Positions 1 to 64,000 of a stretch of DNA of 64,000 bases are shown here, piece after piece. Source of the DNA: Mesotoga prima MesG1.Ag.4.2 (GTDB lineage Bacteria; Thermotogota; Thermotogae; Petrotogales; Kosmotogaceae); the NCBI RefSeq assembly GCF_000147715.2, contig NC_017934.1, positions 1,984,001 through 2,048,000 of the forward strand, written 5' to 3'. The notes beneath the pieces were generated by a model. It did not search any database, was not told where the DNA came from, and saw only the letters and a list, made by a program, of their open reading frames with translations. The position numbers were made by a program, and so were the translations under genes. Position 1 is the first letter of the stretch, and every line of letters begins with the position of its first letter.

Positions 1-2
1 TT

Positions 3-596
3 CGAGACGGAGATGTTTTGAAGAGACTTCCCAATGTCACCTTCAGCTATAGGTTAGTCTTTGAAGATGACGAAATAGAGTTTCGTTATTTGCCGGGGCA
101 CACTCTCTGTTCTTCTGTATGCATCGACAGAAGAGATTCGGTGATCTTCGTAGGAGATCTTGTGGAAGATCCTTTACCACTAACTCTCTGGAGCGATCTG
201 GTAACCTTCACGGAGAGTTTGAAGACTGTACTTAAGATGTCGTGTCAGACCGTAATTTCTGGACACTCTGGAATCGTCGCTGAGAGTCTTATAAGAAGGA
301 ATCTGGAGTATCTGAAATCTCTTTTCCTTGGTGAAGAAATAGATGTTGAAGAAGGCGAAGAGACACATTCATTCAACACAAAGTATCTCGAGTTTCTGCA
401 TTATGAAGACAAAGCAAGAGAAATTCTTGGCGAGAGGTTTGACTTCGTGCAGTTCAAGAGAGAGTTTTGGCAGATGCTCGGAGTGGAAAGGGAATCTCTA
501 AAATTTGAATCGAGATTGATCCGACAGACTCCTTCTGAAAGACTTGAAGAGATCTGGCCGCAATTTGAAGAGCAGTTGAAGAACAGGAAGGATTAG
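3..596 (+). CDS. Metallo-beta-lactamase-fold hydrolase, C-terminal part (5' truncated)
   Basis: The frame is open to the left edge of the window, so the N-terminus with the HxHxDH metal motif is missing. What remains carries late MBL-fold signatures: PGHTLCSS (a GHT motif), an Asp in VGDLVED and a further His in ISGHSG. Together these are typical of the second half of a glyoxalase-II-like or related hydrolase. After about residue 100 of the visible part comes a charged helical tail ending in QLKNRKD. The substrate cannot be told. A TTG near position 18 is only an internal codon, not a convincing start. Family assignment is fairly safe; function is unknown. Confidence 0.7.
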   Translation, partial: RDGDVLKRLPNVTFSYRLVFEDDEIEFRYLPGHTLCSSVCIDRRDSVIFVGDLVEDPLPLTLWSDLVTFTESLKTVLKMSCQTVISGHSGIVAESLIRRNLEYLKSLFLGEEIDVEEGEETHSFNTKYLEFLHYEDKAREILGERFDFVQFKREFWQMLGVERESLKFESRLIRQTPSERLEEIWPQFEEQLKNRKD

Positions 597-650
597 AAAT
601 GAAAGAGAGTAGAAAACTGAGTGCCATATGAATTCGATGGAGGTGAGAGG

Positions 651-734
651 ATGTTTTGATTTGCGATTATTCCTTTGATTATAGGCATCACGGTGGTTGT
701 GGGACTGATTATGTACTTCACGATTGCAAGGTGA
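651..734 (+). pseudogene. Micro-ORF for a single-span membrane peptide, interrupted by TGA at codon 3
   Basis: A good ribosome binding site (GGAGGTGAGAGG) sits directly before an ATG at 651. The frame reads Met-Phe-stop and then continues for 24 more codons as a clean hydrophobic segment (FAIIPLIIGITVVVGLIMY) ending in TIAR and a TGA at 732-734. A one-base change of TGG (Trp) to TGA at 657-659 would explain the break. No other start with a ribosome binding site lies downstream in the frame. It may be a dead micro-protein gene. The alternative is chance, since a 27-codon frame is short, but hydrophobic span plus ribosome binding site argue for a remnant. Confidence 0.4.
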
Positions 735-1426
735 AACGAGAGACAGAGGTTCATAAGCCAACATAGATCTTATTTTCCTTATCTCGGTCAAGTGAAATTT
801 CTTTTTGATTAATTGGCATAAAATGTTATTTTCGGGCATCATTGCTCTTCCATCTTAAACTGCTGCCCCTCAAACGTAAGAAACGATTGAAGGGCAGCCG
901 TCGGCTTCTTCTACGGGTTCATCTCCTTCCCTAGATAAAGCTGCTGAAGATGCAAAATAGTAGAATTGGGGATCTCAGCTTTCCTCTCCTTCTCTGTAGA
1001 ATCCTCTCGCCTCCATGCTTTCTTTTTTCAGTGAATCTCTTTGAATGTTTCTTCAACAGTAGGTTCGTACATCTCGTCTATCGGTTCTTCAGAAAAGACC
1101 GATCCGCCAAAAGTATTAGTGAGACTAAGAGAAAGCTGATAATACCTTCTTTCTTCTCAGTAATCTCCTCCTCGGGCCAATTAGGTCTCTTATCGGTTCG
1201 ATCGCTTTATGCAACGACGATTTGCTAAGAGGTTTTTTTACTATCGCAACGAGAGTATAAACCCCGAAATAGGAACTGAAGGGCTACGTTTGCTTCTAAG
1301 TTAATGAGAATACTTCGGAAAGACCGCGCAAACAAGATTCGTTGGCTTTCCGTTCCTTCCATGCCCGTCAAATGGACTCGATTAGTGTACTATGATAGCA
1401 GGTAGTCTCTGAAATGGCGGTTTTTC
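735..1426. other. Gene-poor, apparently decayed interval
   Basis: About 690 bases without a credible gene. The longest frame (950-1228, plus) has no ribosome binding site and a composition unlike the neighbours. On the minus strand short protein-like stretches occur in changing frames but cannot be joined with confidence. The only clear structure is the imperfect inverted repeat at 862-898. The interval lies between a nonsense-mutated micro-ORF and the MATE remnant, so it is most simply old coding DNA that has lost recognisable content. Confidence 0.5.
862..898. repeat. Imperfect inverted repeat (hairpin)
   Basis: Arms 862-876 and 884-898 pair over 15 positions with two mismatches around a 7-base loop. 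The core is GCTGCCC against GGGCAGC. No run of T follows on either strand, so it is not a textbook terminator. It could be a terminator remnant of a lost gene or a protein-binding palindrome. Confidence 0.45.
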
Positions 1427-2850
1427 TTGAGATTAAGAAGTTCCGAGGAAAGAGCGAGGGTCGATGGGGAAGATGAAGATCCCTTAGCTTTTCATAGATC
1501 TTTCGATTCCTTCAATAATTGCAATGTTGAGAAATTCTTTCTACAATTCTGTCGATACTTTCTTCATTGGGTGGATAGGAACAAGCTCCGTAGGCTCAGT
1601 TTCATTTGCCTTTCCAATATTCAATCTTACAGGTGCCGTTGGCCTGACATACGGTGTAGGAGCCGCTTCAAATGTTTCGCGTCAACTGAACGCCGGAGAT
1701 AAGAAGCAAGCCGATTAGGCGGCATCCACGGCTCTCTTCACAAGTTTTGCAACGGGAACTGCCTTCACCGTACCTGGACTGATATTCCTGGACCCTCTTC
1801 TTACCGCTTTCGGGCCTACCGAGACTATTATGGAGTACACGAGAGAATACACAAAGATGATCATTATGGGGTCGATATTTACCATGATGAACATGACCAT
1901 GAACAATCTCGTAAGAGTGGAGGGCAACGCCCAGAAATTCATGGTTGCTATGGTCTCTGGAGTCCTTCTCAATGTTGCGCTCTTTCCTGTTTTCATCTTC
2001 GGATGTGGAATGAGTATCGTGGGAGCGGCCGTTGCGTCAGTCATCTCTCAGTCTGTTTCGACGATGATCATTCTCGAGTACTACATAAGAAAGAAGAGTA
2101 GCACGAATCTATCTATAAGACTGTACAGTCTCTCTCTCTTCAGATATACTCTGAAATCTTCAAAATCCGTCTTTCGACACTCCTGAGGCAATCTCTGTCA
2201 AGTTTCGCACCGCACTTCTGAATCACGCTGCCGGAAACTACGAGGATCATGTCGTTTCGGCCGTCGAAACAACAATGGGGGTTCTCATGTTGGGGATGAT
2301 GGTTCTATTCGGATACGATCTTGCATTTCAACCGGTTGCTGGCTATAATTAAGGCGCGAAGAAGTCTTCTAGGGTTTTTGAAACTCTGAGATTTTTGTTG
2401 ATAGTGATTACGGTCTTTGCAGTGGTTTTTACCATTACCGGGTTGACTATACCGAGTTCGATTATAAGCATCTCCTGTAACGACCCAGAAGTCATCGATG
2501 TGGGCTCCAGAGCCTTTAGGGTGGTAAACATCTTCTTTTCCACATTCGGCTTCGTGATAACTTCTACGGACCTGCTTCAGGTTTTTGGAAAGGGAATCGC
2601 AGCGAGATTGCTGCCGATGTCGAAACAAGATTTCTTCCTTATACCTGCGATTATCTTTTTGCAAAAGATCTTCGAGCTCAATGAGGATCATTTTTCTCGG
2701 ACAGTTGCCAGTTACTTTGCGCTATTTGTTGCAGCTTTTCTTTCCGTAGCGATTTTCAAAAAACTGAAGTCTCAAAGCAGGGAGCTTTCTCTACGAGAAA
2801 GGCAGCCAGTGATTATTAGAATATCACCGGTGCATGACCATCTTTTATGA
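1427..2850 (+). pseudogene. MATE-family multidrug efflux transporter, multiply disrupted
   Basis: Joined across frames the segment encodes a MATE-type transporter of normal length (about 450 codons). It would have exported drugs or organic cations by Na+ or H+ antiport. Recognisable pieces in order are SSEERAR, LSIPSIIAM, NSVDTFFIGW, GLTYGVGAASNVSRQLNAGD, the NLVRVEGNAQKFM stretch, LNHAAGNYEDHVVSAV, FGYDLAFQPVAGYN-GAKK and LLQVFGKGIAA. In-frame stops occur at 1485-1487 (TAG), 1716-1718 (TAG) and 2350-2352 (TAA, where the family has Tyr before GAKK). Frame shifts are needed near 1465-1475, between about 2100 and 2150, and near 2210. The 3' end runs 35 bases into the convergent peptidase gene. 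The damage is far too heavy for sequencing error. Confidence 0.9.
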
Positions 2851-3721
2851 ACGCCCATGACATATCCTTTGAAGTGTGCCCTATTCCGATATTGCCGTAT
2901 CTGTCGAGCGCAATTAAACCGCACTCACAGTCGAAGTATCTGGCTCTCTCGAGAGCGATGTCGACGGACTTTTGAGCGGGGTACTGTTCCATGAAGAAGG
3001 CAACCAGCCTGCTCAGGGTGAGCTTCATAATCTTTTCTCCATGACCCGTTGCGGAGACTGCGCCGAATGAATCCGCGTAGGTTCCCGCGCCTATAATGGG
3101 GCTGTCTCCCACCCTGCCGAAGCTTTTCATCATCATTCCGCCCGTGGAGGTTCCGGCTGTCATTCTTCCGTGGTCATCTATCGCGACTGCACCACAGGTA
3201 GAGTGATACTCCTCGGCCTTTTTCGCCAGCTTGACGCTCTTTCCAAATCTGGTCTTCTCGCCTCTGGCAATTTTCTCAAGTTCTTCTTTCCACTGTACGA
3301 GCCTTTTCGGAACGATCAGGTTATCCTCCCTCGGAAATCCTAGAACCGTAACAAATTCCTCCAGTTCAGCGCCGGCAAGTAAAACATGATCAGTCTGTTC
3401 CATGACGGCCCGTGCAACCGTTATGGGATGGAGAATTCTCTTCAAACCGGAAACAGCTCCCGCATTTAAATTATTGTCCATTATCGCAGCATCCATTTCG
3501 ATATCGCCGCGATAAGTAAGCACCGATCCCCTGCCACAGTTGAAGGTCGGGTCCTCTTCCATCACGGACACGGCGGTAACAACGGCTTCTTCTGCGCTGT
3601 TTATCTTCTCGAGAGTTAGAAATCCTTGCCTGACTGCCTCTTCGATTCCCCTTCTGTGTTCATCGGCGTCAGTTACGCTCTTGAAACTTCCGGTACCGCC
3701 GTGCACAATGATGGCCTTCAT
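2816..3721 (-). CDS. Isoaspartyl peptidase / plant-type L-asparaginase
   Basis: This is an N-terminal-nucleophile hydrolase that removes isoaspartyl residues from dipeptides and hydrolyses L-asparagine. The product begins KAIIVHGGTG, has the conserved NCGRGS and MDAAIMD stretches, and carries the autocleavage site as HSTCGAVAID, where the Thr becomes the N-terminal nucleophile after self-processing. The later GTSTGGMMMK and GAGTYAD motifs build the active site. Length is about 300 residues, as usual. I chose the ATG at 3721 because GAGGTG lies a few bases upstream; an upstream TTG at 3739 would place that ribosome binding site inside the gene. It stands alone, with no signal peptide, so it should be cytoplasmic. 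Confidence 0.88.
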   Translation of the reverse strand: MKAIIVHGGTGSFKSVTDADEHRRGIEEAVRQGFLTLEKINSAEEAVVTAVSVMEEDPTFNCGRGSVLTYRGDIEMDAAIMDNNLNAGAVSGLKRILHPITVARAVMEQTDHVLLAGAELEEFVTVLGFPREDNLIVPKRLVQWKEELEKIARGEKTRFGKSVKLAKKAEEYHSTCGAVAIDDHGRMTAGTSTGGMMMKSFGRVGDSPIIGAGTYADSFGAVSATGHGEKIMKLTLSRLVAFFMEQYPAQKSVDIALERARYFDCECGLIALDRYGNIGIGHTSKDMSWAFIKDGHAPVIF

Positions 3722-3883
3722 ACAAACACCTCGTTTCAAGCAAAAGAATCTTCCTTGATTAAAACTAGAACACTCCTATCTAAAAAAGAACTCAGATGCC
3801 ACAGCGGGCTAAATCAATTCCCCTCTTCGATTCCCTTAATCTTCTTTTCAGTAATTAGATGCATTCACGAGCAAACGATGAAT

Positions 3884-4756
3884 CTACTTGTTCTTGCCGT
3901 CAATCTTTATTGCTTTGTATCCTCTCTCCTCTACCTCAAACAGCCTTTTCATCTCCTCCATACCGGTCTTCTTTTCGCTTAGGATGATGAAGTTACCTAT
4001 CATTTCCGCGACCGCTATGGGACCAACGAAGGAGTTTCCGAAGAGAAGTGAGTTGTTCTCACACAGAATCGACGAATAGGCTTTCGAGTAGACCGGACAG
4101 TCAACGGAATCTGTAACGAGAAGAGTCCTCACATTTCTCTCCAGTGCAAAGTCGACCATGTATTCCACTTCTTTTGAATATGGAGGAAAGGTCATCACTA
4201 TCAAAGCGTCATTTCTTTCCATGAGCTTTATTTTGAAGGAAAAGTCGGAGACCGATCCAGAAAGCAACCAGGTTGGCTTCCGCTGAAGAACGGAGATTGT
4301 GTACCGCATCAGCGAGACCACGTGTTTTGTTGCGCCGAAGCCCCCAAAATAGATGTTACTGGCTGCTCTAATAGTGTCGATCCATTTGTGAAGTTCCTCT
4401 TCTCCGATCCCGGATAAAGTATTCTTAAGGTTGTTGATCTCATTCTGTCTGAGCAATTTCAGCTGGTTTTCCACCGGGGCCCTGTCAAGTTCTGTCGTCG
4501 CGATCTTCTCATATGGTAAAAGTCTTTTCCTGAGTTCATGCTGGATAGTCTTCTTCAGTTCATTGAATCCCGAGAAACCGAGACGTCTCGAGAATCGGAC
4601 TACAGAAGCCTTGCTCGCACCGGCCATTGAGCTCAGTTCTTCAATAGACATGAACCCTACCTGCGAGTATTCTTTGAGAATGAAGGTTGCTATCCTTTTG
4701 TATGCAGGCGATAGGTCATCTTTGATTTTCGTTATCTCTTCGGATACCATTCCCAT
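3884..4756 (-). CDS. RpiR/MurR-family transcriptional regulator (HTH + SIS domain)
   Basis: The first 80 residues form an RpiR-type helix-turn-helix (MSIEELSSMAGASKASVVRFSRRLGFSGFNEL, shown here as a description of the conserved helix pair rather than a full motif). From about residue 120 to 270 there is a SIS sugar-phosphate-binding domain (IYFGGFGATKHV, ALIVMTFPPYSKEV). Such proteins sense phosphosugars or related phosphorylated metabolites. It is divergent from the ABC importer at 5071-8889 across 314 bases that carry two palindromic repeats, so it most likely controls itself and that importer. Candidate starts are ATG at 4756 or 4750 behind GAAAGG; the choice changes only two residues. 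Confidence 0.85.
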   Translation of the reverse strand: MGMVSEEITKIKDDLSPAYKRIATFILKEYSQVGFMSIEELSSMAGASKASVVRFSRRLGFSGFNELKKTIQHELRKRLLPYEKIATTELDRAPVENQLKLLRQNEINNLKNTLSGIGEEELHKWIDTIRAASNIYFGGFGATKHVVSLMRYTISVLQRKPTWLLSGSVSDFSFKIKLMERNDALIVMTFPPYSKEVEYMVDFALERNVRTLLVTDSVDCPVYSKAYSSILCENNSLLFGNSFVGPIAVAEMIGNFIILSEKKTGMEEMKRLFEVEERGYKAIKIDGKNK

Positions 4757-4794
4757 CAACCTTTCGGCAAGAAATTAGTTAATTATCTGACTCA

Positions 4795-4851
4795 TGAAAC
4801 TATCTTTTCATAATGATAGCATATTGAAACTATGTTTTCATAACAGCATAT
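4795..4851. promoter_or_regulatory. Tandem palindromic operator, probable RpiR binding site
   Basis: Two near-identical units lie in the divergent intergenic region: TGAAACTATSTTTTCATAA at 4795-4813 and again at 4825-4843, about 30 bases (three helical turns) apart, with AGCATAT following each. Each unit is itself an imperfect palindrome (TGAAAC-TATS-TTTTCA). GAAA/TTTC palindromes are known for RpiR-family regulators. The site is close to the regulator's own start, fitting autoregulation. The remainder of the gap (4852-5070) holds no gene; a TAGAAT near 5036 could be the -10 for the importer. Confidence 0.6.
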
Positions 4852-5070
4852 ACTTCTTCTCGCTAGAAACAAAGTTGATAACTGAACTATGGAAGCTTGG
4901 ATCTTGATCCTCCACTTTGAGAGATTCAATTTGATTGATTTGATGTGTTGAAGATCCATTGGAGTAGTTTGGAGCCGTAATGCATCATAATTAAATCTAC
5001 TCAAGAGGGAGTTATTCTACGTAACAGCGCAGATGATAGAATATAGTTACATTAATTAGGAGGTGTTTGT

Positions 5071-6051
5071 ATGAAGCGAGTTCTTATCTCTGTGATCTTT
5101 TTGGTGTTCTTTGCATCAGCCTTTGCAAATCTCGTGGTCTATTCCAGCGTCGATGAGGCAAATGCGAGGAAGATATTGAATGCATTTGTTGAGGACACGG
5201 GGATCGAAGTTGACTTTGTCTTCCTTTCTTCGGGACCTGCCCTGGCAAGGATTGAAGCCGAATCCAGCAATCCGCAGGCCGATGTGTGGTTTGGCGCACC
5301 ACTGGAAAACCATATTATCGCAAAAGAACGTGGGTTGACACAGGCCTACAAGACGTTAAGTGTATACGGTGTCTCACCCGAGTTCTATGACGTTGAGGGT
5401 TATTACCATCCGATTTATATGAATCCTCTCGGTGTTGGAGTTAATACCTCCGTCCTGGAGCAGATAAAGGCCTCTTTGCCGGAATCCTGGGAAGATCTCC
5501 TCGCTTCCGAATACAGAAGAATGATTCAGTATCCAAATCCCCAGTCTTCTGGAACTGCCTACAGCTTGATCACTGGTTTAGTAAAGATTTACGGTGAAGA
5601 TGGGGCCTTCCAGTACCTGAAGAATCTAGCTCCAAATATCCAGACCTATACGCAGAGCGGAACTGGACCCTCCAAGGCCGTCGGCCCTGGTCAGGTTGCG
5701 CTTGGAATTCAGTTCACCCCGGCTTTCTTCCAGTTCATGGAACAGGGATACCCTGTATCCGTTGTGTTCCCCAAGGAAGGAGTGCCCTACGAAGTGGCTT
5801 CAGTCTCGATTCTGAAGGGAGCCAAGAACCTTGCGGATGCTCAGAAGCTTATCGATTGGGTCGTTTCCAAGGCCGGTCAGCAGCAGATAGTTGACCAGAA
5901 GACATACTTCTACCCCATAAGACCCGATGTCGATTTCGGCAGCCTACAGCCGCTTTCAACGATCAATCTTCTTTCCATCGATCCTGCTTGGGCCGCAGAA
6001 AACAAGACCAGACTTATCGAGAGATGGATTAACGAAGTACTTCCATACTAA
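5071..6051 (+). CDS. ABC transporter substrate-binding protein, Fe3+/phosphonate (FbpA/PhnS-like) family
   Basis: This is a periplasmic binding protein of 326 residues with an N-terminal signal peptide (KRVLISVIFLVFFASAFA). The mature part starts LVVYSSVDEANARKIL, as in the ferric-iron and 2-aminoethylphosphonate binding protein family, with ADVWFGAP and NPQSSGTAYS as further family stretches. It delivers its ligand to the permease and ATPase encoded just downstream. The ATG lies 7 bases behind AGGAGGTG. The ligand cannot be decided from sequence: iron, a phosphonate or another phosphorylated small molecule are all possible, and the RpiR regulator and phospholipase-like gene favour something organic and phosphorylated. 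Confidence 0.82.
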   Translation: MKRVLISVIFLVFFASAFANLVVYSSVDEANARKILNAFVEDTGIEVDFVFLSSGPALARIEAESSNPQADVWFGAPLENHIIAKERGLTQAYKTLSVYGVSPEFYDVEGYYHPIYMNPLGVGVNTSVLEQIKASLPESWEDLLASEYRRMIQYPNPQSSGTAYSLITGLVKIYGEDGAFQYLKNLAPNIQTYTQSGTGPSKAVGPGQVALGIQFTPAFFQFMEQGYPVSVVFPKEGVPYEVASVSILKGAKNLADAQKLIDWVVSKAGQQQIVDQKTYFYPIRPDVDFGSLQPLSTINLLSIDPAWAAENKTRLIERWINEVLPY

Positions 6052-6071
6052 CGATCACTTAGATTTGTTTT

Positions 6072-6094
6072 GAGGGGGAGAAATCCCCCTCTTT
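6072..6094 (+). terminator. Intra-operon hairpin with short T-run
   Basis: GAGGGGG at 6072-6078 pairs perfectly with CCCCCTC at 6085-6091 around a 6-base loop and is followed by TTT. It lies between the binding-protein gene and the permease gene, whose ribosome binding site begins a few bases later. Such weak terminators or mRNA-stabilising stems commonly make the binding protein more abundant than the membrane parts. Confidence 0.65.
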
Positions 6095-6110
6095 AATAGG
6101 AGGTCGTCCT

Positions 6111-7805
6111 GTGGCTATAAGGGGAGAAGAAGCAAAAAATAGGTTTCTTAATCTTCTTAAGGATCCAGTTCTGCTTTTGATAATAGTTCTGATATTCGCC
6201 GCCTTGGCCATATTCATTGTCTATCCCCTATTCAGGGTTTTTGCGGTTAGTATGACCGACAAGGAAGGCGGGTTTGACCTGAGCGCGTACAGTCATGCCT
6301 TTTCGAATCGATACATGAGGCAGGGCTTTTTCAACAGTCTTCTGGTGGCCGGCCTTACGGCAATATTCGGAATGCTTGTAGGGTATCTATTTGCGTACAC
6401 GCTTAACAGAACGGATATTCCGCTGAAGGGCTTTTTCAGAACCGTTGCCGTTCTGCCGATAGTCTTCCCGCCGTTTATTGGCGCACTTTCGATCATAATG
6501 CTATTCGGGTTCAACGGGATCATTACCGCCGGGATATTCGGGATAAGAAATTTTCCTGTGTACGGTTTATGGGGTCTCATGATGGCCCAGGTGGTTTGCT
6601 TTTTTCCGGTTGCGTTCATCACACTGGATGGTGTTATAGGAACTATCAGTCCGACGCTTGAGGATGCTGCCTTCAATCTCGGTGCAAATCGGTGGCAGGC
6701 CTTCAGGAAAGTAATTCTTCCGATGTCGGTTCCGGGTATTGCAAGCACAATGCTTGTTCTCTTCATAGAGTCGCTCGCCGACTTTGGAAATCCACTTATT
6801 CTGGCTGGCAGCAAATTTCCTGTGCTTTCCGTCCAGGCTTATCTTCAAATAACGGGAATGTTTGATACTAAAGGGGGAGCAGCGCTTGCAGTATGGCTAC
6901 TGTTTCCTTCGATAGCCGCATTTATTATACAGAAATACTGGGTTGGAAAGAAGAAGTATGTCACGGTGACCGGTAAACCGACGACTTCTGTCCTTAAGAG
7001 TGTAAGTAAACCGGTAAAATGGATTCTCTTTTCACTGTGTATGCTTATCGCTGTCTTCACACTCACAATCTATGCCACAATTTTCTGGGGAGCCTTTGTG
7101 AAGGCGTGGGGAATGAACAATACTCTTACTCTGGAGAACTTCAAGTATGTCTTCGACGTCGGACTCGAGGCAATAAAGGACACTCTCGTTATTGCTTTCA
7201 CTTCTACGCCGATATCTGCCGTCCTTGGTATGATAATTGCTTTTCTCCTTGTCAGGAAGGTCTTTCCTGGAAGAAGGGTGATGGAGTTCACCTCGATGCT
7301 GAGTTTTGCAGTTCCTGGAACGGTTATTGGAATAGGATATATTCTTTCATTCAACAAACCCCCGTTGCTGCTCACGGGAACTCTGGCGATACTTGTTCTC
7401 AACTTCGTTTTCAGGTATATACCGGTTGGAATACAGTCGGGTGTTGCTTTGCTAAACCAGGTAGATCCAGCGATTGAAGAGGCGGCATACACGCTTGGCG
7501 CAGATAACAGGCAGGTTTTCACGAAAGTCACGCTTCCCTTGATTATGCCGGCCTTTTTCTCTGCTTTAGTCTTTGCCTTTGTGAGAGCTATGACTGCAAT
7601 CAGCGCGGCGATATTTCTTGTTTCGGCCAGATGGAACCTGATAACAGTTCAAATACTGAGTCAGAGTGATTCCGGACGTCTATCGGAAGCATGTGCCTTT
7701 TCAGTGCTATTGATTGGTATGATTATGGGCTTCATTCTGATTCTGAAGATCTTCCTTAAGAACAAAATTAGTCTATCCAGTGGTGGAACGGCAGGACAGG
7801 GGTGA
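6111..7805 (+). CDS. ABC transporter permease, fused two-domain (FbpB-like)
   Basis: The 564-residue protein contains two repeated BPD transporter inner-membrane units, each with about six membrane spans. The two EAA-type loops that contact the ATPase can be seen as EDAAFNLGANRWQAFRKVILP (N-terminal half, near residue 185) and EEAAYTLGADNRQVFTKVTLP (C-terminal half, near 460), given here as repeated loop motifs. A fused permease is standard for the Fe3+/phosphonate class, where one polypeptide forms the whole channel. Start is GTG at 6111 behind TAGGAGGTC. It overlaps nothing and precedes the ATPase by 4 bases. Confidence 0.88.
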   Translation: MAIRGEEAKNRFLNLLKDPVLLLIIVLIFAALAIFIVYPLFRVFAVSMTDKEGGFDLSAYSHAFSNRYMRQGFFNSLLVAGLTAIFGMLVGYLFAYTLNRTDIPLKGFFRTVAVLPIVFPPFIGALSIIMLFGFNGIITAGIFGIRNFPVYGLWGLMMAQVVCFFPVAFITLDGVIGTISPTLEDAAFNLGANRWQAFRKVILPMSVPGIASTMLVLFIESLADFGNPLILAGSKFPVLSVQAYLQITGMFDTKGGAALAVWLLFPSIAAFIIQKYWVGKKKYVTVTGKPTTSVLKSVSKPVKWILFSLCMLIAVFTLTIYATIFWGAFVKAWGMNNTLTLENFKYVFDVGLEAIKDTLVIAFTSTPISAVLGMIIAFLLVRKVFPGRRVMEFTSMLSFAVPGTVIGIGYILSFNKPPLLLTGTLAILVLNFVFRYIPVGIQSGVALLNQVDPAIEEAAYTLGADNRQVFTKVTLPLIMPAFFSALVFAFVRAMTAISAAIFLVSARWNLITVQILSQSDSGRLSEACAFSVLLIGMIMGFILILKIFLKNKISLSSGGTAGQG

Positions 7806-7809
7806 TTTG

Positions 7810-8889
7810 ATGAGTCTAATATTAAAAAATGTGAGAAAGGTCTTCACGAGCTACGGAACGGAAACGGTTGCCGTAGACGATTTCGATCAGGAGATCCGAA
7901 GAGGGCAACTGGTAACGCTTCTGGGGCCTTCGGGTTGTGGAAAGACTACCACATTGAGGATCATCGCGGGTTTTGAAGTTCCTACAAACGGGCGCGTCTT
8001 GCTGGATGGAAAGGACGTCACAAACCTACCTCCCAACCGGAGAAACATTTCGATGGTCTTCCAGAGTTACGCTCTCTTCCCCCATCTAACAGTGGAAGAA
8101 AATATCTCTTTTGGTTTGAAGCTCAAGAGACTGGACAGAAGCACCATGAAGAAGAAGATAAGGGAAATGACAGATCTCGTAGGACTCAAGGGACTTGAAA
8201 AGAGAAGACCGGATCAGTTGTCGGGAGGTCAGCAACAAAGGGTGGCACTAGCAAGAAGTCTTGTTATGGAACCAAGTGTTCTGCTCTTCGATGAGCCGCT
8301 TTCGAATCTGGATGCGAAACTGAGAGAGTCTATGAGGCTTGAGATCCGGCGAATTCAACAGGAGGTAAATATTACCAGTGTATATGTTACTCACGACCAG
8401 GTCGAGGCGATGAGTATTTCCGACATAATTGTTGTAATGAACGATGGGAAGGTTATGCAGATAGGGAGTCCGTTCGACATTTATGCGAGACCTCAGAACA
8501 GCTTCGTAGCGGATTTCATAGGAAGAGTTAACTTCATTGACGGCGAGGTAGAATCTATCAATGGAGACTCGGTAACTGTTTCATCCAGTTCACTGGGAAA
8601 AAAGTTTGTGGGCAGAAAAGGTGGAGAGCTCTCCCCTGGAGACGGTGTAAGGATAGTCTTAAGACCGGAGTCTTTATCTGACAGAGAAGAAGACAAGATC
8701 AATGTTCTAAGTGGAAAGGTGTTGAAATACGTGTTTCTGGGATCGAACGTCGAGTACGAAATTGAGCTTCCCGATGGAAAGATACTAAACGCAGTGACTT
8801 TCAACCCTATTGAGAGGAAGTTTCCAGTCGTAGGAAAGGAAACGGATCTGTATTTCTCGAAGGAGAGCGCTTGGGTTATAAACAACTGA
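7810..8889 (+). CDS. ABC transporter ATP-binding protein (FbpC/PotA-like)
   Basis: The 359-residue ATPase energises the importer. Walker A is GPSGCGKTT (near residue 37), the signature is LSGGQQQR (near 135), Walker B is LLFDEP followed by LSNLDAKLR, and the switch His is in YVTHDQ. From about residue 240 a TOBE domain follows (VNFIDGEVES... VLRPES). I chose ATG at 7810, four bases after the permease stop, because GGGGTGAT sits just upstream; a GTG at 7780 would overlap the permease. The next gene begins one base after its stop, so the four genes are one operon. Confidence 0.9.
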   Translation: MSLILKNVRKVFTSYGTETVAVDDFDQEIRRGQLVTLLGPSGCGKTTTLRIIAGFEVPTNGRVLLDGKDVTNLPPNRRNISMVFQSYALFPHLTVEENISFGLKLKRLDRSTMKKKIREMTDLVGLKGLEKRRPDQLSGGQQQRVALARSLVMEPSVLLFDEPLSNLDAKLRESMRLEIRRIQQEVNITSVYVTHDQVEAMSISDIIVVMNDGKVMQIGSPFDIYARPQNSFVADFIGRVNFIDGEVESINGDSVTVSSSSLGKKFVGRKGGELSPGDGVRIVLRPESLSDREEDKINVLSGKVLKYVFLGSNVEYEIELPDGKILNAVTFNPIERKFPVVGKETDLYFSKESAWVINN

Positions 8890-8890
8890 G

Positions 8891-9823
8891 ATGGATGGCC
8901 ACGATGTCTTGACTAACAAATGCATGGATATGAAAAAAGCCTTTCTATCTGAGGAAGTCGAGATTAAACCGTACTGCTATCGGGCTTATGATCAGGGTCC
9001 GTACAATAGCTCTAAGGATGGTTTTGAAGATTACCTTGGAAGGCCGTACCTTTCTCGCTCAGATGAAGAGCTGTATTTACCCTTTTTCGACAATAAGGCC
9101 CCCAGAAGCGGCAGAGCTCCCGCATGGCAGATTCTGACAGTTTATTCATATGAACCAGACTTTGGCATGGATGAAGGCTTAAGTCTTTCACCTTTACAGA
9201 AATTCATGGGAGGAAGTGGAACGTGGCGTCATGAGGAGTTTCATATTATTCTCCGATTCGGCGAAGTGACAGACAGATTTCTACACTTCGACCGTATGAG
9301 CATGCTGGCCAATGAAAAGGGAGATAGGTATTGGGCTCTAAGATTTGCAGCCAGGGCTCTCCACTATCTTGAGGACTGCGGAACACCGTATCACGCCTCT
9401 CCGGGCACTCCCATCGAAATATTCAAGATACCCTTTCTGTACAGGAAGCAGTTCAAGAAAATCGGCTTTTATCACAAATTTCACGACAGATACCTGGGCT
9501 ACCGATTGTGGAGAGGTTACGAACCTTTTTTGGAGGAGATAGAGGGGACTGAGGCCGGCGTCTTCGATAGGCTCGAAAAAATGGCGAAGACAATTAGAAG
9601 GAGAGCCTTCGATCTTCTGCCCGAGGTAGAACTGTCTGTGAAAAGACTTATCGGCGGCAATTCATTCGAGAATCCATCACCAGAGTTGTCAAAGGAGTAT
9701 TATGGCAAACTCGTCAGTTCCCAGGATACCCGTCGACTGGATGAAGTAAGCTGCAAGATACTTCGTAATCTCTCTTCGGGAGTGAAGTTTTACCTGAATC
9801 ACCTGGAAAGAAGGCTTAACTGA
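8891..9823 (+). CDS. Zinc-dependent phospholipase C / S1-P1 nuclease-like protein
   Basis: The 310-residue product has His158, Asp162 and His168 in ALHYLEDCGTPYHAS, that is H-x3-D-x5-H, the zinc-ligand spacing of bacterial phospholipase C and of S1/P1 nucleases. Further His residues (WRHEEFH near 113-118, HKFHD near 196) could complete the trinuclear zinc site. Unlike secreted family members it shows no signal peptide. It is the last gene of the importer operon (start one base after the ATPase stop), suggesting that it acts on the imported compound, for example by cutting a phosphodiester. Substrate and even enzyme class remain inference; the ribosome binding site for the ATG at 8891 is weak and an ATG a few codons later is possible. 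Confidence 0.68.
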   Translation: MDGHDVLTNKCMDMKKAFLSEEVEIKPYCYRAYDQGPYNSSKDGFEDYLGRPYLSRSDEELYLPFFDNKAPRSGRAPAWQILTVYSYEPDFGMDEGLSLSPLQKFMGGSGTWRHEEFHIILRFGEVTDRFLHFDRMSMLANEKGDRYWALRFAARALHYLEDCGTPYHASPGTPIEIFKIPFLYRKQFKKIGFYHKFHDRYLGYRLWRGYEPFLEEIEGTEAGVFDRLEKMAKTIRRRAFDLLPEVELSVKRLIGGNSFENPSPELSKEYYGKLVSSQDTRRLDEVSCKILRNLSSGVKFYLNHLERRLN

Positions 9824-9865
9824 AAGTCGCTTGGAACTTCCTTATCACTGGAAAAGCGGCCTGGA

Positions 9866-12800
9866 TTACTCGGTGAATTGAAACCCCTCTTCGAAAAGTT
9901 CAAGGCAGGCCTCGACGACTCTGCGATCGTAGAACCTTCCGGAGTTCTGCCGTATTTCATCCAGTGCCGCCTCTATTCCAAGAGATGCTCTATAAGGTCT
10001 GTGAGAAGACATTGCCTCAACTACATCGGCAACGGCAATAATACGGGCCTCTATTCTGATTTCATCGCCCGTTAATCCTCTTGGATATCCGGATCCATCA
10101 AGTCTCTCATGGTGTTGAGCAACGATGTCAGCTATCGGCCATGGGAAGTAAACCTCTTTCAGTATGTCGTACCCCTTCTTTGAATGCTCTCTGACTAAAT
10201 CGTATTCGAGATTGTTCAGTCTTACCGGCTTCGTCAGTATTTCGGTGGGCACTGCACTCTTCCCTATGTCATGAAGCAAAGCAGCTACTCTTATCGATTC
10301 AACGATATCTTCATGCATCTCATCTTCAGAAAACAGCTTTCTCGCTATTGCTGTCGAAAGCTCGCTTACACGTTTCTGATGGCCGGAAGTGTAGGGATCC
10401 CTCGCTTCGACAAGCGAAGACAAAGTATTTATAAGTGACTCAAGACTCTTTTTCACCGATTCCTCGGCGATCTTTCTCACGGAGATATCCAGGACAATGG
10501 CAACAAAGACACGTTCGTATTCATTGTCGTGAAGCTGTAGTCTTACTTCAACGGGATATTTGGAGCCATCCTTTCTTATGTGAACGGTTTCGAAGACTTC
10601 GTAACTTCCCGGTTCTCTTTTGAGCCTAAAGAGAATATCTTCGAAGGCCCTTTTATCCATCTCCAACTTCAGATCCAGTGGAGTCATCTTTCGCAACTCT
10701 TCAAGAGAGTACCCTGAATTCTCTAGAGCACCCTTGTTCGCTTGAAGAAATCTCAGAGTCTCTGAATCGAATATATATAGCTCATTCACTGAAAGATCTA
10801 TGACTCTTCCCAATCTGGTGAGGGCCATCTCTGCGAGCTTCCATTCGGTAATATCCATGGCGATTGCACCGACCATCGGTTTATCTCCTTCTGAAACAAT
10901 TGGAAACTTCTGAACATAGAGGATCCTTTCCTTGCCGTCGGTACCGAGTACCCTCTCTTCCCTCACGATGTTCTCCCCGTTTTGAGTCCTTCTATCATCT
11001 TGAAGAATCAGCTTGTCGAGTTCTCCGGGATAGTTGGCTTCGGGATTCTTTCCTTTCCAGTCTTCTTTGAAACCAAAGACTCTGGCTGCGAAGTCATTGA
11101 AGTATGAAGTCTTCAGGTCACTGTCAGAAATGAACACGGCTCCGGGCAGTTTATCCATGAAAAGAGAAAACCTCTTCTGGAGAACTCTCTCGTTCTTCTC
11201 AATTCTTATCTTATGGATCGCAAAAGAAATATCATCCACGATTTCGGAAAAGAGATCTCTTTCATCCTTCGAAAAAGAGAAGCTCTGTTTCATAACTACG
11301 GCCATAGCACCCAGGATATTGCCACCGATTCTGAGCCCTTTCGCGAAGACTGCAAGATCATCTGAATCGCTGATTGTTACGCATTGTTTGCTGGACTTTC
11401 TTCCAGTTAAGGAGATCACTCCTTCTTCTTCCATTGTCCTTCTCAAAAGAGGAGGAATTTCTCCCGACTCGAAAATGGAGTCGACTTCGAGCAGCTGCGT
11501 TCTGCTGAAGCCAGAAGCGGCCCAGTTCTTCACATCTCCATTCTCAACGAGAACAAGAAGACATCTTTCGAAACCGCGGGAACCCGTCATAAGCTCCGTC
11601 GCCCTTTTGATCAACTCTTCAACATCGGTTGCCGATACTATCAGCTGGTTTACTCTTCTAATAGATGATAGAACACCGCTCTGATGCTCTAGCTGAGCCT
11701 CTAGTCTCAGTGACAGTATTCCATAGGAGATATCTTCGCCGAGCTCTTCGAGAAGGAGAACCTCCTCATTATCAAATGCATCTTCCTCTGTGGAATAAAT
11801 AACAAAGCCGCCGATGATCTCTTTTCCAATAACAAGGGGCACGGCAATCGATGACTTCAACCCGTACTTCAGAATCGTTTTCTTCCAAGGAAGATAGTCT
11901 GGTGAACTGTCGATATCCCTTGAAATGAATGTCCTGCCGGTTTTTATGGCTTTTCCTATTGCGCTTCTGCTCAATTCGCTGTTATCCCAGGCGACTGCAA
12001 CTTCGTAGGGATAACCCTTTGCCACTCCGCTTACCGCAACAGGTGTCAGCATTTTTCCCCCGGACTTCTTGAAGGCTATCCAGACAAGAGGAAACCCTCC
12101 GTTTTCGACCACGATGTCACAAAGTCCCTTCAGTAAAGAATGTTCATCCTTTGCATGGACGAGAAATTCGTTTGCTCTGAACATTAGGGTTAGCAATTTG
12201 TTGAGTTTCTGAAGTTTAATTTCGTCCATCCTGCGCTGGGTAAGATCGGTGTACATTCCGACCATCCTCAAGGGTTTTCCTTCACTGTCTCTTGAGACAA
12301 TTCGTGCTCTATCACGAACCCAGACAAGAGAACCGTTCTTCCCTATTAGTCTGTACTCCTTTTCATAGAAGGGTATATCGCCTTTGAGACATCTATTGAG
12401 AACAGACTTCACCTCTTCAACATCTTCGGGATGAATTCTCTTCTCCCATTCGCTGAAGTGATCAGAGATCTCTTCGTCAGAGAAACCAAGTATCTCCTTC
12501 CATCGCTTGGAGAAAATAACCTTGCCGGTCTCAATATCCCAGTCCCATATGCCTTCGCCAGAAGCATCTACTGCGAAAGTTAGTCTTGCGAGACTTTCCT
12601 TCAGTTCCCGCTGAATGATTACTCTCTCAAGGGTATTTGAAAGCGCAACAGCTACTCCCGAAAGAAGTTTCTTTTCTTCCTTAAGAAAAGGACTTCCCTT
12701 TATGTCGAGCTCTTCTGTTAAGGAGACACTTATTGTTCCTATTTTCTTTCCGTTCACAACGATTTCCGCTGAAATCATTCTTTCATCAGACCATTGATCG

Positions 12801-13024
12801 ACTGATCTATGCTCATTTCCATCGATCTCTATTCTTATCGCCGTCAGTTCGGGAAATCTAAATCCCCGAGGAAGCTGTTCCAATGCAGATACAACTGCTT
12901 CATCGGCAGTCGAAGACTTATGAAGCTCATTGAATATTCTGTAAACGCAATCCAATTCCTTCATCCGCTCCTGAAGAGCGAAAACTGATCTTGCCAGGTT
13001 GTCGCTGCCTTCTTCAGTCGACAC
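9866..13024 (-). CDS. Multi-sensor HD-GYP phosphodiesterase (GAF/PAS)
   Basis: A 1052-residue soluble signalling protein. Domains in order by eye: GAF-like 15-135; PAS with PAC 145-265 (LTFAVDASGEGIWDWD, WVRDRARIV); GAF 290-445; GAF 455-605; PAS 620-730; PAS 735-850; HD-GYP 860-1045. The catalytic part is intact: HDIGKSAVP near 918, HHERLDGSGYPRGL near 970 including the GYP triplet, and VADVVEAMSSHRPYR near 998. Such domains hydrolyse cyclic di-GMP. No membrane span is visible, so it should sense cytoplasmic signals, perhaps ligands bound by the GAF domains. Start is GTG at 13024 behind GAGAGG. It is a single-gene unit. Confidence 0.9.
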   Translation of the reverse strand: MSTEEGSDNLARSVFALQERMKELDCVYRIFNELHKSSTADEAVVSALEQLPRGFRFPELTAIRIEIDGNEHRSVDQWSDERMISAEIVVNGKKIGTISVSLTEELDIKGSPFLKEEKKLLSGVAVALSNTLERVIIQRELKESLARLTFAVDASGEGIWDWDIETGKVIFSKRWKEILGFSDEEISDHFSEWEKRIHPEDVEEVKSVLNRCLKGDIPFYEKEYRLIGKNGSLVWVRDRARIVSRDSEGKPLRMVGMYTDLTQRRMDEIKLQKLNKLLTLMFRANEFLVHAKDEHSLLKGLCDIVVENGGFPLVWIAFKKSGGKMLTPVAVSGVAKGYPYEVAVAWDNSELSRSAIGKAIKTGRTFISRDIDSSPDYLPWKKTILKYGLKSSIAVPLVIGKEIIGGFVIYSTEEDAFDNEEVLLLEELGEDISYGILSLRLEAQLEHQSGVLSSIRRVNQLIVSATDVEELIKRATELMTGSRGFERCLLVLVENGDVKNWAASGFSRTQLLEVDSIFESGEIPPLLRRTMEEEGVISLTGRKSSKQCVTISDSDDLAVFAKGLRIGGNILGAMAVVMKQSFSFSKDERDLFSEIVDDISFAIHKIRIEKNERVLQKRFSLFMDKLPGAVFISDSDLKTSYFNDFAARVFGFKEDWKGKNPEANYPGELDKLILQDDRRTQNGENIVREERVLGTDGKERILYVQKFPIVSEGDKPMVGAIAMDITEWKLAEMALTRLGRVIDLSVNELYIFDSETLRFLQANKGALENSGYSLEELRKMTPLDLKLEMDKRAFEDILFRLKREPGSYEVFETVHIRKDGSKYPVEVRLQLHDNEYERVFVAIVLDISVRKIAEESVKKSLESLINTLSSLVEARDPYTSGHQKRVSELSTAIARKLFSEDEMHEDIVESIRVAALLHDIGKSAVPTEILTKPVRLNNLEYDLVREHSKKGYDILKEVYFPWPIADIVAQHHERLDGSGYPRGLTGDEIRIEARIIAVADVVEAMSSHRPYRASLGIEAALDEIRQNSGRFYDRRVVEACLELFEEGFQFTE

Positions 13025-13057
13025 TATAATACCTCTCTCTACTTTAGTAATAGAGTG

Positions 13058-13085
13058 ATTCTAGCATTAAAAACCTTGGTAGCAA
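13058..13085 (-). promoter_or_regulatory. Possible promoter of the HD-GYP gene
   Basis: Read on the minus strand, TTGCTA (13080-13085) is followed after 16 bases by TAGAAT (13058-13063), about 35 bases before the GTG start. Fit to the sigma-70 consensus is moderate. Upstream of it, TCCCA/TGGGA at 13112-13128 forms a small inverted repeat of unknown role. Confidence 0.35.
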
Positions 13086-13166
13086 TCTAATATTCAAACA
13101 ATGGAAAGCCGTCCCAGATTAAATGGGATAACTCTTCAGTCTGCCCTTTTCAAGGCGAGCTACTGA

Positions 13167-13802
13167 TCATTTCAATACGGAATACTTTATCGAAATTTTT
13201 GGGCAGCTCTCTTTGCATTTAAGACATACAAGACATTCCGAAGTGTCAATCTTCATTCCATCTTCTTCGGTTTCGATTGCACTTACAGGGCAAACATTCT
13301 GACAGATCCCGCAGGAAACACACGGTGGTTTTTCCACCTTCATTCCAAATAACGGTTTTCTTGAAAAGAGAGACAGCAAGGTTCCAAAGGGACACATATA
13401 CCTGTGCCAAAACTCTTCTTCGAATACCAGAGTTATCAGAACAGAGAAGGCAGTTATGTATAGAAGAAGGTTGACCTTGATCTTAAAGATTCTTACCGCT
13501 ACCATAAGCAAAAGGAAGAGAACAAGTATAGACCATCTGAATACATTGTTCTTGAAGATTGCTGGTGTCTTTAACCTCTTCACTCTAAGCTTTGAATAGA
13601 GCCAATTTATGGGTCTGAAAAGTGTTTCCATTGGGCAGATCCACCCGCAGTAAAACCTTCCCAGAAATAGAGCTCCGACCAGACCGATCCCGAAAATTAA
13701 GAACCACTTCTGGAGATCCCTGCTCCTCAGAAGAAAAAAGAATAGGAACAGGAAGCCAACCTCTACAATTACTCTCAGAGCCGCGGCCTTTCTATTTGTC
13801 AT
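13167..13802 (-). CDS. NapH/CcoG-like membrane polyferredoxin
   Basis: The 211-residue protein has about four membrane spans and two cluster-rich regions. The NapH-type motifs FYCGWICPMETLF (near residue 53) and YMCPFGTLL (near 140) flank the membrane part. The C-terminus carries two [4Fe-4S] ferredoxin motifs, CVSCGICQNVCPV and CLVCLKCKESCPK. Family members pass electrons between membrane quinols or cytoplasmic ferredoxin and a partner reductase. No partner reductase is next door. I chose ATG at 13802 because GGAGAG lies just before it; an in-frame ATG six codons upstream would swallow that site. A CRP/FNR-type palindrome lies 50 bases upstream, suggesting redox or oxygen control. Confidence 0.82.
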   Translation of the reverse strand: MTNRKAAALRVIVEVGFLFLFFFLLRSRDLQKWFLIFGIGLVGALFLGRFYCGWICPMETLFRPINWLYSKLRVKRLKTPAIFKNNVFRWSILVLFLLLMVAVRIFKIKVNLLLYITAFSVLITLVFEEEFWHRYMCPFGTLLSLFSRKPLFGMKVEKPPCVSCGICQNVCPVSAIETEEDGMKIDTSECLVCLKCKESCPKISIKYSVLK

Positions 13803-13851
13803 ATAAATCTCTCCTTTCAATGAAAGTCTATAGCAAAAGTAAGGTCAAGTA

Positions 13852-13867
13852 CGTGATATAAGTCACG
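13852..13867. promoter_or_regulatory. CRP/FNR-type palindrome
   Basis: CGTGATATAAGTCACG is a perfect dyad in its arms (CGTGA and TCACG) with a 6-base centre, the classic spacing for Crp/Fnr-family dimers. It lies between the polyferredoxin gene (minus) and the acetyltransferase gene (plus) and could serve either. A Crp/Fnr-family regulator is encoded at 34903-35556, but linking the two is inference. Confidence 0.55.
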
Positions 13868-13945
13868 AACGTATTAGAGGAGGCGATTTGTGAATAGGTT
13901 CTTGATGGTATAGTCTTTACAGTCCAAACTAATGGCGGTGATCCG

Positions 13946-14725
13946 ATGAGAAAAATCGACGGCAGTGAGTGGAGGAATCTTCTTCCCTTTCTTTACAAAA
14001 ACAGGGAGTTCAGCATGTTCATTATCGGCGATATAGAGAATACAAGTCCTGATTCGGACAACATGGAGATTTACCTAGATGGAGACTTTGACAGTCCTAG
14101 AGGCATTCTGCTTCGATACTACAAATTTCTCATTCTTTCCGACGGGGCGGGGATGAATTTCAGAGAAGCGGCAGGCGTTGTGAGGAGGTATGAACAGGCT
14201 ATGATGCTTAGCGGAACCATCTCGGGTATAGATAGGATATCTCCGTATTTGCAGGAGATACGTGAAGAGGAAGAAACTCTCCGCTTCGCAGTTTTGAGGG
14301 AACCCAATCTTAATGCGGCCGGGTTTGAGGTAAGAAGGGCTACTACTGAGGATGCAGAGAAGCTTCTGGCCTTTCTTTTCTTAATAGAAGAGTTCCACGC
14401 AACGGATGAAGAATCCTTCATGGCCACACTGAAAGACGGGAGCACAAGAAGATACATAATCGAAGATCAGGGCGAAATACTGGCCACGGCGGCCAGTACC
14501 TCCGAGAGTTCCGATATGGCAATGATTATTGGAGTCGCAACCGGCAAGGATTTCAGAGGGCGAGGTCTTGCTTCGGCAGTTGTATCCAAGCTGTGTGAAG
14601 ATCTACTCGCCGAGGGAAGGACACCATGTTTGCTATACGACAATCCAGAGGCGGGAAGGATCTATAATCGGCTGGGTTTTAGAGAGATCGGTAAGCTGAA
14701 AACACTCAGGTTCAAAAAACGATGA
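13946..14725 (+). CDS. GNAT-family N-acetyltransferase
   Basis: The 259-residue protein has an N-terminal half (1-125) of the kind seen in two-lobed acetyltransferases and a C-terminal GNAT domain from about 130. The acetyl-CoA loop is visible as VATGKDFRGRGLASAVVSKL near residue 195, followed by the ILYDNPEAGRIYNRLGF-type helix-strand (NPEAGRIYNRLGFREIG). It transfers an acetyl group to an amine on an unknown acceptor. The ATG has GGTGATCC upstream, a modest ribosome binding site. It is not obviously co-transcribed with a partner. Confidence 0.75.
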   Translation: MRKIDGSEWRNLLPFLYKNREFSMFIIGDIENTSPDSDNMEIYLDGDFDSPRGILLRYYKFLILSDGAGMNFREAAGVVRRYEQAMMLSGTISGIDRISPYLQEIREEEETLRFAVLREPNLNAAGFEVRRATTEDAEKLLAFLFLIEEFHATDEESFMATLKDGSTRRYIIEDQGEILATAASTSESSDMAMIIGVATGKDFRGRGLASAVVSKLCEDLLAEGRTPCLLYDNPEAGRIYNRLGFREIGKLKTLRFKKR

Positions 14726-14742
14726 CCTTCAGAAATCAAGGG

Positions 14743-15189
14743 CTACGCGATCTGACCCATTGGAACGAAGCTCTTTTCCGGGTTCGTAATTAGCTGATAC
14801 AGTCCAAGACTCATCCACAGCTGAAATCCTGCTTTGAAGCTAGTATTTAAACTCCATTTGATCTCAAGAAGCATTCCCGCTATGGCAGCCAAATCGAAAG
14901 CGTCGGAAAATATTGCTCCGGCACAACCTCTTCAAACAGCTGATATTATCATCTTCTCTCCGAATAAGCTCAAATTACGATCTGTAACTTCCTGTAAGCT
15001 AGAAAGACCAGGGACCGCCTGAACCAAATATCGTAATTGTAGGTATCGCTCCCACTCCGCAGTAAATATTGGAGTCCAGTTCCAGAGAGAAAGCGATTAT
15101 CGCTGGGCTTCTTTTCCAGCTCTCAGTGTTAGCCCGGGGACTGCCACAAAGAAAACGAGAAAGAAAAAGATCATAACAATCGTTTTCAT
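14743..15189 (-). pseudogene. Small secreted (possible beta-barrel) envelope protein, disrupted
   Basis: A strong ribosome binding site (GGGAGG) precedes an ATG at 15189 and a clear signal peptide (KTIVMIFFFLVFFVAVPGLTL). The frame then breaks after about 30 codons. Continuing in another frame gives SWKRSPAIIAFSLELDSN and GVGAIPTITIFGSGGPW, then a stop, and in a third frame NLSLFGEKMIISAV, an in-frame TGA, and DAFDLAAIAGMLLEIKWS through AGFQLWMSLGLYQLIT to a TAG at 14743-14745. The alternating small and aromatic residues look like strands of a small outer-membrane-type protein of about 149 residues. At least two frameshifts and two stops are needed, so it is dead. Confidence 0.6.
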
Positions 15190-15317
15190 TAAGAAAACCT
15201 CCCATCTCAGCGAGATTACATTCCAGTTTGAACGACTAACGATACGATTTTGTACACATTTGACGGGGCAGTTCAATGATAGAATCTTAATAGTGACTGA
15301 GAGTGAGGTGTTATTCA

Positions 15318-15731
15318 GTGGAGCCAAGCGAGATGTCGGCCAGAGAGGTTCTAAAGGCCTTTTTCGAGAGCTACAGGAATCAGGATTTTGAATCGTTGAA
15401 GTCACTTTGCACCGATAATATTACCTACATCAATCCCGAGGGACTATCCAGTAATGGCATAGATGAGTTTCTCCAGCTTCTGAAAAGAGAGTTCGAATCA
15501 TTCGGGGTTCTTTTCGAACCGATATCCTGGGAATCCTCTGTTGAAAGACCTTCATTCTGTTATTTTTCATGGAAAAGAGGCGTCAAGTTTGCTAGAAAAG
15601 CCGCCTTAAGGAGAGTTGAGACTTTTGGTTCGGCCTTTCTACTAAAGGTTGAGAAGAAGTGGCAGCTTGTTCACTTCCAGCAAGCGTTTTCTGGTTCTTA
15701 CGCGAGCCTATTCAGGACAAGGGAAAAGTAA
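15318..15731 (+). CDS. SnoaL/NTF2-like protein
   Basis: The 137-residue product has the start of a SnoaL/NTF2-like fold: SAREVLKAFFESYRNQDFESLKSLCTDN is the usual opening helix pair, followed by a curved sheet ending in KKWQLVHFQQAFSG. The fold serves many unrelated roles, from ketosteroid-isomerase-like enzymes to ligand binding, so no function is assigned. The GTG at 15318 has GAGGTG seven bases upstream, which decides the start over an in-frame codon at 15303. It is divergent from the decayed secreted protein gene. Confidence 0.55.
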   Translation: MEPSEMSAREVLKAFFESYRNQDFESLKSLCTDNITYINPEGLSSNGIDEFLQLLKREFESFGVLFEPISWESSVERPSFCYFSWKRGVKFARKAALRRVETFGSAFLLKVEKKWQLVHFQQAFSGSYASLFRTREK

Positions 15732-15876
15732 TCACCGGTTTTTCATCTAAGAATTGGTTGATCGTATCGCACAGTTTTGGAATGATGTGGAGTTGTTGTA
15801 AAATACTACCATAGTACTACGAACCGACTGAACAGATCTGCCCGGCAATTAACGTCATTTTCAGGAGGACAAATCT

Positions 15877-17121
15877 GTGGATAATACAAAGAAGGCCTGG
15901 CTCGTAGTCTTCAGTGGTCTTGGAGTCAACCTTACGCTCGGCGTCCTCTATTCATGGGGAATTATTTCTGCGGCCCTGATAGACGACTTCAAATGGACTG
16001 CAACTCAGACTCAAATCCCTTATATGCTGGCTTCTGCGGTTTTCGCTCTCACTATGATTCCCGGGGGAAAGCTTCAGGACAAGTTTGGCCCGAGACCCGT
16101 TCTCTTTGTTTCATCGATCCTTGCCGGCCTGGGTTTCTTCTTTTCCGGCCTGAACCTTTCGGTTGCAGGTCTGACGTTTTTCTTCGGTCTTGTCTTCGGT
16201 CTTGCAATGGGTTTTGGTTATTCATCGCCAACGCCGGCCGCAGTGAAGTGGTTCCACTCCGACCATAGAGGGCTAATATCTGGAATCGTTGTCAGTGGCT
16301 TCGGTCTGGCACCGGTGTATATTGCACCGTTGACGTCAGGCCTCATTGGTCTGTTTGGTCTGCCCACGTCCCTTATGATACTGGGTCTTCTATTCTTTCT
16401 AATAGTCTTCACTCTCTCGTTCTTCATAAGTAATCCCCAAGAGGGAGTCGAAAAGGTAAGACTGAAAAAGAAGCCGAGAAAGGTCCATAGACTGACCTCA
16501 AAGGATTACACCCTTAAGGAGATGGTTAGAACGCCACAGTTCTACATACTGTGGACCATGTTCTTCTTTGGAACATTTGCGGGATTACTCATTATTGGCC
16601 AGATGTCTAAGATCGGTCTTGAGCAGGCATCGATTAGTAACGGCTTTCTTCTCGTGGTTGTATATGCAATCTTCAATTTCATTGGCCGGGTTACCTGGGG
16701 AAGCATCTCCGACTTTATTGGGAGAACGGCCACACTTTTCGCTATGTTTGCCATACAGGCACTTGTTTACTTCCTGTTCAGCTCGTTAACAAATCCTCTT
16801 GCTTTATTAATAGGCAAGAGCGTTGTTGGGTTCACATTTGGTGGAATGCTTGCAATCTTTCCGGTTGTGACGGCTGACTTTTACGGTGTTAAGAATCTTG
16901 GAGTGAATTACGGTGTAATGATAACGGCGTGGGGTGTTGGCGGAGTTATCGGGCCATTGCTCGGAGGAATCGCCCGTGATATCACCGGTGGGTATGAGAT
17001 AAGCTACATAGTCTCGGCCGTGCTAAGCGTAGCGGGCGCTCTGCTGAGCCTGGTCATCAGGCATCCCGAAGAAGAAAAACGAGAGAAAAATGGGGGAAGA
17101 GCCGATGCAAAAGAGAACTGA
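15877..17121 (+). CDS. Major facilitator superfamily transporter, OxlT-like
   Basis: The 414-residue protein shows 12 predicted membrane spans and resembles the oxalate/formate antiporter group: the N-terminus LGVLYSWGIISAALIDDF, the loop GKLQDKFGPRPVL after span 2, and GRVTWGSISDFIGR at the start of the second half. These transporters exchange small carboxylates, but the substrate here is not determined. Start is GTG behind CAGGAGGAC. The small gene at 17105 overlaps its end by 17 bases, so they are co-transcribed. A TACTACCATAGTACTACG stretch upstream (about 15804-15822) may be a control site. Confidence 0.82.
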   Translation: MDNTKKAWLVVFSGLGVNLTLGVLYSWGIISAALIDDFKWTATQTQIPYMLASAVFALTMIPGGKLQDKFGPRPVLFVSSILAGLGFFFSGLNLSVAGLTFFFGLVFGLAMGFGYSSPTPAAVKWFHSDHRGLISGIVVSGFGLAPVYIAPLTSGLIGLFGLPTSLMILGLLFFLIVFTLSFFISNPQEGVEKVRLKKKPRKVHRLTSKDYTLKEMVRTPQFYILWTMFFFGTFAGLLIIGQMSKIGLEQASISNGFLLVVVYAIFNFIGRVTWGSISDFIGRTATLFAMFAIQALVYFLFSSLTNPLALLIGKSVVGFTFGGMLAIFPVVTADFYGVKNLGVNYGVMITAWGVGGVIGPLLGGIARDITGGYEISYIVSAVLSVAGALLSLVIRHPEEEKREKNGGRADAKEN

Positions 17122-17455
17122 AAAGCTTAAAAAGATCAGGAAAACGCTCGCCGTGCTGTCCGACGATGTTCAGTGGAAACTCGAAGACGTAGTTCTTACG
17201 ATCGGAGACCTAATAGATGAGGACAAGAAAGTAACGATCGATGTCCTAAGAGAGATCGGTTCGATGGATTCGCGCAGGAAGAAGCTCTTCATGCTCTATA
17301 TGAAAGCATCCGAAGAGAGAGACGCCCTGATGAAGCAAAGAATCGAAGATCTCTGGAGTGTTGAAGACGATGAGCTGGAAGAGGTGCTTAAGGGATTATC
17401 GAAGCATTCAATAGATGACGGTAAAACTCCAAAAGAGCCTCCTTCAGTAGATTAG
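17105..17455 (+). CDS. Small charged helical protein of unknown function
   Basis: The 116-residue product is rich in Lys, Glu and Asp and looks all-helical (KRTEKLKKIRKTLAVLSDD, DVLREIGSMDSRRKKLFMLY). I do not recognise a family. The ATG at 17105 has GGGGGAAGAG just upstream and overlaps the transporter's end; an in-frame ATG at 17090 would bury that site. Its stop codon lies inside a bidirectional terminator shared with csoR. Its tight coupling to the transporter suggests an accessory role. Confidence 0.6.
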   Translation: MQKRTEKLKKIRKTLAVLSDDVQWKLEDVVLTIGDLIDEDKKVTIDVLREIGSMDSRRKKLFMLYMKASEERDALMKQRIEDLWSVEDDELEEVLKGLSKHSIDDGKTPKEPPSVD

Positions 17456-17465
17456 AGGCTCTTTT
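17431..17465. terminator. Bidirectional terminator spanning the stop codons of two convergent genes
   Basis: AAAAGAGCCTC (17431-17441) and GAGGCTCTTTT (17455-17465) pair perfectly over 11 bases around a 13-base loop, with T-runs in both directions. The plus gene stops at 17455 and csoR stops at 17452, so both 3' ends of coding sequence are part of the stem. Confidence 0.85.
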
Positions 17466-17733
17466 CGATGTATTTCATAAGCGTCTCCAGTTCACCTATC
17501 TTCTCATCGACATTTCCTGAATCAATAGCTTCCCTTATGCATGTTTCGATGTGTTTGTTGACAACGGTTGTGTTTGCCTTTTTGAGAAGAGAGATAACGG
17601 CCAGGAGCTGTGTCGAAATATCTATGCAATATCGCTCTTCTTCTATCATCTTTATGATACCGTCTATCTGACCCCTTGCTGTCCTGAGAATCTTCAACGC
17701 GCCGCTGTGTTTGTGATGAGAATGATTATCCAT
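17452..17733 (-). CDS. csoR: Copper-sensing repressor CsoR
   Basis: The 93-residue all-helical protein matches the CsoR/RcnR family and keeps the Cu(I) ligands at the canonical places: Cys36 (RYCID), His61 and Cys65 (KHIETC). It represses the copper-export genes until Cu(I) binds and releases it from DNA. A His-rich N-terminus (NHSHHKH) may bind extra metal. It is the last gene of the SHOCT-copA-copZ-csoR operon, two bases after copZ, and an operator of the expected GC-rich type stands before the first gene, so it is autoregulated. Confidence 0.9.
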   Translation of the reverse strand: MDNHSHHKHSGALKILRTARGQIDGIIKMIEEERYCIDISTQLLAVISLLKKANTTVVNKHIETCIREAIDSGNVDEKIGELETLMKYIEKSL

Positions 17734-17734
17734 C

Positions 17735-17941
17735 TTATCTTTCGATTCCCTTTAACAAATAGCCGGCATCTTCTACGGCTTCTTTCAGCAACCTGTCTTC
17801 TATTTCCTTTGAAGTGCTAATGGTTGCCACTCCGGTTCCAAGATCGACTTCTACGTCCTTGACTCCTTCCAGAGCCTTCAATGATTTTTCAACCCTCATC
17901 TTGCAGTGGTTGCAGCTCATTCCTTCAATTGTCAGTCTCAT
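17735..17941 (-). CDS. copZ: Copper chaperone CopZ (heavy-metal-associated domain)
   Basis: A single 68-residue HMA domain with the metal motif GMSCNHC at residues 7-13 and the typical GVKDVEVDLGTG turn. It binds Cu(I) in the cytoplasm and hands it to the N-terminal domains of CopA. The gene lies between copA and csoR with only a 14-base gap to copA and a good ribosome binding site (GGGAGG) before its ATG. Confidence 0.9.
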   Translation of the reverse strand: MRLTIEGMSCNHCKMRVEKSLKALEGVKDVEVDLGTGVATISTSKEIEDRLLKEAVEDAGYLLKGIER

Positions 17942-17955
17942 TTTCTTCCTCCCTT

Positions 17956-20397
17956 TCAGATCTTAATTTTCTTCAATCTTAATGCGTTGGTTACTACACT
18001 TACGCTAGAAAAAGCCATCGCCGCTCCGGCTACCATTGGATTAAGCCTTATTCCGGCAACTCCGTAGAAGAGACCGGCTGCCAAAGGTATGCCGATTACG
18101 TTGTAGAAGAATGCCCAGAAGAGATTCTGTTTTATGTTCTTTATAGTTTCCTTCGATAACTTTATCGCTTTGAAGATGTTGCTTAAGTTGTCGCTCATAA
18201 GTACCACATCTGCCGTCTCAATAGCGATGTCCGTTCCAGAACCAACGGCAATTCCAATATGGGCCTCCGCAAGAGCCGGAGAATCATTTATTCCATCGCC
18301 TACCATCATCACTGTCTTACCTTCCCTCTTGAGATCGGAAACCTTTTTGGCTTTGTCTTCCGGCATCACTTCCGATATTACATTCTCGATCCCAACTTGG
18401 TTAGCAATTGCCATTGCAGTCCTGGAGTTGTCACCGGTCATCATGTAAGTATCTATTCCCATTTTCTTCAGAGACTTAATCGCATCCAGAGAATCCTCTC
18501 TCACAACATCAGCGATACGAAGCACTGCTGCCGCTCTACCTTCTATGGAGACAACAACGGGTGTCTTACCCTCACTGGATAACTCATCGACAAACTTCAT
18601 TTCTTCCGGCGTCAGAGAAGTAAAACGATGGTTTCCCATCTTGACTTCCTGCCCAGAGACTCTCGCCAGAATTCCTTTGCCAGAATAAGCCTCAAATGAA
18701 GAAACCTCCAGGAGAGGGCCACTATATGCACCGGAGATAGCCACATCGAGCGGGTGAGAACTCTTTGAAGCAATACTGGCCGATATTTGCATAACCCTTT
18801 CTCTTTCGTGTTTTCCAAATGTGTGCACATCTACTAACCTTGGCCTTCCTTCCGTTATCGTACCAGTCTTGTCAAAAACTACAGCACCAATTTTGTGAGT
18901 GGTTTCTAGGGCTTCGCCGTTCCGGAAAAGAATTCCCATTTCGGCTCCCCTACCGGTACCCACCATTATCGCGGTAGGCGTGGCAAGTCCGAGTGCGCAG
19001 GGACAGGCTATTACAAGCACCGCTATCATCATGGACATTGAAAAGACGAGACCATATCCAAGCGTCATCCAGACAAGGAAGGTAACTGCCGCAATCACTA
19101 GAACGAATGGCACGAAATAACCGCTGACGACATCGGCCATTCTGGCTATCGGAGCCTTTGACGACTGTGCGTCCTCGACGAGTTTGATTATTCTCGAAAG
19201 TAATGTGTCACTGCCAACGACAGTTGCCCTCATTTCGAATGCTCCATTTATATTCGTAGTACCGCCAATTACTTTCGAACTCTCTGAGATATCTACGGGA
19301 ATCGATTCCCCAGTAATCATTGACTGGTCTACTGAGCTTGCACCATTCAAGACTTCCCCATCCACCGGGATTCTCATACCAGGTTTGACAAGAAGAACGT
19401 CTCCAACCTCTATCTCTTCAATCGCTACTTCTTCGAAGACGTCCTGCCGTTTTACGAGAGCCGTTTCGGGAGAGAGATTCATAAGTTTCATTATGGCATC
19501 GGAAGTTCTTCCCCTTGAAAGATTCTCAAGATACTTGCCGAGAGATATTAGAGCGATAATCACTCCGGCCGATTCAAAGTACAAATCTCCTACGTAGCTG
19601 TGTCTACCGAGGGCTATTTGAACCGTCGCAAAGATTCCGTAAGAGAATGCCGCTCCCGTCCCTAGACCTACTAAAGTGTCCATATTTGGGCTTCCTCTGA
19701 AGAGATTTGGTATTCCCTTGGAATAGAAATCTCTGCCCGCAACTACTATTGGAATCGTTAGAATTAGCTGAACTATGGCGAAGTTAAGGGGATTGAGATG
19801 GGGATCGATGATTGCCGGAAGCGAAAGGCCCATCATATGGCCCATGGCAATTATCAGCAGCGGCAGAGCGAAGGCCGCAGAAAATATGAATTTCCTCTTG
19901 TAGGATGCTATTGCAGCCTCTTTTTTCAGTCGGCTCTCTTCAAATGCTTCAGTGACGAGGTTGCCTGGCCTATATCCGGCTTTTTCAACTACTTTCTTCA
20001 CCTCTCCAATTTTCAAGATGTTGGGATCGTACTTAAAAGAAACGGTGTCCGAAGATAGATTGACACTGACATTCTCAACTCCGTGCAGCCTTCCGATTGC
20101 TTTTTCTACGGCTGCACTGCAGGCAGCGCATGTCATTCCATCAATTTCCATTACAGCCTTCCTAAAAACCGGAATTTCTTTAAGACTGTATCCTGCCCGC
20201 TCTACTGCCTCAAATACTCTGCCTTTATCGACTTCCTGGGACACTTCGAATGTAAGACGTTCCGTAGCGAGATTTACTACAGGCCTCTCCACTCCTTCGA
20301 TTTTAGAGACAGCTTTTTCAACGGCTCTTACACATGCCGCGCAGGTCATGCCTTCTACAATATATTCTTCTTTTACATGATTATTCTCAAAACTCAT
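17956..20397 (-). CDS. copA: Cu+-exporting P1B-type ATPase CopA
   Basis: The 813-residue pump expels Cu(I). It has two N-terminal heavy-metal domains with GMTCAAC at 16-22 and 87-93, eight membrane spans, the ion-binding CPC in ACPCALGLATP near 465, the phosphorylation site DKTGTITEG near 509, and the hinge GDGIND near 705. TGES of the actuator domain is near 362. All catalytic motifs are intact and the length is normal. It follows the SHOCT gene with one base between and precedes copZ. Confidence 0.95.
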   Translation of the reverse strand: MSFENNHVKEEYIVEGMTCAACVRAVEKAVSKIEGVERPVVNLATERLTFEVSQEVDKGRVFEAVERAGYSLKEIPVFRKAVMEIDGMTCAACSAAVEKAIGRLHGVENVSVNLSSDTVSFKYDPNILKIGEVKKVVEKAGYRPGNLVTEAFEESRLKKEAAIASYKRKFIFSAAFALPLLIIAMGHMMGLSLPAIIDPHLNPLNFAIVQLILTIPIVVAGRDFYSKGIPNLFRGSPNMDTLVGLGTGAAFSYGIFATVQIALGRHSYVGDLYFESAGVIIALISLGKYLENLSRGRTSDAIMKLMNLSPETALVKRQDVFEEVAIEEIEVGDVLLVKPGMRIPVDGEVLNGASSVDQSMITGESIPVDISESSKVIGGTTNINGAFEMRATVVGSDTLLSRIIKLVEDAQSSKAPIARMADVVSGYFVPFVLVIAAVTFLVWMTLGYGLVFSMSMMIAVLVIACPCALGLATPTAIMVGTGRGAEMGILFRNGEALETTHKIGAVVFDKTGTITEGRPRLVDVHTFGKHERERVMQISASIASKSSHPLDVAISGAYSGPLLEVSSFEAYSGKGILARVSGQEVKMGNHRFTSLTPEEMKFVDELSSEGKTPVVVSIEGRAAAVLRIADVVREDSLDAIKSLKKMGIDTYMMTGDNSRTAMAIANQVGIENVISEVMPEDKAKKVSDLKREGKTVMMVGDGINDSPALAEAHIGIAVGSGTDIAIETADVVLMSDNLSNIFKAIKLSKETIKNIKQNLFWAFFYNVIGIPLAAGLFYGVAGIRLNPMVAGAAMAFSSVSVVTNALRLKKIKI

Positions 20398-20398
20398 C

Positions 20399-20593
20399 TC
20401 ATTTTTCCTCAGACAGCGCCTTTTTCAGTTGCTCGTACTGCTCAATTGAGATCTCTCCATTAGCCAGTCTTTCTCTGAGAACTCTCATTTCTTTGTCATA
20501 TGAGGAGGAGATAGTCATTCGACTCTTCAGGATATCAGGCTTCAGAAAGAATGCTACCGCAAAGATTACTATTAGGAATCCAAAGAACATCAT
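20399..20593 (-). CDS. Small membrane-anchored SHOCT-domain protein
   Basis: The 64-residue product has one N-terminal membrane span (MFFGFLIVIFAVAFFL) and a C-terminal SHOCT motif (LRERLANGEISIEQYEQLKKAL). SHOCT is a short oligomerisation module found at the end of many proteins. As first gene of the copper operon, one base from copA, it may assist the pump in the membrane; this is inference. The start ATG ATG follows AAGGGGTGAT. Confidence 0.72.
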   Translation of the reverse strand: MMFFGFLIVIFAVAFFLKPDILKSRMTISSSYDKEMRVLRERLANGEISIEQYEQLKKALSEEK

Positions 20594-20611
20594 CGTATCA
20601 CCCCTTCCATT

Positions 20612-20632
20612 GGACCCCCCCTGGGGGGAGGG
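20612..20632 (-). promoter_or_regulatory. CsoR-type operator
   Basis: A run of seven C, one T and six G (20615-20628) with GC flanks forms a pseudo-palindrome of the type bound by CsoR tetramers. It lies right after the predicted transcription start and before the first copper gene, the right place for repression. Confidence 0.65.
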
Positions 20633-20640
20633 TTATTCTA

Positions 20641-20669
20641 ATAATACTATAAATTCTGTCGGATTTCAA
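20641..20669 (-). promoter_or_regulatory. Promoter of the copper operon
   Basis: On the minus strand TTGAAA (20664-20669), a 17-base spacer and TATTAT (20641-20646) give a near-consensus sigma-70 promoter. The predicted start point falls next to the GC-rich operator at 20612-20632, about 45 bases before the SHOCT start codon. Confidence 0.7.
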
Positions 20670-20826
20670 TACATTACTTGAAGAATTTCACTGAGCAGTA
20701 TTAGTGCAAGGATCACTAGTAGAACCAATAATGAAGAGAGTGCTTGCATTCGGTTCTACTCTGAGGTACTACAAAATCACAGGTCTTGTAGCCGACCCTT
20801 TCTCATGTTGTCATTATTTGACTGAG

Positions 20827-21357
20827 TCAACGGAGTCCATTTTCGAGAGTTTCGACCAGTTTCCTGCAGAAGTCAGGGATGTCTTTCACCACTCTTCCCC
20901 AGACTAGATTGCCATCAACTAATGCCGGCTCGTCTACCCAAACCGAACCAGCATTTATTAGGTCATCTTTTATTCCTTCACTTCCTACTGCTTTCGAACC
21001 CCTCACAATTCCTGCCGATATTCCAACGAGACCGGCATGGCAGATCATCCCGATAACCTTTCCTCTTTCGTTGGCATCTCTAACCAGACTCTTCACCTCT
21101 TCGAATCGTCTAAGCCTGTCGGGAGCCCACCCGCCGGGAATCACAATCCCATCCATTTTCGAGACGTCTATCGATTTGAAGTCTGAATCCGAAAACGCTT
21201 CAAGCCCGCTCTTACCAAGAAAAAGAATGCCCTTTTCCCTGCCAGCAATGACCACCTCTGCTCCTTCTTCGCGAAGCCGCATCACCGGTACCCAGAATTC
21301 GAGATCTTCAAAGCCGTCTTCAACAAGAACCGCTATCTTCTTACCTTCTAATCTCAT
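20827..21357 (-). CDS. DJ-1/PfpI-family protein
   Basis: The 176-residue product has the family fold signatures: KIAVLVEDGFEDLEF with the acidic residue of the active site, GIVIPGGWAPDRLR, and the nucleophile elbow MICHAGLVGISAGIVRG, where the Cys-His pair is conserved. Members are reported as proteases, deglycases or chaperones, so the exact activity is open. It starts 16 bases downstream of the alpha/beta hydrolase and may be transcribed with it. Confidence 0.82.
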   Translation of the reverse strand: MRLEGKKIAVLVEDGFEDLEFWVPVMRLREEGAEVVIAGREKGILFLGKSGLEAFSDSDFKSIDVSKMDGIVIPGGWAPDRLRRFEEVKSLVRDANERGKVIGMICHAGLVGISAGIVRGSKAVGSEGIKDDLINAGSVWVDEPALVDGNLVWGRVVKDIPDFCRKLVETLENGLR

Positions 21358-21373
21358 ATTTATCCACCCCTTT

Positions 21374-22291
21374 CTAAAGAGTTATCAAAAACCACTCCAG
21401 AGTAGCATCGATGATCTCCAGCACTTTATCCTGTCTTTCGAAAAGGTCGAAAATGTGACCGGAGTCCTGTTGAAGCAGTCTGTCTACACCTTTGTGGTAC
21501 ATTGTGAAGAGATTTGAGACTTCCGGTTGGGGAAAGACCAGATCGTCCTTCGATCCAGAGACAACCAGAAGTGGCCCATCGTAGGAAACGATCTCGGCAA
21601 CGGGATCTATAAGAAACAGCTCATCAAAGAATTCCTTTCTGAGAACAGTTGTTCCACCCCAGGAAATCTCTGCGGTGATTTCTTCGAGTGGATCTGCTTC
21701 AATAGCTCTATCAACGGAATCCTTACCGAGAAGTGCCGAATACGTGTGAACGGGTATTGCGACTGCCGACCAGAGGGCAACACTCTTGACTCTGGAGTCG
21801 CAAGCTGCGAGACAGGCTGCGACGAGACCACCCTGACTGAGACCGACTACGCCGACTCTTCGGCTGTCTAAATCTTCCGCCAACGAAAGAAAGTCAATCG
21901 AAGATATCGCATCGGATATCTGTTTCGTGAAAGTAGTGTCCTTCCATTCGCCATCACTTGTTCCGGAGCCCCTGAAGTCAAACCTCAACGATGCCAGGCC
22001 CTTTTCGGCGAAAAGCCTTGCGGTCATCCTGTAGAGGGATTCTTCAGAACCGTACACAGTGAGATCATCCATATGTCCCAGGAATCCATGAAGTAGCACA
22101 ACAACTGGCACGGGTCCTTCTGAAGATTCTGGACGTGTCAGAATACCGTTTATTCTCTCTCCCTCGACAAAGAAGTGGACTTCGCTTTCCGTGACGATAT
22201 GATTTGAGTCTATGGAAGTAGCGAAACAGCTTATCGACAGTGAAATCATCAACATGATTAGCAACGCACTTAGTAGCGACTGTTTCTTCAC
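21374..22291 (-). CDS. Secreted alpha/beta hydrolase
   Basis: The 305-residue protein begins with a signal peptide (KKQSLLSALLIMLMISLSISCFA). A Cys near residue 22 is not in a strict lipobox. The oxyanion region is LLHGFLGH, the nucleophile elbow is GLSQGG (Ser), the Asp is in GSKDDLVFP, and the His is in DSGHIFD. This is a serine hydrolase of the esterase or peptidase kind acting outside the cytoplasm. The substrate is unknown. Confidence 0.8.
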   Translation of the reverse strand: MKKQSLLSALLIMLMISLSISCFATSIDSNHIVTESEVHFFVEGERINGILTRPESSEGPVPVVVLLHGFLGHMDDLTVYGSEESLYRMTARLFAEKGLASLRFDFRGSGTSDGEWKDTTFTKQISDAISSIDFLSLAEDLDSRRVGVVGLSQGGLVAACLAACDSRVKSVALWSAVAIPVHTYSALLGKDSVDRAIEADPLEEITAEISWGGTTVLRKEFFDELFLIDPVAEIVSYDGPLLVVSGSKDDLVFPQPEVSNLFTMYHKGVDRLLQQDSGHIFDLFERQDKVLEIIDATLEWFLITL

Positions 22292-22472
22292 ATGTTCACC
22301 CCCGTGTTAAGGACAATGATTACTCTAATATTCTACCGTTTCGATTAGGTCAACGCTTTAGACCAGGGCTGAAGAATGAACTTCTCAACTTCCTCGACTG
22401 GAAATCTTTGCGCATGGCTCGCTGTATTCACCAGTTGCTTCATGCTAAAATAAACAAATAGAAGGTGAGATA

Positions 22473-24650
22473 GTGGCCAGAACTGAAATCGATGCCCAGA
22501 TTCTCCTGGGTGACCTCGAAAGCATTCTTCAATATCGCCTCAAGAGGAGAGACAAAGAGCGGATCTTCGACGCCTATGAGTTCGCGCGCTTCCATCATCA
22601 GGAACAGATGAGAGACTCTGGAGAGCCCTTCATAAGTCACCCCATTGAAGTCGCCAAAATACTGGCCCAGTTTTCCGCGGACAACGACACAATCATTGCC
22701 GGAATTCTTCATGACATAGTCGAAGACTGCAATGTTCCACTATCTGAGATCGCAGAAAAATATGGAGATACGGTAGCCCTCATAGTTGACGGTGTGACAA
22801 AGATAAGCAACTTGAAGCTAAATGAGAAGCTTGAGTCCAAGATAGTCAAGTCGAGAATGAAAGTCGAGACATTACGAAAGATGCTTCTGGCACTTTCAGA
22901 TGACCCTAGGATAATCATAGTGAAACTGGCGGACCGGCTTCACAACATGCGAACGCTGGACTTTCTAAAAGATCCTGAAAAGAAGCGTGACAAGGCAAGA
23001 GAGACACTTCAAATCTATGCACCGATTGCCCACAGGATAGGTATGCACAAAATACAGGCCGAACTCGAGGATCTCTCTTTCAAGTATGAGTATCCCGAAG
23101 AGTTCAAGGAACTAAAATTCAAGGTCAACAGAAAGCTTAAGGAACGTCAGGACATAATGGACGAATACAAAGAAATTGTGCTTCGAGAGTTGAGAAAGAA
23201 CAGGATCTCCGCCTTGATCGAAGGAAGAGTAAAGCATCTGTACAGCATATGGCAGAAGATGATTAAGAAGAATAGGTCTTTCGATGAAGTATTCGACCTA
23301 ATTGCTCTCCGTATCGTAACCGGAGATGAAGTCAACTGCTACAAGATACTGGGAGCGGTTCACTCTCTTTGGCCACCAATGCCTGGTAGATTCAAAGACT
23401 ACATAGCCGCTCCCAAATCGAACGGATACAAGTCACTCCACACAACTTTAATCACCCACAGAGGGGAGCCTTTGGAGATCCAAATAAGAAGCGAGAGAAT
23501 GCACAAGGAAGCTGAATACGGTGTTGCCTCTCACTGGGTTTATAAAGAAGGCATAGATGTAAAGGATAGAACATGGTTTACGCAGCTCGTTGACTGGCAG
23601 AAAGATTTCATAGAAAGCTTCAAAGATATGGAATCTATTTCTCGCGAGCTAGAGGTCGAAGAGGTTTTTGTCTTCACTCCAAAGGGTGAGGTGGTTCATC
23701 TTCCGAAAGGGGCCACACCGATTGACTTCGCTTATGCCATCCATACTGAGGTTGGCCATCACTACGCCGGTGCCAAGGTGAACGATCGTCTCGTTCCGGT
23801 CAACTATGAACTGCAACTTGGTGATAGGGTTGAGGTAATTGTTAACAAGGCAAGCGAAGGTCCGAGTCTCGACTGGCTGAAATATGTGAGAGCAAACTCG
23901 ACCAAGGCTAAGATAAAGAGATTTTTCAAGAATGAATACTCGGCGAAACTCGTAGAGAGGGGCAAAGAGATATTCAGAAAGATAAGCAAACGTCTTGCCG
24001 TTTCGATGGATGACCTCATTGAGGGAGAACAAATAAAGGCCCTGATGAACAGGTTGGGTGCGCACAATGAAAACGATCTTTTCAGCAAGCTTGGTGATGG
24101 ATCGGTAACTATGGGAGAGGTTTTAAGCCTTCTTGCGCCGAAGGAAGAAGAGATCGAGACTCTTCCCGAAGAGACGGAACTGATAAAACAGAAACAGGCA
24201 AAGGGTAATGAGGTTGTTGTAGGGGGTGAAACGGGAATTGCCGTTTATTTTGCTAAGTGCTGCACTCCGCTTCCCGGGGACGATATCGTTGCTGTAATGA
24301 GCAGCAGGGGGATCTCGATTCACACTCGCAATTGTAGAAACCTGAAAGGCATAAGCAAAGACAAGCTTGTGGAGGCACACTGGAACCTTGACACTGGCGG
24401 CAAATTCAGTTCCTGGATCGTTGTGGAGTTTGATAGTGCTGATAGAACCATTGTAAACAAGTCTCTTGAGAGACTTGAAAACAAGAACGCAAAAGTAATG
24501 AAGTACTCCGTTGAAGCAGGCAGGTGGGGATATGATACACTGATTGCGAATATCCTTGTCAAGGATGTAGCCCATCTTACTTCAGTTATGGAGAACCTCA
24601 GGGGTATGAAGGGCGTTCAAAATGTTAAGAGATACGGAGGAGTTTCGTGA
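22473..24650 (+). CDS. relA: Bifunctional (p)ppGpp synthetase/hydrolase
   Basis: The 725-residue Rel protein makes and degrades the stringent-response alarmone. Domains in order: HD hydrolase (SHPIEVAKIL, AGILHDIVEDC, near 50-90; VKLADRLHNMRTL), synthetase (AAPKSNGYKSLHTT, near 310), TGS (VFTPKGEVVHLPKGATPIDFAY, near 395) and a C-terminal ACT domain preceded by the CCTPLPGD zinc-finger-like region. Both catalytic halves look intact. Start is GTG at 22473 behind AGGTGA. The next gene dtd overlaps its stop by four bases. Confidence 0.95.
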   Translation: MARTEIDAQILLGDLESILQYRLKRRDKERIFDAYEFARFHHQEQMRDSGEPFISHPIEVAKILAQFSADNDTIIAGILHDIVEDCNVPLSEIAEKYGDTVALIVDGVTKISNLKLNEKLESKIVKSRMKVETLRKMLLALSDDPRIIIVKLADRLHNMRTLDFLKDPEKKRDKARETLQIYAPIAHRIGMHKIQAELEDLSFKYEYPEEFKELKFKVNRKLKERQDIMDEYKEIVLRELRKNRISALIEGRVKHLYSIWQKMIKKNRSFDEVFDLIALRIVTGDEVNCYKILGAVHSLWPPMPGRFKDYIAAPKSNGYKSLHTTLITHRGEPLEIQIRSERMHKEAEYGVASHWVYKEGIDVKDRTWFTQLVDWQKDFIESFKDMESISRELEVEEVFVFTPKGEVVHLPKGATPIDFAYAIHTEVGHHYAGAKVNDRLVPVNYELQLGDRVEVIVNKASEGPSLDWLKYVRANSTKAKIKRFFKNEYSAKLVERGKEIFRKISKRLAVSMDDLIEGEQIKALMNRLGAHNENDLFSKLGDGSVTMGEVLSLLAPKEEEIETLPEETELIKQKQAKGNEVVVGGETGIAVYFAKCCTPLPGDDIVAVMSSRGISIHTRNCRNLKGISKDKLVEAHWNLDTGGKFSSWIVVEFDSADRTIVNKSLERLENKNAKVMKYSVEAGRWGYDTLIANILVKDVAHLTSVMENLRGMKGVQNVKRYGGVS

Positions 24651-25093
24651 GAGCTGTAGTTCAAAGAGTAAGTAGTGCGAGTGTAGTTGTGGACGGAAAG
24701 GTCACGGGCAAGATAGATAAGGGGCTTCTTGTTCTTGTTGGAATTGGCAGGGAAGATGATGAGAGAGATGTGGAGTGGCTGGTAGACAAGACGGTTAATC
24801 TCCGTATCTTTGAAGATGAAAATGACAAAATGAATCTTTCCCTTATAGATGTTTCGGGATCGCTTCTTGCCATATCGCAGTTCACAGTAATGGGTGATGC
24901 GAGAAAGGGCAGGCGACCTTCGTTTACCGATGCTGCCGAACCTGAAGTGGCCAGGGGGCTGTTCAACGATTTTCTCCAGATGGCGTCTAAGACTGTGAGA
25001 GTCGAGACAGGAATATTCCAGGCTCACATGGACGTAGAACTTGTTAACAGTGGGCCCGTTACAATTTTATTGGATTCAAAGAGAGTATTTTAG
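24647..25093 (+). CDS. dtd: D-aminoacyl-tRNA deacylase
   Basis: The 148-residue enzyme removes wrongly attached D-amino acids from tRNA. Both family motifs are present: SQFTV near residue 77 and NSGPVT near 137, the latter giving the cross-subunit Gly-Pro pair. Length and start (MRAVVQRVSSASV) are typical. The GTG start overlaps the relA stop codon, so the two are translationally coupled, a common arrangement in bacteria. Confidence 0.95.
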   Translation: MRAVVQRVSSASVVVDGKVTGKIDKGLLVLVGIGREDDERDVEWLVDKTVNLRIFEDENDKMNLSLIDVSGSLLAISQFTVMGDARKGRRPSFTDAAEPEVARGLFNDFLQMASKTVRVETGIFQAHMDVELVNSGPVTILLDSKRVF

Positions 25094-25104
25094 GAGGTGT
25101 TCTT

Positions 25105-25602
25105 GTGAAAAGATCCTTGAGATTCATTCTTATTGTGATAATGGTATCGGCTGTCGGAGCGATAGTTGTTTCTGAAGGCGGTGCTGGTCCATCGGAGCCT
25201 GCAAAGATTGCATTTGCCAATATGCAGAAGGTGCTAGAAGCGACAAAAGACTGGGTAACTTTGAACATCGATTATCAGAAAGACACGAAGTTTTATCAGG
25301 GCCAGTTAGATACTCTTAGCCAAGAATATCAAGATCTGGCAAATTCTGGAGCGAGTCAAGACGCCCTTCTACAGAAACAGCAAGAGATCCTTACGAAGAA
25401 GAGCCAGTACGAACAAACACTTGAAACGACTTACAATGCAAAGCTTCAGGTAATAATGGAACAGGTCAACAAGAGAATAAAGGATTATGCTACGTTTGTC
25501 GGAATAGATATGGTGCTCTCCAGTGAGGTTGTCGTTTATGGTTCTTCCGCGTACGATGTTACCGACGCGATCATTGAATATATGAAAGGTTTTCAGAATT
25601 GA
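25105..25602 (+). CDS. OmpH/Skp-family periplasmic chaperone
   Basis: The 165-residue protein has a signal peptide (KRSLRFILIVIMVSAVGAIV), a short strand (KIAFANMQKVLEAT) and a long helical pair rich in Gln, Glu and Lys, followed by a return strand (GIDMVLSSEVVVYGS), the Skp plan. Skp holds unfolded outer-membrane proteins. It stands directly before lptB, overlapping it by four bases. Start is GTG behind AGGAGGTG. Confidence 0.8.
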   Translation: MKRSLRFILIVIMVSAVGAIVVSEGGAGPSEPAKIAFANMQKVLEATKDWVTLNIDYQKDTKFYQGQLDTLSQEYQDLANSGASQDALLQKQQEILTKKSQYEQTLETTYNAKLQVIMEQVNKRIKDYATFVGIDMVLSSEVVVYGSSAYDVTDAIIEYMKGFQN

Positions 25603-26321
25603 GTGATCCTTCTTATCTGAAATGCGAACATCTTGACAAACGCTACGGAAAAAGAAGAGTATTAAAGGATGTCTCGCTGGAGGCATCCTCTCTTGAGGTT
25701 GTGGGACTCCTTGGACCAAATGGTGCAGGAAAGACCACCGCCTTCAAGTCTATCCTGGGAATTGTGATTCCTAATTCGGGAAGCATTTTCCTTGATGGTG
25801 AGAACATTACACACCTTCCTATTCACGAAAGAGCCAAGAGAGGGATTGCCTATTTGCCTCAGGAAACGTCGATCTTCAGAGGCCTCAAAGTAATCGAAAA
25901 CCTTACAATGGTGATGAAGCTAACGGGTCAGGAAGACAAATGCCTGGAAAAGGCAAGTGAAATTCTTGACGAATTTGGTATTCTTTCTCTGAAAGATCAA
26001 ACTGCCTCTCTCATATCTGGGGGAGAAAAGAGAAGGCTTGAATTTGCCAGGACTATGACTCTTTCACCCTCGTTCATTCTTCTGGACGAGCCCTTTGTCG
26101 GCATCGATCCAATGACAGTGAAGGATATTCAGAAGATGATCAGAAAGCTAAAGAGCAGGGGGATCGGTGTCATCGTAACGGATCATGATGTTTCATCCAT
26201 AGCTAAAGTGGTCGACAGGTTATACGTACTGTACAAGGGAGAGGTCATTTCTTCAGGCGATCCTGCGGCGGTTCTTGGAGATAGTCTGGTGGTAGAAAAG
26301 TATCTTGGAAGTGATGAATGA
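25599..26321 (+). CDS. lptB: LptB-like ABC ATPase (lipopolysaccharide-type export)
   Basis: The 240-residue ATPase has Walker A GPNGAGKTT, the signature LISGGEKRRLE, Walker B FILLDEPFVGIDP and the switch His in VTDHDV. The sequence between Walker A and signature (IAYLPQETSIFRGL) is characteristic of LptB. LptB powers the LptFG complex that moves envelope glycolipids across the periplasm. Thermotogota are not known for classical LPS, so the cargo is uncertain. Start is TTG overlapping the Skp-like gene's stop. Confidence 0.85.
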   Translation: MSDPSYLKCEHLDKRYGKRRVLKDVSLEASSLEVVGLLGPNGAGKTTAFKSILGIVIPNSGSIFLDGENITHLPIHERAKRGIAYLPQETSIFRGLKVIENLTMVMKLTGQEDKCLEKASEILDEFGILSLKDQTASLISGGEKRRLEFARTMTLSPSFILLDEPFVGIDPMTVKDIQKMIRKLKSRGIGVIVTDHDVSSIAKVVDRLYVLYKGEVISSGDPAAVLGDSLVVEKYLGSDE

Positions 26322-26848
26322 TGCTTCACGTAACGGTAATAGGATACTCCGGTTCAATAAGCGCGAGCCCCGTGAAGGAGCTTCACGGAATTTGCGAAGA
26401 AGTAGGGAGGACTCTTGCCAGGCACGGACACGTTGTTATGACGGGTGGAAGAGACGGGGTAATGGAACTTGTTTCTAGAGCTGTTTCGAAAGAAGGGGGA
26501 CGTGTTATTGGTGTGCTCCCCGCCGGAGATGAGGGCAACACCCACAATGAAATCAGGATTCGCACTGGGATGGATTTTGCTTTGAGATCGTTGATACTTA
26601 CTAAATCTGCAGATGTGGTGATTTCAATCGGAGGTCAAGCAGGAACTCTGCTTGAGATAATCTCCTCATATTCTTACGGACACCCCGTCATTCTCATGGG
26701 TGGTACCGGTGGCTGGACAGATAGGATAGGGTCGGTGCTCATAGATGGAAAGTATTTAGACGAGAGGAGAACTGCAGAAGTCATGAGAGCAAATAGTATC
26801 GAAGATCTTGAGAGGTTACTTGAGGAGGCAGAGAATGGTAAGGTGTAG
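26318..26848 (+). CDS. LOG/TIGR00725-like Rossmann protein
   Basis: The 176-residue protein has a SLOG-type nucleotide fold: VIGYSGS at the start, MTGGRDGVMELVSRA near 45, and SIGGQAGTLLEI near 105, close to the PGGxGTxxE motif of cytokinin-activating LOG enzymes but with differences. Members bind nucleotides; true substrates are mostly unknown. It overlaps lptB by four bases and gltX by 14 bases, so it sits inside a tightly packed operon. Confidence 0.75.
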   Translation: MMLHVTVIGYSGSISASPVKELHGICEEVGRTLARHGHVVMTGGRDGVMELVSRAVSKEGGRVIGVLPAGDEGNTHNEIRIRTGMDFALRSLILTKSADVVISIGGQAGTLLEIISSYSYGHPVILMGGTGGWTDRIGSVLIDGKYLDERRTAEVMRANSIEDLERLLEEAENGKV

Positions 26849-28256
26849 ATTTGCGCCAAGTCCGACAGGCAATCTTCACGTTGGCGGTGTAAGGACAGCG
26901 CTGTTCAACTGGCTTTTTGCGAAAAATCAAAATGGAAGTTTCGTGCTGAGAATAGAAGATACAGATACCGAGCGTTCCGAGAAGAGATTCGAGGACCAGA
27001 TTCTCTCTTCCATGAAATGGTGCGGTCTTAATTGGTCGGAAGGTCCCGACATCGGTGGGGAGTACGGTCCTTATAGACAGAGCGAGCGAGTAGCTCTCGG
27101 GTTTTATGATAAGTATGCTCAAGAGCTCGTCGAGAGAGGACACGCATATTATGCGGTCTACAAAAAGTCGAATCAGGAAGACGTGCTGAGAATCTCAATG
27201 GAGATGCCTGATATATCAGGTGACGAAGTCTACACAATTAAGTTCAGGATTCCAGAGGGCAAAACGGAATTTTCTGATCTCTCAAAAGGGAAGATGAGTT
27301 TTGAGAACGAGAACTTCTCGGATTTCATAATTATAAAGTCCAATGGCTTCCCCACCTACAATTTTGCTGTGGTAGTCGATGATCATATGATGGATATTAC
27401 TCATGTCTTCAGAGGCGAGGATCACCTTACGAACACTCCAAGGCAAATAATGATCTATAGAGCTCTCGACTGGGAACCGCCTACATTCATGCATATACCA
27501 CTGATTCTTGGGAGTGACAGGGCTCCGCTTTCAAAAAGGCACGGCCACACAAGCGTGGACCATTTCAGAGAAGAAGGTTATCTTAGCGTGGGGCTTATGA
27601 ATTATCTGGCGCTTCTCGGATGGACGGTCGATGAGGAAATTTTCGATTATCACGAAAAGGTCAAGGATTTCATTCCTTCCGATATCTCTAACAAAGGCGT
27701 TGTCTTCGATTATGAGAAGCTCGAATGGATAAACGGAAAGCATTTGAGATTGCTGGATCCCGAGGAGCTCATGATCCAGTTTGGATTGTGGTTGAAGTTC
27801 ACCGGAAGATTTGACTACTACGCGATCATTGAGTCCGACCAGTTCTACTCGAGAGAGGTACTCACGATGTGCAGGGAGAAGATAAACACGCTTGAACAGC
27901 TATTTGATTTCTCTGCTCCCTTTTTCAGTGATGAGCTCGATTATCAAGAGGAGTATGTTTCCAAGTATCTTCAGAACAACTGGAGCAAGGATTTAATCTC
28001 GGCAGCAATAAGGAAATTTGAGGATTCTCTTGACTGGTCTGTTGAAGGAGTAGAAAAAACCGTAAGAGAGCTTGCCGATGAAAAGATAGCTTCGAAGAAG
28101 AATACTTTTCAGACCTTGAGAGGGGGGGTAACGGGAAGGCTTGTGACTCCGGGACTTTTCGAGACGATCTCCGTTCTCGGCAGGGATAGGGTCCTCGAGA
28201 GACTGGAAAACCTTCTCGAGATGATTGAGTATGAGGAAGGGAATCTCTCTGATTGA
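26835..28256 (+). CDS. gltX: Glutamyl-tRNA synthetase
   Basis: A class I synthetase of 473 residues. FAPSPTGNLHVGG at the start carries the HIGH-type motif, and PLSKRHG near 240 is the KMSKS-type loop. The C-terminal anticodon-binding domain is helical and ends EMIEYEEGNLSD. I chose ATG at 26835 because GAGGAGG lies just before it and conserved sequence starts at once; an earlier ATG at 26808 adds nine unconserved residues. Thermotogota often carry two GltX-like enzymes, so the tRNA specificity (Glu, or Gln as well) is not certain. Confidence 0.93.
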   Translation: MVRCRFAPSPTGNLHVGGVRTALFNWLFAKNQNGSFVLRIEDTDTERSEKRFEDQILSSMKWCGLNWSEGPDIGGEYGPYRQSERVALGFYDKYAQELVERGHAYYAVYKKSNQEDVLRISMEMPDISGDEVYTIKFRIPEGKTEFSDLSKGKMSFENENFSDFIIIKSNGFPTYNFAVVVDDHMMDITHVFRGEDHLTNTPRQIMIYRALDWEPPTFMHIPLILGSDRAPLSKRHGHTSVDHFREEGYLSVGLMNYLALLGWTVDEEIFDYHEKVKDFIPSDISNKGVVFDYEKLEWINGKHLRLLDPEELMIQFGLWLKFTGRFDYYAIIESDQFYSREVLTMCREKINTLEQLFDFSAPFFSDELDYQEEYVSKYLQNNWSKDLISAAIRKFEDSLDWSVEGVEKTVRELADEKIASKKNTFQTLRGGVTGRLVTPGLFETISVLGRDRVLERLENLLEMIEYEEGNLSD

Positions 28257-28647
28257 GATGGTTGTGTCGCTTGCGGTTTCTGCGATACTTCTGATATCGG
28301 TTTTCAAAATAGTGAACATGTCGATTGCGATGTCATTCAACATTGTGAGAGAGACAAAGAGTTACATGTCGCTTTCCAGAACCTTCGATGTTATTGAAAG
28401 AGATCTCAACCGATCAATCGGAAACTTTTCGTGGGGGACCTCCTTCATTAGCTTCGACGCTATTGTTGACGGTCGATACAAGAGAATCAGATATTACGTT
28501 TCCGGCGACAGAATTATTAGAAGATCTGGCAACTCTTACAACACGGTGACCGAATTTGTAAAGTCTGCCGGTTTTTATGGAGAAGAAGGAAGCGTAAGAT
28601 TCTTTGTTGATGAAGGAGAAATCCTGATTGGAATTGAAGGTGGATAA
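28231..28647 (+). CDS. Type IV pilin-like / GspJ-like pseudopilin
   Basis: The 138-residue protein has a class III signal: a short basic leader ending in Gly (MRKG), then ISLIEMVVSLAVSAILLISV with Glu at +5, the hallmark of prepilin-peptidase substrates. The remainder is a small globular domain of the GspJ or PilW sort. It would be a minor pseudopilin of a type II secretion or type IV pilus machine. It overlaps the end of gltX and precedes the HEAT gene by one base, with no pilus genes nearby. Start ATG at 28231 is preferred over TTG at 28225. Confidence 0.75.
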   Translation: MRKGISLIEMVVSLAVSAILLISVFKIVNMSIAMSFNIVRETKSYMSLSRTFDVIERDLNRSIGNFSWGTSFISFDAIVDGRYKRIRYYVSGDRIIRRSGNSYNTVTEFVKSAGFYGEEGSVRFFVDEGEILIGIEGG

Positions 28648-28648
28648 A

Positions 28649-29926
28649 ATGAATCCAAAAGATATCAGAAAGATGCTTCAGGCTATTGAGGAGGAGATTT
28701 TCTCAAGAGCCGAAATGAATGTGAAGGATATGCTGGAATCTCCATCGGCATACGTAAGGGCAAGGGCAATAAAATCAGCAGTGGAACGCGATATGAAAAT
28801 CGAGAATATCGAGTCTTTTCTTGATGATCCTTCGCCGGATGTCAGAAAAAACGCGGTTTCTTCGATGGCGAAATTCGGTGAAGATCGAGATTCTATACTG
28901 AAGGCTCTTGATGACCCGTCAGACCTCGTTAGAAGCGCAACGGCGAAGGAACTCGTCGAGTTCGGTTATGAGGACGAGGAGTTGGCGAGGAAAATTGCTG
29001 CAGATCCTTCAAAAAAGGTTAGGAAGACCTTTGTTATCTCCCTTGCGGAAGCCGGAGAGAGCGAACTCTTACAGGAGTTCAACGGAGATCCAAGCACCGA
29101 CGTTCGAAGGATATTGTCTGCCTACAATGGCGAACTGCAGCTAGATGAAGAGGTGCTCTCTTCGCTTTCGGGAAAATTCCAGAAACTTGCTATTCATTCA
29201 AGGCTCGGTAAACTGGATTCGACTTCTTCAGAAAAGCTTTTGGGTCTTATAAAGGATTTTCGCATTTCAAAGACAAAGCAGATTCTAGTTGAATCTCTAG
29301 AACCATTCCCGGAGGAGGTCTCGGTTCCGGCGCTGAGAAAGCTAGTCGAGTCCGAGGATTCAAACGTAGCAATAACAGCACTGAAGACTTACAGAAAAAT
29401 CAAGGGATACGATGTTTCGTTGTTGCAGGCCGCAGAGAGGTTCATGGATTCAGATGATGAAGAGATGAGATTCGTCGGGGCGCAGTACGTCAAAGGTCTA
29501 CTTGAACCATCCGCGGTTGATATTCTTCGAGAAGGACTTAATGATCCCTCAGACAGGGTTAGGGCGATATGTATTGAAGCTTTGGCCAACCTAATGGATA
29601 ATTCTATCTCCGATGTCATTGATGAATCATTGAGATCAACTTCGTCGAGACTGAAGAAGGCTTCACTCAGAGCAGTAAAGAAACTCAAAACATTGGATGT
29701 GGGTGATCACGTTTCAAGAATTCTTTCCAACAGGAAGGAAGAGCTTCAGACGAGGATTCTTGCTTCTTCCGTGACGGGTCTTCTCAAACTGGACGGTTTG
29801 CTCCCTTGTCTCGAAGAGATAGTGGTAGATGCTTCCAGTGAGAGTCGCCTAAGACTATCGTCTGCCAGAGCAATGGCAAGAATAAACCCCTCACGTTTGG
29901 CCGATCTCTTTGGCTTTACAGTATAA
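28649..29926 (+). CDS. HEAT-repeat protein
   Basis: The 425-residue protein is made of about a dozen helical repeats of roughly 30 residues, seen in lines such as SFLDDPSPDVRKNAVSSMAK, ALDDPSDLVRSATAKELVEF and GLNDPSDRVRAICIEALANL. These D-P-S-x-x-V-R turns are typical of HEAT/PBS-lyase repeats, which serve as binding scaffolds. The ATG at 28649 has GAAGGTGGA upstream. It is co-transcribed with gltX and the pseudopilin gene and overlaps the convergent ecfT gene by 11 bases. No signal peptide is present. Confidence 0.82.
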   Translation: MNPKDIRKMLQAIEEEIFSRAEMNVKDMLESPSAYVRARAIKSAVERDMKIENIESFLDDPSPDVRKNAVSSMAKFGEDRDSILKALDDPSDLVRSATAKELVEFGYEDEELARKIAADPSKKVRKTFVISLAEAGESELLQEFNGDPSTDVRRILSAYNGELQLDEEVLSSLSGKFQKLAIHSRLGKLDSTSSEKLLGLIKDFRISKTKQILVESLEPFPEEVSVPALRKLVESEDSNVAITALKTYRKIKGYDVSLLQAAERFMDSDDEEMRFVGAQYVKGLLEPSAVDILREGLNDPSDRVRAICIEALANLMDNSISDVIDESLRSTSSRLKKASLRAVKKLKTLDVGDHVSRILSNRKEELQTRILASSVTGLLKLDGLLPCLEEIVVDASSESRLRLSSARAMARINPSRLADLFGFTV

Positions 29927-30701
29927 CAACCGCTGTAATAGAAACCGCCGTCGAAATCAAGATAATCGAGTCATTAATCGACCAGCTCATTTTGTCGAGG
30001 CTTCGCAATGTATGGCCGGGCTCGTATCCCATTATTTCCAGAGCGGACGCGGTGTCCTGGGCCTTCTTTAGCGAGGTCGTAATCACGGGTATCACCACTG
30101 AGAGAGAGTTTCTTACTCTCTTGAAAAAACTTCCGCCATTGAATTCCACACCTCTAGCCTTCTGGGCCATAATTATTCGATTCGTCTGAAGCGAGAGAAG
30201 AGGAATGAAAGTGAGGGTTAGTGAAAGTGCCATTCCGAGTTCAGAAACCCTCTTAGTTTTCATCGGTAGCTTTCCGACGATTGCTTCAATGGAGGAGGAG
30301 ATCTCCATGGGGGTTGTTGTATATGATAATGTAATGCTGAAGAAGACTGCAAAAACCATCCTAACAGTCAATAAGGTGGCGTTCAAAAGGCCCTCTTCTG
30401 TTATCCTCAGTATCTTCATATCCAGCAGGACTTTTCCGTGCGTAAAGAAGAGCTGGAAGATGACAATTAAGAGTAGAAGAAACTTGATTGTCCAGAGGGT
30501 TTTGATGTACTCCCCCAGCGGAACCTTTGAAAGCAAGAGAAGCGAAATCCAAAAGGAAAAAAGGATCAGAGAATCAACAATGCCGCTCAAGAACAAAGAT
30601 CCCACCGCAAGCGCCACAAAAGAAATCGTCTTGACAACGGGAGACAGTTTATGAATGATTGAGTCGGCAGGGAAGAAGCGACCTAAGGGAATCTCTACCA
30701 A
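29916..30701 (-). CDS. ecfT: Energy-coupling factor transporter transmembrane protein EcfT
   Basis: The 261-residue membrane protein has about five to six spans and the EcfT coupling motif AQKARGVEF in a cytoplasmic helix near residue 190, with a second similar motif near the C-terminus (SALEIMGY). EcfT links the ATPases EcfA/A' to substrate-specific S subunits for vitamin uptake. Neither EcfA nor an S subunit is nearby, so this is the shared group II type. TTG at 30701 overlaps the queD stop and follows GGGAGAGAG; the longer frame to 30746 would lie inside queD. Confidence 0.82.
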   Translation of the reverse strand: MVEIPLGRFFPADSIIHKLSPVVKTISFVALAVGSLFLSGIVDSLILFSFWISLLLLSKVPLGEYIKTLWTIKFLLLLIVIFQLFFTHGKVLLDMKILRITEEGLLNATLLTVRMVFAVFFSITLSYTTTPMEISSSIEAIVGKLPMKTKRVSELGMALSLTLTFIPLLSLQTNRIIMAQKARGVEFNGGSFFKRVRNSLSVVIPVITTSLKKAQDTASALEIMGYEPGHTLRSLDKMSWSINDSIILISTAVSITAVVIL

Positions 30702-31063
30702 CCATCTCTCTCCCTGTAACGAACAAAGCTGGTGGGAGTTTCCCATAAGGCTACTTCATAGAGCTCGAACGAATTCCCGCGAATCTTGCCTGCGAGTTTA
30801 TTGAAAATCCACTCTGCTATGTTCTCTGCAGTTGGTTGCGATAGCACATCATTTATATAAGAGTGATCCAGCACACTCAGGACTTCGTCTCTGACAATTT
30901 CTTTCATTTTCAGAAAGTCGATTACCATGTCTTCCTCTTGCTTCTCCCCGGCAACGGTAACTTGAAGTTTATAAGTGTGACCGTGCAGCTTCTCGCACTT
31001 ACCGTGATACATGGTGAGGTTATGTGCTGCGTCAAAAGTGAACTCCTTCGTTATGAAGAACAT
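30695..31063 (-). CDS. queD: 6-carboxy-5,6,7,8-tetrahydropterin synthase QueD
   Basis: The 122-residue enzyme makes 6-carboxytetrahydropterin from dihydroneopterin triphosphate on the way to 7-deazaguanine modifications such as queuosine. The zinc ligands are visible: His in FDAAHNL, and the pair in KLHGHTY. The catalytic Cys in GKCEKLHGH and the Asp-His pair in VLDHSYIN are present. I chose ATG at 31063 behind GGAGGGTGA; the frame runs another 32 codons upstream without conserved sequence. It is coupled to ecfT. Confidence 0.9.
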   Translation of the reverse strand: MFFITKEFTFDAAHNLTMYHGKCEKLHGHTYKLQVTVAGEKQEEDMVIDFLKMKEIVRDEVLSVLDHSYINDVLSQPTAENIAEWIFNKLAGKIRGNSFELYEVALWETPTSFVRYRERDGW

Positions 31064-31387
31064 TTCTCTGTTCACCCTCCTTCCTCGCAAAACATCTACC
31101 CTTGAGAACCAAATATCGTTTTCTGTGTGACGATACTTCGAATTTCCTGTCGAAATCATTCAGTGATCACAAGTATAACTCATCCCAAATGGGTATTCCA
31201 GCTACTCCAGTCCGGCCCGTAAGATGCTCCACGATCTAGTATAGTATCCCTGCTTTCTTATCGGACCCTGAAGGAGGAAACCTGCTCTTCTAACCAGAAA
31301 AAATGTGGAGACCATCTCAGCCTGGAATTAGAGACAAAACGCAGAACAAGAATAAAGTTAGACTGCAATAGAATTCTAGGACTAGGT
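31064..31387. other. Intergenic region upstream of queD
   Basis: No gene is seen in these 324 bases. A possible minus-strand promoter for queD has TATACT near 31170. CCCAAATGGG near 31184 is a small palindrome beside it. I do not see the features of a preQ1 riboswitch. Confidence 0.4.
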
Positions 31388-31416
31388 TTGACATATATCT
31401 AACCATATGTTATGAT
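31388..31416 (+). promoter_or_regulatory. Consensus promoter of the plus-strand micro-gene
   Basis: TTGACA (31388-31393), a 17-base spacer and TATGAT (31411-31416). The spacer carries ATCTAAC, and ACATAT/ATATGT at 31391-31410 forms a dyad overlapping the -35 end and spacer, a plausible repressor site. The same hexamers, spacing and ATCTAAC recur at the minus-strand micro-gene. Confidence 0.82.
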
Positions 31417-31457
31417 CTCAGTGTAAGATATATATCGAACCGGTGGAGGAATTGATA

Positions 31458-31559
31458 ATGTCAAATTGCACTACAAAATCGATGAGAGAAGTTACGGAAC
31501 AGATAGAAAAGGCACGAGTAGAAATCTTGAAGTCCAGACCCTTCCTTACTTTTCAGTAG
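31458..31559 (+). CDS. Micro-protein of 33 residues, paralogue A
   Basis: An ATG at 31458 follows GGTGGAGGAATTGATA and opens a 33-codon frame ending TAG. The peptide is hydrophilic and helical in its first two thirds (REVTEQIEKAR) and ends in a short Pro/aromatic tail (SRPFLTFQ). It has one Cys at position 4, no membrane span and no signal peptide. A consensus promoter precedes and a strong terminator follows, so the whole unit is about 220 bases. The minus-strand unit at 31623-31891 encodes a similar peptide: both share an I-E/D-KAR motif at the same distance from an aromatic C-terminus. I do not recognise a family. It could be a signalling peptide, a peptide-product precursor, a toxin or a regulator. 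Confidence 0.65.
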   Translation: MSNCTTKSMREVTEQIEKARVEILKSRPFLTFQ

Positions 31560-31579
31560 GACTAGAGAAACCCCAAGAA

Positions 31580-31609
31580 AAAGAGAGAGCCTGAAGGTTC
31601 TCTCTTTTT
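31580..31609 (+). terminator. Terminator of micro-gene A
   Basis: AAAGAGAGAGCC (31580-31591) pairs with GGTTCTCTCTTT over 12 positions (one G-U) around TGAA, followed by a run of T. It lies 20 bases after the stop codon. Confidence 0.85.
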
Positions 31610-31622
31610 GAATGAAAGAAAC

Positions 31623-31648
31623 AAAAAAGGGTCTCTACCGAGAGACCC
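31623..31648 (-). terminator. Terminator of micro-gene B
   Basis: Read on the minus strand GGGTCTCT-CGGT-AGAGACCC is a perfect 8-base stem followed by six T. It lies 70 bases after the stop of the minus-strand micro-gene and 14 bases from the facing terminator, so the two units are insulated from each other. Confidence 0.88.
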
Positions 31649-31718
31649 GAAGTCATCTTTCTTTCCGTGGGGGAAAAGGGGGGTTGCTTGTATGTCGCGA
31701 TTCTACTGGTTTATTTCT

Positions 31719-31817
31719 TCAGAGTGCAAAAAAGTTTCCGTATCTTATAGAAGCCGATCTGGCTTTATCGATTTCCTTCTGGACATCTTTTCCGATTTTC
31801 AAAGATCCCTTCTTCAT
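31719..31817 (-). CDS. Micro-protein of 32 residues, paralogue B
   Basis: An ATG at 31817 follows AAAGGAGGAGTCGAT and opens a 32-codon frame ending TGA at 31719-31721. The peptide begins with a basic stretch (KKGSLKIGKD), continues as VQKEIDKAR and ends in an aromatic tail (RYGNFFAL). It resembles the 33-residue peptide on the other strand in the EI-D/E-KAR core and the Phe-containing end. It has its own consensus promoter and terminator. No family is recognised and no modification or export gene is adjacent. Confidence 0.65.
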   Translation of the reverse strand: MKKGSLKIGKDVQKEIDKARSASIRYGNFFAL

Positions 31818-31862
31818 ATCGACTCCTCCTTTTCGTCTGTTCGATTCATCTCTTACATTTTC

Positions 31863-31891
31863 ATCATATCACTACGTTAGATAGTTGTCAA
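31863..31891 (-). promoter_or_regulatory. Consensus promoter of the minus-strand micro-gene
   Basis: On the minus strand TTGACA (31886-31891), a 17-base spacer and TATGAT (31863-31868). ATCTAAC again sits in the spacer three bases after the -35. Downstream, TGTAAGA (31851-31857) and ATCGAAC (31839-31845) match leader motifs of the plus-strand unit at 31422-31428 and 31434-31440. Confidence 0.82.
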
Positions 31892-32118
31892 ACTATTATT
31901 GTTAACGCACAATAAACTTCTAACAATATATCGATTAAGCAGATTTACGATCTTGCACTTTCAAATGGATTTGATTCGACACCGAAGAATACTTGTACAT
32001 GTTCCGCATTTTAAGTACGTTATAGAGTTGCGTTGTTGATGAATTTCCCTGGTTCAAGGTTTCTCGAACCTTATCCATGCTATAATTCAATACAAGTCGA
32101 ACTTGAGAGGTGTATTCC

Positions 32119-33186
32119 TTGAATATAATCCCGGGATACGTTGAACTCGTAGAGATTTTGATGGCATGTGGTCTTGCTGACAGGAAGAGTTATTTCGACG
32201 CAGTTTCACATGATCTTGGATTCGATTTCGAACCGGGTCAAGAGCTAGGGGCATTTCTTCTTAAGATCAGAGAGAATGAGAACTGGTCGATAAAAGTTGT
32301 CGCTGACGTATTTTCGGAAATAAAGGACAGCGTCATCTTCTTTTGCGACTTTCCCGAAAGGCCGGGGGGGGAGATTCTCCTCGAGGACTCAATCGAAAGC
32401 CTTGCGAATAACTTCGAAGAGAAATCTAGATGTGTAGTAAACAGCATTCTTTCGAACAATCTTAATTTCTCTCAAGAGGAAGTAGATAAGATACTTGAAG
32501 GGGATCTAAGCATTGTGCCCGAAGCTGTAAACAAGGCCGAAGATCTCTCTGAAAACACGACATGGTTCATTACTCAGCTGATAAACTTTCCCAGGCAGTC
32601 GAAAGAGATCCTGCTCTTTGCTCTTAACGAAATGAAGAAGTACTACGAAGAATCCGGTCTGAGAAAAAAGAATCGCGATCAGATAGCCGAAAAACTAAAG
32701 CTCTTCGAAAATGATCAGTATAATCAAATTGCCGAGGGATTTCTTGATTTTTATGGCATTAAGGCAAGAGAAGACTTGCCGCTTCATCTCTTGTTTCAGA
32801 ATACACTGAAGTATTCAGGGCTTAAGTTTGCAAGCTCCTGCAATACCCAGCTGATAGTATTCAGCGAGCACTTCAAGCAGATTGAAGAGATTATGAATCC
32901 ATCGGTTACGGACAATACTCTCAGACTGTTTCTCAGAAATCTAGCCGATCAAACCAAGATGCAGATTTTGAAGTCGATATCCGAGGAACCAAAATACGTG
33001 GATGAGCTTGCAAAGCTCGTAGGGCTATCCAAAGCGACAGTATCCTACCACCTTTCGACTCTGTCCGAACTTGCCCTGGTTAAGAGCCGAAAAGATCACA
33101 GAAGAGTGTACTTCTCTTTGAATAAAGAGCGTCTCGAAAAAATTCTGAAAGGACTTGAGACGCTATACGATGAAGGTGAGAACTAA
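32119..33186 (+). CDS. Large regulator with C-terminal ArsR-type winged helix, copy 1
   Basis: The 355-residue protein has an N-terminal 265-residue domain that I do not recognise and a C-terminal winged helix (LRNLADQTKMQILKSI, YVDELAKLVGLSKATVSYHL, then the wing SRKDHRRVYFSL), as in ArsR-family repressors. The Cys metal site of classical ArsR is absent, so the N-terminal part is probably the sensor. TTG at 32119 is chosen because GAGAGGTG lies six bases upstream and because MNIIPGY then aligns with MEIITGY of the next gene. A TATAAT stands at 32081-32086 with a GGTTC/GAACC dyad just upstream (32051-32070). It neighbours the micro-gene pair. Confidence 0.72.
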   Translation: MNIIPGYVELVEILMACGLADRKSYFDAVSHDLGFDFEPGQELGAFLLKIRENENWSIKVVADVFSEIKDSVIFFCDFPERPGGEILLEDSIESLANNFEEKSRCVVNSILSNNLNFSQEEVDKILEGDLSIVPEAVNKAEDLSENTTWFITQLINFPRQSKEILLFALNEMKKYYEESGLRKKNRDQIAEKLKLFENDQYNQIAEGFLDFYGIKAREDLPLHLLFQNTLKYSGLKFASSCNTQLIVFSEHFKQIEEIMNPSVTDNTLRLFLRNLADQTKMQILKSISEEPKYVDELAKLVGLSKATVSYHLSTLSELALVKSRKDHRRVYFSLNKERLEKILKGLETLYDEGEN

Positions 33187-34253
33187 TGGAAATAATCACC
33201 GGCTATTTCGAAATATACGATCTGACAATGGCCATTCAGTTTTCGCTGAACACTGGTCCTGTTGAGAAGGTACTCAAGACGCTCGGGGTTGATTATGAAC
33301 CCTCTTCTCAGCTCTTGGAATTCAGGGAAACACTTCTTAAGGATGAAGAGTGGTCAACGAGGATGTATATAACCTTTATGAACGAACTGGGTGTTATGGC
33401 TCCCATCCTCTTCCCAATAAGGCAGAAGCTTCAAGACGGTATGCAGGTGACAATTGAGGAAAGCCTTAATGTAACGGAAGAGGGAATCGAGTTGATAAGA
33501 GACCGTTTCATCCAGGTATTTGCAGATAGAAGGCTCAAGATTTCCCATGATGAGCTGAATCGTATGATAAGCGAGGAACCGCAGAAGGTCTCAAAGGCCA
33601 TAGAGGCAATAGGCGGTGTAAGCCCGGATACTGTCTGGTTTGTGCACCAGCTACTCTTCTTTCCGAAGACGGCGATGGATTTCCTTTCCTCCAAGACGAT
33701 GAAAATCTTAAACTATTATGAAGGAAGCGGTTTAAGAGACCTCAACACTCGGCTCGTAAAAGGATACATAGAGAGTAGTTCGTCACAGAAGATCAAAGAC
33801 GCCTTCTCGAACTATCTCGACTATTACGATATCGTACTCGACGAGACGAAACCTGTATACATAACTCTTCAAAACTCGGTACCTCATACAAACTCTGGCC
33901 TAATGACATATCCGACCTTTCATCTTCTGATAATGGGTCTTGAAGAGGTTACCGAAGATTTCTCGGGCAGAATCCCGCAGGAAGTCAGGCTACGGAGTCT
34001 TCTTAAGGTGCTTTCCGACGAGACCAGATTCAAGATCCTGAAGAGACTCAGCAAGGAACCGGCTTTACAGAAGGACCTCGTTGAATTCACAGGCCTCGCC
34101 AAGTCTACCATTTCCTATCATATGGGACTTCTGTTCAAGTCATCGTTGATCGACGTTGATCCATTCAGCAGCATAATCTGTGTGAGAAAAGAGACTGTAC
34201 GGAGGGCAGCAGCCGATATCAGAAATCTTTTGAATTTGAGGGATATGAAATGA
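33186..34253 (+). CDS. Large regulator with C-terminal ArsR-type winged helix, copy 2
   Basis: This 355-residue paralogue of the preceding gene has the same length and plan: unknown N-terminal domain, then LKVLSDETRFKILKRLSKEP and LAKSTISYHMGLLFKSSLI as the recognition helix region. The two proteins are clearly homologous throughout (MEIITGYFEIYDL against MNIIPGYVELVEI; WFVHQLLFFPK against WFITQLINFPR), with considerable divergence, so they may form a heterodimer or sense different ligands. The wing differs from copy 1, suggesting different DNA targets. Its ATG overlaps the previous stop by one base. Confidence 0.7.
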   Translation: MEIITGYFEIYDLTMAIQFSLNTGPVEKVLKTLGVDYEPSSQLLEFRETLLKDEEWSTRMYITFMNELGVMAPILFPIRQKLQDGMQVTIEESLNVTEEGIELIRDRFIQVFADRRLKISHDELNRMISEEPQKVSKAIEAIGGVSPDTVWFVHQLLFFPKTAMDFLSSKTMKILNYYEGSGLRDLNTRLVKGYIESSSSQKIKDAFSNYLDYYDIVLDETKPVYITLQNSVPHTNSGLMTYPTFHLLIMGLEEVTEDFSGRIPQEVRLRSLLKVLSDETRFKILKRLSKEPALQKDLVEFTGLAKSTISYHMGLLFKSSLIDVDPFSSIICVRKETVRRAAADIRNLLNLRDMK

Positions 34254-34906
34254 TTAGAGCAGTAATATTCGATATGGATGGCGTGATAATCGATTCCGAA
34301 AAGCTCTATAGAAGGGCCTGTACCGAACTGGTTTCGGAGCTTGGTGGAAAGATAAGTGATGAGCTCTTCGAGAAGCAGATGGGTCTTAAAATGTCTCAAA
34401 CTCAGAGAGTAATTGTTCAGACTGCCGGTCTGGATATGGAGCCTGAGGAATTTGGCAGAAGGTACATGGAAAGGTATCTCGAACTTGCCAGAGAGACCGT
34501 GGTTCCAAATATCGGATTGATTGAGCTTCTTGATTTTCTTTATGGAAAGGTAGAACTGGCGATTGCATCGTCGACGGAGAAGTCCGCTGTTGAAGAGTTG
34601 ATGAAGAAAATAAACGTGCTCGAATACTTCTCGGTAATCGTCGGGGGAGATGAAGTTAGGGAATCTAAGCCATCGCCGATGATCTATCAAAGAGCTTCGC
34701 GGCTTTTGGGAATTGCCCCGGAGGATTGCATTGTTATTGAAGACTCGCCAAACGGCATTAGAAGCGGTTTCATGGCCGGAATGGAGGTTCTTGGGGTAAG
34801 GCACGAGGAGAACATAGACCTTGATTTGTCGCTTTCAAAACATGTGTTCGATAATCTGAACGGGGTTAGAGAGTATTTGGAAAAGAGGTTCGATAGTTTA
34901 ATTTAA
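34250..34906 (+). CDS. HAD-superfamily hydrolase (beta-phosphoglucomutase-like)
   Basis: The 218-residue enzyme has all four HAD motifs: nucleophile DMDGVIID near residue 8, the Thr/Ser motif in IASSTEK near 106, Lys in ESKPSPMIY near 142, and the acidic pair IEDSPNGI near 165. The helical cap and length match subfamily IA, which includes sugar-phosphate phosphatases and beta-phosphoglucomutase. The substrate is undetermined. Its start overlaps the second regulator in an ATGA junction, so it is in the same operon and could act on the ligand those regulators sense. Confidence 0.85.
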   Translation: MIRAVIFDMDGVIIDSEKLYRRACTELVSELGGKISDELFEKQMGLKMSQTQRVIVQTAGLDMEPEEFGRRYMERYLELARETVVPNIGLIELLDFLYGKVELAIASSTEKSAVEELMKKINVLEYFSVIVGGDEVRESKPSPMIYQRASRLLGIAPEDCIVIEDSPNGIRSGFMAGMEVLGVRHEENIDLDLSLSKHVFDNLNGVREYLEKRFDSLI

Positions 34907-35556
34907 TCGAAGAGAATTTTCTCGAGTTGTTTTGAGCTTTTTATTTCCACGGAATTTCTATCTGGCATGAAGATGATTCCATCCTTCCGCAGTTCAGAAA
35001 AGTTTCGAGAAACGGCTTCTCTTGTTGATCCAAAAAGGTTTGCGAGTGTCTTCTTGGTATGAGGAAGTTCAAATGAATTGCTTCCCTTTTCAAGAGATAG
35101 TTCCAGAAGGTAGCTTGCCAGTTTCTTCTTGACGGTTGATAATGAAAGCAATTCAATGATATATGAGAGATTCAGTGTCTTTTCGGAAATGCTCTTTAGG
35201 TAAGAGAACAGAAAACGCTTGTTTTTGAAAGCATATAGGAGAGCTCTCTTCGGAATGCTTAGTATTTCCGAATCCTCTTCCGCGAAGACATGTGAGGCGC
35301 ACTTTCTTCCAGCGAACGCAAGCGCTTCTCCAAAAATCTGGTTCTTTTCAATGTAATTGATAGTCTGTTCACGACCAGAGGGCAATACCTTTGCAATTCT
35401 TAACCTGCCCTTGAGAACTATACAAAGTGAATCGCAAAGATCATCTGGAGTGTAGATCACCTGATCGGGCTGGAACCTGACAGTTCGCGAAGCCGAAAGA
35501 ACTTCGCTTTTTTCATCACTGCTCAAATCGTTGAAGAGATCTACTGTGTCTAACAT
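34903..35556 (-). CDS. Crp/Fnr-family transcriptional regulator
   Basis: The 217-residue protein has a cyclic-nucleotide-binding-like fold at 10-120 (VIYTPDDLCDSLCIVLKGRLRI) and a Crp-type winged helix at 150-215 (TKKTLANLFGSTREAVSRNFSEL). Four Cys occur but not in the FNR iron-sulfur pattern. The ligand is unknown. It begins directly after the acetyltransferase gene on the same strand and overlaps the HAD gene end by four bases. GTGA-N6-TCAC palindromes such as the one at 13852 are the expected type of target. Confidence 0.85.
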   Translation of the reverse strand: MLDTVDLFNDLSSDEKSEVLSASRTVRFQPDQVIYTPDDLCDSLCIVLKGRLRIAKVLPSGREQTINYIEKNQIFGEALAFAGRKCASHVFAEEDSEILSIPKRALLYAFKNKRFLFSYLKSISEKTLNLSYIIELLSLSTVKKKLASYLLELSLEKGSNSFELPHTKKTLANLFGSTREAVSRNFSELRKDGIIFMPDRNSVEIKSSKQLEKILFD

Positions 35557-36294
35557 CTATTCGCCAACCCTGTACCAGTACTGATATTCTTCTCGAAAGC
35601 CGATCTTAGAATAGAGACTTATCGCGCTCTCGTTGGGTTTGTCAACCTGCAGATAGGCTGTCTCTGCTCCCCGTTGCCTACCAAGCTCCAAGAGTTTTTC
35701 GGTTATCTCTCTCCCGTATCCTTTTCGCCGTTCCGATTCTCGCACCGCTATTCCGAAGAGTCCCACGTGATTGCTTTCTATTACTGCAAACCCGCAACCA
35801 ACTGCGATTCCTCTCTTTCTAAGGATGATGAAGGGGCTGCCAGGAAGAAGCATAGAAAGTAGTTTTCTTGCCCAGGCTTGATTTTCTCTTGCCCTGCTAT
35901 TCAGAGAGAAGAAGAGTTCGAGCCATTCCTCCTCGGGCCTTGAAGCGACATCGGCGTCTGAAAGATCGTGGGGTTCACTGCCTATCGCTCTCGTCATTAC
36001 CAGTGCTCTATCCCTTTCTTCAAACCCCATCTCTTTGAGGACACTGTTCAGTCCTGCAGGCTTTGAGTCCGCGGTGAGCTTGAACATCGTCCTTAACCCC
36101 TTTGACTTATAGAACCTGCTAGCCTCTTCGATCTTTTGTTCTAGAGGTTCGAACCCATCGTAGATAGGATAGACGGAGTTTGACCTGTTTGTATATCCGC
36201 CTGCGTATCTCAATACCCAGCCATCAAGGAACTTTGTGTAACCGGCTGGCCAGGAGTTTAAGGAGATCTCTTCAAGCCTACGAATTCTGGACAT
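35557..36294 (-). CDS. GNAT-family N-acetyltransferase
   Basis: The 245-residue enzyme has an N-terminal lobe (SWPAGYTKFLDGWVLRYA, TNRSNSVYPI) and a C-terminal GNAT domain with the acetyl-CoA loop VRESERRKGYGREITEKLL near 185 and LQVDKPNESAISLYSKIGF near 215. This two-part layout with the TNRSNSV-type stretch is common among acetyltransferases of unknown target. ATG at 36294 follows GGAGGTAAT; the frame continues 22 codons upstream but without conserved sequence. The Crp-like gene follows without a gap. Confidence 0.8.
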   Translation of the reverse strand: MSRIRRLEEISLNSWPAGYTKFLDGWVLRYAGGYTNRSNSVYPIYDGFEPLEQKIEEASRFYKSKGLRTMFKLTADSKPAGLNSVLKEMGFEERDRALVMTRAIGSEPHDLSDADVASRPEEEWLELFFSLNSRARENQAWARKLLSMLLPGSPFIILRKRGIAVGCGFAVIESNHVGLFGIAVRESERRKGYGREITEKLLELGRQRGAETAYLQVDKPNESAISLYSKIGFREEYQYWYRVGE

Positions 36295-36522
36295 ATTACC
36301 TCCGATCATAATTCTTACCCACCGATTCCGGGGCAGAAAGCAAACTCTCTTGCTGTACAAAAACGAACATCCTGATTTTAGTGGCGCATATGAAAAAGCA
36401 AAATCCTCCTACGCAGAACCGTACGAAAGAGCGAGAGCAAATTCAATCGGGGAAGTGCTTGAGAGGTGTGACTCTTTCAAAATACTTCTCATTGCAAGCA
36501 ACGCTTCGATCCAGAATCTGTC

Positions 36523-37113
36523 TTAAGCATTCCCGTGAGTAAACTTACTGATGCTTTCCAGTATCGGTTCAATAGCTTTCCTGCTTGTGAAATCTACTGC
36601 CGTACTGTAAGCCGCCAGCATCCCTCTTTCATCGTCGGAAAGCTCTTCTCCGCGTCTCTTCTTTCCTTTGAGTTTACTCTTCAATAGAATCATCAAAATC
36701 TTATCTACGAGTCTCAATCTCTTGAAGTCAAATCCGCCCCTCAAATGGAAGAACTCAATCTTCTCGACAATTTCAGGCGAGAAGTTCTTTGCCTTTATGT
36801 CTTCGATAACCTCTGATCTCGCTGGAGAAGCTCCCACGGAGAAGATAATTACCTTCTTATTCTCGAAAGATTTGAAATTCTCTTTTATTGTAGACAATCC
36901 ACTGATGCCAGTGGCGTAGAGTGATCCGCCGAATACGATGCAGTCGTAATCCTTAAGTCTTTCAGGATCGACATCTTCAATATCAAAGAGATCGCCGTGG
37001 AGCTCTTCTGCAATCCATTCTGCATATTTCTTCGAACTTCCATATCTAGTTTTGTAAAGGACTACTGTTTTCGACAAGCTCTTCTTTTCCTTCTCCTGAA
37101 CTGAAGACTCCAC
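36523..37113 (-). CDS. Flavodoxin-domain protein (HemG-like)
   Basis: The 196-residue protein has a flavodoxin FMN loop near residue 20-26 (YKTRYGSSKKYAEWIAEEL), then IVFGGSLYATGISG and FSVGASPAR, as in the flavodoxin_5 group that includes menaquinone-dependent protoporphyrinogen oxidase. A role in electron transfer is likely; heme synthesis is not supported by neighbours. The GTG at 37113 lacks a clear ribosome binding site; a TTG at 37077 with GGAAAAGAAGAG before it would give a 184-residue protein starting directly at the conserved strand. Confidence 0.75.
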   Translation of the reverse strand: MESSVQEKEKKSLSKTVVLYKTRYGSSKKYAEWIAEELHGDLFDIEDVDPERLKDYDCIVFGGSLYATGISGLSTIKENFKSFENKKVIIFSVGASPARSEVIEDIKAKNFSPEIVEKIEFFHLRGGFDFKRLRLVDKILMILLKSKLKGKKRRGEELSDDERGMLAAYSTAVDFTSRKAIEPILESISKFTHGNA

Positions 37114-37213
37114 AGCTATTTTAACAGTATTTTGGGATTACTGCGTAAAGATCATAAAGCTCGTTCGACAGGACAAGGAGTCAATTTCTCTATTTGGATT
37201 TAAATGCATGAAC

Positions 37214-37242
37214 TTGTTATCCAGAGTATTCTAATGTAAAAT
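37214..37242 (+). promoter_or_regulatory. Probable promoter of the ABC exporter gene
   Basis: TTGTTA (37214-37219), 17 bases, TAAAAT (37237-37242), 35 bases before the start codon. Confidence 0.5.
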
Positions 37243-37276
37243 TGAGACTCTTACCTAACTATGCGGGAGGCTTGCT

Positions 37277-39007
37277 ATGATTCGAAAATTCATGGCCTAT
37301 TATCGGCCACATCTAGGGCTATTTTTACTGGATATGGCATGTGCTTTCATGATTGCTGGAATCGATCTGGTTTTTCCTAGATTCACTACATTGGCCCTGG
37401 ATGATTATATCCCTTCGGGTAACATGAGAGGTATTGTGATTATCGCCGCAATAATGGCGTTTCTCTTTGTCTTGAGAGCCGTCTTCAATTACGTTGTCAG
37501 TTACTGGGGTCACGTTGTCGGGGTAAGGATGGAGTACAACATGAGAAAGGATATTTTCTCCCACCTGCAGACGCTATCTTTTAGTTATTTCGACAAGGTG
37601 AGAACCGGGAAGATCATGTCGAGAATAGTGAACGATCTTCGAGAAATCACGGAGCTTGCACATCACGGCCCCGAAGATGTCTTCATTTCTACTGTAACGT
37701 TGATCGGAGCCTTCATAATCTTAATGCAGAACGACTGGAGACTCACTCTCGTTGTCTTTGCCTATATACCTTTTATGGTCTGGTATGGAGTGAGAAAGAG
37801 ACAGAAGATGGCAAAGGCATTTAGATTGGTGAGAAAGAAGATAGCGAACGTCAATGCACAGCTTGAGAACAGTATTTCTGGTATTAGAGTCGCTCAGTCA
37901 TTCACCAATGAAGAATTCGAAAAAAGTAAATTCGATCTTGGCAACCAGGAATTCAAGGAATCCAGGCAGTTCGCCTTCAAGTCGATGGCCGAGATGACGA
38001 CCGGTGTCGACCTGATGATGAACATGTTGAAAGTTACCGTTCTGGCTTTCGGGGGATATCTTACTTACTCAGGCGAGATAACCGTCGGAGCCTTTGTAGC
38101 TTACTTTCTTTACGTTGATCTATTTCTCCAGCCGATAAGAAGGCTTATGCAGTTTGCTCAGCAATATGAAGACGGAATGTCAGGTTTTGAAAGGTTCGTT
38201 GAAATAATGGAAACGAAGTCAAGCATCACAGATTCGCCGGATGCAGTTGAACTAAATGGTGTCAGGGGAGATATAAGAGTTGAGAAGGTCTCTTTCGCCT
38301 ACGACGGAGGTGAAAACGTACTCACCGATATAAATCTCCATATTCCTGCCGGTAAGATGGTGGCTCTAGTCGGCCCCTCTGGTGGTGGAAAAACAACTCT
38401 TTGCCATCTTATTCCTAGATTCTATGACGTTAAAAGTGGACGGATCACCGTTGACGGAGTGGATATTCGTGACGTTACCATTCACTCCTTAAGAACCCAC
38501 ATCGGTATTGTTCAACAGGATGTCTTTCTCTTTGCAGGAACAATTAGGGATAATATTGCTTACGGTAAGGGCGACGCTACAGACGAAGAGATAATTGAGG
38601 CTGCAAAGAGAGCGAATATTCATGATTTCATCATGAGTCTCGAGAACGGATACGATTCTTATGTTGGTGAAAGAGGAGTAATGCTTTCCGGAGGTCAGAA
38701 GCAGAGAATATCAATCGCGAGGGTCTTTCTAAAGAATCCTCCCCTTCTCATTTTAGATGAAGCCACTTCTGCGCTGGATAATGAGACTGAGCTGAAGATC
38801 CAGGAGTCTCTAGAAGCCCTTTCGAAAGGACGCACAACACTTGTAATTGCCCACAGACTTTCCACAATTAAGAACGCCGATGAGATAGTTGTGATAACGA
38901 ACAATGGAATCATAGAAAGGGGCTCTCATGACGAACTCCTCGAGAAGGGCGGACATTACGCGGGGCTTTATAGGGCTCAGTTCAAGGGATATATACCGGA
39001 TATGTGA
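37277..39007 (+). CDS. ABC-type exporter, fused membrane and ATPase (MsbA/LmrA-like)
   Basis: The 576-residue half-transporter has six membrane spans in residues 1-310 and an ATPase domain after about 335. Walker A is GPSGGGKTT, the Q-loop VQQDVFLFAGTIRDNI is typical of exporters, the signature is LSGGQKQR, Walker B LLILDEATSALD, and the switch His is in IAHRLST. It works as a homodimer or with a partner half; no partner gene is adjacent, so homodimer is more likely. Substrates may be drugs, lipids or peptides. ATG follows GGGAGG. Confidence 0.9.
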   Translation: MIRKFMAYYRPHLGLFLLDMACAFMIAGIDLVFPRFTTLALDDYIPSGNMRGIVIIAAIMAFLFVLRAVFNYVVSYWGHVVGVRMEYNMRKDIFSHLQTLSFSYFDKVRTGKIMSRIVNDLREITELAHHGPEDVFISTVTLIGAFIILMQNDWRLTLVVFAYIPFMVWYGVRKRQKMAKAFRLVRKKIANVNAQLENSISGIRVAQSFTNEEFEKSKFDLGNQEFKESRQFAFKSMAEMTTGVDLMMNMLKVTVLAFGGYLTYSGEITVGAFVAYFLYVDLFLQPIRRLMQFAQQYEDGMSGFERFVEIMETKSSITDSPDAVELNGVRGDIRVEKVSFAYDGGENVLTDINLHIPAGKMVALVGPSGGGKTTLCHLIPRFYDVKSGRITVDGVDIRDVTIHSLRTHIGIVQQDVFLFAGTIRDNIAYGKGDATDEEIIEAAKRANIHDFIMSLENGYDSYVGERGVMLSGGQKQRISIARVFLKNPPLLILDEATSALDNETELKIQESLEALSKGRTTLVIAHRLSTIKNADEIVVITNNGIIERGSHDELLEKGGHYAGLYRAQFKGYIPDM

Positions 39008-39306
39008 TCTCTCCAGTAGATACTCCCGTAAATATCGGGAGGGTTGAGAGGGGTCAAAAAAAAGGCATGTTCATCAATGGCTTTGGAATACTCTGAATTA
39101 GCAGATGGAAGACTCTCTTGAAAGTCTCTCAGTTCTATGTCAGCCTGCGCCTTCCGAGCGCAAAATTTCAATTCGTGAAGTGAATTATGAAAATTCATTC
39201 TCCCGTTTGTTTGCCACCACTTGAGATCAAAGGTTTCGCGATCCGGCTCCAAGAGGTGTATTCCATTTTCAAACACGAATAAGTCTTTAGCTGTAGGGTT
39301 ATCCAC
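38977..39306 (-). CDS. Doubtful ORF of 109 codons
   Basis: A minus-strand frame starts with GTG at 39306 and overlaps the exporter's 3' end by 31 bases. The middle part (SLHELKFCARKAQADIELRD) looks protein-like, but I find no family, no clear ribosome binding site and only a weak TATAAC upstream. CTCCCG/CGGGAG (39023-39041) forms a small hairpin within its 3' end. It may be a small gene, a remnant, or chance. Otherwise the 352 bases between the exporter and the E1-like gene are empty. Confidence 0.25.
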   Translation of the reverse strand: MDNPTAKDLFVFENGIHLLEPDRETFDLKWWQTNGRMNFHNSLHELKFCARKAQADIELRDFQESLPSANSEYSKAIDEHAFFLTPLNPPDIYGSIYWRDHISGIYPLN

Positions 39307-39359
39307 TTGAGGATTATTTGTTATACTTAGGCTGGTCTTGGATCTGTGGAGGGACGCAT

Positions 39360-40436
39360 ATGGACATAGAGAATGATTTTCTATTCAGATGGTACGAGCG
39401 GCAATTACTTGTTGAGGGAATGACCAGGTCGTTCCTGCTGAGATTGGCCGAGGAGACATTTGGTCATCTATGGGGCGCGACTGAGGAACTTACCGCCGAA
39501 CTCCTAATAAGAAGTGGTCTTTCCGGAATCACTAGAGATTTTCCAAGGCACAGAATTCTCCCCTTTTATTCGCCTCTGATTTACAGGCAGAAAGAGACCA
39601 TGGAATTCAGAGATGGAGACGATTTCAAAATCGAGGAAGATTGTGGAAAGAGAATTGTAAGCTTTCCACACACTCTGTCGATTATGTTCTCACCTTTGAT
39701 AGCCGGAAAGGTTTTTTCCTGGCTCATGAATGGAAGCAACGAGATCGGTCCCATTTGTGATCTCCCGTTAGATTTGCAGAAGGCGTCCAGAAAGGGAAGA
39801 GTGATGGTTGTTGGAGCCGGCGGATTGGGCTGCCCATTGATAAAAATCTTGCTGGATAACGGAATTGATGACATATGTATCATCGAACCGGGTGAAATTA
39901 AACTTAACAATTTACACCGACAAATATTGTACGATTATGGAGATGTTGGTCTTTCAAAAGCGAGTGTAATTGAAAAAAAGATTGCACAGCGGTACAGTGG
40001 CGTTCGGGTCAAGATCCGTAAAGAAAGTTTCGATCCAACCCTCATCAAGACTGAAAAACCCGACGTAGTTGTCAGCTGCGTTGACAATTATGAGGCTAGG
40101 TATCTGATAAATGATTCCTGCTACCGCAACTGTGTTCCCTTTGTCGATTCGGCCGTAGAGAATTTTGGCGGATATGCGATGTTTAGAGATAAAAGAGTGC
40201 CTTGCTACAGGTGTTTCATGGGCGACAACAGAAAGGATACGGGGGCACAAAAGGGGATACTGACTTTTGTAAGCTATTTTGGAGGCATGTTAGAGGCGGC
40301 CATGGTGTTGACTTTTCTGAATACCGGAATGTGTGGAGACGATGTTTTCTGGTTTGACCTGAGAAAGGGTAAATTCGAGAGCATTTCCTTTGAACGACGT
40401 GAAGGTTGTCCCGTCTGTTCTTCAGCCAAGAGGTGA
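39360..40436 (+). CDS. E1-like ThiF/MoeB-family adenylyltransferase with N-terminal extension
   Basis: The 358-residue protein has the E1 core from about residue 150: nucleotide loop VVGAGGLGCPLIKILLDNG, then LNNLHRQILY with the Arg-finger region, and SCVDNYEARYLIN with the metal Asp. Structural zinc ligands are CYRC near 281 and CPVC at the end. This enzyme class adenylates the C-terminal Gly of a ubiquitin-like sulfur carrier. The first 150 residues are an extra domain not present in ThiF or MoeB and not recognised. ATG at 39360 follows GGAGGG. A small ubiquitin-like gene follows six bases later. Confidence 0.82.
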   Translation: MDIENDFLFRWYERQLLVEGMTRSFLLRLAEETFGHLWGATEELTAELLIRSGLSGITRDFPRHRILPFYSPLIYRQKETMEFRDGDDFKIEEDCGKRIVSFPHTLSIMFSPLIAGKVFSWLMNGSNEIGPICDLPLDLQKASRKGRVMVVGAGGLGCPLIKILLDNGIDDICIIEPGEIKLNNLHRQILYDYGDVGLSKASVIEKKIAQRYSGVRVKIRKESFDPTLIKTEKPDVVVSCVDNYEARYLINDSCYRNCVPFVDSAVENFGGYAMFRDKRVPCYRCFMGDNRKDTGAQKGILTFVSYFGGMLEAAMVLTFLNTGMCGDDVFWFDLRKGKFESISFERREGCPVCSSAKR

Positions 40437-40442
40437 CGAAGC

Positions 40443-40643
40443 TTGGAAGTAGTCTATGGAAACAATCGATGGAGTTTCGACAGAGATCTTACCTTCAGTG
40501 AACTGATAGAGGAAACACAGCTTGGGTCTGTCTCTCCTCTTGTTCTGGTAGACGGAAGATTTGTCGGTGAAGATGAGCTGATCTCGGCAAAGTCGAGGGT
40601 TCTCATAATCGTTGCAGCCAATGCAGACCAAACGGGCGCATAG
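40443..40643 (+). CDS. ThiS/MoaD-like small protein without GG terminus
   Basis: The 66-residue product follows the E1-like gene at once, with GAGGTGA before a TTG start. The pattern of strands and the helix with SELIEETQLG, plus VDGRFVGEDELISAKSRVLIIV, fits a beta-grasp sulfur carrier. Ordinary ThiS and MoaD end in Gly-Gly, which is the thiolation site; this one ends in NADQTGA. Either it is processed, uses another chemistry, or no longer works as a carrier. Assignment rests on size, pattern and neighbour. Confidence 0.55.
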   Translation: MEVVYGNNRWSFDRDLTFSELIEETQLGSVSPLVLVDGRFVGEDELISAKSRVLIIVAANADQTGA

Positions 40644-40785
40644 TAACGCATACTCACGTATAAGCTCACAAAATCCCTTCTTTTGGTCTTCATCGTTTCG
40701 TGGCGGAATTAGGTTTTTTTGTAGGGATCCTCTTTTAAATGTAGAATTTTAAAGGATAGTTGGAATATATATGGAGGTGGAGAAA

Positions 40786-42123
40786 TTGGAAAGAAAAAAG
40801 GTTTTGATTCTCGGCGCTGCCGGAAGAGACTTTCATAACTTCAACACTTACTACAGAGACAACGAAGAGTTCGAAGTAGTAGCTTTCACGGCGACTCAGA
40901 TACCTGGAATCGATGGAAAAAAGTATCCTGCGGAACTCGCAGGCAGACTCTATCCAAATGGCATTCCGATAGTTCCGGAAGAAGAATTCGGCAAATTGAT
41001 CGACGAGCACAAGATCGATCAGGTCGTTCTCGCATACAGCGATCTTCCACATCAATATGTCATGGAGAGGGCGGCAATAGCAAACGCACACGGTGCGGAT
41101 TTCATTCTTCTTGGGCCCAGCAAGACAATGGTTAAGTCCTCGAAACCGGTAATCTCTATCTGCGCAGTTAGGACGGGCTGTGGAAAGAGCCAGACAACCA
41201 GAAGAGTGCTCGACATCCTGAGAGCCAAGGGGAAGAAGGTTGTCTCTATCAGACATCCGATGCCTTATGGAGATCTCGTGAAACAGAAGGTCCAGAGATT
41301 CGCCGATTATTCGGATCTAGATAAACACGAATGCACTATTGAAGAGAGAGAGGAATACGAACCTCATATAGATCGAAATGCCGTTATATATGCCGGGGTC
41401 GACTACGAAGCGATTCTCAGAGAAGCTGAAAAAGAGGATGTAGACGTAATAATATGGGACGGCGGAAACAATGATTTCTCATTTTATAAGACAGATCTGT
41501 ATATAACTGTAACCGATCCTCATAGAGCCGGTCACGAGACTACATACTACCCGGGATTCACGAATCTTATGATGGCCGATGTAGTTGTTATAAACAAGGA
41601 GGAGACGGCTTCTCCAGAAGATATCGACATCGTCCGAAGGAATATTGCGAAATTCAATCCCGATGCCATTGTAGTTGACGGTGCTTCACCGATAACCATT
41701 GAGGGAGGCAAGTCGTCCGAAATAAAGGGCAAGAGAGTTCTCGTCGTAGAGGATGGCCCGACCCTGACCCACGGTGGAATGAAGTACGGTGCGGGATGGG
41801 TAGCGGCTAAGAAGTTTGGTGCATCCGAGATAGTTGATCCAAGGCCTTATGCAGTAGGATCACTCGTTTCAACATATGAAAAGTACAACCACCTGGATCA
41901 GATCCTTCCAGCGATGGGATACGGTGAGAAACAGATGAAAGAGCTAGAGGAGACCATTAACAAGGCCGACGTAGATCTTGTTATAATTGGAACTCCGATT
42001 GACCTGAGAAGGGTAATCGACATAAAGAAACCTGCCGTAAGAATCGGTTATGAGCTTCAGGAGATAGGGAAGCCCGATCTAGAAGAGATAATAGAAGACT
42101 TCCTTAAGGAGCACAATATATAG
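40786..42123 (+). CDS. Cyclic 2,3-diphosphoglycerate synthetase-like P-loop protein
   Basis: The 445-residue protein has an N-terminal Rossmann-like part (VLILGAAGRDFHNFN), a P-loop CAVRTGCGKSQTTRR near residue 135, IRHPMPYGDL, and IIWDGGNNDFSFY near 230, as in the archaeal cyclic 2,3-diphosphoglycerate synthetase family and its bacterial relatives. The archaeal enzyme closes 2,3-diphosphoglycerate into a ring with ATP. Bacterial members are poorly studied, so the product here is not certain. I prefer TTG at 40786 because GGAGGTGGAG lies directly before it; ATG at 40771 would put that site inside the gene. Confidence 0.78.
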   Translation: MERKKVLILGAAGRDFHNFNTYYRDNEEFEVVAFTATQIPGIDGKKYPAELAGRLYPNGIPIVPEEEFGKLIDEHKIDQVVLAYSDLPHQYVMERAAIANAHGADFILLGPSKTMVKSSKPVISICAVRTGCGKSQTTRRVLDILRAKGKKVVSIRHPMPYGDLVKQKVQRFADYSDLDKHECTIEEREEYEPHIDRNAVIYAGVDYEAILREAEKEDVDVIIWDGGNNDFSFYKTDLYITVTDPHRAGHETTYYPGFTNLMMADVVVINKEETASPEDIDIVRRNIAKFNPDAIVVDGASPITIEGGKSSEIKGKRVLVVEDGPTLTHGGMKYGAGWVAAKKFGASEIVDPRPYAVGSLVSTYEKYNHLDQILPAMGYGEKQMKELEETINKADVDLVIIGTPIDLRRVIDIKKPAVRIGYELQEIGKPDLEEIIEDFLKEHNI

Positions 42124-42137
42124 TAGATCTGCAAAAC

Positions 42138-42167
42138 GGGGACTGGATTATCCAGTCCCCCTTTTTT
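42138..42167. terminator. Strong terminator, probably bidirectional
   Basis: GGGGACTGGA (42138-42147) pairs with TCCAGTCCCC (42151-42160) around TTA and is followed by six T. The reverse strand has a four-base T-run, so it may also serve the convergent effector-domain gene. Confidence 0.9.
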
Positions 42168-42636
42168 ATTGCTTCTTCTCTATCGGTATGTAGATGTCAA
42201 ACTCCGAATCTTCTTCCCCTGTGAATCTTTTGTCATATAGTTCAAACTCGTTCAAAACAATCGGTTCATACTCGAAGTTCTGAAACCACTTTGCATGGAT
42301 GTACTCATAGGTATTTTGCAGTGAGTCAAGCTTTCCCGTATGAGTGAAAACGGCATAGGTTGCCTCAGGCACTTCTGCCCCAACCATTCCCTCCGGGATT
42401 ATTCTCAGAGTCGAGACGGCCAAAGAGGCTATGTAGTCGAACTTGCCGTCTATGAAGTCTTCTTCTCCAGTGCACATCAATCCGTAGCTTTCCTTCGCCG
42501 ATATGACATTCTCGATCTCGGTATGCCTCTCCATTAAATCTCTCCAGAGTTTCGGGCAGTTGTTCGCCGGATCATTTCCGTAGTACTTCAGACCAATGAC
42601 TTTGAACGCCGATTTGTGGATGATCTTTGGTTCCAT
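42166..42636 (-). CDS. GyrI-like / AraC effector-binding domain protein
   Basis: The 156-residue protein is a stand-alone effector-binding domain: KIIHKSAFKVIGLKYYG at the start, an ATYAVFTHTG strand near 100, and the AKWFQNFEYEPIVLNEFELYDKRF region with conserved acidic and aromatic residues at the end. Such domains bind small aromatic or cationic molecules and are often fused to an AraC-type DNA-binding part. ATG follows GGGAGGAAT. A broken AraC-type gene lies 72 bases upstream on the same strand, suggesting that sensor and DNA-binding part were neighbours in one operon. Confidence 0.78.
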   Translation of the reverse strand: MEPKIIHKSAFKVIGLKYYGNDPANNCPKLWRDLMERHTEIENVISAKESYGLMCTGEEDFIDGKFDYIASLAVSTLRIIPEGMVGAEVPEATYAVFTHTGKLDSLQNTYEYIHAKWFQNFEYEPIVLNEFELYDKRFTGEEDSEFDIYIPIEKKQ

Positions 42637-42708
42637 TCTTATTCCTCCCTTGAGACCAATCGGGTCTTTTTTGCACAGTCTCTTTTTCTGAGTGACGGCG
42701 AAGTGGAG

Positions 42709-43053
42709 TCAAAGCCTGCGATACTTGCCAGGCTTCACGTAGTATCTGCTTTTGAATGCTCTGGTAAGTGATTCCTGCGAATCATAGCCTAACTGCAAGG
42801 CGATCTCCAAAATACTTATCGAGGTTGTAGCAAGTTTTTCGGCAGCCACGCTCAACCTTCTACCCTTGCGATACTGGCCTATCATCTTGTCCACAGTGTG
42901 AAAGAAGATCCGCTGAAGATGAACTGATGAGTAGAAGCTTTCTTAGCAGAGATCGTCGAGAGTTATCGGGGATGAAAGGTGCTCCTCAATGTAATCTATG
43001 ACGGAGTTCACGCAATCGATGTAATCCTATTTCAAAGGAGTGTCTCTGGACAT
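42709..43053 (-). pseudogene. AraC-family DNA-binding protein with two in-frame stops
   Basis: GGAGGTGGAAG precedes an ATG at 43053 that opens 115 codons in one frame. The reading gives YIDCVNSVIDYIEEHLSSPI, then HLQRIFFHTVDKMIGQYRKG, AAEKLATTSISILEIALQLG and ESLTRAFKSRYYVKPGKYRR, the double helix-turn-helix of AraC regulators. Codon 9 is TAG (43027-43029) and codon 37 is TAA (42943-42945). No frameshift is needed, so both may be point mutations. The second helix-turn-helix is still open from GTG/ATG near 42894 but lacks a ribosome binding site. Confidence 0.82.
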
Positions 43054-43205
43054 CTTCCACCTCCATCTCCGCAATAATCGTCTTAAAGATTATACAAGTA
43101 TGGAAGGGCTTGTTTTTGATCGAAAGAATCATGATGGAGTTTCTTCTCTAAGCTGAGTCAATCCAAAAACAATTCGGCTGAACGAAACCGTTAATCACGC
43201 CAACA

Positions 43206-43910
43206 TCAGTACCCAATAAGCCTTTCAAGCTTCTTAGCCGCTTCTATTGTGCTACTTACTTCTTTCGGCAGAGGAGGTATTCCCTCGAAACCCGTTTTTC
43301 TGACGAAGTCGACCAGCATCGCCCAAAGTTCCTCAGGGTTCCAGTTAGAAAGTTTGTCCAAGGTATCTAATCCTGCATTGCAGTATAGCCTCACCCTAAC
43401 TCCTTTCATTCCACCAAGTCTTGAAAGATCCGAGAGTTTAAGGTACTCAAGTATTTTCTCCATTTCAGTCCCGATGCGTGCAGCCAGGCTTTCTCTTAGC
43501 TCAGGTGAAAGGGCACTTCGATCATTTGATAGGTGGCAAATATGCCCGCTTTCGCGAGTTTTTCCATTACTATCGTGTCGTACCAGGGAATTTGTGTATT
43601 CTCATTCTTTCCCTCTTTGCCGCGATTCCTTTCTCACGAAGCTCTGGGGCGAATTTTGCGAGTGAAGGTTCAGAAAGAAAACTGAAATACTGGCCTATCC
43701 TACGGAGTTTTGCTTCAGACGGGCCTTGTCATTGCGGTTCGATTTTGCGAAACTTTCAATATCCTCTTTTTCTGCCTCTTCAACTGATTTCTCATTCGAA
43801 TCAAGAAGGAATTTCTCGAGGGATGCAACCCCAGACAACGTTGTGTTGATAACATTCTAGCTCTTACCTTTACTCTTCAAGAAGGCTATGAAATCTTCGT
43901 TTTTTATCAT
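43206..43910 (-). pseudogene. Helix-hairpin-helix (DUF4332-like) protein, frameshifted
   Basis: An ATG at 43910 starts IKNEDFIAFLKSKGKS and stops at codon 18 (TAG, 43857-43859). The same frame goes on as SGVASLEKFLLDSNEKSVEE and DIESFAK, a SAM-like helical domain. It then moves through other frames: RIGQYFSFLSEPSLAKFAPE, next DTIVMEKLAKAGIFATYQMI, and finally ELRESLAARIGTEMEKILEY into an intact 85-codon end with SDLSRLGGMKGVRVRLY. The last two parts are helix-hairpin-helix units. About 235 codons with one stop and three frameshifts. The intact 3' end may still be annotated as a small gene but has lost its start. Confidence 0.8.
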
Positions 43911-44002
43911 CCATTCATCTCTCTTGCGAAGAGAAAACACCGAATCGATCTGGAGAAAACCCTCTTTAGCTACTGAATGTATATGGTCATACAACGTCTC
44001 GA

Positions 44003-44932
44003 TTACAGCGCTTCTACAGCTATCTTCGAAGCAAGACTCATTACATCATCGAATCTACAAAGCTCTGTGCCGGGTGTCATGACGGCAGCTGAACTGGCGG
44101 CACCAGCCATTTTCAAGGCAGTTTTCACCGTCTCGCCAAGTTCTCTGTACATGCAGTATGCCGCCAGGAAAGAATCCCCTGCACCAACCCCGCTCTTGAC
44201 AGGTACTTTAGGTACCCGAATACGATAGAACTCCCCACTCACTGATGCAATCGCTCCCTCGGCTCCCATAGTCAGTAGAATTTCTTCGATTGAATACTTG
44301 TTCGACACTTCGGAAATGGCCTTTCTAAAATCTATCTCTCCGATTAGCTCGCGATTGAGCAGTCTCTGAAGTTCGTGAATATTTGGCTTTATTCCTCTTG
44401 GCTTGGCCTCGACCCCCTTGGAGAAAGGCTCCTTGTCGGAATCGATATAAACGTTGACTCCAATTTTCCTCATCCTTGAACAAAGCTGAGCGTAGATATC
44501 GCTGCTTACTCCTTCCGGTATGCTTCCGCACAAAAGAAGGTAGTCGTCCTTTCTCAAAAGTACGTCGATTGTCTTGTACAGTTTATAGACTTCCTTGACG
44601 GATATTACCGGACCGGGAAGACTCATTCTGTATTGACCGCTTCCAGTCTGTACGAGAATGTTGGTCCTTGTTTCTTCTTCACTTCTTACCGTTGCATAAA
44701 CGACTCCCTCATCGTCGAGCATCTCTTCTATTACCTTTCCGGTATGACCTCCAAGGAAAGCTACAGCGACCGAATGGCCTCCCAGTTCATTTATCACACG
44801 TGATACGTCTACACCCTTTCCTGCGGGGTAATCTTTGACTCTATCTACCCTCACCGTATCGTCCTCAATTAGAGCGTCTGTATATAAGAATCTATCTAGA
44901 GCTGCGTTCAAAGTCAGTGAGAAAATCACCAT
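44003..44932 (-). CDS. PfkB-family sugar kinase (1-phosphofructokinase type)
   Basis: The 309-residue kinase has the PfkB start FSLTLNAALDRFLYTD, the Gly-rich YPAGKGVDVSRVINELGG near 36, and the ATP/catalytic motif GVGAGDSFLAAY near 250 with the base Asp. The N-terminal LNxALD sequence is typical of 1-phosphofructokinase and tagatose-6-phosphate kinase, which phosphorylate sugar phosphates. No PTS gene is adjacent, so the substrate is not decided. Start follows AGGAGGTGTAA. It lies nine bases after rsmE, likely in one operon with serS and rsmE. Confidence 0.82.
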   Translation of the reverse strand: MVIFSLTLNAALDRFLYTDALIEDDTVRVDRVKDYPAGKGVDVSRVINELGGHSVAVAFLGGHTGKVIEEMLDDEGVVYATVRSEEETRTNILVQTGSGQYRMSLPGPVISVKEVYKLYKTIDVLLRKDDYLLLCGSIPEGVSSDIYAQLCSRMRKIGVNVYIDSDKEPFSKGVEAKPRGIKPNIHELQRLLNRELIGEIDFRKAISEVSNKYSIEEILLTMGAEGAIASVSGEFYRIRVPKVPVKSGVGAGDSFLAAYCMYRELGETVKTALKMAGAASSAAVMTPGTELCRFDDVMSLASKIAVEAL

Positions 44933-44941
44933 TTACACCTC

Positions 44942-45628
44942 CTACATCCTGCCGAGACGATAGTTTATGATTCCGAGTACTACAATCACGCTTGTCTCGA
45001 CTCTCAGAGTCCTTCTTCCCAACGAAACGGGCGTACATCGGGTCGAGATGTCTTTTATCTCCTCCGGCGCGAAGCCCCCTTCGGGTCCCACTATCAGTCG
45101 CAGTTTTCTTTCACAAGCGAGTTTTTCTTCCACTTCTAATAAAGGTCTGCCGCCGAATTCCAGAAGCAGGTTGTATGATCCTTCTAGAGGAAGTGTCTGG
45201 GATACAGTAATCTCGGGAATGTAAGGATTAACACTCTGCTTGGCCGCTTCCCTTGCGACCGCATTGAACTTAGTCAGCTTAGTTTCATCAACTCTTGAAA
45301 CCGATCTAAGGCTATTGAACAACTCGATTCTGTCGACTCCCAGTTCGGTTGCTTTCTCTATCAAAATATGAAGCCGTGGCCACTTTGTCGCTGCCACGGC
45401 TACAGTAATACTCTTCCCGTCTCTCTCAACGTACTCTCGCTCGACTACAGTTCCCGAAGCAGATGATTTCCCGAGTTCTTCGAGAAGAAATCTGTAAACG
45501 GTACCTCTCCCATCAATGCCTGTCAGTTCATCACCGGGTTTTGCTCTCGTCACTCTCAGATGTTTGGTTTCACCGCCGTCTAGAATGACTCTGTTGTCTT
45601 CAGGCAGGACGAAGAAGGCATTAGGCAA
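44942..45628 (-). CDS. rsmE: 16S rRNA m3U1498 methyltransferase RsmE
   Basis: The 228-residue SPOUT methyltransferase has the N-terminal PUA-like part (HLRVTRAKPGDELTGIDG) and the knotted C-terminal half: IEKATELGVDRI, IVGPEGGFAPEE near 180, and LGRRTLRVETSVI near 205. All family motifs are present. It starts with TTG directly after the serS stop and has no separate promoter. Confidence 0.93.
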   Translation of the reverse strand: MPNAFFVLPEDNRVILDGGETKHLRVTRAKPGDELTGIDGRGTVYRFLLEELGKSSASGTVVEREYVERDGKSITVAVAATKWPRLHILIEKATELGVDRIELFNSLRSVSRVDETKLTKFNAVAREAAKQSVNPYIPEITVSQTLPLEGSYNLLLEFGGRPLLEVEEKLACERKLRLIVGPEGGFAPEEIKDISTRCTPVSLGRRTLRVETSVIVVLGIINYRLGRM

Positions 45629-46897
45629 TTAACCAATTACCTCCTGCCTCATGTATGGTACGAGAGCTTTCGGCACGTCGATCTTTCCGTCTCTTCTCTG
45701 GTAGTTCTCGACTATTGCTACCAGGGTCCTTCCAACGGCCAGTCCAGAACCATTTAAACAGTGTACAAACTTCAGTTTGTTGTCAACATCTCTGAACCTT
45801 ATGTTGGCTCGTCTTGGCTGGAAGTCCTCAACGTTTGAGCAGGAGGAAATCTCCCTATAAGTGTTGTAAGAAGGCAACCAAACTTCAAGATCATAAGTCT
45901 TTGCCGCGGCAAACCCAATATCCCCGGTACAAAGAGAGACTACCCGGTAAGGAAGCTCCAATTTCCTGAGAACATCTTCAGCATCGGCCGTAAGATTTTC
46001 AAGAGCATCGTAAGAGTCATCGGGATGGGTGAACCAGACAAGCTCAACCTTGTCAAATTGGTGAACTCTTATCATGCCCCGAACATCCTTTCCGTACGAT
46101 CCGGCCTCTCTCCTGAAGCATGCACTGTACGCCGTGTACTTTTTGGGCAGGTCACCTTCGAGGATCTCGTCCATGTGCTGCGAAACGAGTGGGACCTCTG
46201 CAGTTGGTATCATGAACATATCGTCCGGGTCGATTCTGTAGGCCTCCTCCTCAAATTTAGGTAGTTGGCCCGTTGCCTGCATAGTATCTCTCTTAACCAT
46301 GAAAGGCAGAGCTACTTCCTCGTACCCCTTTGAGTGGTGGAGGTCCAGCATGAAGTTAGCTATTGCCCTCTCAAGTCTTGCAAAGTCTCTTCTAAGAATC
46401 GTGAATCTCGCTCCAGATATTTTCGCGGCTCTTTCAAAGTCTATAAGTCCGGTTTCCGGGCCGTAGTCCCAGTGAGGTCGGATTTCAAAGTCGACCTTTC
46501 TCGGTTCTCCCCACATCCTGATGACGACGTTATCTTCCTCACTCTTGCCAACAGGTGTGGTCGACGAAGGAATATTGGGTAGATAGAGAAGCTTTTTCTT
46601 CAGTTCTTCTTCTATCTGAGAAGTTTGGAGATCAAGTTCCTTAACTTCAGATGAGATTTCTTTTGCCCTTTCCATAAGGGAAAGCGAAAGGCTTACGTCT
46701 TTGCTAGCTTTGGCTCGGGCAATCTCCGAAGATATACTGTTTCTCTCGGCCTTTTTCTGTTCAACGACCTGCAGCGCCTCTCTCCTCTTTGATTCCAGAT
46801 AGACTATCTCATCCAGCAGCTCCGAGGTCATCTGCCTGCACTCAAGGGCCCTCCTCACAATTTCGGGGTTTTCTCGAATCAACCTTACGTCAATCAT
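45629..46897 (-). CDS. serS: Seryl-tRNA synthetase
   Basis: A class II synthetase of 422 residues. An N-terminal coiled coil (about 30-100) grips the long arm of tRNA-Ser. Motif 2 is in [22 protein letters not shown] near 265, and motif 3 is [15 protein letters not shown] near 390. The start [12 protein letters not shown] is typical and ATG follows GGAGGAAG. Confidence 0.96.
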
Positions 46898-46912
46898 TAT
46901 TTCTTCCTCCTG

Positions 46913-47578
46913 CTAAAAAACAAGCTCTATCTCTACGTTTTTCCCTTCAAATGAATCATCCGTCGTATCGTATATCAGTTCGGAGGCCCAGATTTTCCTA
47001 CTATTCTTGAAGTCATCGACAAAGACGTTTCCCTTTAGGTTCAGAAGGCCGGTATCTCCGAAGTATTCGAAGTAAAGAGTGTCTACATTCAAATCTCCCT
47101 TGTAATTTATGAAGATAAGCTCGGGCGTTGCTTCCGCAGTTTCTTCAGCAAAACCTTCATAGTATTCCGTTTTCTGATCAAAGTTAAGAATCTCTGTCTC
47201 GTATATGAATATATCCTTTCCGTCCTCTTCCTTTGAATAGATAACTGCCTCCACATTTCCGAAAAGAGTTCCCGTGGAGTTCTCCAGATTGTAGTCGAGG
47301 GATAGAGCGGTTGCTTCGCCTGTCTGGAATCTAACAAAGGTCTCACCTTCGGTTACGAAGCTCTCCCAATCAGTAGCGCCCTTTGTGGCCGTTGCAAGGG
47401 GAGTTTCGACGTAAATATCTCCGTCCTTATTGATAAAAACGTTCCCGATGAAGGTAAAAACCTCTTTTTGAAGCGATCCAAGCACTGTGTCTCCCTTGAT
47501 TCGCACGGTACTTGCAAAGATCGTTGCGGTAAGGAAAATGACAATCAATCCGATAATCAGGGTAGTTCTTCTCTTCAT
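46913..47578 (-). CDS. LptA/OstA-like periplasmic protein
   Basis: The 221-residue protein has an N-terminal signal or anchor (RTTLIIGLIVIFLTATIFAST) followed by repeating strands of the OstA type (GDTVLGSLQKEVFTFIGNVFINKDGD, DYNLENSTGTLFGNVEAVIY, LLNLKGNVFVDD), each with the G-N-V turn. LptA forms a bridge carrying lipopolysaccharide. With lptB and a Skp-like gene elsewhere in this window, a glycolipid or lipid transport path to the outer sheath is plausible. It begins 16 bases after the MarR gene and precedes serS. Confidence 0.68.
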   Translation of the reverse strand: MKRRTTLIIGLIVIFLTATIFASTVRIKGDTVLGSLQKEVFTFIGNVFINKDGDIYVETPLATATKGATDWESFVTEGETFVRFQTGEATALSLDYNLENSTGTLFGNVEAVIYSKEEDGKDIFIYETEILNFDQKTEYYEGFAEETAEATPELIFINYKGDLNVDTLYFEYFGDTGLLNLKGNVFVDDFKNSRKIWASELIYDTTDDSFEGKNVEIELVF

Positions 47579-47594
47579 AATTACCTCCAGACGA

Positions 47595-48053
47595 TTAGTC
47601 TTTCGTTTTCTTGCTGTCCATTATTTCGAGAAGGTTCTTAACAATAACCTCAAGTTCTTTCACCTGATCGGACTTGATCTCAGTCATTACAGATTTCAAG
47701 TACTCCACCCTTCTGTCGATGACCTTCTCGATTAGTGTCTTTCCGGCGGCGGAGATGTCGATAATGTACGATCTCCTATCTTTATCGGAACGTCTTCGCT
47801 CTACCAGATCAGCGTCGATGAGCCTCTTAACAAGACCAGTTGTCGTGCTCTTGGTTATTCCAAGCCAGCGACTGATGTCACTCATCCGTTTCTCTCCGTT
47901 AAAAAAAAGCACCTGAAGGACATCGAATTGGGCAGGAGTGATCGGGAAGTCTCTCAAAACCTTTCTTCCTTCCCTTCTGATTCTCGTGGAAATCGTTCTT
48001 AGGTTCTTCTCAAGAATTGCAGCGTCTTCCTTTTTGACTTCACCAACGGACAT
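47595..48053 (-). CDS. MarR-family transcriptional regulator
   Basis: The 152-residue protein has the MarR winged helix: ITPAQFDVLQVLFFNGEKRMSDISRWLGITKSTTTGLVKRLIDADLVERRRSDKDRRSYI spans the helices and wing in residues 40-100 (abbreviated motif: TKSTTTGLVKRL recognition helix and DKDRRSY wing). It should act as a dimer responding to a small phenolic or oxidative signal; the target genes are not clear. ATG follows GGAGGTGCTGTG. It may control its own operon with the LptA-like gene. Confidence 0.87.
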   Translation of the reverse strand: MSVGEVKKEDAAILEKNLRTISTRIRREGRKVLRDFPITPAQFDVLQVLFFNGEKRMSDISRWLGITKSTTTGLVKRLIDADLVERRRSDKDRRSYIIDISAAGKTLIEKVIDRRVEYLKSVMTEIKSDQVKELEVIVKNLLEIMDSKKTKD

Positions 48054-48209
48054 CACAGCACCTCCAAACCCCTTGTATTAGTTTACTGAAAACGATACTA
48101 TTCAAAACATTATATCATCATCCATGCACCGGTTAAGACTGATTCTGCACCTAAAGCTGTTCATTCGAAGGTTTTGATGCCTTTATAGACACGTGCTGAA
48201 GCCTCCTGA

Positions 48210-48935
48210 ATGGTGATGTATAATTTCAGTATGAAATCGGCCAAACGAGATCTATCCGAACTTGTGAGATTTGATGCTGCATACAGAGCTGATCACAGAG
48301 TTATTGCGGGGGTGGATGAAGCAGGAAGAGGCCCTCTCGCCGGTCCTGTTGTGGCCGCTGCCGTTATAGTCTTGAATCCCGTCGATGGCGTGTACGATTC
48401 GAAGGCTCTATGTAGAAAGACGAGAGAGTTGTTGTTTGGACAAATACTTGAGAATTCTATAGTGGGAATCGGTCTTTGCTCACCTGAGGAGGTTGATATT
48501 CTCAATGTCTTTGCGGCTACCAGGTTGGCAATGAACAGAGCATTGAGGATTTTGTCGAGGAAGCCAGACTATGTAATAGTTGATGGAAAGTCGCTTAGAC
48601 TCGATATAAGCGGTGAATGCATAGTGGGTGGCGATCGAAGAAGTGCAGCGATTGCGAGTGCCTCGATAGTGGCAAAGGTATTCAGAGATCGAATAATGGA
48701 TTCACTGGACATCTTGTATCCCGAGTACGGTTATAGAAATCACAAAGGTTACTGCACCGATATGCACCTAAGAGCACTTAGAAAGTATGGACCGACCACC
48801 TGGCACAGACTGACATTTAGGCCTGTCAGGGAATTGATCACAAAGGAAAGGGCAAGCCGCTGGTCGAATGAGAGTGAAGTGAGCCTTATCAGGCTTTTCA
48901 GAGCGGGGCTGGCGACTATGGAGGCCGACAAATGA
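48210..48935 (+). CDS. rnhB: Ribonuclease HII
   Basis: The enzyme removes ribonucleotides and RNA primers from DNA. AGVDEAGRGPLAGPVVAA near residue 30 carries the first catalytic Asp-Glu pair, YVIVDGKSLR near 113 the next Asp, and SASIVAKVFRDR near 145 the family motif with the last Asp. ATG codons at 48210, 48216 and 48231 are all possible; TATAAT at 48219-48224 lies seven bases before the third, which would make a leaderless message from 48231. mazG overlaps its end by four bases. Confidence 0.93.
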   Translation: MVMYNFSMKSAKRDLSELVRFDAAYRADHRVIAGVDEAGRGPLAGPVVAAAVIVLNPVDGVYDSKALCRKTRELLFGQILENSIVGIGLCSPEEVDILNVFAATRLAMNRALRILSRKPDYVIVDGKSLRLDISGECIVGGDRRSAAIASASIVAKVFRDRIMDSLDILYPEYGYRNHKGYCTDMHLRALRKYGPTTWHRLTFRPVRELITKERASRWSNESEVSLIRLFRAGLATMEADK

Positions 48936-49717
48936 GGAATGAATTTGACGGAAGTGAATGGTTAAGGCTAATTAAGACAATGAAGATATTGAGGTCACCT
49001 GGAGGATGTGAATGGGATATAGAGCAAACTCATCAGTCCCTAAAACCTTACTTGATCGAAGAAGCTTACGAGGTACTCGATGCAATCGATGGCGGAGATG
49101 ATAAGGAGCTGGTCGAAGAGCTTGGCGATGTCCTTTTGCAGGTTGTTTTTCATGCGCAGATTGCAATGGAAAGAAAGGCCTTCACGATAACGGATGTTCT
49201 ACAGGTTTTGACGGACAAGTTAATTAGAAGGCATCCCCACGTCTTTTCAGATTCGGAGGGTTACTCATATCGTCAGTGGGAGGAAATAAAGGCAAAGGAA
49301 AAAGCTAAAGATTCGGGAAAGAGTTCTTCGATTGGTGAGATAAATAAGGCTCTTCCCGCGCTGAGCTTGGCGAGAAGAGTTCAGGAGAACGCTTCCGTGG
49401 TCGGTTTTGATTGGGGAGAAATCGAAGGACCCCGCGAAAAATTGAATGAAGAGATAGAAGAGCTGGACAGCGCGATAGTCGAAAAGGACAAAAAAAAGAT
49501 CGAAGAGGAGATAGGAGATGTTCTCTTCACGGTCACGAATCTATCTAGATTCCTTGATGTTGATCCCGAAGTGGCTTTGAGAAAATCAACAGAGAAATTC
49601 TTGAACCGTTTCCATGAAATGGAGAGTCATATTGAGAAGCATGGCCTTGATATCAACAATATGACCATAGATGAGTTGAATCACCTGTGGGAAATAGCGA
49701 AGGAGGGTACAAATTGA
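48932..49717 (+). CDS. mazG: Nucleoside triphosphate pyrophosphohydrolase MazG
   Basis: The 261-residue protein has two MazG units. The first has CEWDIEQTHQSLKPYLIEEAYEVLDAI (EEAYE) and ELVEELGDVLLQVVFHA, the second EEIEELDSAI and EEEIGDVLFTVTNLSR. The E-E-x-x-E and E-x-x-D pairs bind magnesium. It hydrolyses canonical and damaged NTPs to NMPs and can affect alarmone levels. ATG overlaps the rnhB stop and its end overlaps the next gene by four bases. Confidence 0.95.
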   Translation: MRNEFDGSEWLRLIKTMKILRSPGGCEWDIEQTHQSLKPYLIEEAYEVLDAIDGGDDKELVEELGDVLLQVVFHAQIAMERKAFTITDVLQVLTDKLIRRHPHVFSDSEGYSYRQWEEIKAKEKAKDSGKSSSIGEINKALPALSLARRVQENASVVGFDWGEIEGPREKLNEEIEELDSAIVEKDKKKIEEEIGDVLFTVTNLSRFLDVDPEVALRKSTEKFLNRFHEMESHIEKHGLDINNMTIDELNHLWEIAKEGTN

Positions 49718-50733
49718 AGAAGTTTATCGCTGCCCTGATATTATTATTGATCACTGCAGTAGCGCTTTCGCAGACGGAAACCCTTTCTGAAACAGGTATA
49801 GCCGCCGAGGTTAACGGTGAGATCATCACCATGGATACTTTCCTTTCGAAGGTTTTGCCTAACTATACCGAGATATCGAAGAGAATAGAAGAGGTAGATC
49901 CTCTTTTTTCGGAAATGCTCCTCAATACTGAAGCGGGTCAGAAACTGCTAGAGGAATACGAAAGAAATTCTCTGGAAGCTCTTATTGAAGAGACTCTTCT
50001 AATTCAGTATGCAAAAGAGGTTGGGATCGAAGCCGATATCGAGGCTTTAAGGGAAGTAGTAAGTAAGTCAATCATGGACACACTCACCGAACTTCAGATT
50101 GAGAAGTCGGATGCGGACCTTTTCTACGTTCTCAAAGGTTACATCGACGGATTAAGCTCCTATGAGGCGAAGGTGGTCAGAGATCTCGCTTACAAAGAGG
50201 TTCTAAGTTCCCTGTATGAAGCCGTTACAGTGAATGCGACAGTCACTGAAGAGGAGATAGAGCAGTACTATCTGGCCAATTCTTCGAGATATGCTGTAGA
50301 AGAAGAGAGGGCCGACATGAAGGTGCTTCTCTTTGATTCCTTCTCGGAAGCCTATTCGGTTTGGAAAGCTGCATCCAGGGATGCTAACCCTTCTTCGGTT
50401 TTGGATACTTTCCCGGAAGTGCAGTCCGGGAGTTATACGAGAGAAGAAATCGAGGCGCTGAATCCCGAACTTGTGAAATCGCTTTTCAAACCGACAGAAG
50501 GTGAGTTGCTTTCTTCCGTGGTGACTCTTGACAATAAGTACGCGGTAATCTATCTCGAATCATATTCTCCTGCAGGAGCAAAGGGCATTGAAGATGTTAG
50601 GGAAGAAATACAGGGGATATTGATTTCGGAAAAAAAGGATCTTTTCTGGAGAATCTGGCAGGAACAGGAGTTCAAGCCTTTCAAGGAAGAGGCTGTCATA
50701 AAAAGATACTACGAAACGGGTGGAGGAGAATAA
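49714..50733 (+). CDS. SurA/PpiC-like periplasmic foldase
   Basis: The 339-residue protein has a signal peptide (KKFIAALILLLITAVALSQ), a SurA N-type helical domain (AAEVNGEIITMDTFLSKVLP through about 170) and a C-terminal region resembling a degenerate parvulin domain (YAVEEERADMKVLLFDSF, VVTLDNKYAVIYLESYSPA). Such proteins help envelope proteins fold. Whether it has isomerase activity is doubtful. TTG at 49714 is chosen because GGAGGG precedes it and the signal peptide starts there. Confidence 0.78.
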   Translation: MKKFIAALILLLITAVALSQTETLSETGIAAEVNGEIITMDTFLSKVLPNYTEISKRIEEVDPLFSEMLLNTEAGQKLLEEYERNSLEALIEETLLIQYAKEVGIEADIEALREVVSKSIMDTLTELQIEKSDADLFYVLKGYIDGLSSYEAKVVRDLAYKEVLSSLYEAVTVNATVTEEEIEQYYLANSSRYAVEEERADMKVLLFDSFSEAYSVWKAASRDANPSSVLDTFPEVQSGSYTREEIEALNPELVKSLFKPTEGELLSSVVTLDNKYAVIYLESYSPAGAKGIEDVREEIQGILISEKKDLFWRIWQEQEFKPFKEEAVIKRYYETGGGE

Positions 50734-50734
50734 G

Positions 50735-51037
50735 TTGAGTGTGACAAAAGAAGACGTTATGAAGGCCCTTGGAGAAGTATATGATCTCGAAATAGGGTTC
50801 GATGTAGTCTCTCTGGGGTTGATATATGGAGTGGAGCTAGAAAATGAGAACGATGTCAAGGTCAAGATGACTTTGACGACGCCTATGTGTCCTCTTGCCG
50901 GACTGATGCTTGAAGATGCAAGGCGAAAGGTCAGCGAGATTGAGGGAATCGGCGATGTGAAGATGGAACTCACTTTTGATCCACCATGGTCACCCGAGAT
51001 GGCTAGCGACGATGTAAGAAAGATCTTGGGAATGTGA
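50735..51037 (+). CDS. MIP18/DUF59-family metal-sulfur cluster assembly factor
   Basis: The 100-residue protein has the DUF59 plan: KEDVMKALGEVYDLEIGFDVVSLGLIYGV, then TLTTPMCPLAG with the conserved Cys near 50, and FDPPWSPEM. Members help insert iron-sulfur clusters into client proteins. TTG at 50735 lies eight bases after GGTGGAGG and just after the preceding stop. prmC overlaps its end by four bases. Confidence 0.9.
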   Translation: MSVTKEDVMKALGEVYDLEIGFDVVSLGLIYGVELENENDVKVKMTLTTPMCPLAGLMLEDARRKVSEIEGIGDVKMELTFDPPWSPEMASDDVRKILGM

Positions 51038-51867
51038 ATCTACAAGAGCTAATCCATATATCGAAAAGAAAGCTTTCGGAGGCGGGAATAGAGAATTCCC
51101 GCTTCGTTATGATGTCCCTGTTTAGGGGAGTTCTTTCCTTGAATGAAGCCGATCTGATCCTCGATGGAGAGAAGGAAATCGAATCGAAGTTAAGCGCAAA
51201 ATATATGAAGGCCGTGGAAAGAGTTGTTGAGGGAGAGCCGATCGACTATGTATTAGGATTCAGAGAATTCTTTGGAATCAGGCTTGAGGTTACAAGGAGT
51301 GTTTTGATACCCCGAAATGAAACGGAAGAGCTAGTTGAGATAGTCATCGACGAAGAGAAGAATTCGAAAGTGTTCGCCGATATCGGAACTGGAAGCGGGG
51401 CGATAGCCTGTGCTTTGGCCCGCAATATTCCTTCTTCACTGGTCTTTGCAACAGACATCTCTAGAGATGCTCTCATGCTTGCCGAAAAGAATGCCAGAAC
51501 GAACGGAATATTCAATATTAGATTCATTGAAGGTGACAACATATCAGGACTGAATGACTTTCTAGATTCTGTCGAGGTCATCGTTTCCAACCCACCGTAT
51601 GTAAGGACGGGGGATTTAGATTCTCTGGACATCAACGTGAGGAAGTACGAACCTATGGTTGCTCTGGATGGAGGAAAAGACGGTCTTGACTTCTACAGGG
51701 AGTTTTTAAAATATCTACCAACAGGGAAAAAAGTTTATCTGGAAATATCTCAGTATGAGGCCGAGGGATTAAGAGAGTTAGTTTCTGATCTTAATGGATA
51801 TTCCTGTGAATTCAAAAAGGATTTGTCTGGAAATTACCGTTTCATGATTCTTCGTCCAGAAGTCTGA
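51034..51867 (+). CDS. prmC: Release factor glutamine methyltransferase PrmC
   Basis: The 277-residue enzyme methylates the GGQ Gln of peptide release factors. The N-terminal helical part (SKRKLSEAGIENS, DYVLGFREFFGI) leads to an AdoMet fold with FADIGTGSGAIACALA near 115, ATDISRDAL, and the target motif VIVSNPPYV near 185. GTG overlaps the previous stop. Its last 26 bases overlap the convergent sirtuin gene. Confidence 0.94.
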   Translation: MNLQELIHISKRKLSEAGIENSRFVMMSLFRGVLSLNEADLILDGEKEIESKLSAKYMKAVERVVEGEPIDYVLGFREFFGIRLEVTRSVLIPRNETEELVEIVIDEEKNSKVFADIGTGSGAIACALARNIPSSLVFATDISRDALMLAEKNARTNGIFNIRFIEGDNISGLNDFLDSVEVIVSNPPYVRTGDLDSLDINVRKYEPMVALDGGKDGLDFYREFLKYLPTGKKVYLEISQYEAEGLRELVSDLNGYSCEFKKDLSGNYRFMILRPEV

Positions 51868-52597
51868 GAGCTTCCTCTGAAAAGCTTTCAAGTTCAACTG
51901 AGAATATGTAGTCGGCAAGGTAATCAAGGCCAGTTTCATCTCTGTTGACAATCGCGACTCTGGCACCTGAGGATTTTGCAATTACTGGAAACTGAGCGGC
52001 GGGGTAAACCATCAAGGAGGATCCCATAGCTATAAAGAGATCGGACTTCAAAGCAGCATTCTCGGCTCTTCTTATTGCATCCTGGGGTAGCATTTCTCCG
52101 AAGAAAACGATGCTTGGCTTGATCAGGCCACCGCAATCACATCTAGGAACATCGGATCTTTCAAGCAATAACTCGACTTCTTTCCTTGTAAACCGTCTCT
52201 TACACTGCATGCATTCGAATTCGGAAACGGTCCCGTGTAGCTCCACAACTTCTTCTGCCCCAGACTTCTGTTGAAGTCCATCGATATTTTGCGTGATTAT
52301 CGTCTCAATTAGACCCAGGGTTTGTAGTCTGGTGAGGAGAATGTGAGTAGCGTTTGGGCTTACGTCCGACATAGTGTGTATTCTCTCCTTTGCTACTCTA
52401 TAGTACCTTGCCGGATCTTCAATGAAAGAGCTTAGCTCGAAGATGTCCGGAGAAATCTTGCTATATAGACCTCCCGGACTTCTGAAGTCGGGAATGCCGC
52501 TAGCGACAGATATACCTGCCCCCGTTAGTACAGAAGTGCAGGTCGATTCTCTTATCAGTGAAATGAAGTTCCTTGCTTCTTGACTTAGTCTACTCAC
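51842..52597 (-). CDS. cobB: NAD-dependent protein deacylase (sirtuin, Sir2/CobB)
   Basis: The enzyme removes acyl groups from lysines with NAD. LTGAGISVASGIPDFRSPGGLY carries the NAD-binding and nicotinamide loop; TQNIDGLQQKSG and VELHGTVSEF bring the catalytic His; the zinc ligands are CMQC and CDCGG; MGSSLMVYPAAQFP closes the NAD site. All key residues are present. The frame extends upstream to an ATG at 52663, but that would lie inside the preceding gene; GTG at 52597, overlapping the previous stop, fits family length. Neither start has an ideal ribosome binding site. Confidence 0.9.
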   Translation of the reverse strand: MSRLSQEARNFISLIRESTCTSVLTGAGISVASGIPDFRSPGGLYSKISPDIFELSSFIEDPARYYRVAKERIHTMSDVSPNATHILLTRLQTLGLIETIITQNIDGLQQKSGAEEVVELHGTVSEFECMQCKRRFTRKEVELLLERSDVPRCDCGGLIKPSIVFFGEMLPQDAIRRAENAALKSDLFIAMGSSLMVYPAAQFPVIAKSSGARVAIVNRDETGLDYLADYIFSVELESFSEEALRLLDEES

Positions 52598-53183
52598 CTC
52601 TCGAGAATTGAATCTTCGGGAAGATAGTCTTGCCCGTATTAGTCCATATGAATTCATTTCCATCTGCGGCTACGGTTGGAGCTGGATCTAGATTAATTAC
52701 CTTTGCGTCGGTCGGTATTGAAATTGTTAAGGAATAGGCATCACCTGTAAGGTCGAACTCCATGTCTCCCATGTCGGTATTAACAACACCATTTTCAACC
52801 GCTGCAAAGCCTGCGATAACAGCATGTTCGACTACTTTAACTCTGTTGGAACTCAGAACAGTTGCCGTTGACTGGAAGCTCTCTACTAACATCAGTCTGT
52901 CGAAGCTTTCCGAAAACTGAGTCATCGATTCCTGAAAGTCGGCCAGTTGTTCTTCCTGAGGCTTATCATACTGCTCGAGAAACTGAGTCATCTGGTCTGG
53001 TTTATTGAAGATTATCTCTGTCTCGATGTCAAGTGTCGCCCGTCCCTCGTAGTCATATGAATAGTTGCTGGTTGATGACAGGGTATCTATGTCCAGCCTG
53101 TTGTTGAATGCCATAAACATATTTATTGCGGTCATTCCAACCATGACAACAACAAGTATGATAAGAAGGGTATTGAATTTCAT
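52590..53183 (-). CDS. Membrane-anchored envelope protein of unknown function
   Basis: The 197-residue protein has a single N-terminal span (TLLIILVVVMVGMTAINMFMAF) and an extracytoplasmic beta-rich part (SYDYEGRATLDIETEIIF, DLTGDAYSLTISIPTDAKVI, NEFIWTNTGK). An acidic helical insert lies near 70-95. I do not recognise a family. ATG follows AGGAGGTTTT. It is coupled to the sirtuin gene by overlap, with no clear functional link. Confidence 0.65.
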   Translation of the reverse strand: MKFNTLLIILVVVMVGMTAINMFMAFNNRLDIDTLSSTSNYSYDYEGRATLDIETEIIFNKPDQMTQFLEQYDKPQEEQLADFQESMTQFSESFDRLMLVESFQSTATVLSSNRVKVVEHAVIAGFAAVENGVVNTDMGDMEFDLTGDAYSLTISIPTDAKVINLDPAPTVAADGNEFIWTNTGKTIFPKIQFSRGE

Positions 53184-53327
53184 TTAAAACCTCCTGACGA
53201 TTATTAGATTGATTCTGAGAATATGATAACATCATTCTGTGCTAAAATACATTGTACAAAGCTTTTCATTTGCCTTTGACGATCGGTATAGGTTTTTATT
53301 TCGAATTTCCGGTTTGGAGGGATTTCA

Positions 53328-54311
53328 TTGCGAATTCTTAGCGGTATGCGGTCTACAGGCAGACTTCACCTCGGTAATTTTATCACTCTGGAGAAGTGGA
53401 AAGAACTGCAAGACCAAGGGAACGAATGCTTTTACTTTGTGGCTAACTGGCACGGACTTACTTCCCATATAGACGAAACCTCTTCTTTTTACGATTGGAG
53501 TCTTGATATAGTGAGAACATACGTTTCGGCAGGTCTCGACCCAGAGAAATCTGTTCTCTTCATTCAGTCTGCAATAAAGGAGCATGCAGAGCTCTTTCTT
53601 TATTTCTCGATGCTCGTATCGGTTTCAAGGCTTGAACGAGTACCCACTTACAAGGATCAAAAGGAACAGATAACAGACAGAGATCTTTCAAGCGGCGGAT
53701 TCTTACTGTACCCTGTTCTTCAGGCCGCAGATATTCTAATGTATCTTGCCACAGGAGTTCCAGTCGGTGAGGATCAGATATATCACGTGGAGTTGACAAG
53801 GGAGATCGCCAGAAAATTCAACAATCAGTTTGCCGAGGTCTTCCCTGAGCCGGAACCGATTCTCGCAAAGGTTCCAAAGCTTCCCGGAACGGATGGCAGG
53901 AAGATGTCTAAGAGCTACGGAAACTATATCCTAATAGACACAGATGAGAAAGAGCTATGGAAAATGATAGCTCCAATGATGACCGATCCGGCAAGAATGA
54001 GAAGGACTGATCGGGGAGACCCTGAAAAATGCCCGGTCTGGGATTACCACAAAGCATTCACTACCTCTGATGAAGAAAAGAGATGGGTTGTTGAGGGTTG
54101 CAAGACGGCGGGAATCGGTTGCATCGAGTGCAAGAGACTTCTTCATAAGAATCTAGTTCAAAGGCTTTCTCCCGTCTGGGAAAAACTCTCTCATCTAAAA
54201 GAGAATTCAGATGAGCTTTTCGAAATAATCGAAGATGGCAATAAGAAAGCTAGAGAGGTTGCAAAAGGGACAATGAAAAGGGTTATTGAAGCAACGAAGT
54301 TGGGGTGGTGA
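53328..54311 (+). CDS. trpS: Tryptophanyl-tRNA synthetase
   Basis: A class I synthetase of 327 residues. SGMRSTGRLHLGN at the start is the HIGH motif and GRKMSKSYGN near 195 the KMSKS loop. Typical motifs such as LQAADILMYLATGVPVGEDQ near 130 hold the substrate. TTG at 53328 follows GGAGGG. scpA follows after two bases. Confidence 0.95.
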   Translation: MRILSGMRSTGRLHLGNFITLEKWKELQDQGNECFYFVANWHGLTSHIDETSSFYDWSLDIVRTYVSAGLDPEKSVLFIQSAIKEHAELFLYFSMLVSVSRLERVPTYKDQKEQITDRDLSSGGFLLYPVLQAADILMYLATGVPVGEDQIYHVELTREIARKFNNQFAEVFPEPEPILAKVPKLPGTDGRKMSKSYGNYILIDTDEKELWKMIAPMMTDPARMRRTDRGDPEKCPVWDYHKAFTTSDEEKRWVVEGCKTAGIGCIECKRLLHKNLVQRLSPVWEKLSHLKENSDELFEIIEDGNKKAREVAKGTMKRVIEATKLGW

Positions 54312-54313
54312 AG

Positions 54314-55006
54314 ATGGAACAACTCGAACTGGTCTTCAGTTTCCCGGAATTTGAAGGACCGCTTGATCTACTGGTTTTTCTTGTTAGAAAACATCGGGTG
54401 GATATACGCTCAATTCCAATCACTGTCATAGCAGATGAGTTCATAACACACGTCAACAAGATGAAATCTCTGGACATGGTCGTCACATCTGATTTCCTCG
54501 TCATGGCTTCAACCCTTATGGAAATGAAGTCTAAAGCGCTTCTCCCAAGAATGAGTGGCGGCGAAGCCGAAACATTTGACAATCAGAGAAAGGAACTTTA
54601 CAGGAGAGTAGAAGAGTATAAAGCTCTCAAGGACCTTTCCAAAGAATTTCGGGTCAAGCTCTACGATGCTTACAGCTACGAAAGAGCTACGGCAAAACCG
54701 ACGGTCGATCAGAAAAGGAAGGAAGATCTCCCCGAGGAACTGACGGAGGCCTTCAAGGCTATCCTCAAAGAGACGGTTCTGAGAGATAGAGTCTATACGA
54801 TTGTCTCGGAAAGTATCAACGTCGAAGATCGAATGCTTCAGATAGAGCAGCTATACGAGACGATAGAGCTATACAAATTTCTAATGAGTCTCGAAAGCAG
54901 GTCGGAAATCATCGTCTCCTTTCTTGCAGTACTTGAGCTGTTGAAATTGAACAGATACTATCTTGACACGGTAGAACCTCTAACTCTCAGGAGGAAGGCT
55001 TCGTGA
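54314..55006 (+). CDS. scpA: Segregation and condensation protein A
   Basis: The 230-residue kleisin bridges SMC heads in the condensin complex. The N-terminal part FPEFEGPLDLLVFLVRKHRVDI is the family hallmark, DFLVMASTLMEMKSKALLP follows, and the C-terminal winged helix is SRSEIIVSFLAVLELLKLN. ATG at 54314 follows GGGGTGGTGAAG. scpB overlaps by four bases. Confidence 0.95.
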   Translation: MEQLELVFSFPEFEGPLDLLVFLVRKHRVDIRSIPITVIADEFITHVNKMKSLDMVVTSDFLVMASTLMEMKSKALLPRMSGGEAETFDNQRKELYRRVEEYKALKDLSKEFRVKLYDAYSYERATAKPTVDQKRKEDLPEELTEAFKAILKETVLRDRVYTIVSESINVEDRMLQIEQLYETIELYKFLMSLESRSEIIVSFLAVLELLKLNRYYLDTVEPLTLRRKAS

Positions 55007-55641
55007 GCGAGGAACTGACAAAAAAGGCGATAATTGAAGCGCTGATATTCTCAGCAAGAAGCGGAATCGAGCCATCGAGAATCGCTGCGATCACGGGCAT
55101 GAAACTAAACCAGGTAATGCTTCTCCTGGAGGAGCTGGAAAGAGAATACGGAGGTCATGAACACGGAGTTATGATCAAATCCGTCAACGGCAAACTCAGG
55201 TTCTATACTAAAGCCTCAATTCAGTCATTTGTAAGTCAGATATCTGTAAGACCTTTAGTAAGCATCACAGATACCCAGATGGAGTCCCTTGCGATAGTCG
55301 CGGTTAAGGGCCCGCTTACAAGAAACGATGTAGAACTTATAAGAGGTCGTTCCTCTCAGGGACAGCTCCTGGAGTTATCAAAAATGGGGCTCATAAGCAA
55401 GAGAAAATCTAGGCTACCTGGAAGGCCTTATCTCTACAAAGTTACCTCCCGTTTCTACGAGTTGTTCCAGGTCGATGATCTTAAGGAGATAGTAAACGGT
55501 TTGGCCTTCAGCAAGGAGGAAGATGATCTTGAAACTTCACGAGATAATCTCTCAGATAACGAACATGTCGAGGAGAAAGTCGACTCAAGCGATTCTGGAC
55601 GGGAGAGTGAAAGTGAACGGCCGGATCGAGACTTACCCTAG
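55003..55641 (+). CDS. scpB: Segregation and condensation protein B
   Basis: The 212-residue protein has two winged helices: KKAIIEALIFSARSGIEPSRIAAITG and TDTQMESLAIVAVKGPLTRNDVELIRGRSS, followed by GRPYLYKVTSRFYELF. It works with ScpA and SMC in chromosome compaction. The acidic tail after 180 is encoded by sequence that also codes for the start of rluB in another frame. GTG overlaps the scpA stop. Confidence 0.93.
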   Translation: MSEELTKKAIIEALIFSARSGIEPSRIAAITGMKLNQVMLLLEELEREYGGHEHGVMIKSVNGKLRFYTKASIQSFVSQISVRPLVSITDTQMESLAIVAVKGPLTRNDVELIRGRSSQGQLLELSKMGLISKRKSRLPGRPYLYKVTSRFYELFQVDDLKEIVNGLAFSKEEDDLETSRDNLSDNEHVEEKVDSSDSGRESESERPDRDLP

Positions 55642-56299
55642 GCTTGACGTTTTTTCCGAGAGTTCGGAGATTCTTCTTGACGGAAATAGACTGATTTTCT
55701 CTAGTGAAGAGAAAGTGGTTTATCTCGTCAATAAGCCAATAGGATACCTGAGTGCCATGAGTGATGATCGCGGAAGAAAGACGCTCTCCGATCTAGTCTC
55801 AGATCGAATAAAAGAAAGGGTATTTCATGTCGGAAGACTGGATCAGGACAGCTGCGGTCTGATACTCATGACGAATGACGGTGATCTTTCCAATCTTGTT
55901 TCCCATCCGGCATCGGAGATCGAGAAAACCTATGTAGTAGGAATAAAGGGAAAATTGACCGATCGCGATCTTGAAGCTGTGAAGGGTGGGTTGACGCTCG
56001 GGGATGGATTCAAGACGTCGCCTGCAAAGATAAGGCTTGTGAGAAGCGACGGCGACTTTTCGAAGTATGCGATTACCATTCATGAGGGTCATAAGAGAGA
56101 GATTCGGGAGATCTTTAGGGTATTAAACAAGTCTGTATCGAGCCTTGTTAGAGTATCCATAGGTCCTTTGAGCATATCTCTCGTTCCCAGTCCCGGCGAC
56201 ATCAAACGTTTGAGCCGCAAAGAGATCGCATTACTGGAAAACGGGGCCCATCGCAAGGCCCCGAAGAAAGCTCAGAGAAAGAATAATTTTGGGAGTTAG
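55529..56299 (+). CDS. rluB: 23S rRNA pseudouridine synthase RluB-type
   Basis: The 256-residue enzyme has an N-terminal S4 RNA-binding domain (NMSRRKSTQAILDGRVKVNG) and a catalytic domain with HVGRLDQDSCGLILMTNDGDL near 98, where Asp is the nucleophile. The NKPIGYLSAMSDDRGRKTL stretch is typical of the RsuA/RluB branch. TTG at 55529 lies eight bases after AGGAGGA; ATG at 55523 is only two bases from it. Either start overlaps scpB by more than 110 bases, needed to include the S4 domain. Confidence 0.92.
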   Translation: MKLHEIISQITNMSRRKSTQAILDGRVKVNGRIETYPRLDVFSESSEILLDGNRLIFSSEEKVVYLVNKPIGYLSAMSDDRGRKTLSDLVSDRIKERVFHVGRLDQDSCGLILMTNDGDLSNLVSHPASEIEKTYVVGIKGKLTDRDLEAVKGGLTLGDGFKTSPAKIRLVRSDGDFSKYAITIHEGHKREIREIFRVLNKSVSSLVRVSIGPLSISLVPSPGDIKRLSRKEIALLENGAHRKAPKKAQRKNNFGS

Positions 56300-56308
56300 A
56301 GTTAAAGA

Positions 56309-57259
56309 CTAGTCGGTTAGATCGACGACGAAAGCCCCTATATATGTATCGGCCGCGCCGTAGTATAGTATGAGTCTATCTTCTTTAATCACAGCCCCTT
56401 CTATGAATATTACGTTTGGAACCTGCCCTTGTTTCTCCCAGGAAAGTTCCGGTTCTGCAAGAGGTTTGTCGGTTCTCTTGATAATCTTTCTGGGATTCTC
56501 GATATCAAACAAAGCAGCTCCAGGTCTATAAATCGTGGAGAAATCAGCACTGTTATATATCAACAGAATCCCTTCGTCAGTAATGATTGGCGCTGGCCCC
56601 GGTTCAATCAACCTGCTATCGAAACTTCCCTGTCTTGGTTCCATGACGGGTCTGGGGAAAATTGTCCAGTTCTTCAGGTCTGTGGAGTAAGCGAGTTTTA
56701 TTGAGGAATCACCAAAATACATGTAGTACTTGTTGTCGATCTTCGCAGGTACTATAGCACCGGACTTTGACCAAGTGTCATCTTTGAATACCGGTCCCAG
56801 CTTTTCCCATTCTGCAAAGTCCTTTGAAGTTGCGATGCAAAGCCTAGCCTTTCCTCCATCGTATCCCGTGTAAGTAAGGATGTACAGGTCGTCAATCTTA
56901 ACGATACGGGGATCTTCGCATCCACCTGGGATTTCATATGGTTCTGTTGGGTATATAAGGGGGGAAGGCTCTCTTGTAAATTCAAACCCATCGGTGGACT
57001 TCGCAAGGCCGATTCTGGATGTGCCGTTCCATCTACCCGTGCCACTCCAGTCTTCCGATCTGTAGAGAAGGTAAATTGTAGAGTCTACCATTATGGCGGC
57101 CGGATTAAAAACCGCTTTGCTTTCCCATTCGATCCCCTGTGGCATAAGAAGCGGAAAATCAGAAGCTCTCTCCATGGTGTATAGAGATTCGAAATCTATC
57201 GAAACGGCAACGCCAATTACACATGAGAAAAGCAGCACAATTACCAAAGATCTTTTCAT
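56309..57259 (-). CDS. Secreted GH130-family protein
   Basis: The 316-residue protein has a signal peptide (KRSLVIVLLFSCVIGVAVS) and a five-bladed propeller of the GH130 family: FNPAAIMVDSTIYLLYR, then GGCEDPRIVKIDDLYILTYTGYDG, with the catalytic Asp in EDPR, and YYGAADTYIGAFVVDL at the end. GH130 enzymes split beta-mannosides with phosphate or, in exported members, water. Export suggests a hydrolase because phosphate attack is normally useful only inside the cell. It follows the cytoplasmic paralogue by four bases; ATG at 57259 has AGGAGT upstream. Confidence 0.82.
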   Translation of the reverse strand: MKRSLVIVLLFSCVIGVAVSIDFESLYTMERASDFPLLMPQGIEWESKAVFNPAAIMVDSTIYLLYRSEDWSGTGRWNGTSRIGLAKSTDGFEFTREPSPLIYPTEPYEIPGGCEDPRIVKIDDLYILTYTGYDGGKARLCIATSKDFAEWEKLGPVFKDDTWSKSGAIVPAKIDNKYYMYFGDSSIKLAYSTDLKNWTIFPRPVMEPRQGSFDSRLIEPGPAPIITDEGILLIYNSADFSTIYRPGAALFDIENPRKIIKRTDKPLAEPELSWEKQGQVPNVIFIEGAVIKEDRLILYYGAADTYIGAFVVDLTD

Positions 57260-57263
57260 CAAA

Positions 57264-58145
57264 TCAACTCCTTATCCAGTTTACCACCGTCTCTTTGTCA
57301 ATTGTGGCAAGAGCGATATGGTTATCGGCTGCGCCATAGTAGACAAAGTACTTTTCTTCATGTTCCACCATCGCATCGGAGAACACAACGTTGGGGACAC
57401 CTCCGAAAATCTCCCACTCTTCTTCCGGTTCAAGGATCGGTTCATCACTCCTCTTTACAACTTTCTCGGGATTCTCCAGATCAAGGAGCATAAATCCAAG
57501 TCTATAAGTTGGACTTGCAGTATTTTCTACTCCGTGATAAAGGACTAGCCAACCATATTCAGTCTCTATTGGCGGGGCCCCCACGCCGATTTTAAGGTTG
57601 TCCCACTTACCAGATCTTGGACCGGCTATCGGGGTGAATTCCGTCCAGGTCCTCAGATCTTCCGAATACGCCAGATACATGTCGGGTTCGATCCTATGGA
57701 ACATGAGATATCGACCTTTTACTTTCGCCGGGAATAGCGCAGCATCTTTGTTATTTACATCCGGGATTATCACTCCGTGACGTTCCCACCTGAGAAAGTC
57801 GGTAGTCGAAGCCATAGATATTCGTACGCCTTTTGGAGAGTAGGCCGTGTACTGCATATAGACTTTTCCTTCAATTTCTGTAAGCCTTGGATCTTCTACA
57901 CCATAAAGCTCCCACTGACTCCCTGGAGTGAAGACCGGTTTTTCGAGGCGGTTGAATCTAACACCATCTAATGAAACGGCGTATCCCATTCTCGAAACCA
58001 TATCTTCGCCCTGAGCCCTATAAATCATGTGAAACAATCCTTGGCGTTTTATAACGGCGCAGTTGAAAACATACTTGGATTCCCAATGATGTTGCGAGAT
58101 CGGAGAAAATAGGGGATTTAACGGATGTCTTTCTAGTTTGATCAC
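57264..58145 (-). CDS. GH130-family beta-mannoside phosphorylase
   Basis: The 293-residue cytoplasmic protein has LERHPLNPLFSP, FNCAVIKRQGLFHMIYRAQGED, YGVEDPRLTEIEGKVYMQYTAYSP with the catalytic Asp, and YYGAADNHIALA near the end. GH130 phosphorylases convert mannosyl disaccharides and phosphate to mannose 1-phosphate and free sugar. As the gene after the sugar permeases, it should process the imported oligosaccharide. The linkage is not known. GTG at 58145 follows GAGGAG; GTG at 58154 adds three residues. Confidence 0.87.
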   Translation of the reverse strand: MIKLERHPLNPLFSPISQHHWESKYVFNCAVIKRQGLFHMIYRAQGEDMVSRMGYAVSLDGVRFNRLEKPVFTPGSQWELYGVEDPRLTEIEGKVYMQYTAYSPKGVRISMASTTDFLRWERHGVIIPDVNNKDAALFPAKVKGRYLMFHRIEPDMYLAYSEDLRTWTEFTPIAGPRSGKWDNLKIGVGAPPIETEYGWLVLYHGVENTASPTYRLGFMLLDLENPEKVVKRSDEPILEPEEEWEIFGGVPNVVFSDAMVEHEEKYFVYYGAADNHIALATIDKETVVNWIRS

Positions 58146-58157
58146 AACTCTCACTCC

Positions 58158-58976
58158 TCATTTCAATGACATAGAGATTCCCTGAAGAAAGTACTTTCTG
58201 AACACCAGAAATATTACTACCATCGGCATTGTTTGCAATACAGAACCGGCCAGGACTGGACCCAGATAACTCCCGTACTGCATATTAAAACTTGCAAGTA
58301 GTACAGAGAGAGGCATCTTCGAATAGTCGCTTACCACAATCAGTGGCCACATGAAATTATCCCATATTCCTATGAAAGTGAAGAGACCTACGATCGATAC
58401 AGTTGAGCTTGTCAGTGGAACCAATACCTTGGTGATTATCCATAGATCATTGGCTCCATCCATTCTGGCCGCTTCCAGGTATTCGTTGGGAACTGCTCTG
58501 AACGACTGTGTAAACATGAAGACTCCCCAAGCAGAGACGAGTGAAGGTAGAATCAATGCCGTTCTAGTGTCTATAAGACCCAGATTTTTAATAAGAACGT
58601 ACAGTGGAACTATGAATAAAAATCCCGGAAAGATCATCTGAAAGATTATGAAGTTGAATACGGCGTTTCTTCCCTTGAAGTTAAGCCTTGAAAGGGCGAA
58701 GCCAACAAGCGCTGAAGATACTAGGACACCGAGGGTAACTGTAACCGAAATGAAGATTGAATTGCCAAGAGCCTGAATAAATGGTCTCTCCATCTTGTCT
58801 GCGGCCTCAAGAATGAATCTGTAATTGTCCAGAGTAAACTGACTTGGAAGAAAACCTGAATAAATCTCATTGGTTGGTTTGAACGATGAGAGAAGCATCC
58901 ATACATAAGGATAAATCCAAAGTATTGAGGCGGCAAAAAGAAATACATAAAGGATTATTGTCGGGACCTTCTTCAT
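58158..58976 (-). CDS. Sugar ABC transporter permease (MalG type)
   Basis: The 272-residue protein has six spans and the cytoplasmic EAA loop EYLEAARMDGANDLWIITKV near residue 180. The periplasmic start KPTNEIYSGFLPSQFTLDNY is typical of MalG-like subunits. It pairs with the permease encoded just upstream (four-base overlap). Confidence 0.92.
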   Translation of the reverse strand: MKKVPTIILYVFLFAASILWIYPYVWMLLSSFKPTNEIYSGFLPSQFTLDNYRFILEAADKMERPFIQALGNSIFISVTVTLGVLVSSALVGFALSRLNFKGRNAVFNFIIFQMIFPGFLFIVPLYVLIKNLGLIDTRTALILPSLVSAWGVFMFTQSFRAVPNEYLEAARMDGANDLWIITKVLVPLTSSTVSIVGLFTFIGIWDNFMWPLIVVSDYSKMPLSVLLASFNMQYGSYLGPVLAGSVLQTMPMVVIFLVFRKYFLQGISMSLK

Positions 58977-59857
58977 ACAATCTCCACCTCCCTCTCGATC
59001 AGCTTCCTTGTAAGCAATACACAGCCATAGCTAAGTAATGCAACAACTATAGCCAGTGTTGAAGCGTACCCCGGGTTGATCTTCTGGAAGGCTGTCGTAT
59101 AAATCAGCATTTGAAATGTGTATGTAGTTCTCATTGGTCCCCCTCCAGTAATCAAGAAAGGTTCCGTGAATATTCCGAAAGTCAGAGTAAGAGAGAGAAC
59201 CAGTACCATGACAATCGACGGGTTTATCAAAGGTAGAGTTATCCTGAAGAACTTTGTCATCTTTCCGGCCCCATCAAGTTCTGCGGCCTCGTAAAGGCTC
59301 TCCGGGATTGCCTGAAGACCGGAAAAGAGTATTAGACCGTAGTATCCTATGAATTTCCATGTGACCATGATCGCTATTGAAAGAGTGGCCAGTTGAGGAC
59401 TGCTGAACCAGGGAACCGTAATTCCAAAAATTGCTCTTGTTAATCCATTCAAGGGGCCGTTTATCGCGAAGAGCTTCTGAAAAATTATGGAATATGCCAC
59501 TCCCGATGAGACATTTGCTACGAGAAATGCGAGTATGAAAAACGTTCGGAATAGCTTGACTCTCTTCAATCCAAGGGCAAAGAGTAAGGAAAGACCGAGA
59601 ACCATGGGGATGAAGTACAGCATGAAGTTAAATGTATTGAAGAAAACTCTCCAGAACATTTCGTCCTGAAATAGTTCTATGAAGTTGTCAAACCAGATGA
59701 ACTTCCTTGGGGTGAAGTAGTTCCATTTTGACAAAGCAAGTATAACAAGCCACACAAATGGGTAACCCCAGAATATTGCCGTGTATACCAAATATCCCCC
59801 AGACAGAGACCAGCCCTTTATTGCATCGATGGTTTTCAGTCTCTTCCTCACTCTCAA
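58973..59857 (-). CDS. Sugar ABC transporter permease (MalF type)
   Basis: The 294-residue protein has six spans and the EAA loop IPESLYEAAELDGAGKMTKF near residue 195. The N-terminal topology and FNTFNFMLYFIPMVLGLSLLFAL region match MalF-type subunits. It is encoded between the binding protein and the second permease. No ATPase gene is in the operon. Confidence 0.92.
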   Translation of the reverse strand: MRVRKRLKTIDAIKGWSLSGGYLVYTAIFWGYPFVWLVILALSKWNYFTPRKFIWFDNFIELFQDEMFWRVFFNTFNFMLYFIPMVLGLSLLFALGLKRVKLFRTFFILAFLVANVSSGVAYSIIFQKLFAINGPLNGLTRAIFGITVPWFSSPQLATLSIAIMVTWKFIGYYGLILFSGLQAIPESLYEAAELDGAGKMTKFFRITLPLINPSIVMVLVLSLTLTFGIFTEPFLITGGGPMRTTYTFQMLIYTTAFQKINPGYASTLAIVVALLSYGCVLLTRKLIEREVEIV

Positions 59858-59869
59858 TCACCCCTTCTC

Positions 59870-61120
59870 CTAGAAGAGTTCTCTCCTTACTCTCGTAGCA
59901 GAGTCTTTAAGTGCATCTAGCGGAGTTGATTTTCCATACATTATTTGCTCTATCAAAAATGTTGTGAGAATTTCCTGAACTTCAACAGTCTTCGTAGTCA
60001 AAGCCGGTGGAACGGCGTAGGCAACGTGGCTCGCATAAGCAGCGAACTTCGGATTGTCCTCCATATACTCCTGGAAGATGGGATTCGTCAACAGGTCTTC
60101 CCTTGCCGGAGGAAGATTGGTGAACTCCATCCACTTTCTGTCTTTTTCAATATCCGAATAGACCCACTTAATGAATTTCCATGCAGCCTCTCTGTGCTTT
60201 GTGGTGGCGAACATTACAAGCCCCTTGGTATCTGCGAAAGTGTAGATCGGTTTGTCCTCCGGATAATCATCGGGAACCGGAGGGGGAACGATTGTTATAT
60301 GATCGAAGACATCGGGGAAGAGATTTCTCGCCTGGTTTATCTCCCACGGGCCGAAGATCCCTCCAAGGACAACACCGAAATAGAAAGGATTGCTTCCTAG
60401 ATCAACTGCCGTCCAGTTGTTTCTGAACATGGTATCCATGAATGTGACGACTTTCTCGCCAGTCTCATTGTTGAAAAGCGCTCTGGCTTTTTCAACATCT
60501 AGATATGGAGCTCCTTCACTCGCGGCATAGTAGTAGGTTATGAAGTCGTACCATCGGTCGTACCAGTTTCTTCCCATTACCACAAGTGCTCCGTACTTCT
60601 CGTACGGCACGGAATACTTCTCGCTTATCTCGTAGATCTCAGAGTAGGTTCTCGGCGGTCTGTCATACCCAAGTTCCTTCAAGATGTCTGATCTCCACCA
60701 CATCATTATAGGGTTAGAATAGATCGGGAGTACGTAATAGTTATCTCCGAACTTCCAGTTTTCAACGATGGAGGTCATCTTTCTTTGCTCCATGAGTTCC
60801 CAGAAATCAGGGAAAGAGTTGAGGGGAATAAGTATATCTGCTTCGATGAGTTGTGCGGCGAATCCCGAAAATATGTTCGTACAGATATCTGGCATTCTTC
60901 CGGAAGCGATTGAAGTAAGGATAGCCTCTTCTGAGGTTCCCGCAGCGGGAATAGTCGACCACTTGATCTGGATATCGGGGTTGTTTTCATTCCACTCAGC
61001 CACTACTTCCTTCCAGAAGCTTTCTTGGAGAGGATTGGGCGCTGTCCAGAAGACAAGTTCAACGGCGAACAATCCCACAAAGAGACACGAAAACAAAGTT
61101 AACAGAATCAATCTTTTCAT
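59870..61120 (-). CDS. Sugar ABC transporter substrate-binding protein
   Basis: The 416-residue binding protein has a signal peptide (KRLILLTLFSCLFVGLFA) and a mature part beginning VELVFWTAPNPLQESFWKEV, as in family 1 oligosaccharide-binding proteins. Aromatic residues that stack on sugars are frequent (MWWRSD, NWYDRWYDF, YYAASEGAPY). It brings the sugar to the two permeases downstream. ATG follows GGGAGGTAAATCAC. Confidence 0.9.
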   Translation of the reverse strand: MKRLILLTLFSCLFVGLFAVELVFWTAPNPLQESFWKEVVAEWNENNPDIQIKWSTIPAAGTSEEAILTSIASGRMPDICTNIFSGFAAQLIEADILIPLNSFPDFWELMEQRKMTSIVENWKFGDNYYVLPIYSNPIMMWWRSDILKELGYDRPPRTYSEIYEISEKYSVPYEKYGALVVMGRNWYDRWYDFITYYYAASEGAPYLDVEKARALFNNETGEKVVTFMDTMFRNNWTAVDLGSNPFYFGVVLGGIFGPWEINQARNLFPDVFDHITIVPPPVPDDYPEDKPIYTFADTKGLVMFATTKHREAAWKFIKWVYSDIEKDRKWMEFTNLPPAREDLLTNPIFQEYMEDNPKFAAYASHVAYAVPPALTTKTVEVQEILTTFLIEQIMYGKSTPLDALKDSATRVRRELF

Positions 61121-61137
61121 GTGATTTACCTCCCTTT

Positions 61138-62115
61138 CTATAAAGTGCTTTCTCTCTGGACAAATTCAGTGAATAGAGAAATCTTTGTTGGACGCGGTTC
61201 ATTACCAATTAGCAGACTTTGAAGCCTCCTAGATCCAACTACTCCCATCTCATGCTTGAATATCTTGAAAGTAGTCAGCGAGGGAGTAGTGGCCGAGGAG
61301 TTGACGATATCATCGAAACCCAAGATCGACACCTCCTCCGGTATCTTTATTCCTCTGGCTTGTAGCTCTTCCATCGCTCTTATCGCGGCGGTGTCGTTGC
61401 ATCCAAATACGGCATCGGGAAGTCCGTATCTAGAAAGCAACAGATCGATGATTGCGCTCATATTATCATTATCTTCATCGTATTCATAAGCTTTGGGAAG
61501 ATATCCGGCGCCTTCCATTGCAGAAATGTAGCCGTCAAAGCGGTCCTTGAACCCAAAGTGCGAAAGGGGTCCGTGGATATTTACAATCTTCTTGAGTCCT
61601 TTTGAAATTAGTTTCTTCATTCCGTAAATTGCCCCGTCATAACCGTCAGATACAACGCAGTCGACCTTTACGCCAGCGAGATACTGATCAATCAGAACAA
61701 CCGGTTTCTTAGTCTCCTTTGCTTTTTTTATATCCTCTTCAGTAATCTCTCCACCTATCAGCAGGTATCCATCGTAGTCTTCCGAAAAATTATTTGAAGG
61801 AACAAGACTTCCTCGCATGTTGTTCCCCGCGAAAAACTCTTCTATTCCTTTGAGGACAATTGTGTAAAACTGATCGGATTGATCCGACAGGACGCGAAAT
61901 AATCTCTTTCCTGCAACAATTCCAATATTGAACGCGAGCTTTCGACTTGCCAGAAAACTCGCGACTTTTGAAGGCTTGTATTCAAGTTCCTCGACGGCCA
62001 GCATAACCTTTTCTCTTGACTTCTTGGAGACATACCCACTTTTATTGAGCACTCGGGAGACGGTTGCTGTAGATACTTCGGCCAATTTAGCAACATCAGA
62101 AAGCTTAGCGGACAA
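61138..62115 (-). CDS. LacI-family transcriptional regulator
   Basis: The 325-residue protein has the LacI headpiece (KLSDVAKLAEVSTATVSRVLN, then KSREKVMLAVEELEYKPS) and a periplasmic-binding-like sensor domain (GIVAGKRLF, DGYLLIGGEITEE, GCNDTAAIRAMEEL, SILGFDDI). It should repress the mannoside genes until a sugar binds. TTG at 62115 follows GAGGTGAT; an in-frame GTG at 62124 lies inside that site. It is the first gene of the operon and has an operator 19 bases upstream. Confidence 0.9.
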   Translation of the reverse strand: MSAKLSDVAKLAEVSTATVSRVLNKSGYVSKKSREKVMLAVEELEYKPSKVASFLASRKLAFNIGIVAGKRLFRVLSDQSDQFYTIVLKGIEEFFAGNNMRGSLVPSNNFSEDYDGYLLIGGEITEEDIKKAKETKKPVVLIDQYLAGVKVDCVVSDGYDGAIYGMKKLISKGLKKIVNIHGPLSHFGFKDRFDGYISAMEGAGYLPKAYEYDEDNDNMSAIIDLLLSRYGLPDAVFGCNDTAAIRAMEELQARGIKIPEEVSILGFDDIVNSSATTPSLTTFKIFKHEMGVVGSRRLQSLLIGNEPRPTKISLFTEFVQRESTL

Positions 62116-62133
62116 AATTATCACCTCAGTATA

Positions 62134-62147
62134 TGTAAACGCTTACA
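62134..62147. promoter_or_regulatory. LacI-type operator before the regulator gene
   Basis: TGTAAACGCTTACA is a 14-base palindrome with one mismatch and the central CG typical of LacI-family sites. It lies directly upstream of the regulator start, pointing to autoregulation. The rest of the 356-base divergent region holds no gene. Confidence 0.78.
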
Positions 62148-62417
62148 TCTCTAGGATAAATATACCCTTATTTCGACTAGATAATCATGTCTATTCTAGA
62201 TCCTTCTGGAACCTTTAGAAGCTTTTAGACATTGTAGAGATTAAATTTCGCAATATTGCTTTTATTTTCCGCCTTGATGGCTGCCAGGTAGCAATTTTGG
62301 TCAAGAGATAAAGATAAACTTCGCTAGAGGGAGATTAAATTATACAAGAGCTTACTATAATATATGGATGATCAGAGCAGCTCTAGATACTTTTAGAACA
62401 AAAACGCAATTAGATTC

Positions 62418-62447
62418 TATAATTTCAACAATATGTAAGCGATTTCA
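62418..62447 (+). promoter_or_regulatory. -10 box and second LacI-type operator before the secreted protein gene
   Basis: TATAAT at 62418-62423 is a consensus -10; the -35 is poor. TGTAAGCGATTTCA at 62434-62447 matches the first operator in its left arm and centre and lies where RNA polymerase would start, so the divergent gene is probably under the same repressor. Confidence 0.6.
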
Positions 62448-62471
62448 TATCGACCTTAGGGAGGTGTTAAT

Positions 62472-63797
62472 ATGAAAAGGTTCTTGGTTCTTTTCTTCAT
62501 AGTATTCTCAGTTTTTTCTGTTGCTGAAACAGTGAGAGTTCCAGTGTCTGTCAGCTCCTTCACTGGAGAACCCATTGCAGTAACGATATCGATGAGCGAG
62601 ATCCTTGATCTTGTTGGAGTTGACTTTGACGCTAACTGGGATTCGCTGAGAGTAGTTCAGGATGGGGAGGAGCTTCCTTATCAAATTGACGATACCGATC
62701 TTAATGGCAAACTGTCGTCCGGGGATGTTATGGCCTTTCTGATTACAGGACCGGCAGAAATCACGGTTACCGACGATTTCGATATTCTTCCACCGGAGTT
62801 CGATGCAGTGGGAAAGGTTGTGGAGGAAGAAGGACAGTGGCTTATCGAGATTGGAGAAATAACTGCAGTAGCGAATAGCAAGGGTCTAGTAAAGGTTACA
62901 GGCTTTGGAGATGTAGAGGGCACGATAGTAGACGAACTGGGAATTGTGAGAATGTCCGGCTACGTTGGATCTACATACTACGTAGATGGTGAATACGGGC
63001 GACATGAGGAAAAGACAAGTGGAGACTTCATAGTAAAGGAAGCTACAGTTCTTCCGGCAGGCCCCGTAGGAATAACAGTAGTCAGCACGCTTGAAGCCCA
63101 ACCGTTCCTCGGAATAACCCAAAAGATAATCACAACATTATTCAGCAATGGGGATATCATTTCTCATAACACCTTCGAATTTGCGACATACGCCGAACTA
63201 ATGAAACTGCAAATAATGGCAACAAGAGTATTGACTGACGCAGCCGAAGACACGGTCCATACACTCCCGGTATTCAGAAGACTTCTTTGGGCCGATCAGC
63301 TGAATATTACGCCGCTAGAATATTGGCTTGATAGAAATGCGATCATGTTTTCCGGAAACAAACCTTACATAGTTTTTCCGGCTGTCGATTCGATGAGACC
63401 TCTCTGGTGGGGTGCAACATACATTTTTGCCTCCCAGGAGAGCTGGAGAGCCAACTACTCGCAGTCGTTGAAGACTGGTGTAGCAGAGATAAATCCAGAG
63501 GTCCCAGTCGTGGTCGCCGACTATGAAGAGTGGATGGGTGGCCTTACCTGGGTATATGAGAGCAGAGAATTCAGAGACGGATACTTCGAATGGATGCCAG
63601 GTGAGATCGATATCTTCGAGAGTACGAAAGACTACGTATCATCGAATTGGGAAGACTATGTAAAGCACTTTGTGGCAGGAGATGTTGTCAGTTTCAAGAG
63701 GGTTTACTCGATATACAGTGCCGACTCGATAGAGGACTCAATAGAGTTCGTTGAAATGAAGAAGTCAGAGATTCAATCACTCAAAATCGGAGAATAA
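62472..63797 (+). CDS. Secreted protein of unknown function
   Basis: The 441-residue protein has a signal peptide (KRFLVLFFIVFSVFSVAE) and then appears all-beta: VRVPVSVSSFTGEPIAVTIS, a DGEELPYQIDDTDLNGKLSSGD-type strand region and many Trp/Tyr-rich strands in the C-terminal half (PLWWGATYIFASQESW, EEWMGGLTWVYESREF). I do not recognise a family with confidence. The plan resembles large carbohydrate-active or carbohydrate-binding proteins. The LacI-type operator and divergence from the mannoside locus suggest a part in polysaccharide breakdown. ATG follows GGGAGGTGTTAAT. Confidence 0.72.
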   Translation: MKRFLVLFFIVFSVFSVAETVRVPVSVSSFTGEPIAVTISMSEILDLVGVDFDANWDSLRVVQDGEELPYQIDDTDLNGKLSSGDVMAFLITGPAEITVTDDFDILPPEFDAVGKVVEEEGQWLIEIGEITAVANSKGLVKVTGFGDVEGTIVDELGIVRMSGYVGSTYYVDGEYGRHEEKTSGDFIVKEATVLPAGPVGITVVSTLEAQPFLGITQKIITTLFSNGDIISHNTFEFATYAELMKLQIMATRVLTDAAEDTVHTLPVFRRLLWADQLNITPLEYWLDRNAIMFSGNKPYIVFPAVDSMRPLWWGATYIFASQESWRANYSQSLKTGVAEINPEVPVVVADYEEWMGGLTWVYESREFRDGYFEWMPGEIDIFESTKDYVSSNWEDYVKHFVAGDVVSFKRVYSIYSADSIEDSIEFVEMKKSEIQSLKIGE

Positions 63798-63810
63798 CTG
63801 ATCCTTAATG

Positions 63811-63842
63811 AAGGGTGAGAGGCTTCCTCTCACCCTTTTCTT
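63811..63842 (+). terminator. Terminator after the secreted protein gene
   Basis: AAGGGTGAGAGG (63811-63822) pairs perfectly with CCTCTCACCCTT (63826-63837) around CTT, with T-rich sequence after. It ends just before the next ribosome binding site. Confidence 0.85.
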
Positions 63843-63854
63843 TTGGAGGTGCTT

Positions 63855-64000
63855 ATGAAGAGAGCGTTGATCATTCTAGTACTTCTTATTTCGTTGATGC
63901 TTTTAGGAATTGAAGTTCAGATTAATCTGGATCATCTTGAGTTTCTCAGAGATCATTTTGTCGTTGAGGGAGAAAGTGTAATCGGTTACTGGATCTATGC
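63855..64000 (+). CDS. Secreted protein, 5' part (runs off the window)
   Basis: ATG at 63855 follows GGAGGTGCTT. The visible 48 codons start with a signal peptide (KRALIILVLLISLMLLG) and continue VQINLDHLEFLRDHFVVEG. The rest lies outside the window, so no family can be given. It is close behind the secreted unknown protein and may belong to the same locus, although a terminator separates them. Confidence 0.7.
   Translation, partial: MKRALIILVLLISLMLLGIEVQINLDHLEFLRDHFVVEGESVIGYWIY

Follow-up and report, generated by a model that had tools for sequence, protein, structure and literature searches.

The closest described counterparts of the locus reported here are small RNAs that both pair with mRNAs and encode a peptide. 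VcdRP of Vibrio cholerae pairs through four cytosines with the translation initiation sites of sugar-transport mRNAs, and its 29-amino-acid peptide raises citrate synthase activity, as described in the accessible part of the source (PMC8672173). SgrS/SgrT, in the portion of the article at hand (PMC4021124), has a 5′ ORF (43 codons in SgrT), a conserved pairing region downstream and a terminator, and lies beside a regulator gene, sgrR, with a conserved intergenic region. A similar outline, with a putative pairing region, is found in a window of 64,000 nucleotides from Mesotoga prima MesG1.Ag.4.2 (NC_017934.1, positions 1,984,001 to 2,048,000), which holds two tiny genes, here called A (minus strand) and B (plus strand). 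Our literature search, from which subscription journals were mostly absent, turned up neither a description of this locus nor one of a C-rich RNA family in Thermotogota, and in our judgement the locus looks less like a peptide pair than like a regulated dual-function RNA with a younger copy.

A sequence-only reading of this DNA had described A and B as convergent paralogous transcription units that fill about 500 bases with nothing else in them. The elements of both units were recovered (Table 1): on the minus strand the promoter hexamers and their spacing, GGAGG, the 32-codon frame and the hairpin with its T-run, and on the plus strand the same set with a 33-codon frame, except that the hairpin 3′ of B was not among the terminators called by the scan and is visible by eye. 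Each promoter matches the sigma-70 consensus at 11 of 12 positions, with TG before the second hexamer, and the two are the best among seven promoter-like sites in 2.1 kb (3.5 ± 1.9 in shuffled sequence). For gene A, promoter and intrinsic terminator are both present as sequence signals of a predicted short transcript. The statement that the stretch is otherwise empty was wrong, since operator-like repeats are present and a C-rich element lies between the A stop codon and the terminator.

Table 1. Features of the A/B locus, its regulator genes and stand-alone C-rich RNAs (window positions unless a contig or locus is named)
Feature	Position	Strand	Remarks
Gene B	31458..31559 with stop	+	33-codon ORF MSNCTTKSMREVTEQIEKARVEILKSRPFLTFQ; A paralogue found only in Mesotoga
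Gene A	31817-31719 with stop	-	32-codon ORF MKKGSLKIGKDVQKEIDKARSASIRYGNFFAL; putative ancestral peptide gene
Promoter of gene B	31388..31416	+	TTGACA-17-TATGAT; promoter scan
Promoter of gene A	31863..31891	-	TTGACA-17-TATGAT; promoter scan
Shine-Dalgarno of gene B	31445..31449	+	GGAGG; read directly
Shine-Dalgarno of gene A	31825..31829	-	GGAGG; read directly
Intrinsic terminator of gene A	31629..31648	-	8 bp stem, then T6; scan
Hairpin and T-run 3′ of gene B	~31580..31609	+	one G-U; terminator by eye
Dyad over B -35 box	31386..31403	+	GTTTGAC-ATAT-ATCTAAC; exact match to RTTNGAYNNNNRTCNAAC; candidate R1/R2 operator
18-bp dyad over A -35 box	31876..31893	-	candidate R1/R2 operator
Leader half-site of gene B	31434..31440	+	ATCGAAC; 37 bp from promoter half-site
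Leader half-site of gene A	31839..31845	-	ATCGAAC; half-site spacing
Upstream half-site	31918..31924	+	TTCTAAC; 31 bp from dyad half-site; same spacing in 8/8 Mesotoga genomes
3′UTR of gene A	31619..31695	-	C-rich sRNA-like module and terminator; match to model of stand-alone C-rich RNAs
C-rich core	31664..31681	-	CCCCTTTTCCCCCACGGA; pattern in 12/103 genomes, one each, all at the A locus
R1, 358 aa	32110..33186	+	C-terminal ArsR-type winged helix; N-terminal domain without family match
R2, 355 aa, R1 paralogue	33186..34253	+	start overlaps R1 stop codon
Stand-alone copy, genome G000	G000:C1:2298045-2297969 (L208 1046-970)	-	model R2
Further stand-alone copies	L151-L154, L156-L159, L165-L177, L198, L205, L209-L223

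The predicted transcripts end at about 31609 (plus strand, B) and 31622 (minus strand, A), roughly 13 bases apart and without overlap, and antisense pairing between them was rejected on these grounds. A fixed convergent geometry was likewise rejected. The distance between the two promoters is 503 bases in the window, about 494 in G009, about 890 in G001 and 1,197 in G003. Extra DNA lies between B and A in G003 (L050 4151-4850) and G001 (L048 3981-4370); the two stretches are partly alike (about 76% over 157 bases), and this otherwise unremarkable sequence contains no convincing gene.

The frames had been said to be kept while their sequence drifted, and this view was upheld: silent changes are many and replacement changes per site far fewer in both genes. 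Pooled pS and pN were 0.589 and 0.160 for A (eight Mesotoga genomes) and 0.606 and 0.279 for B (six Mesotoga genomes). Between G000 and G001, gene A differs by 14.7 silent changes at 21.7 sites and by 5.3 replacement changes at 71.3 sites. Variable columns at the first, second and third codon positions number 11, 14 and 27 of 31 in A, and 17, 15 and 24 in B. For some B pairs dN/dS reached 0.58-0.79, by a simple method and with few or saturated sites, which suggests that B evolves faster. Codon evolution marks both frames as real genes whose peptides are under purifying selection. Start codons are GTG in A and B of G001 and in B of G003. Broken A frames beside a kept RNA structure, which the sequence-only reading would have taken as a sign of small RNAs, did not occur: the A frame is open in 13/13 carriers (eight Mesotoga genomes and five others). 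One might still regard A and B as chance ORFs beside chance promoter matches, as short ORFs are common (131 of at least 25 amino acids overlap an 11-kb stretch), but frame, promoter and position are kept in 13 genomes, and the pS/pN values of A and B refute this notion, to which we assign practically no weight.

Little had been thought to be shared between the two genes beyond an I-D/E-KAR core and an aromatic tail of the peptides. This is too narrow, because promoter and leader are also alike. In the window 39 of 53 bases agree, against an average of 15.2 and a maximum of 26 in shuffled sequence; the six genomes in which both genes are intact show 37-46 matching bases. With a profile built from the 13 A peptides alone, B ranked second among 1844 stop-to-stop frames of the window (E = 0.004). 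Together these two results indicate that A and B are paralogues, promoter included. The excess of silent changes and the profile match support two expressed paralogous peptides as well as sequence can.

Neither peptide matched Pfam or NCBIfam at E ≤ 1. A peptides have negative GRAVY values throughout, and the 13 A and 2 B peptides examined range from -0.14 to -1.16, contain no 15-residue stretch above 0.89 and have at most one Cys; no hydrophobic segment, including a hydrophobic N-terminus, was found in any of them. Type I toxin-antitoxin systems consist of a hydrophobic membrane peptide and an overlapping antisense RNA. Here all 15 peptides are GRAVY-negative and the predicted transcripts stop before they meet, and assignment to this type was rejected. 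The broader proposal of a convergent toxin-antitoxin, a bacteriocin/RiPP precursor pair or secreted signal peptides fits small paired genes that each have their own promoter. It conflicts with the soluble character of the peptides, which does not suit a membrane toxin or signal peptide, with the gap between the transcript ends, with the dispensability of B and with the kept neighbours, which are the regulator genes R1 and R2; no modification or export gene occurs among the eight neighbouring window proteins searched. We consider this proposal very improbable. Signals, RiPP precursors and toxins, three of the four roles suggested by the sequence-only reading, thus found no support, and "small regulator" is the best of the four.

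A profile of both genes, run against 103 Thermotogota genomes, detected A in 13, which all belong to a single family. Its matches at E ≤ 1.1e-10 number 19, of which 13 are A and 6 are B. All 19 are rows of the profile itself, and the informative part is the gap below them: the next match, at E = 9.7e-4, lies within a 662-amino-acid frame. B was found only in Mesotoga, where it is intact in six and decayed in two of the eight genomes with the locus; in G004 and G009 a copy with damaged promoter and frame occupies the B position. The profile search found no B in the five A carriers outside Mesotoga. The presence of A in 13 genomes, and the restriction of B to Mesotoga with decay in two of them, suggest that A is the ancestral gene and that B arose by duplication in Mesotoga and can be lost. 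B thus looks like a younger, dispensable copy of the A promoter and peptide.

Two tandem genes, R1 and R2, lie beside A in divergent orientation in every one of the 13 carriers. The tandem is present in 14 of the 17 genomes of the family, and 13 of these 14 have A; in the fourteenth, G006, the contig ends 16 bases past the R1 match, at the start of R1. Neither A nor R1-R2 was found in G008 (78% complete), G010 or G014. The carriers form one clade, and the co-occurrence of A with R1-R2 therefore represents a handful of events rather than 13. R1 and R2 are kept next to A in all carriers and a HAD hydrolase gene in many. On the other side, the QueD-like and CbiQ-like genes had no match in 3.7 and 4.3 kb of G002 and G007. 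A 228-amino-acid open frame (34118-34804, minus strand) runs antisense to the HAD hydrolase gene (34250-34906, plus strand); it is partly open in G002, G006, G007 and G012 and is probably a shadow of codon bias.

R1 and R2 are ArsR family regulators with a winged helix above the cut-off in both. R1 scored 46.7 bits against Pfam HTH_5 (cut-off 22) and 61.8 against NCBIfam NF033788 (cut-off 55). R2 scored 25.0 against HTH_5 (22) and 29.3 against HTH_20 (27), and remained under the NF033788 cut-off of 55 with 38.1. The R1 winged helix also matched solved folds, e.g. 2oqg_C (Z 14.2, rmsd 1.7, 94 residues). Classical ArsR/SmtB members have about 100 residues, and the PDB matches to the R1 winged helix are mostly 98-127 residues long. 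The likeness to the ArsR/SmtB family (HTH_5, NF033788) lies in the C-terminal domains of R1 and R2, whereas both carry about 265 extra N-terminal residues, for which no Pfam match above cut-off was obtained. Outside the family, among the matches listed, the likeness to R1 and R2 lies almost wholly in the winged-helix part. Models of R1 had a mean pLDDT of 81.7 (whole protein) and 82.6 (N-domain), and the N-domain is mostly helical. A Foldseek search of the PDB with this domain (residues 1-264) gave no match at E ≤ 0.001, and in a second look with VIA-align no Z exceeded 3.2; the two results together neither show nor exclude a known fold. Peptide quorum sensing of the RRNPP type combines a pre-peptide bearing an export signal with a TPR receptor; Pfam found no TPR match in R1 or R2.

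An 18-bp dyad, RTTNGAY-N4-RTCNAAC, whose two half-sites are 11 bases apart, covers the -35 box. All 13 carriers have an exact dyad at the A promoter, and all eight Mesotoga genomes have one where the B promoter, intact or decayed, lies. At the A promoter, consecutive RTCNAAC half-sites are separated by 37, 11 and 31 bases in 8/8 Mesotoga genomes, and gaps of 11 and 31 bases recur in three genomes of genus g3. In genus g3 an exact dyad also lies just before the R1 Shine-Dalgarno sequence (3/3 genomes), but no exact copy precedes the R1 genes of Mesotoga, G012 and G013. The co-inheritance of A with R1-R2 and the shape and position of the dyads lead us to infer that R1 and/or R2 bind them, probably as a local regulon. 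A wider regulon was rejected: outside the locus, the 17 family genomes contain 13 exact sites (15 strand counts) versus 20 strand counts for the reversed pattern, i.e. background. The dyad is still exact in G004 (L051 near 5111, minus strand) and G009 (L054 near 4174, plus strand), in which B has decayed, which hints that the second operator has a role apart from B. Near-identical dyad-like sites, ATTAGACCTTYGTCGAAC, occur outside the locus in four Mesotoga genomes (G001:C251:5107, G004:C47:5756, G008:C167:2273 and G009:C13:41425); these may lie within a conserved gene or represent a further target.

Beyond its frame, gene A has a well-kept 3′ part. Averaged over the eight Mesotoga genomes, the C-rich core is 94.6% identical and the 3′UTR as a whole 83.2%; promoter and leader reach 81.7%, the coding sequence 74.4% and its third codon positions 57.5%. 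This indicates that A holds an RNA element conserved separately from its codons and better than them. The pattern CCCCTTTN{0,3}CCCCACGGA occurs once each in 12 of 103 genomes, always in the A 3′UTR, and its reverse occurs in none; the thirteenth carrier, G013, has a variant of the C-rich pattern. Selection on the RNA of A, the younger and dispensable status of B, and a setting with two ArsR-type regulators and shared dyads had all been missed in the sequence-only reading.

In the window the core of the A 3′UTR is predicted to be mostly single-stranded, save a small hairpin. Folding analysis gave no support for a structure of this region (z = -0.79 for the 3′UTR by itself, +0.56 when the full transcript was folded). 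Nor did the small C-loop hairpin covary more than shuffled controls: of 500 shuffles, 164 reached the observed pairing and 131 the observed covariation. Near-complete complements of the C-rich element in its own genome (at most 3 mismatches in 17) amounted to four sites besides itself, compared with three for reversed controls, so that no strong target emerged.

A model of the 13 A 3′UTRs, built without structure, was also used for searching. Outside the A locus it found stand-alone RNAs in G012 (E = 4.6e-5), G011 (5.7e-4) and G010 (0.009), and gave 13 further outside matches with E 0.0045-0.096, of which that in G065 falls on a stand-alone copy. When one mismatch was allowed, the core CCTATCCCCCCTTGGATAG turned up in 19 of 103 genomes, and when up to three were allowed, in 53; as the reversed control reached 20 genomes at three mismatches, many of the weaker matches are due to chance. 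From core matches we built an alignment (A11) of 19 stand-alone copies, omitting L160 (chance-like), L170 and L172 (near duplicates of kept rows), the three-mismatch loci L148-L150, L155 and L161-L164, and matches without loci. None of the 19 copies in the resulting model (model R2, to be distinguished from the regulator) comes from Mesotoga or from an A gene. At E ≤ 0.1, model R2 found matches in 96 of the 103 genomes, 1-4 in each, and 84 genomes had a match at E ≤ 1e-5; 19 of the 84 had supplied the model, and the best match of G005 is its A locus.

Model R2 recovered the A 3′UTR of the window (31695-31619) with E = 6.7e-7 in 174,666 bases. Of the 13 A loci, 12 were matched at E ≤ 0.054, 10 of them at E ≤ 0.0013, and the A gene of G013 was not matched. 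With profile matches in both directions, we infer shared descent of the A 3′UTR and the stand-alone RNAs. Convergence is possible, as the match rests partly on C-runs and a terminator; the B 3′UTRs, which contain little but a terminator, still reached E values of 0.032, 0.049 (the next match in the window) and 0.17 in three genomes, which counts toward convergence. These B matches would reflect no more than a degenerate remnant of the C-rich module, or the terminator alone.

Stand-alone matches at E ≤ 6e-7 were present in 8 of 10 Mesotoga genomes, four of which were read in sequence; G005 has a match at a contig start (3.8e-5) and G006 none. Among the stand-alone copies inspected by eye, an AT-rich, -10-like box precedes many, and a terminator-like hairpin follows nearly all. 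They form two groups, one with the core CCTATCCCCCCTTGGATAG and the other with a third C-run, ACCCCCCAC, resembling the CCCCCAC of A by eye. For 13 copies the next same-strand frame of at least 90 codons was inspected: it is not the same from lineage to lineage, and for 7 of the 13 the retrieved sequence contains no such frame. Such varied or absent downstream frames suggest free RNAs rather than leaders. The stand-alone copy lies directly upstream of a threonine aldolase-like gene in Mesotoga G000 and G007, and a second copy in G012 lies upstream of a MurA-like gene, both genes being named by eye (loci L208, L209 and L212). Rfam gave no match at threshold in the window and in six loci with stand-alone copies; at E ≤ 1 in five loci, there were two microRNA-family matches, both below threshold. 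For T. maritima 13 putative ncRNAs have been listed, their structure not being given in the accessible part of the paper (PMC3636130), and one of them may be a stand-alone copy. In a Kosmotoga olearia transcriptome paper, RNA isolation selected against RNA shorter than 200 nt and the text at hand does not contain the term ArsR; the available text of a paper on Aquificales ncRNAs does not mention a C-rich RNA.

It could be argued that the locus is a peptide-regulator circuit only, in which the A and B peptides, as small intracellular proteins, switch R1 and R2 by binding their N-terminal domains, and the C-rich 3′UTR controls A's own mRNA by pairing with its Shine-Dalgarno sequence. The co-inheritance of A with R1-R2, the shared dyads and the mostly helical R1 N-domain, for which Foldseek gave no PDB match at E ≤ 0.001, would all suit such a circuit. 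A precedent is the icaR mRNA of Staphylococcus aureus, whose 3′UTR has a C-rich motif, UCCCCUG, that pairs with its own Shine-Dalgarno sequence, as described in the accessible part of the report (PMC3868564). In A, however, pairing of the C-rich element with its own Shine-Dalgarno window was within 1.4 standard deviations of shuffled windows in 13/13 species, on the favourable side, and own-site pairing of the C-run was rejected as no better than shuffled. A circuit of peptides and regulators also leaves unexplained why a like C-rich module occurs in stand-alone RNAs across the phylum. We regard this explanation as doubtful.

Even less probable is that the C-rich 3′UTR acts without base-pairing, as a terminator-adjacent stabiliser or antitermination element, with only the peptides being of importance. 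The element directly precedes the terminator, and neither a target nor a supported fold was found for it, as one would expect under such a role. On the other hand, the C-rich core varies less than third codon positions do, the terminator-like hairpin at the end of B is not accompanied by such an element, and the stand-alone RNAs carry a like element beside varied neighbours.

Taken together, we favour as the probable explanation that A is a dual-function RNA under R1/R2 control, with a C-rich module akin to phylum-wide RNAs, and that B is mainly a peptide copy. The 5′ part of A would be translated into a conserved, soluble and basic peptide of 32-35 residues, as codon evolution suggests, and the 3′ part would provide the C-rich module and intrinsic terminator, resembling the stand-alone small RNAs of Thermotogota. 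The 18-bp dyads at both promoters would be occupied by R1 and R2, which in Kosmotoga-like genomes would also bind the dyad in their own leader. When A is released or activated by them, the C-runs of the RNA might pair with G-rich Shine-Dalgarno regions and block translation of target mRNAs, and the A peptide might act on a protein partner; both steps are drawn by analogy with SgrS/SgrT and VcdRP. B, as a Mesotoga duplicate of promoter and peptide with at most a C-rich trace, would be in the course of being lost in some species.

A more far-reaching scheme, which we put forward only tentatively, joins three layers: R1/R2 control A, the A peptide feeds back on their N-terminal domains, and the C-rich module belongs to RNAs that control translation in Thermotogota by covering G-rich Shine-Dalgarno sites. 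It includes the equally tentative view that these RNAs form a multi-copy sRNA family, so far undescribed, which spans the phylum and of which the A 3′ module is the single branch that encodes a protein. Should the dual-function reading hold, Thermotogota would gain an RNA of this kind that has regulators of its own, and the C-rich RNAs matched in most of the 103 genomes would form a family of non-coding members and one coding branch. With B later split off as promoter and peptide with hardly any RNA, gain and loss of a coding role in RNAs could be studied within one clade. The set of operator, regulator and peptide would also be tractable for a regulator domain without a match found among solved structures.

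The C-rich composition of the A module recalls RsaA, IsrR and LhrC, C-rich RNAs of other phyla that were compared with A by description only; RsaA, according to the portion of the literature at hand, pairs with a Shine-Dalgarno sequence. The resemblance to VcdRP extends, in the accessible part of its description, to a short ORF (29 amino acids in VcdRP), a conserved cytosine run as seed, a Rho-independent terminator and a promoter under a transcription factor (PMC8672173). VcdRP differs in having one run of four cytosines, compared with two longer C-runs in A, and in being controlled by the global regulator CRP instead of adjacent regulators; no sequence relation to A has been shown, and the available text describes no stand-alone RNA family for it (PMC8672173). 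Compared with SgrR-SgrS/SgrT, as far as the source at hand describes it, A lies beside a pair of regulator genes in tandem and has a C-rich element, and its peptide gene has been duplicated into a copy that lacks a clear RNA part. To our knowledge, SgrR is not an ArsR-type regulator. The parallels of A with VcdRP and SgrS/SgrT, drawn by analogy, would reflect a likeness of working and not kinship.

Follow-up and report, generated by a model that had tools for sequence, protein, structure and literature searches.

Two large ArsR-type regulators, encoded in tandem beside a pair of micro-genes in Mesotoga prima, raise a double question: what do they control, and what do they sense? The regulators (R1 and R2) lie in a 64,000-nucleotide stretch of DNA, hereafter the window, from a genome of 2.98 Mb and two contigs (G000 in our set); the comparison set comprised 103 Thermotogota genomes. 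The original prediction cast R1 and R2 as candidate peptide or metabolite receptors, possibly with one peptide for each regulator. We propose that, at this locus, a private, tandem pair of ArsR-type regulators bearing an orphan sensor domain accompanies a candidate dual-function small RNA. A common operator and a conserved C-rich 3' UTR, both absent from the original prediction, point to an RNA output besides the peptide. A literature search on Mesotoga and Kosmotoga small RNAs or peptides found nothing on this locus. The features of the module are collected in Table 1.

Table 1. Features of the regulator–micro-gene module, in window positions.
Feature	Position	Strand	Sequence, signals and basis
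Putative operator, A promoter	31386-31403	+	GTTTGACATATATCTAAC; exact GTTNGA-N6-TCNAAC; contains -35 TTGACA (31388-31393); -10 TATGAT 31411-31416
Second operator-like site of A	31423-31440	+	GTAAGATATATATCGAAC, 1 mismatch; 37 bp downstream, in 5' UTR
Micro-gene A	31458-31559	+	33 codons, MSNCTTKSMREVTEQIEKARVEILKSRPFLTFQ; SD GGAGG at 31445-31449; orthologues, dN/dS
A intrinsic terminator	31580-31610	+	Hairpin and T-run in sequence
B intrinsic terminator	31623-31648	-	GGGTCTC...GAGACCC-TTTTTT in sequence
C-rich element (C-box)	31664-31683	-	CCCCCCTTTTCCCCCACGGA; in B 3' UTR
Micro-gene B	31719-31817	-	32 codons, MKKGSLKIGKDVQKEIDKARSASIRYGNFFAL; SD AGGAGG at 31825-31830; orthologues, dN/dS
Second operator-like site of B	31839-31856	-	1 mismatch; at inferred transcription start
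Putative operator, B promoter	31876-31893	-	GTTTGACAACTATCTAAC; contains -35 TTGACA (31886-31891); -10 TATGAT 31863-31868
Putative operator, R1 promoter	32052-32069	+	GTTCAAGGTTTCTCGAAC, 1 mismatch; -10 TATAAT 32081-32086
Second, weaker operator-like site, R1 promoter	32085-32102	+	ATTCAATACAAGTCGAAC, 2 mismatches; 33 bp downstream
R1	32119-33186	+	355 aa; TTG start after GAGAGGTG; orphan N-terminal domain (1-265) and C-terminal ArsR-type winged helix
R2	33186-34253	+	355 aa; R1 paralogue, same architecture, shorter wing; start overlaps R1 stop
HAD-family hydrolase	34250-34906	+	ATGA overlap with R2

Family searches bear out the predicted architecture of the regulators: two 355-residue paralogues (24–25% identical to each other), each with an orphan N-terminus of ~265 residues followed by a C-terminal, ArsR-type winged helix. 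ArsR-type HTH models are the sole family matches of either protein, and cover residues ~271–344 (the C-terminal ~75 residues). The Pfam models HTH_5 and HTH_20 score above cut-off in both; the NCBIfam ArsR HTH_metalloreg model does so in R1 and falls below it in R2, and the NCBIfam SdpR match is limited to the HTH. The metal-binding cysteine is indeed missing—the alignment contains no CxC-type motif in the helix of R1 or R2—and, at 355 aa, neither protein has the single, ~100-residue ArsR/SmtB form that often carries such a cysteine. The predicted ATGA coupling between R2 and a HAD-family hydrolase is also found. Given this overlap and that between the R1 stop and the R2 start, a stoichiometric R1–R2 complex or heteromer is plausible. 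R1 is the faster-evolving partner, with about 24–30% identity between genera, while R2 retains about 46–59% in its N-terminal domain. A contig search reaching close relatives only returned one match, a Kosmotogaceae MAG whose R1 is 95% identical; no R1 or R2 relatives were found in viral contigs, and a plasmid search matched short ArsR proteins in their HTH only.

The N-terminal domain was predicted to be a probable ligand sensor, with a profile search as the suggested check. No family was recognized: residues 1–265 have no match in Pfam, NCBIfam, PHROG, PADLOC or the PDB sequence families; 18 orthologous N-terminal domains scanned singly against Pfam show no consistent family and no TPR; and a profile of the domain finds nothing credible in the PDB. 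Two known sensor domains were set aside. DUF5937 (PF19361) gave no R1 or R2 match at E ≤ 1 in the 103 genomes, an hhalign comparison with five other long ArsR proteins (two with weak DUF5937 hits) reached a probability of only 17.6, and matches to the CARF-bearing regulators, such as Csa3, cover the HTH alone. Structure prediction gave no reliable model: AlphaFold results had a pLDDT of 33 from a single sequence and of 50 from a four-row alignment (the input being the proteins of the window plus one relative), the latter with a helical, low-confidence first half, and a Foldseek search with the AlphaFold model found nothing in the PDB. TM1316 of T. maritima may be a relative. Other long ArsR proteins (346–385 aa) occur in Thermotogota at L085:7331-8371, L086:3345-4469, L130 and L131, with no micro-gene nearby; some are weakly similar to DUF5937, and the L085 protein adjoins an MFS-like transporter. 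A C-terminal fragment of an R2-like protein lies at a contig end in a genome from another Thermotogota family (G055; L087:9822-10334), without assembled upstream DNA.

The two micro-genes are, judged by their sequences, real coding genes under selection. Each has a near-consensus promoter, a strong Shine-Dalgarno (SD) sequence and an intrinsic terminator, and it is the strong SDs, together with dN well below dS for orthologues among Mesotoga species (for B, window versus G029, dS 1.67 and dN 0.11), that argue for selected coding sequence. The peptide follows the pattern I-x-x-x-[IV]-[DE]-[KD]-x-[KR], with a basic residue next and a hydrophobic C-terminus, often G-x-F-x-x-[LF]; it is charged and amphipathic, with neither an obvious signal sequence nor a transmembrane stretch. 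Copy A is a Mesotoga duplicate that has the peptide and an operator-like site and lacks the C-rich tail of B. It has decayed in two genomes, in both of which R1 and R2 are intact. The relics (L074:4172-4430 in G029 and L076:6355-6613 in G027) keep the operator-like palindrome and the 5' UTR motif in front of a broken frame, which in G029 contains an in-frame stop (EQLEE*RARVETPE).

Do the regulators and the micro-genes belong together, as first predicted from their proximity? The R1–R2 pair occurs in 14 of the 103 genomes, a sample from one bacterial family (Kosmotogaceae) and few independent lineages: 9 of 10 genomes of the window's genus (G000, G023–G029, G031), and G018–G022 from three further genera. 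The contig of G025 ends upstream of R1; in all 13 genomes with an assembled flank, a divergent micro-gene of 32–35 codons (B) lies upstream of R1 and starts within about 130–300 bp of it. In the window this distance is about 300 bp, correcting the 230 bases given at first, and B diverges from R1. A profile of the micro-gene peptide found 19 strong matches in the 103 genomes, all at regulator loci (the next best has an E value of about 1e-3), and there was no convincing copy elsewhere in these genomes. Since that profile was trained on the same loci that it recovers, a second was built from Mesotoga sequences alone; among the 1,519 frames of the five non-Mesotoga loci, its top five matches are the five divergent micro-genes (E values 6.6e-9, 1.3e-4, 9.6e-4, 0.032 and 0.22). 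The association is thus without exception among testable genomes, and only very distant long ArsR proteins are without a micro-gene. The refuting pattern named with the original prediction did not arise for R1–R2 orthologues.

Gene-neighbourhood comparison separates this association from mere inertia. All the genomes are from one family, and neighbouring genes can long stay together, so that micro-gene and regulators might be unrelated genes linked by chance. We consider this highly improbable: the unit stays while its outer neighbours differ between genera, which makes the linkage more than slow rearrangement; the micro-genes and R1 have an operator motif in common (see below); and G030, G032 and G033, which lack R1–R2, also lack the micro-gene. 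The module persists as a unit within a family of both heat-loving and moderate bacteria. Among the outer genes of the window are, by their translations, an upstream QueD/6-pyruvoyl-tetrahydropterin-synthase-like gene and a CbiQ-like transporter gene (29916-31159, minus strand), not conserved beside the module in other genera.

The pairing of two peptides with two regulators does not survive the comparison. One peptide per regulator is contradicted by the five genomes outside Mesotoga (G018–G022), in which both regulators accompany a single peptide gene, and by the A relics in G027 and G029. A looser form of peptide sensing can still be considered, in which the micro-peptide, or a C-terminal fragment of it, binds the N-terminal domain of R1/R2 and alters DNA binding (as a pheromone or in intracellular feedback), with the C-rich tail serving mRNA stability only. 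The strict co-occurrence, the arrangement of a small, divergent ORF next to a regulator of 355 aa (which resembles Rgg/SHP), a hydrophobic C-terminus conserved in its spacing from the peptide end and the low-confidence helical model of the N-terminal half all speak for it. Yet neither TPR nor another peptide-binding family was detected, the peptide is charged and amphipathic with no obvious signal sequence, the neighbourhood comparison revealed no conserved exporter or importer beside the micro-gene, and two regulators accompany one peptide outside Mesotoga. On balance this explanation seems rather doubtful. The variant in which the orphan domains sense their own peptide and the C-rich tail is nonetheless a regulatory RNA—a peptide-responsive ArsR switch outside the Firmicutes, unlike RRNPP systems—strikes us as unlikely.

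The link between regulators and micro-genes extends to their promoters, which have in common an 18-bp palindrome, GTTNGA-N6-TCNAAC. Three observations define it. Firstly, the palindrome contains the -35 TTGAC at the B promoters of every species (13/13, with one mismatch in G019), and copy A bears the motif as well. Secondly, in Mesotoga the two micro-genes each repeat the site exactly 37 bp further downstream, around the point where transcription is inferred to begin. Thirdly, related sites occur at the R1 promoter in 13/13 loci; these are imperfect, with one or two mismatches (usually one), and lie 33 bp apart in most Mesotoga. Over all loci, the module regions (8.9 kb) contain 51 sites at ≤1 mismatch, and the remaining 183.5 kb contain 5. 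Within the window, five of six sites cluster within 684 bp; dinucleotide shuffles give an expectation of 2.7 for the entire 64 kb. Since the -35 consensus coincides with the left arm, an operator is independently supported only by the copies at the R1 promoter, the second sites and the right arm of the palindrome. Genome-wide, exact matches outside the locus are near the level of a reversed-pattern control and show no wide recurrence among species. The other exact matches in the window's genome were set aside as background: two are inside coding genes, and one, at L194:1520-1537 (G000:C1:951719-951736), lies about 20 bp before a histidine-ammonia-lyase-like gene, probably by chance, and was discounted because relatives have no recurrent match.

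The simplest reading of this conserved linkage is that R1 and R2 bind the palindromes and regulate only their own module. Overlap of the palindrome with the -35 box and the transcription start suggests that this local control is most likely repression, and the related sites at the R1 promoter imply that the pair would also regulate itself.

A strong promoter under apparently tight local control is also what might be expected of a toxin–antitoxin-like arrangement, with a toxic or membrane-active micro-peptide kept off by R1/R2, by its own RNA tail, or by both. The peptide is short, basic and amphipathic with a hydrophobic end, and A has decayed twice. But it matches no known toxin family and has no transmembrane stretch, B is under strong purifying selection across Mesotoga, and the module sits on the chromosome and is fixed in almost all Mesotoga; we judge such a role to be decidedly improbable.

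More serious is a metabolite or redox switch, in which the signal for R1/R2 is a small molecule and both peptide and RNA act purely as downstream effectors, in the way that RoxS does under Rex. Here, the layout of a sensor domain with a C-terminal ArsR-type helix is that of Csa3 and other ligand-sensing regulators (by matches confined to the HTH), no peptide-binding family was detected, and the coupled HAD hydrolase is present in three of the four genera (Mesotoga and those of G018 and G019). Against this, the hydrolase is absent after R2 in G020–G022, no ligand-binding family was recognized, and no other recurrent operator targets were found in the genome. This explanation is a real possibility, if somewhat short of probable.

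The remaining evidence concerns the RNA itself. B has a 3' UTR (31623-31718, minus strand) with GCAACCCCCCTTTTCCCCCACGGA and the terminator, recognizable in 13/13 loci. Its C-rich element, of the form CCCCCC-TTTT-CCCCC-ACGGA, lies upstream of the terminator and is 81–100% identical to that of the window in every other genome, making it, across four genera, the most conserved segment, above the reading frame and the flanks (by global alignment of short segments, which inflates baseline identities). A covariance model recovers all 13 C-rich tails at E ≤ 5.1e-15, from the same loci on which it was trained. An Rfam search gave chance-level matches only, and an RNAalifold consensus for the 3' UTR was dropped in favour of a terminator-only structure after it paired the C-box implausibly. 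C-rich boxes are a recognized signature of small RNAs that pair with SD sequences (PMC3861533). For the window's B transcript, the minimum-energy structure and the centroid agree in pairing the C-box with the ribosome-binding site of B itself (GAAAAGG/CCUUUUC). However, the whole transcript is no more stably folded than shuffles (z 0.70), and the pairing is species-dependent when set against random windows (3/300 as good in G020, 144/300 in G026); self-pairing is thus a possibility and nothing firmer. The C-box has no long antisense target in its own genome except itself. As copy A is without it, the peptide and RNA functions look separable. Apparently separate C-rich small-RNA candidates occur elsewhere: GACCCCCCTATCCCCCC, within a GAGTGC...GCACTC stem that precedes a terminator, at L186:3805-3893 (G019; no micro-gene was seen in the flank) and L191:1764-1853 (G021), and a looser candidate, ATCCCCCTATCCCCCCC plus terminator, at L190:1734-1824 (G038).

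Taken together, we consider it fairly probable that R1–R2 form an autoregulated local switch, most likely a repressor, of a candidate dual-function RNA that combines peptide and C-rich regulatory RNA. In the proposed mechanism, R1 and R2 would be the products of a single, translationally coupled operon, probably acting as a complex. They would serve as a dedicated transcription switch on the palindrome over the -35 box of the micro-gene promoters (in Mesotoga, also on the second site around the transcription start), most likely keeping a strong, sigma-70-type promoter repressed until their N-terminal domains receive a signal, and adjusting their own synthesis through the sites at the R1 promoter. 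The main output would be transcript B (~235 nt), which is predicted (i) to be translated into the 32-residue amphipathic peptide, and (ii) to pair, through a 3' UTR with C-box and terminator, with G-rich SD sequences, possibly its own. Published K. olearia libraries were prepared with selection against RNA <200 nt (PMC5674127). If true, the system would be unusually well defined, since about 3 kb take in the operator, promoter, peptide, RNA element and both regulators, and it would offer an initial clue to what an orphan sensor domain does when joined to an ArsR-type helix. It is also an example of how conserved operators and neighbourhoods can reveal overlooked micro-genes.

How does the module compare with known systems? 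Like the RRNPP systems (Rgg/SHP, PlcR/PapR), it places a regulator of 250–500 aa beside a tiny peptide gene. The criteria for that family include a receptor of 250–500 aa with TPR repeats (PMC10075063). An adjacent small gene of 32–35 aa is present in 13/13 loci and the regulator length fits; however, none of the 18 N-terminal domains contains a TPR, and the DNA-binding domain is ArsR-type and C-terminal rather than HTH_3-type and N-terminal as in those RRNPP receptors that are transcription factors. The module further differs in having no evident secretion signal (RRNPP propeptides leave the cell by Sec or PptAB), two regulators per peptide and an RNA tail. In the position of the winged helix, C-terminal to a large sensor domain, R1 and R2 resemble the long ArsR forms (DUF5937-ArsR and Csa3, a CARF-ArsR protein), but their N-terminal domain matches neither, and they are tandem paralogues with a private operator. 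In the SdpR/SdpI/SdpC system, SdpR is of ArsR type, represses its own expression and is linked to a small peptide; it is short and acts through the membrane protein SdpI, whereas no SdpI-like membrane protein is conserved here.

On the RNA side, RoxS/RsaE of the Firmicutes resembles B in its C-rich regions and in the repression by a sensor regulator at the start site that is predicted for B: Rex represses RoxS by binding immediately downstream of the RoxS start (PMC5419742). Unlike B, RoxS is treated as a regulatory RNA rather than a peptide gene in that work (PMC5419742), and Rex is not an ArsR protein. The Rfam search showed no sequence relation between B and RoxS/RsaE.

Most dual-function small RNAs described so far come from Proteobacteria and Firmicutes. 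B resembles this class (RNAIII/delta-hemolysin, SR1/SR1P, SgrS/SgrT, VcdRP/VcdP), whose members are likewise short transcripts with a selected small ORF and a conserved non-coding part. In B the predicted ORF has dN well below dS and a conserved SD in 13/13 loci, and the conserved part outside it is the C-rich 3' UTR, again in 13/13. RNAIII, too, carries C-rich boxes (PMC3861533), and the 32-residue B peptide is close in size to the 29-aa protein ascribed to VcdRP in the account of PMC8672173. B differs from all of these in sequence, peptide and phylum, in lacking an Rfam match, in that its RNA activity is a prediction, and in being tied to a private, tandem regulator pair. A dual-function RNA in the Thermotogota with such a conserved pair of its own would, if true, extend the class.
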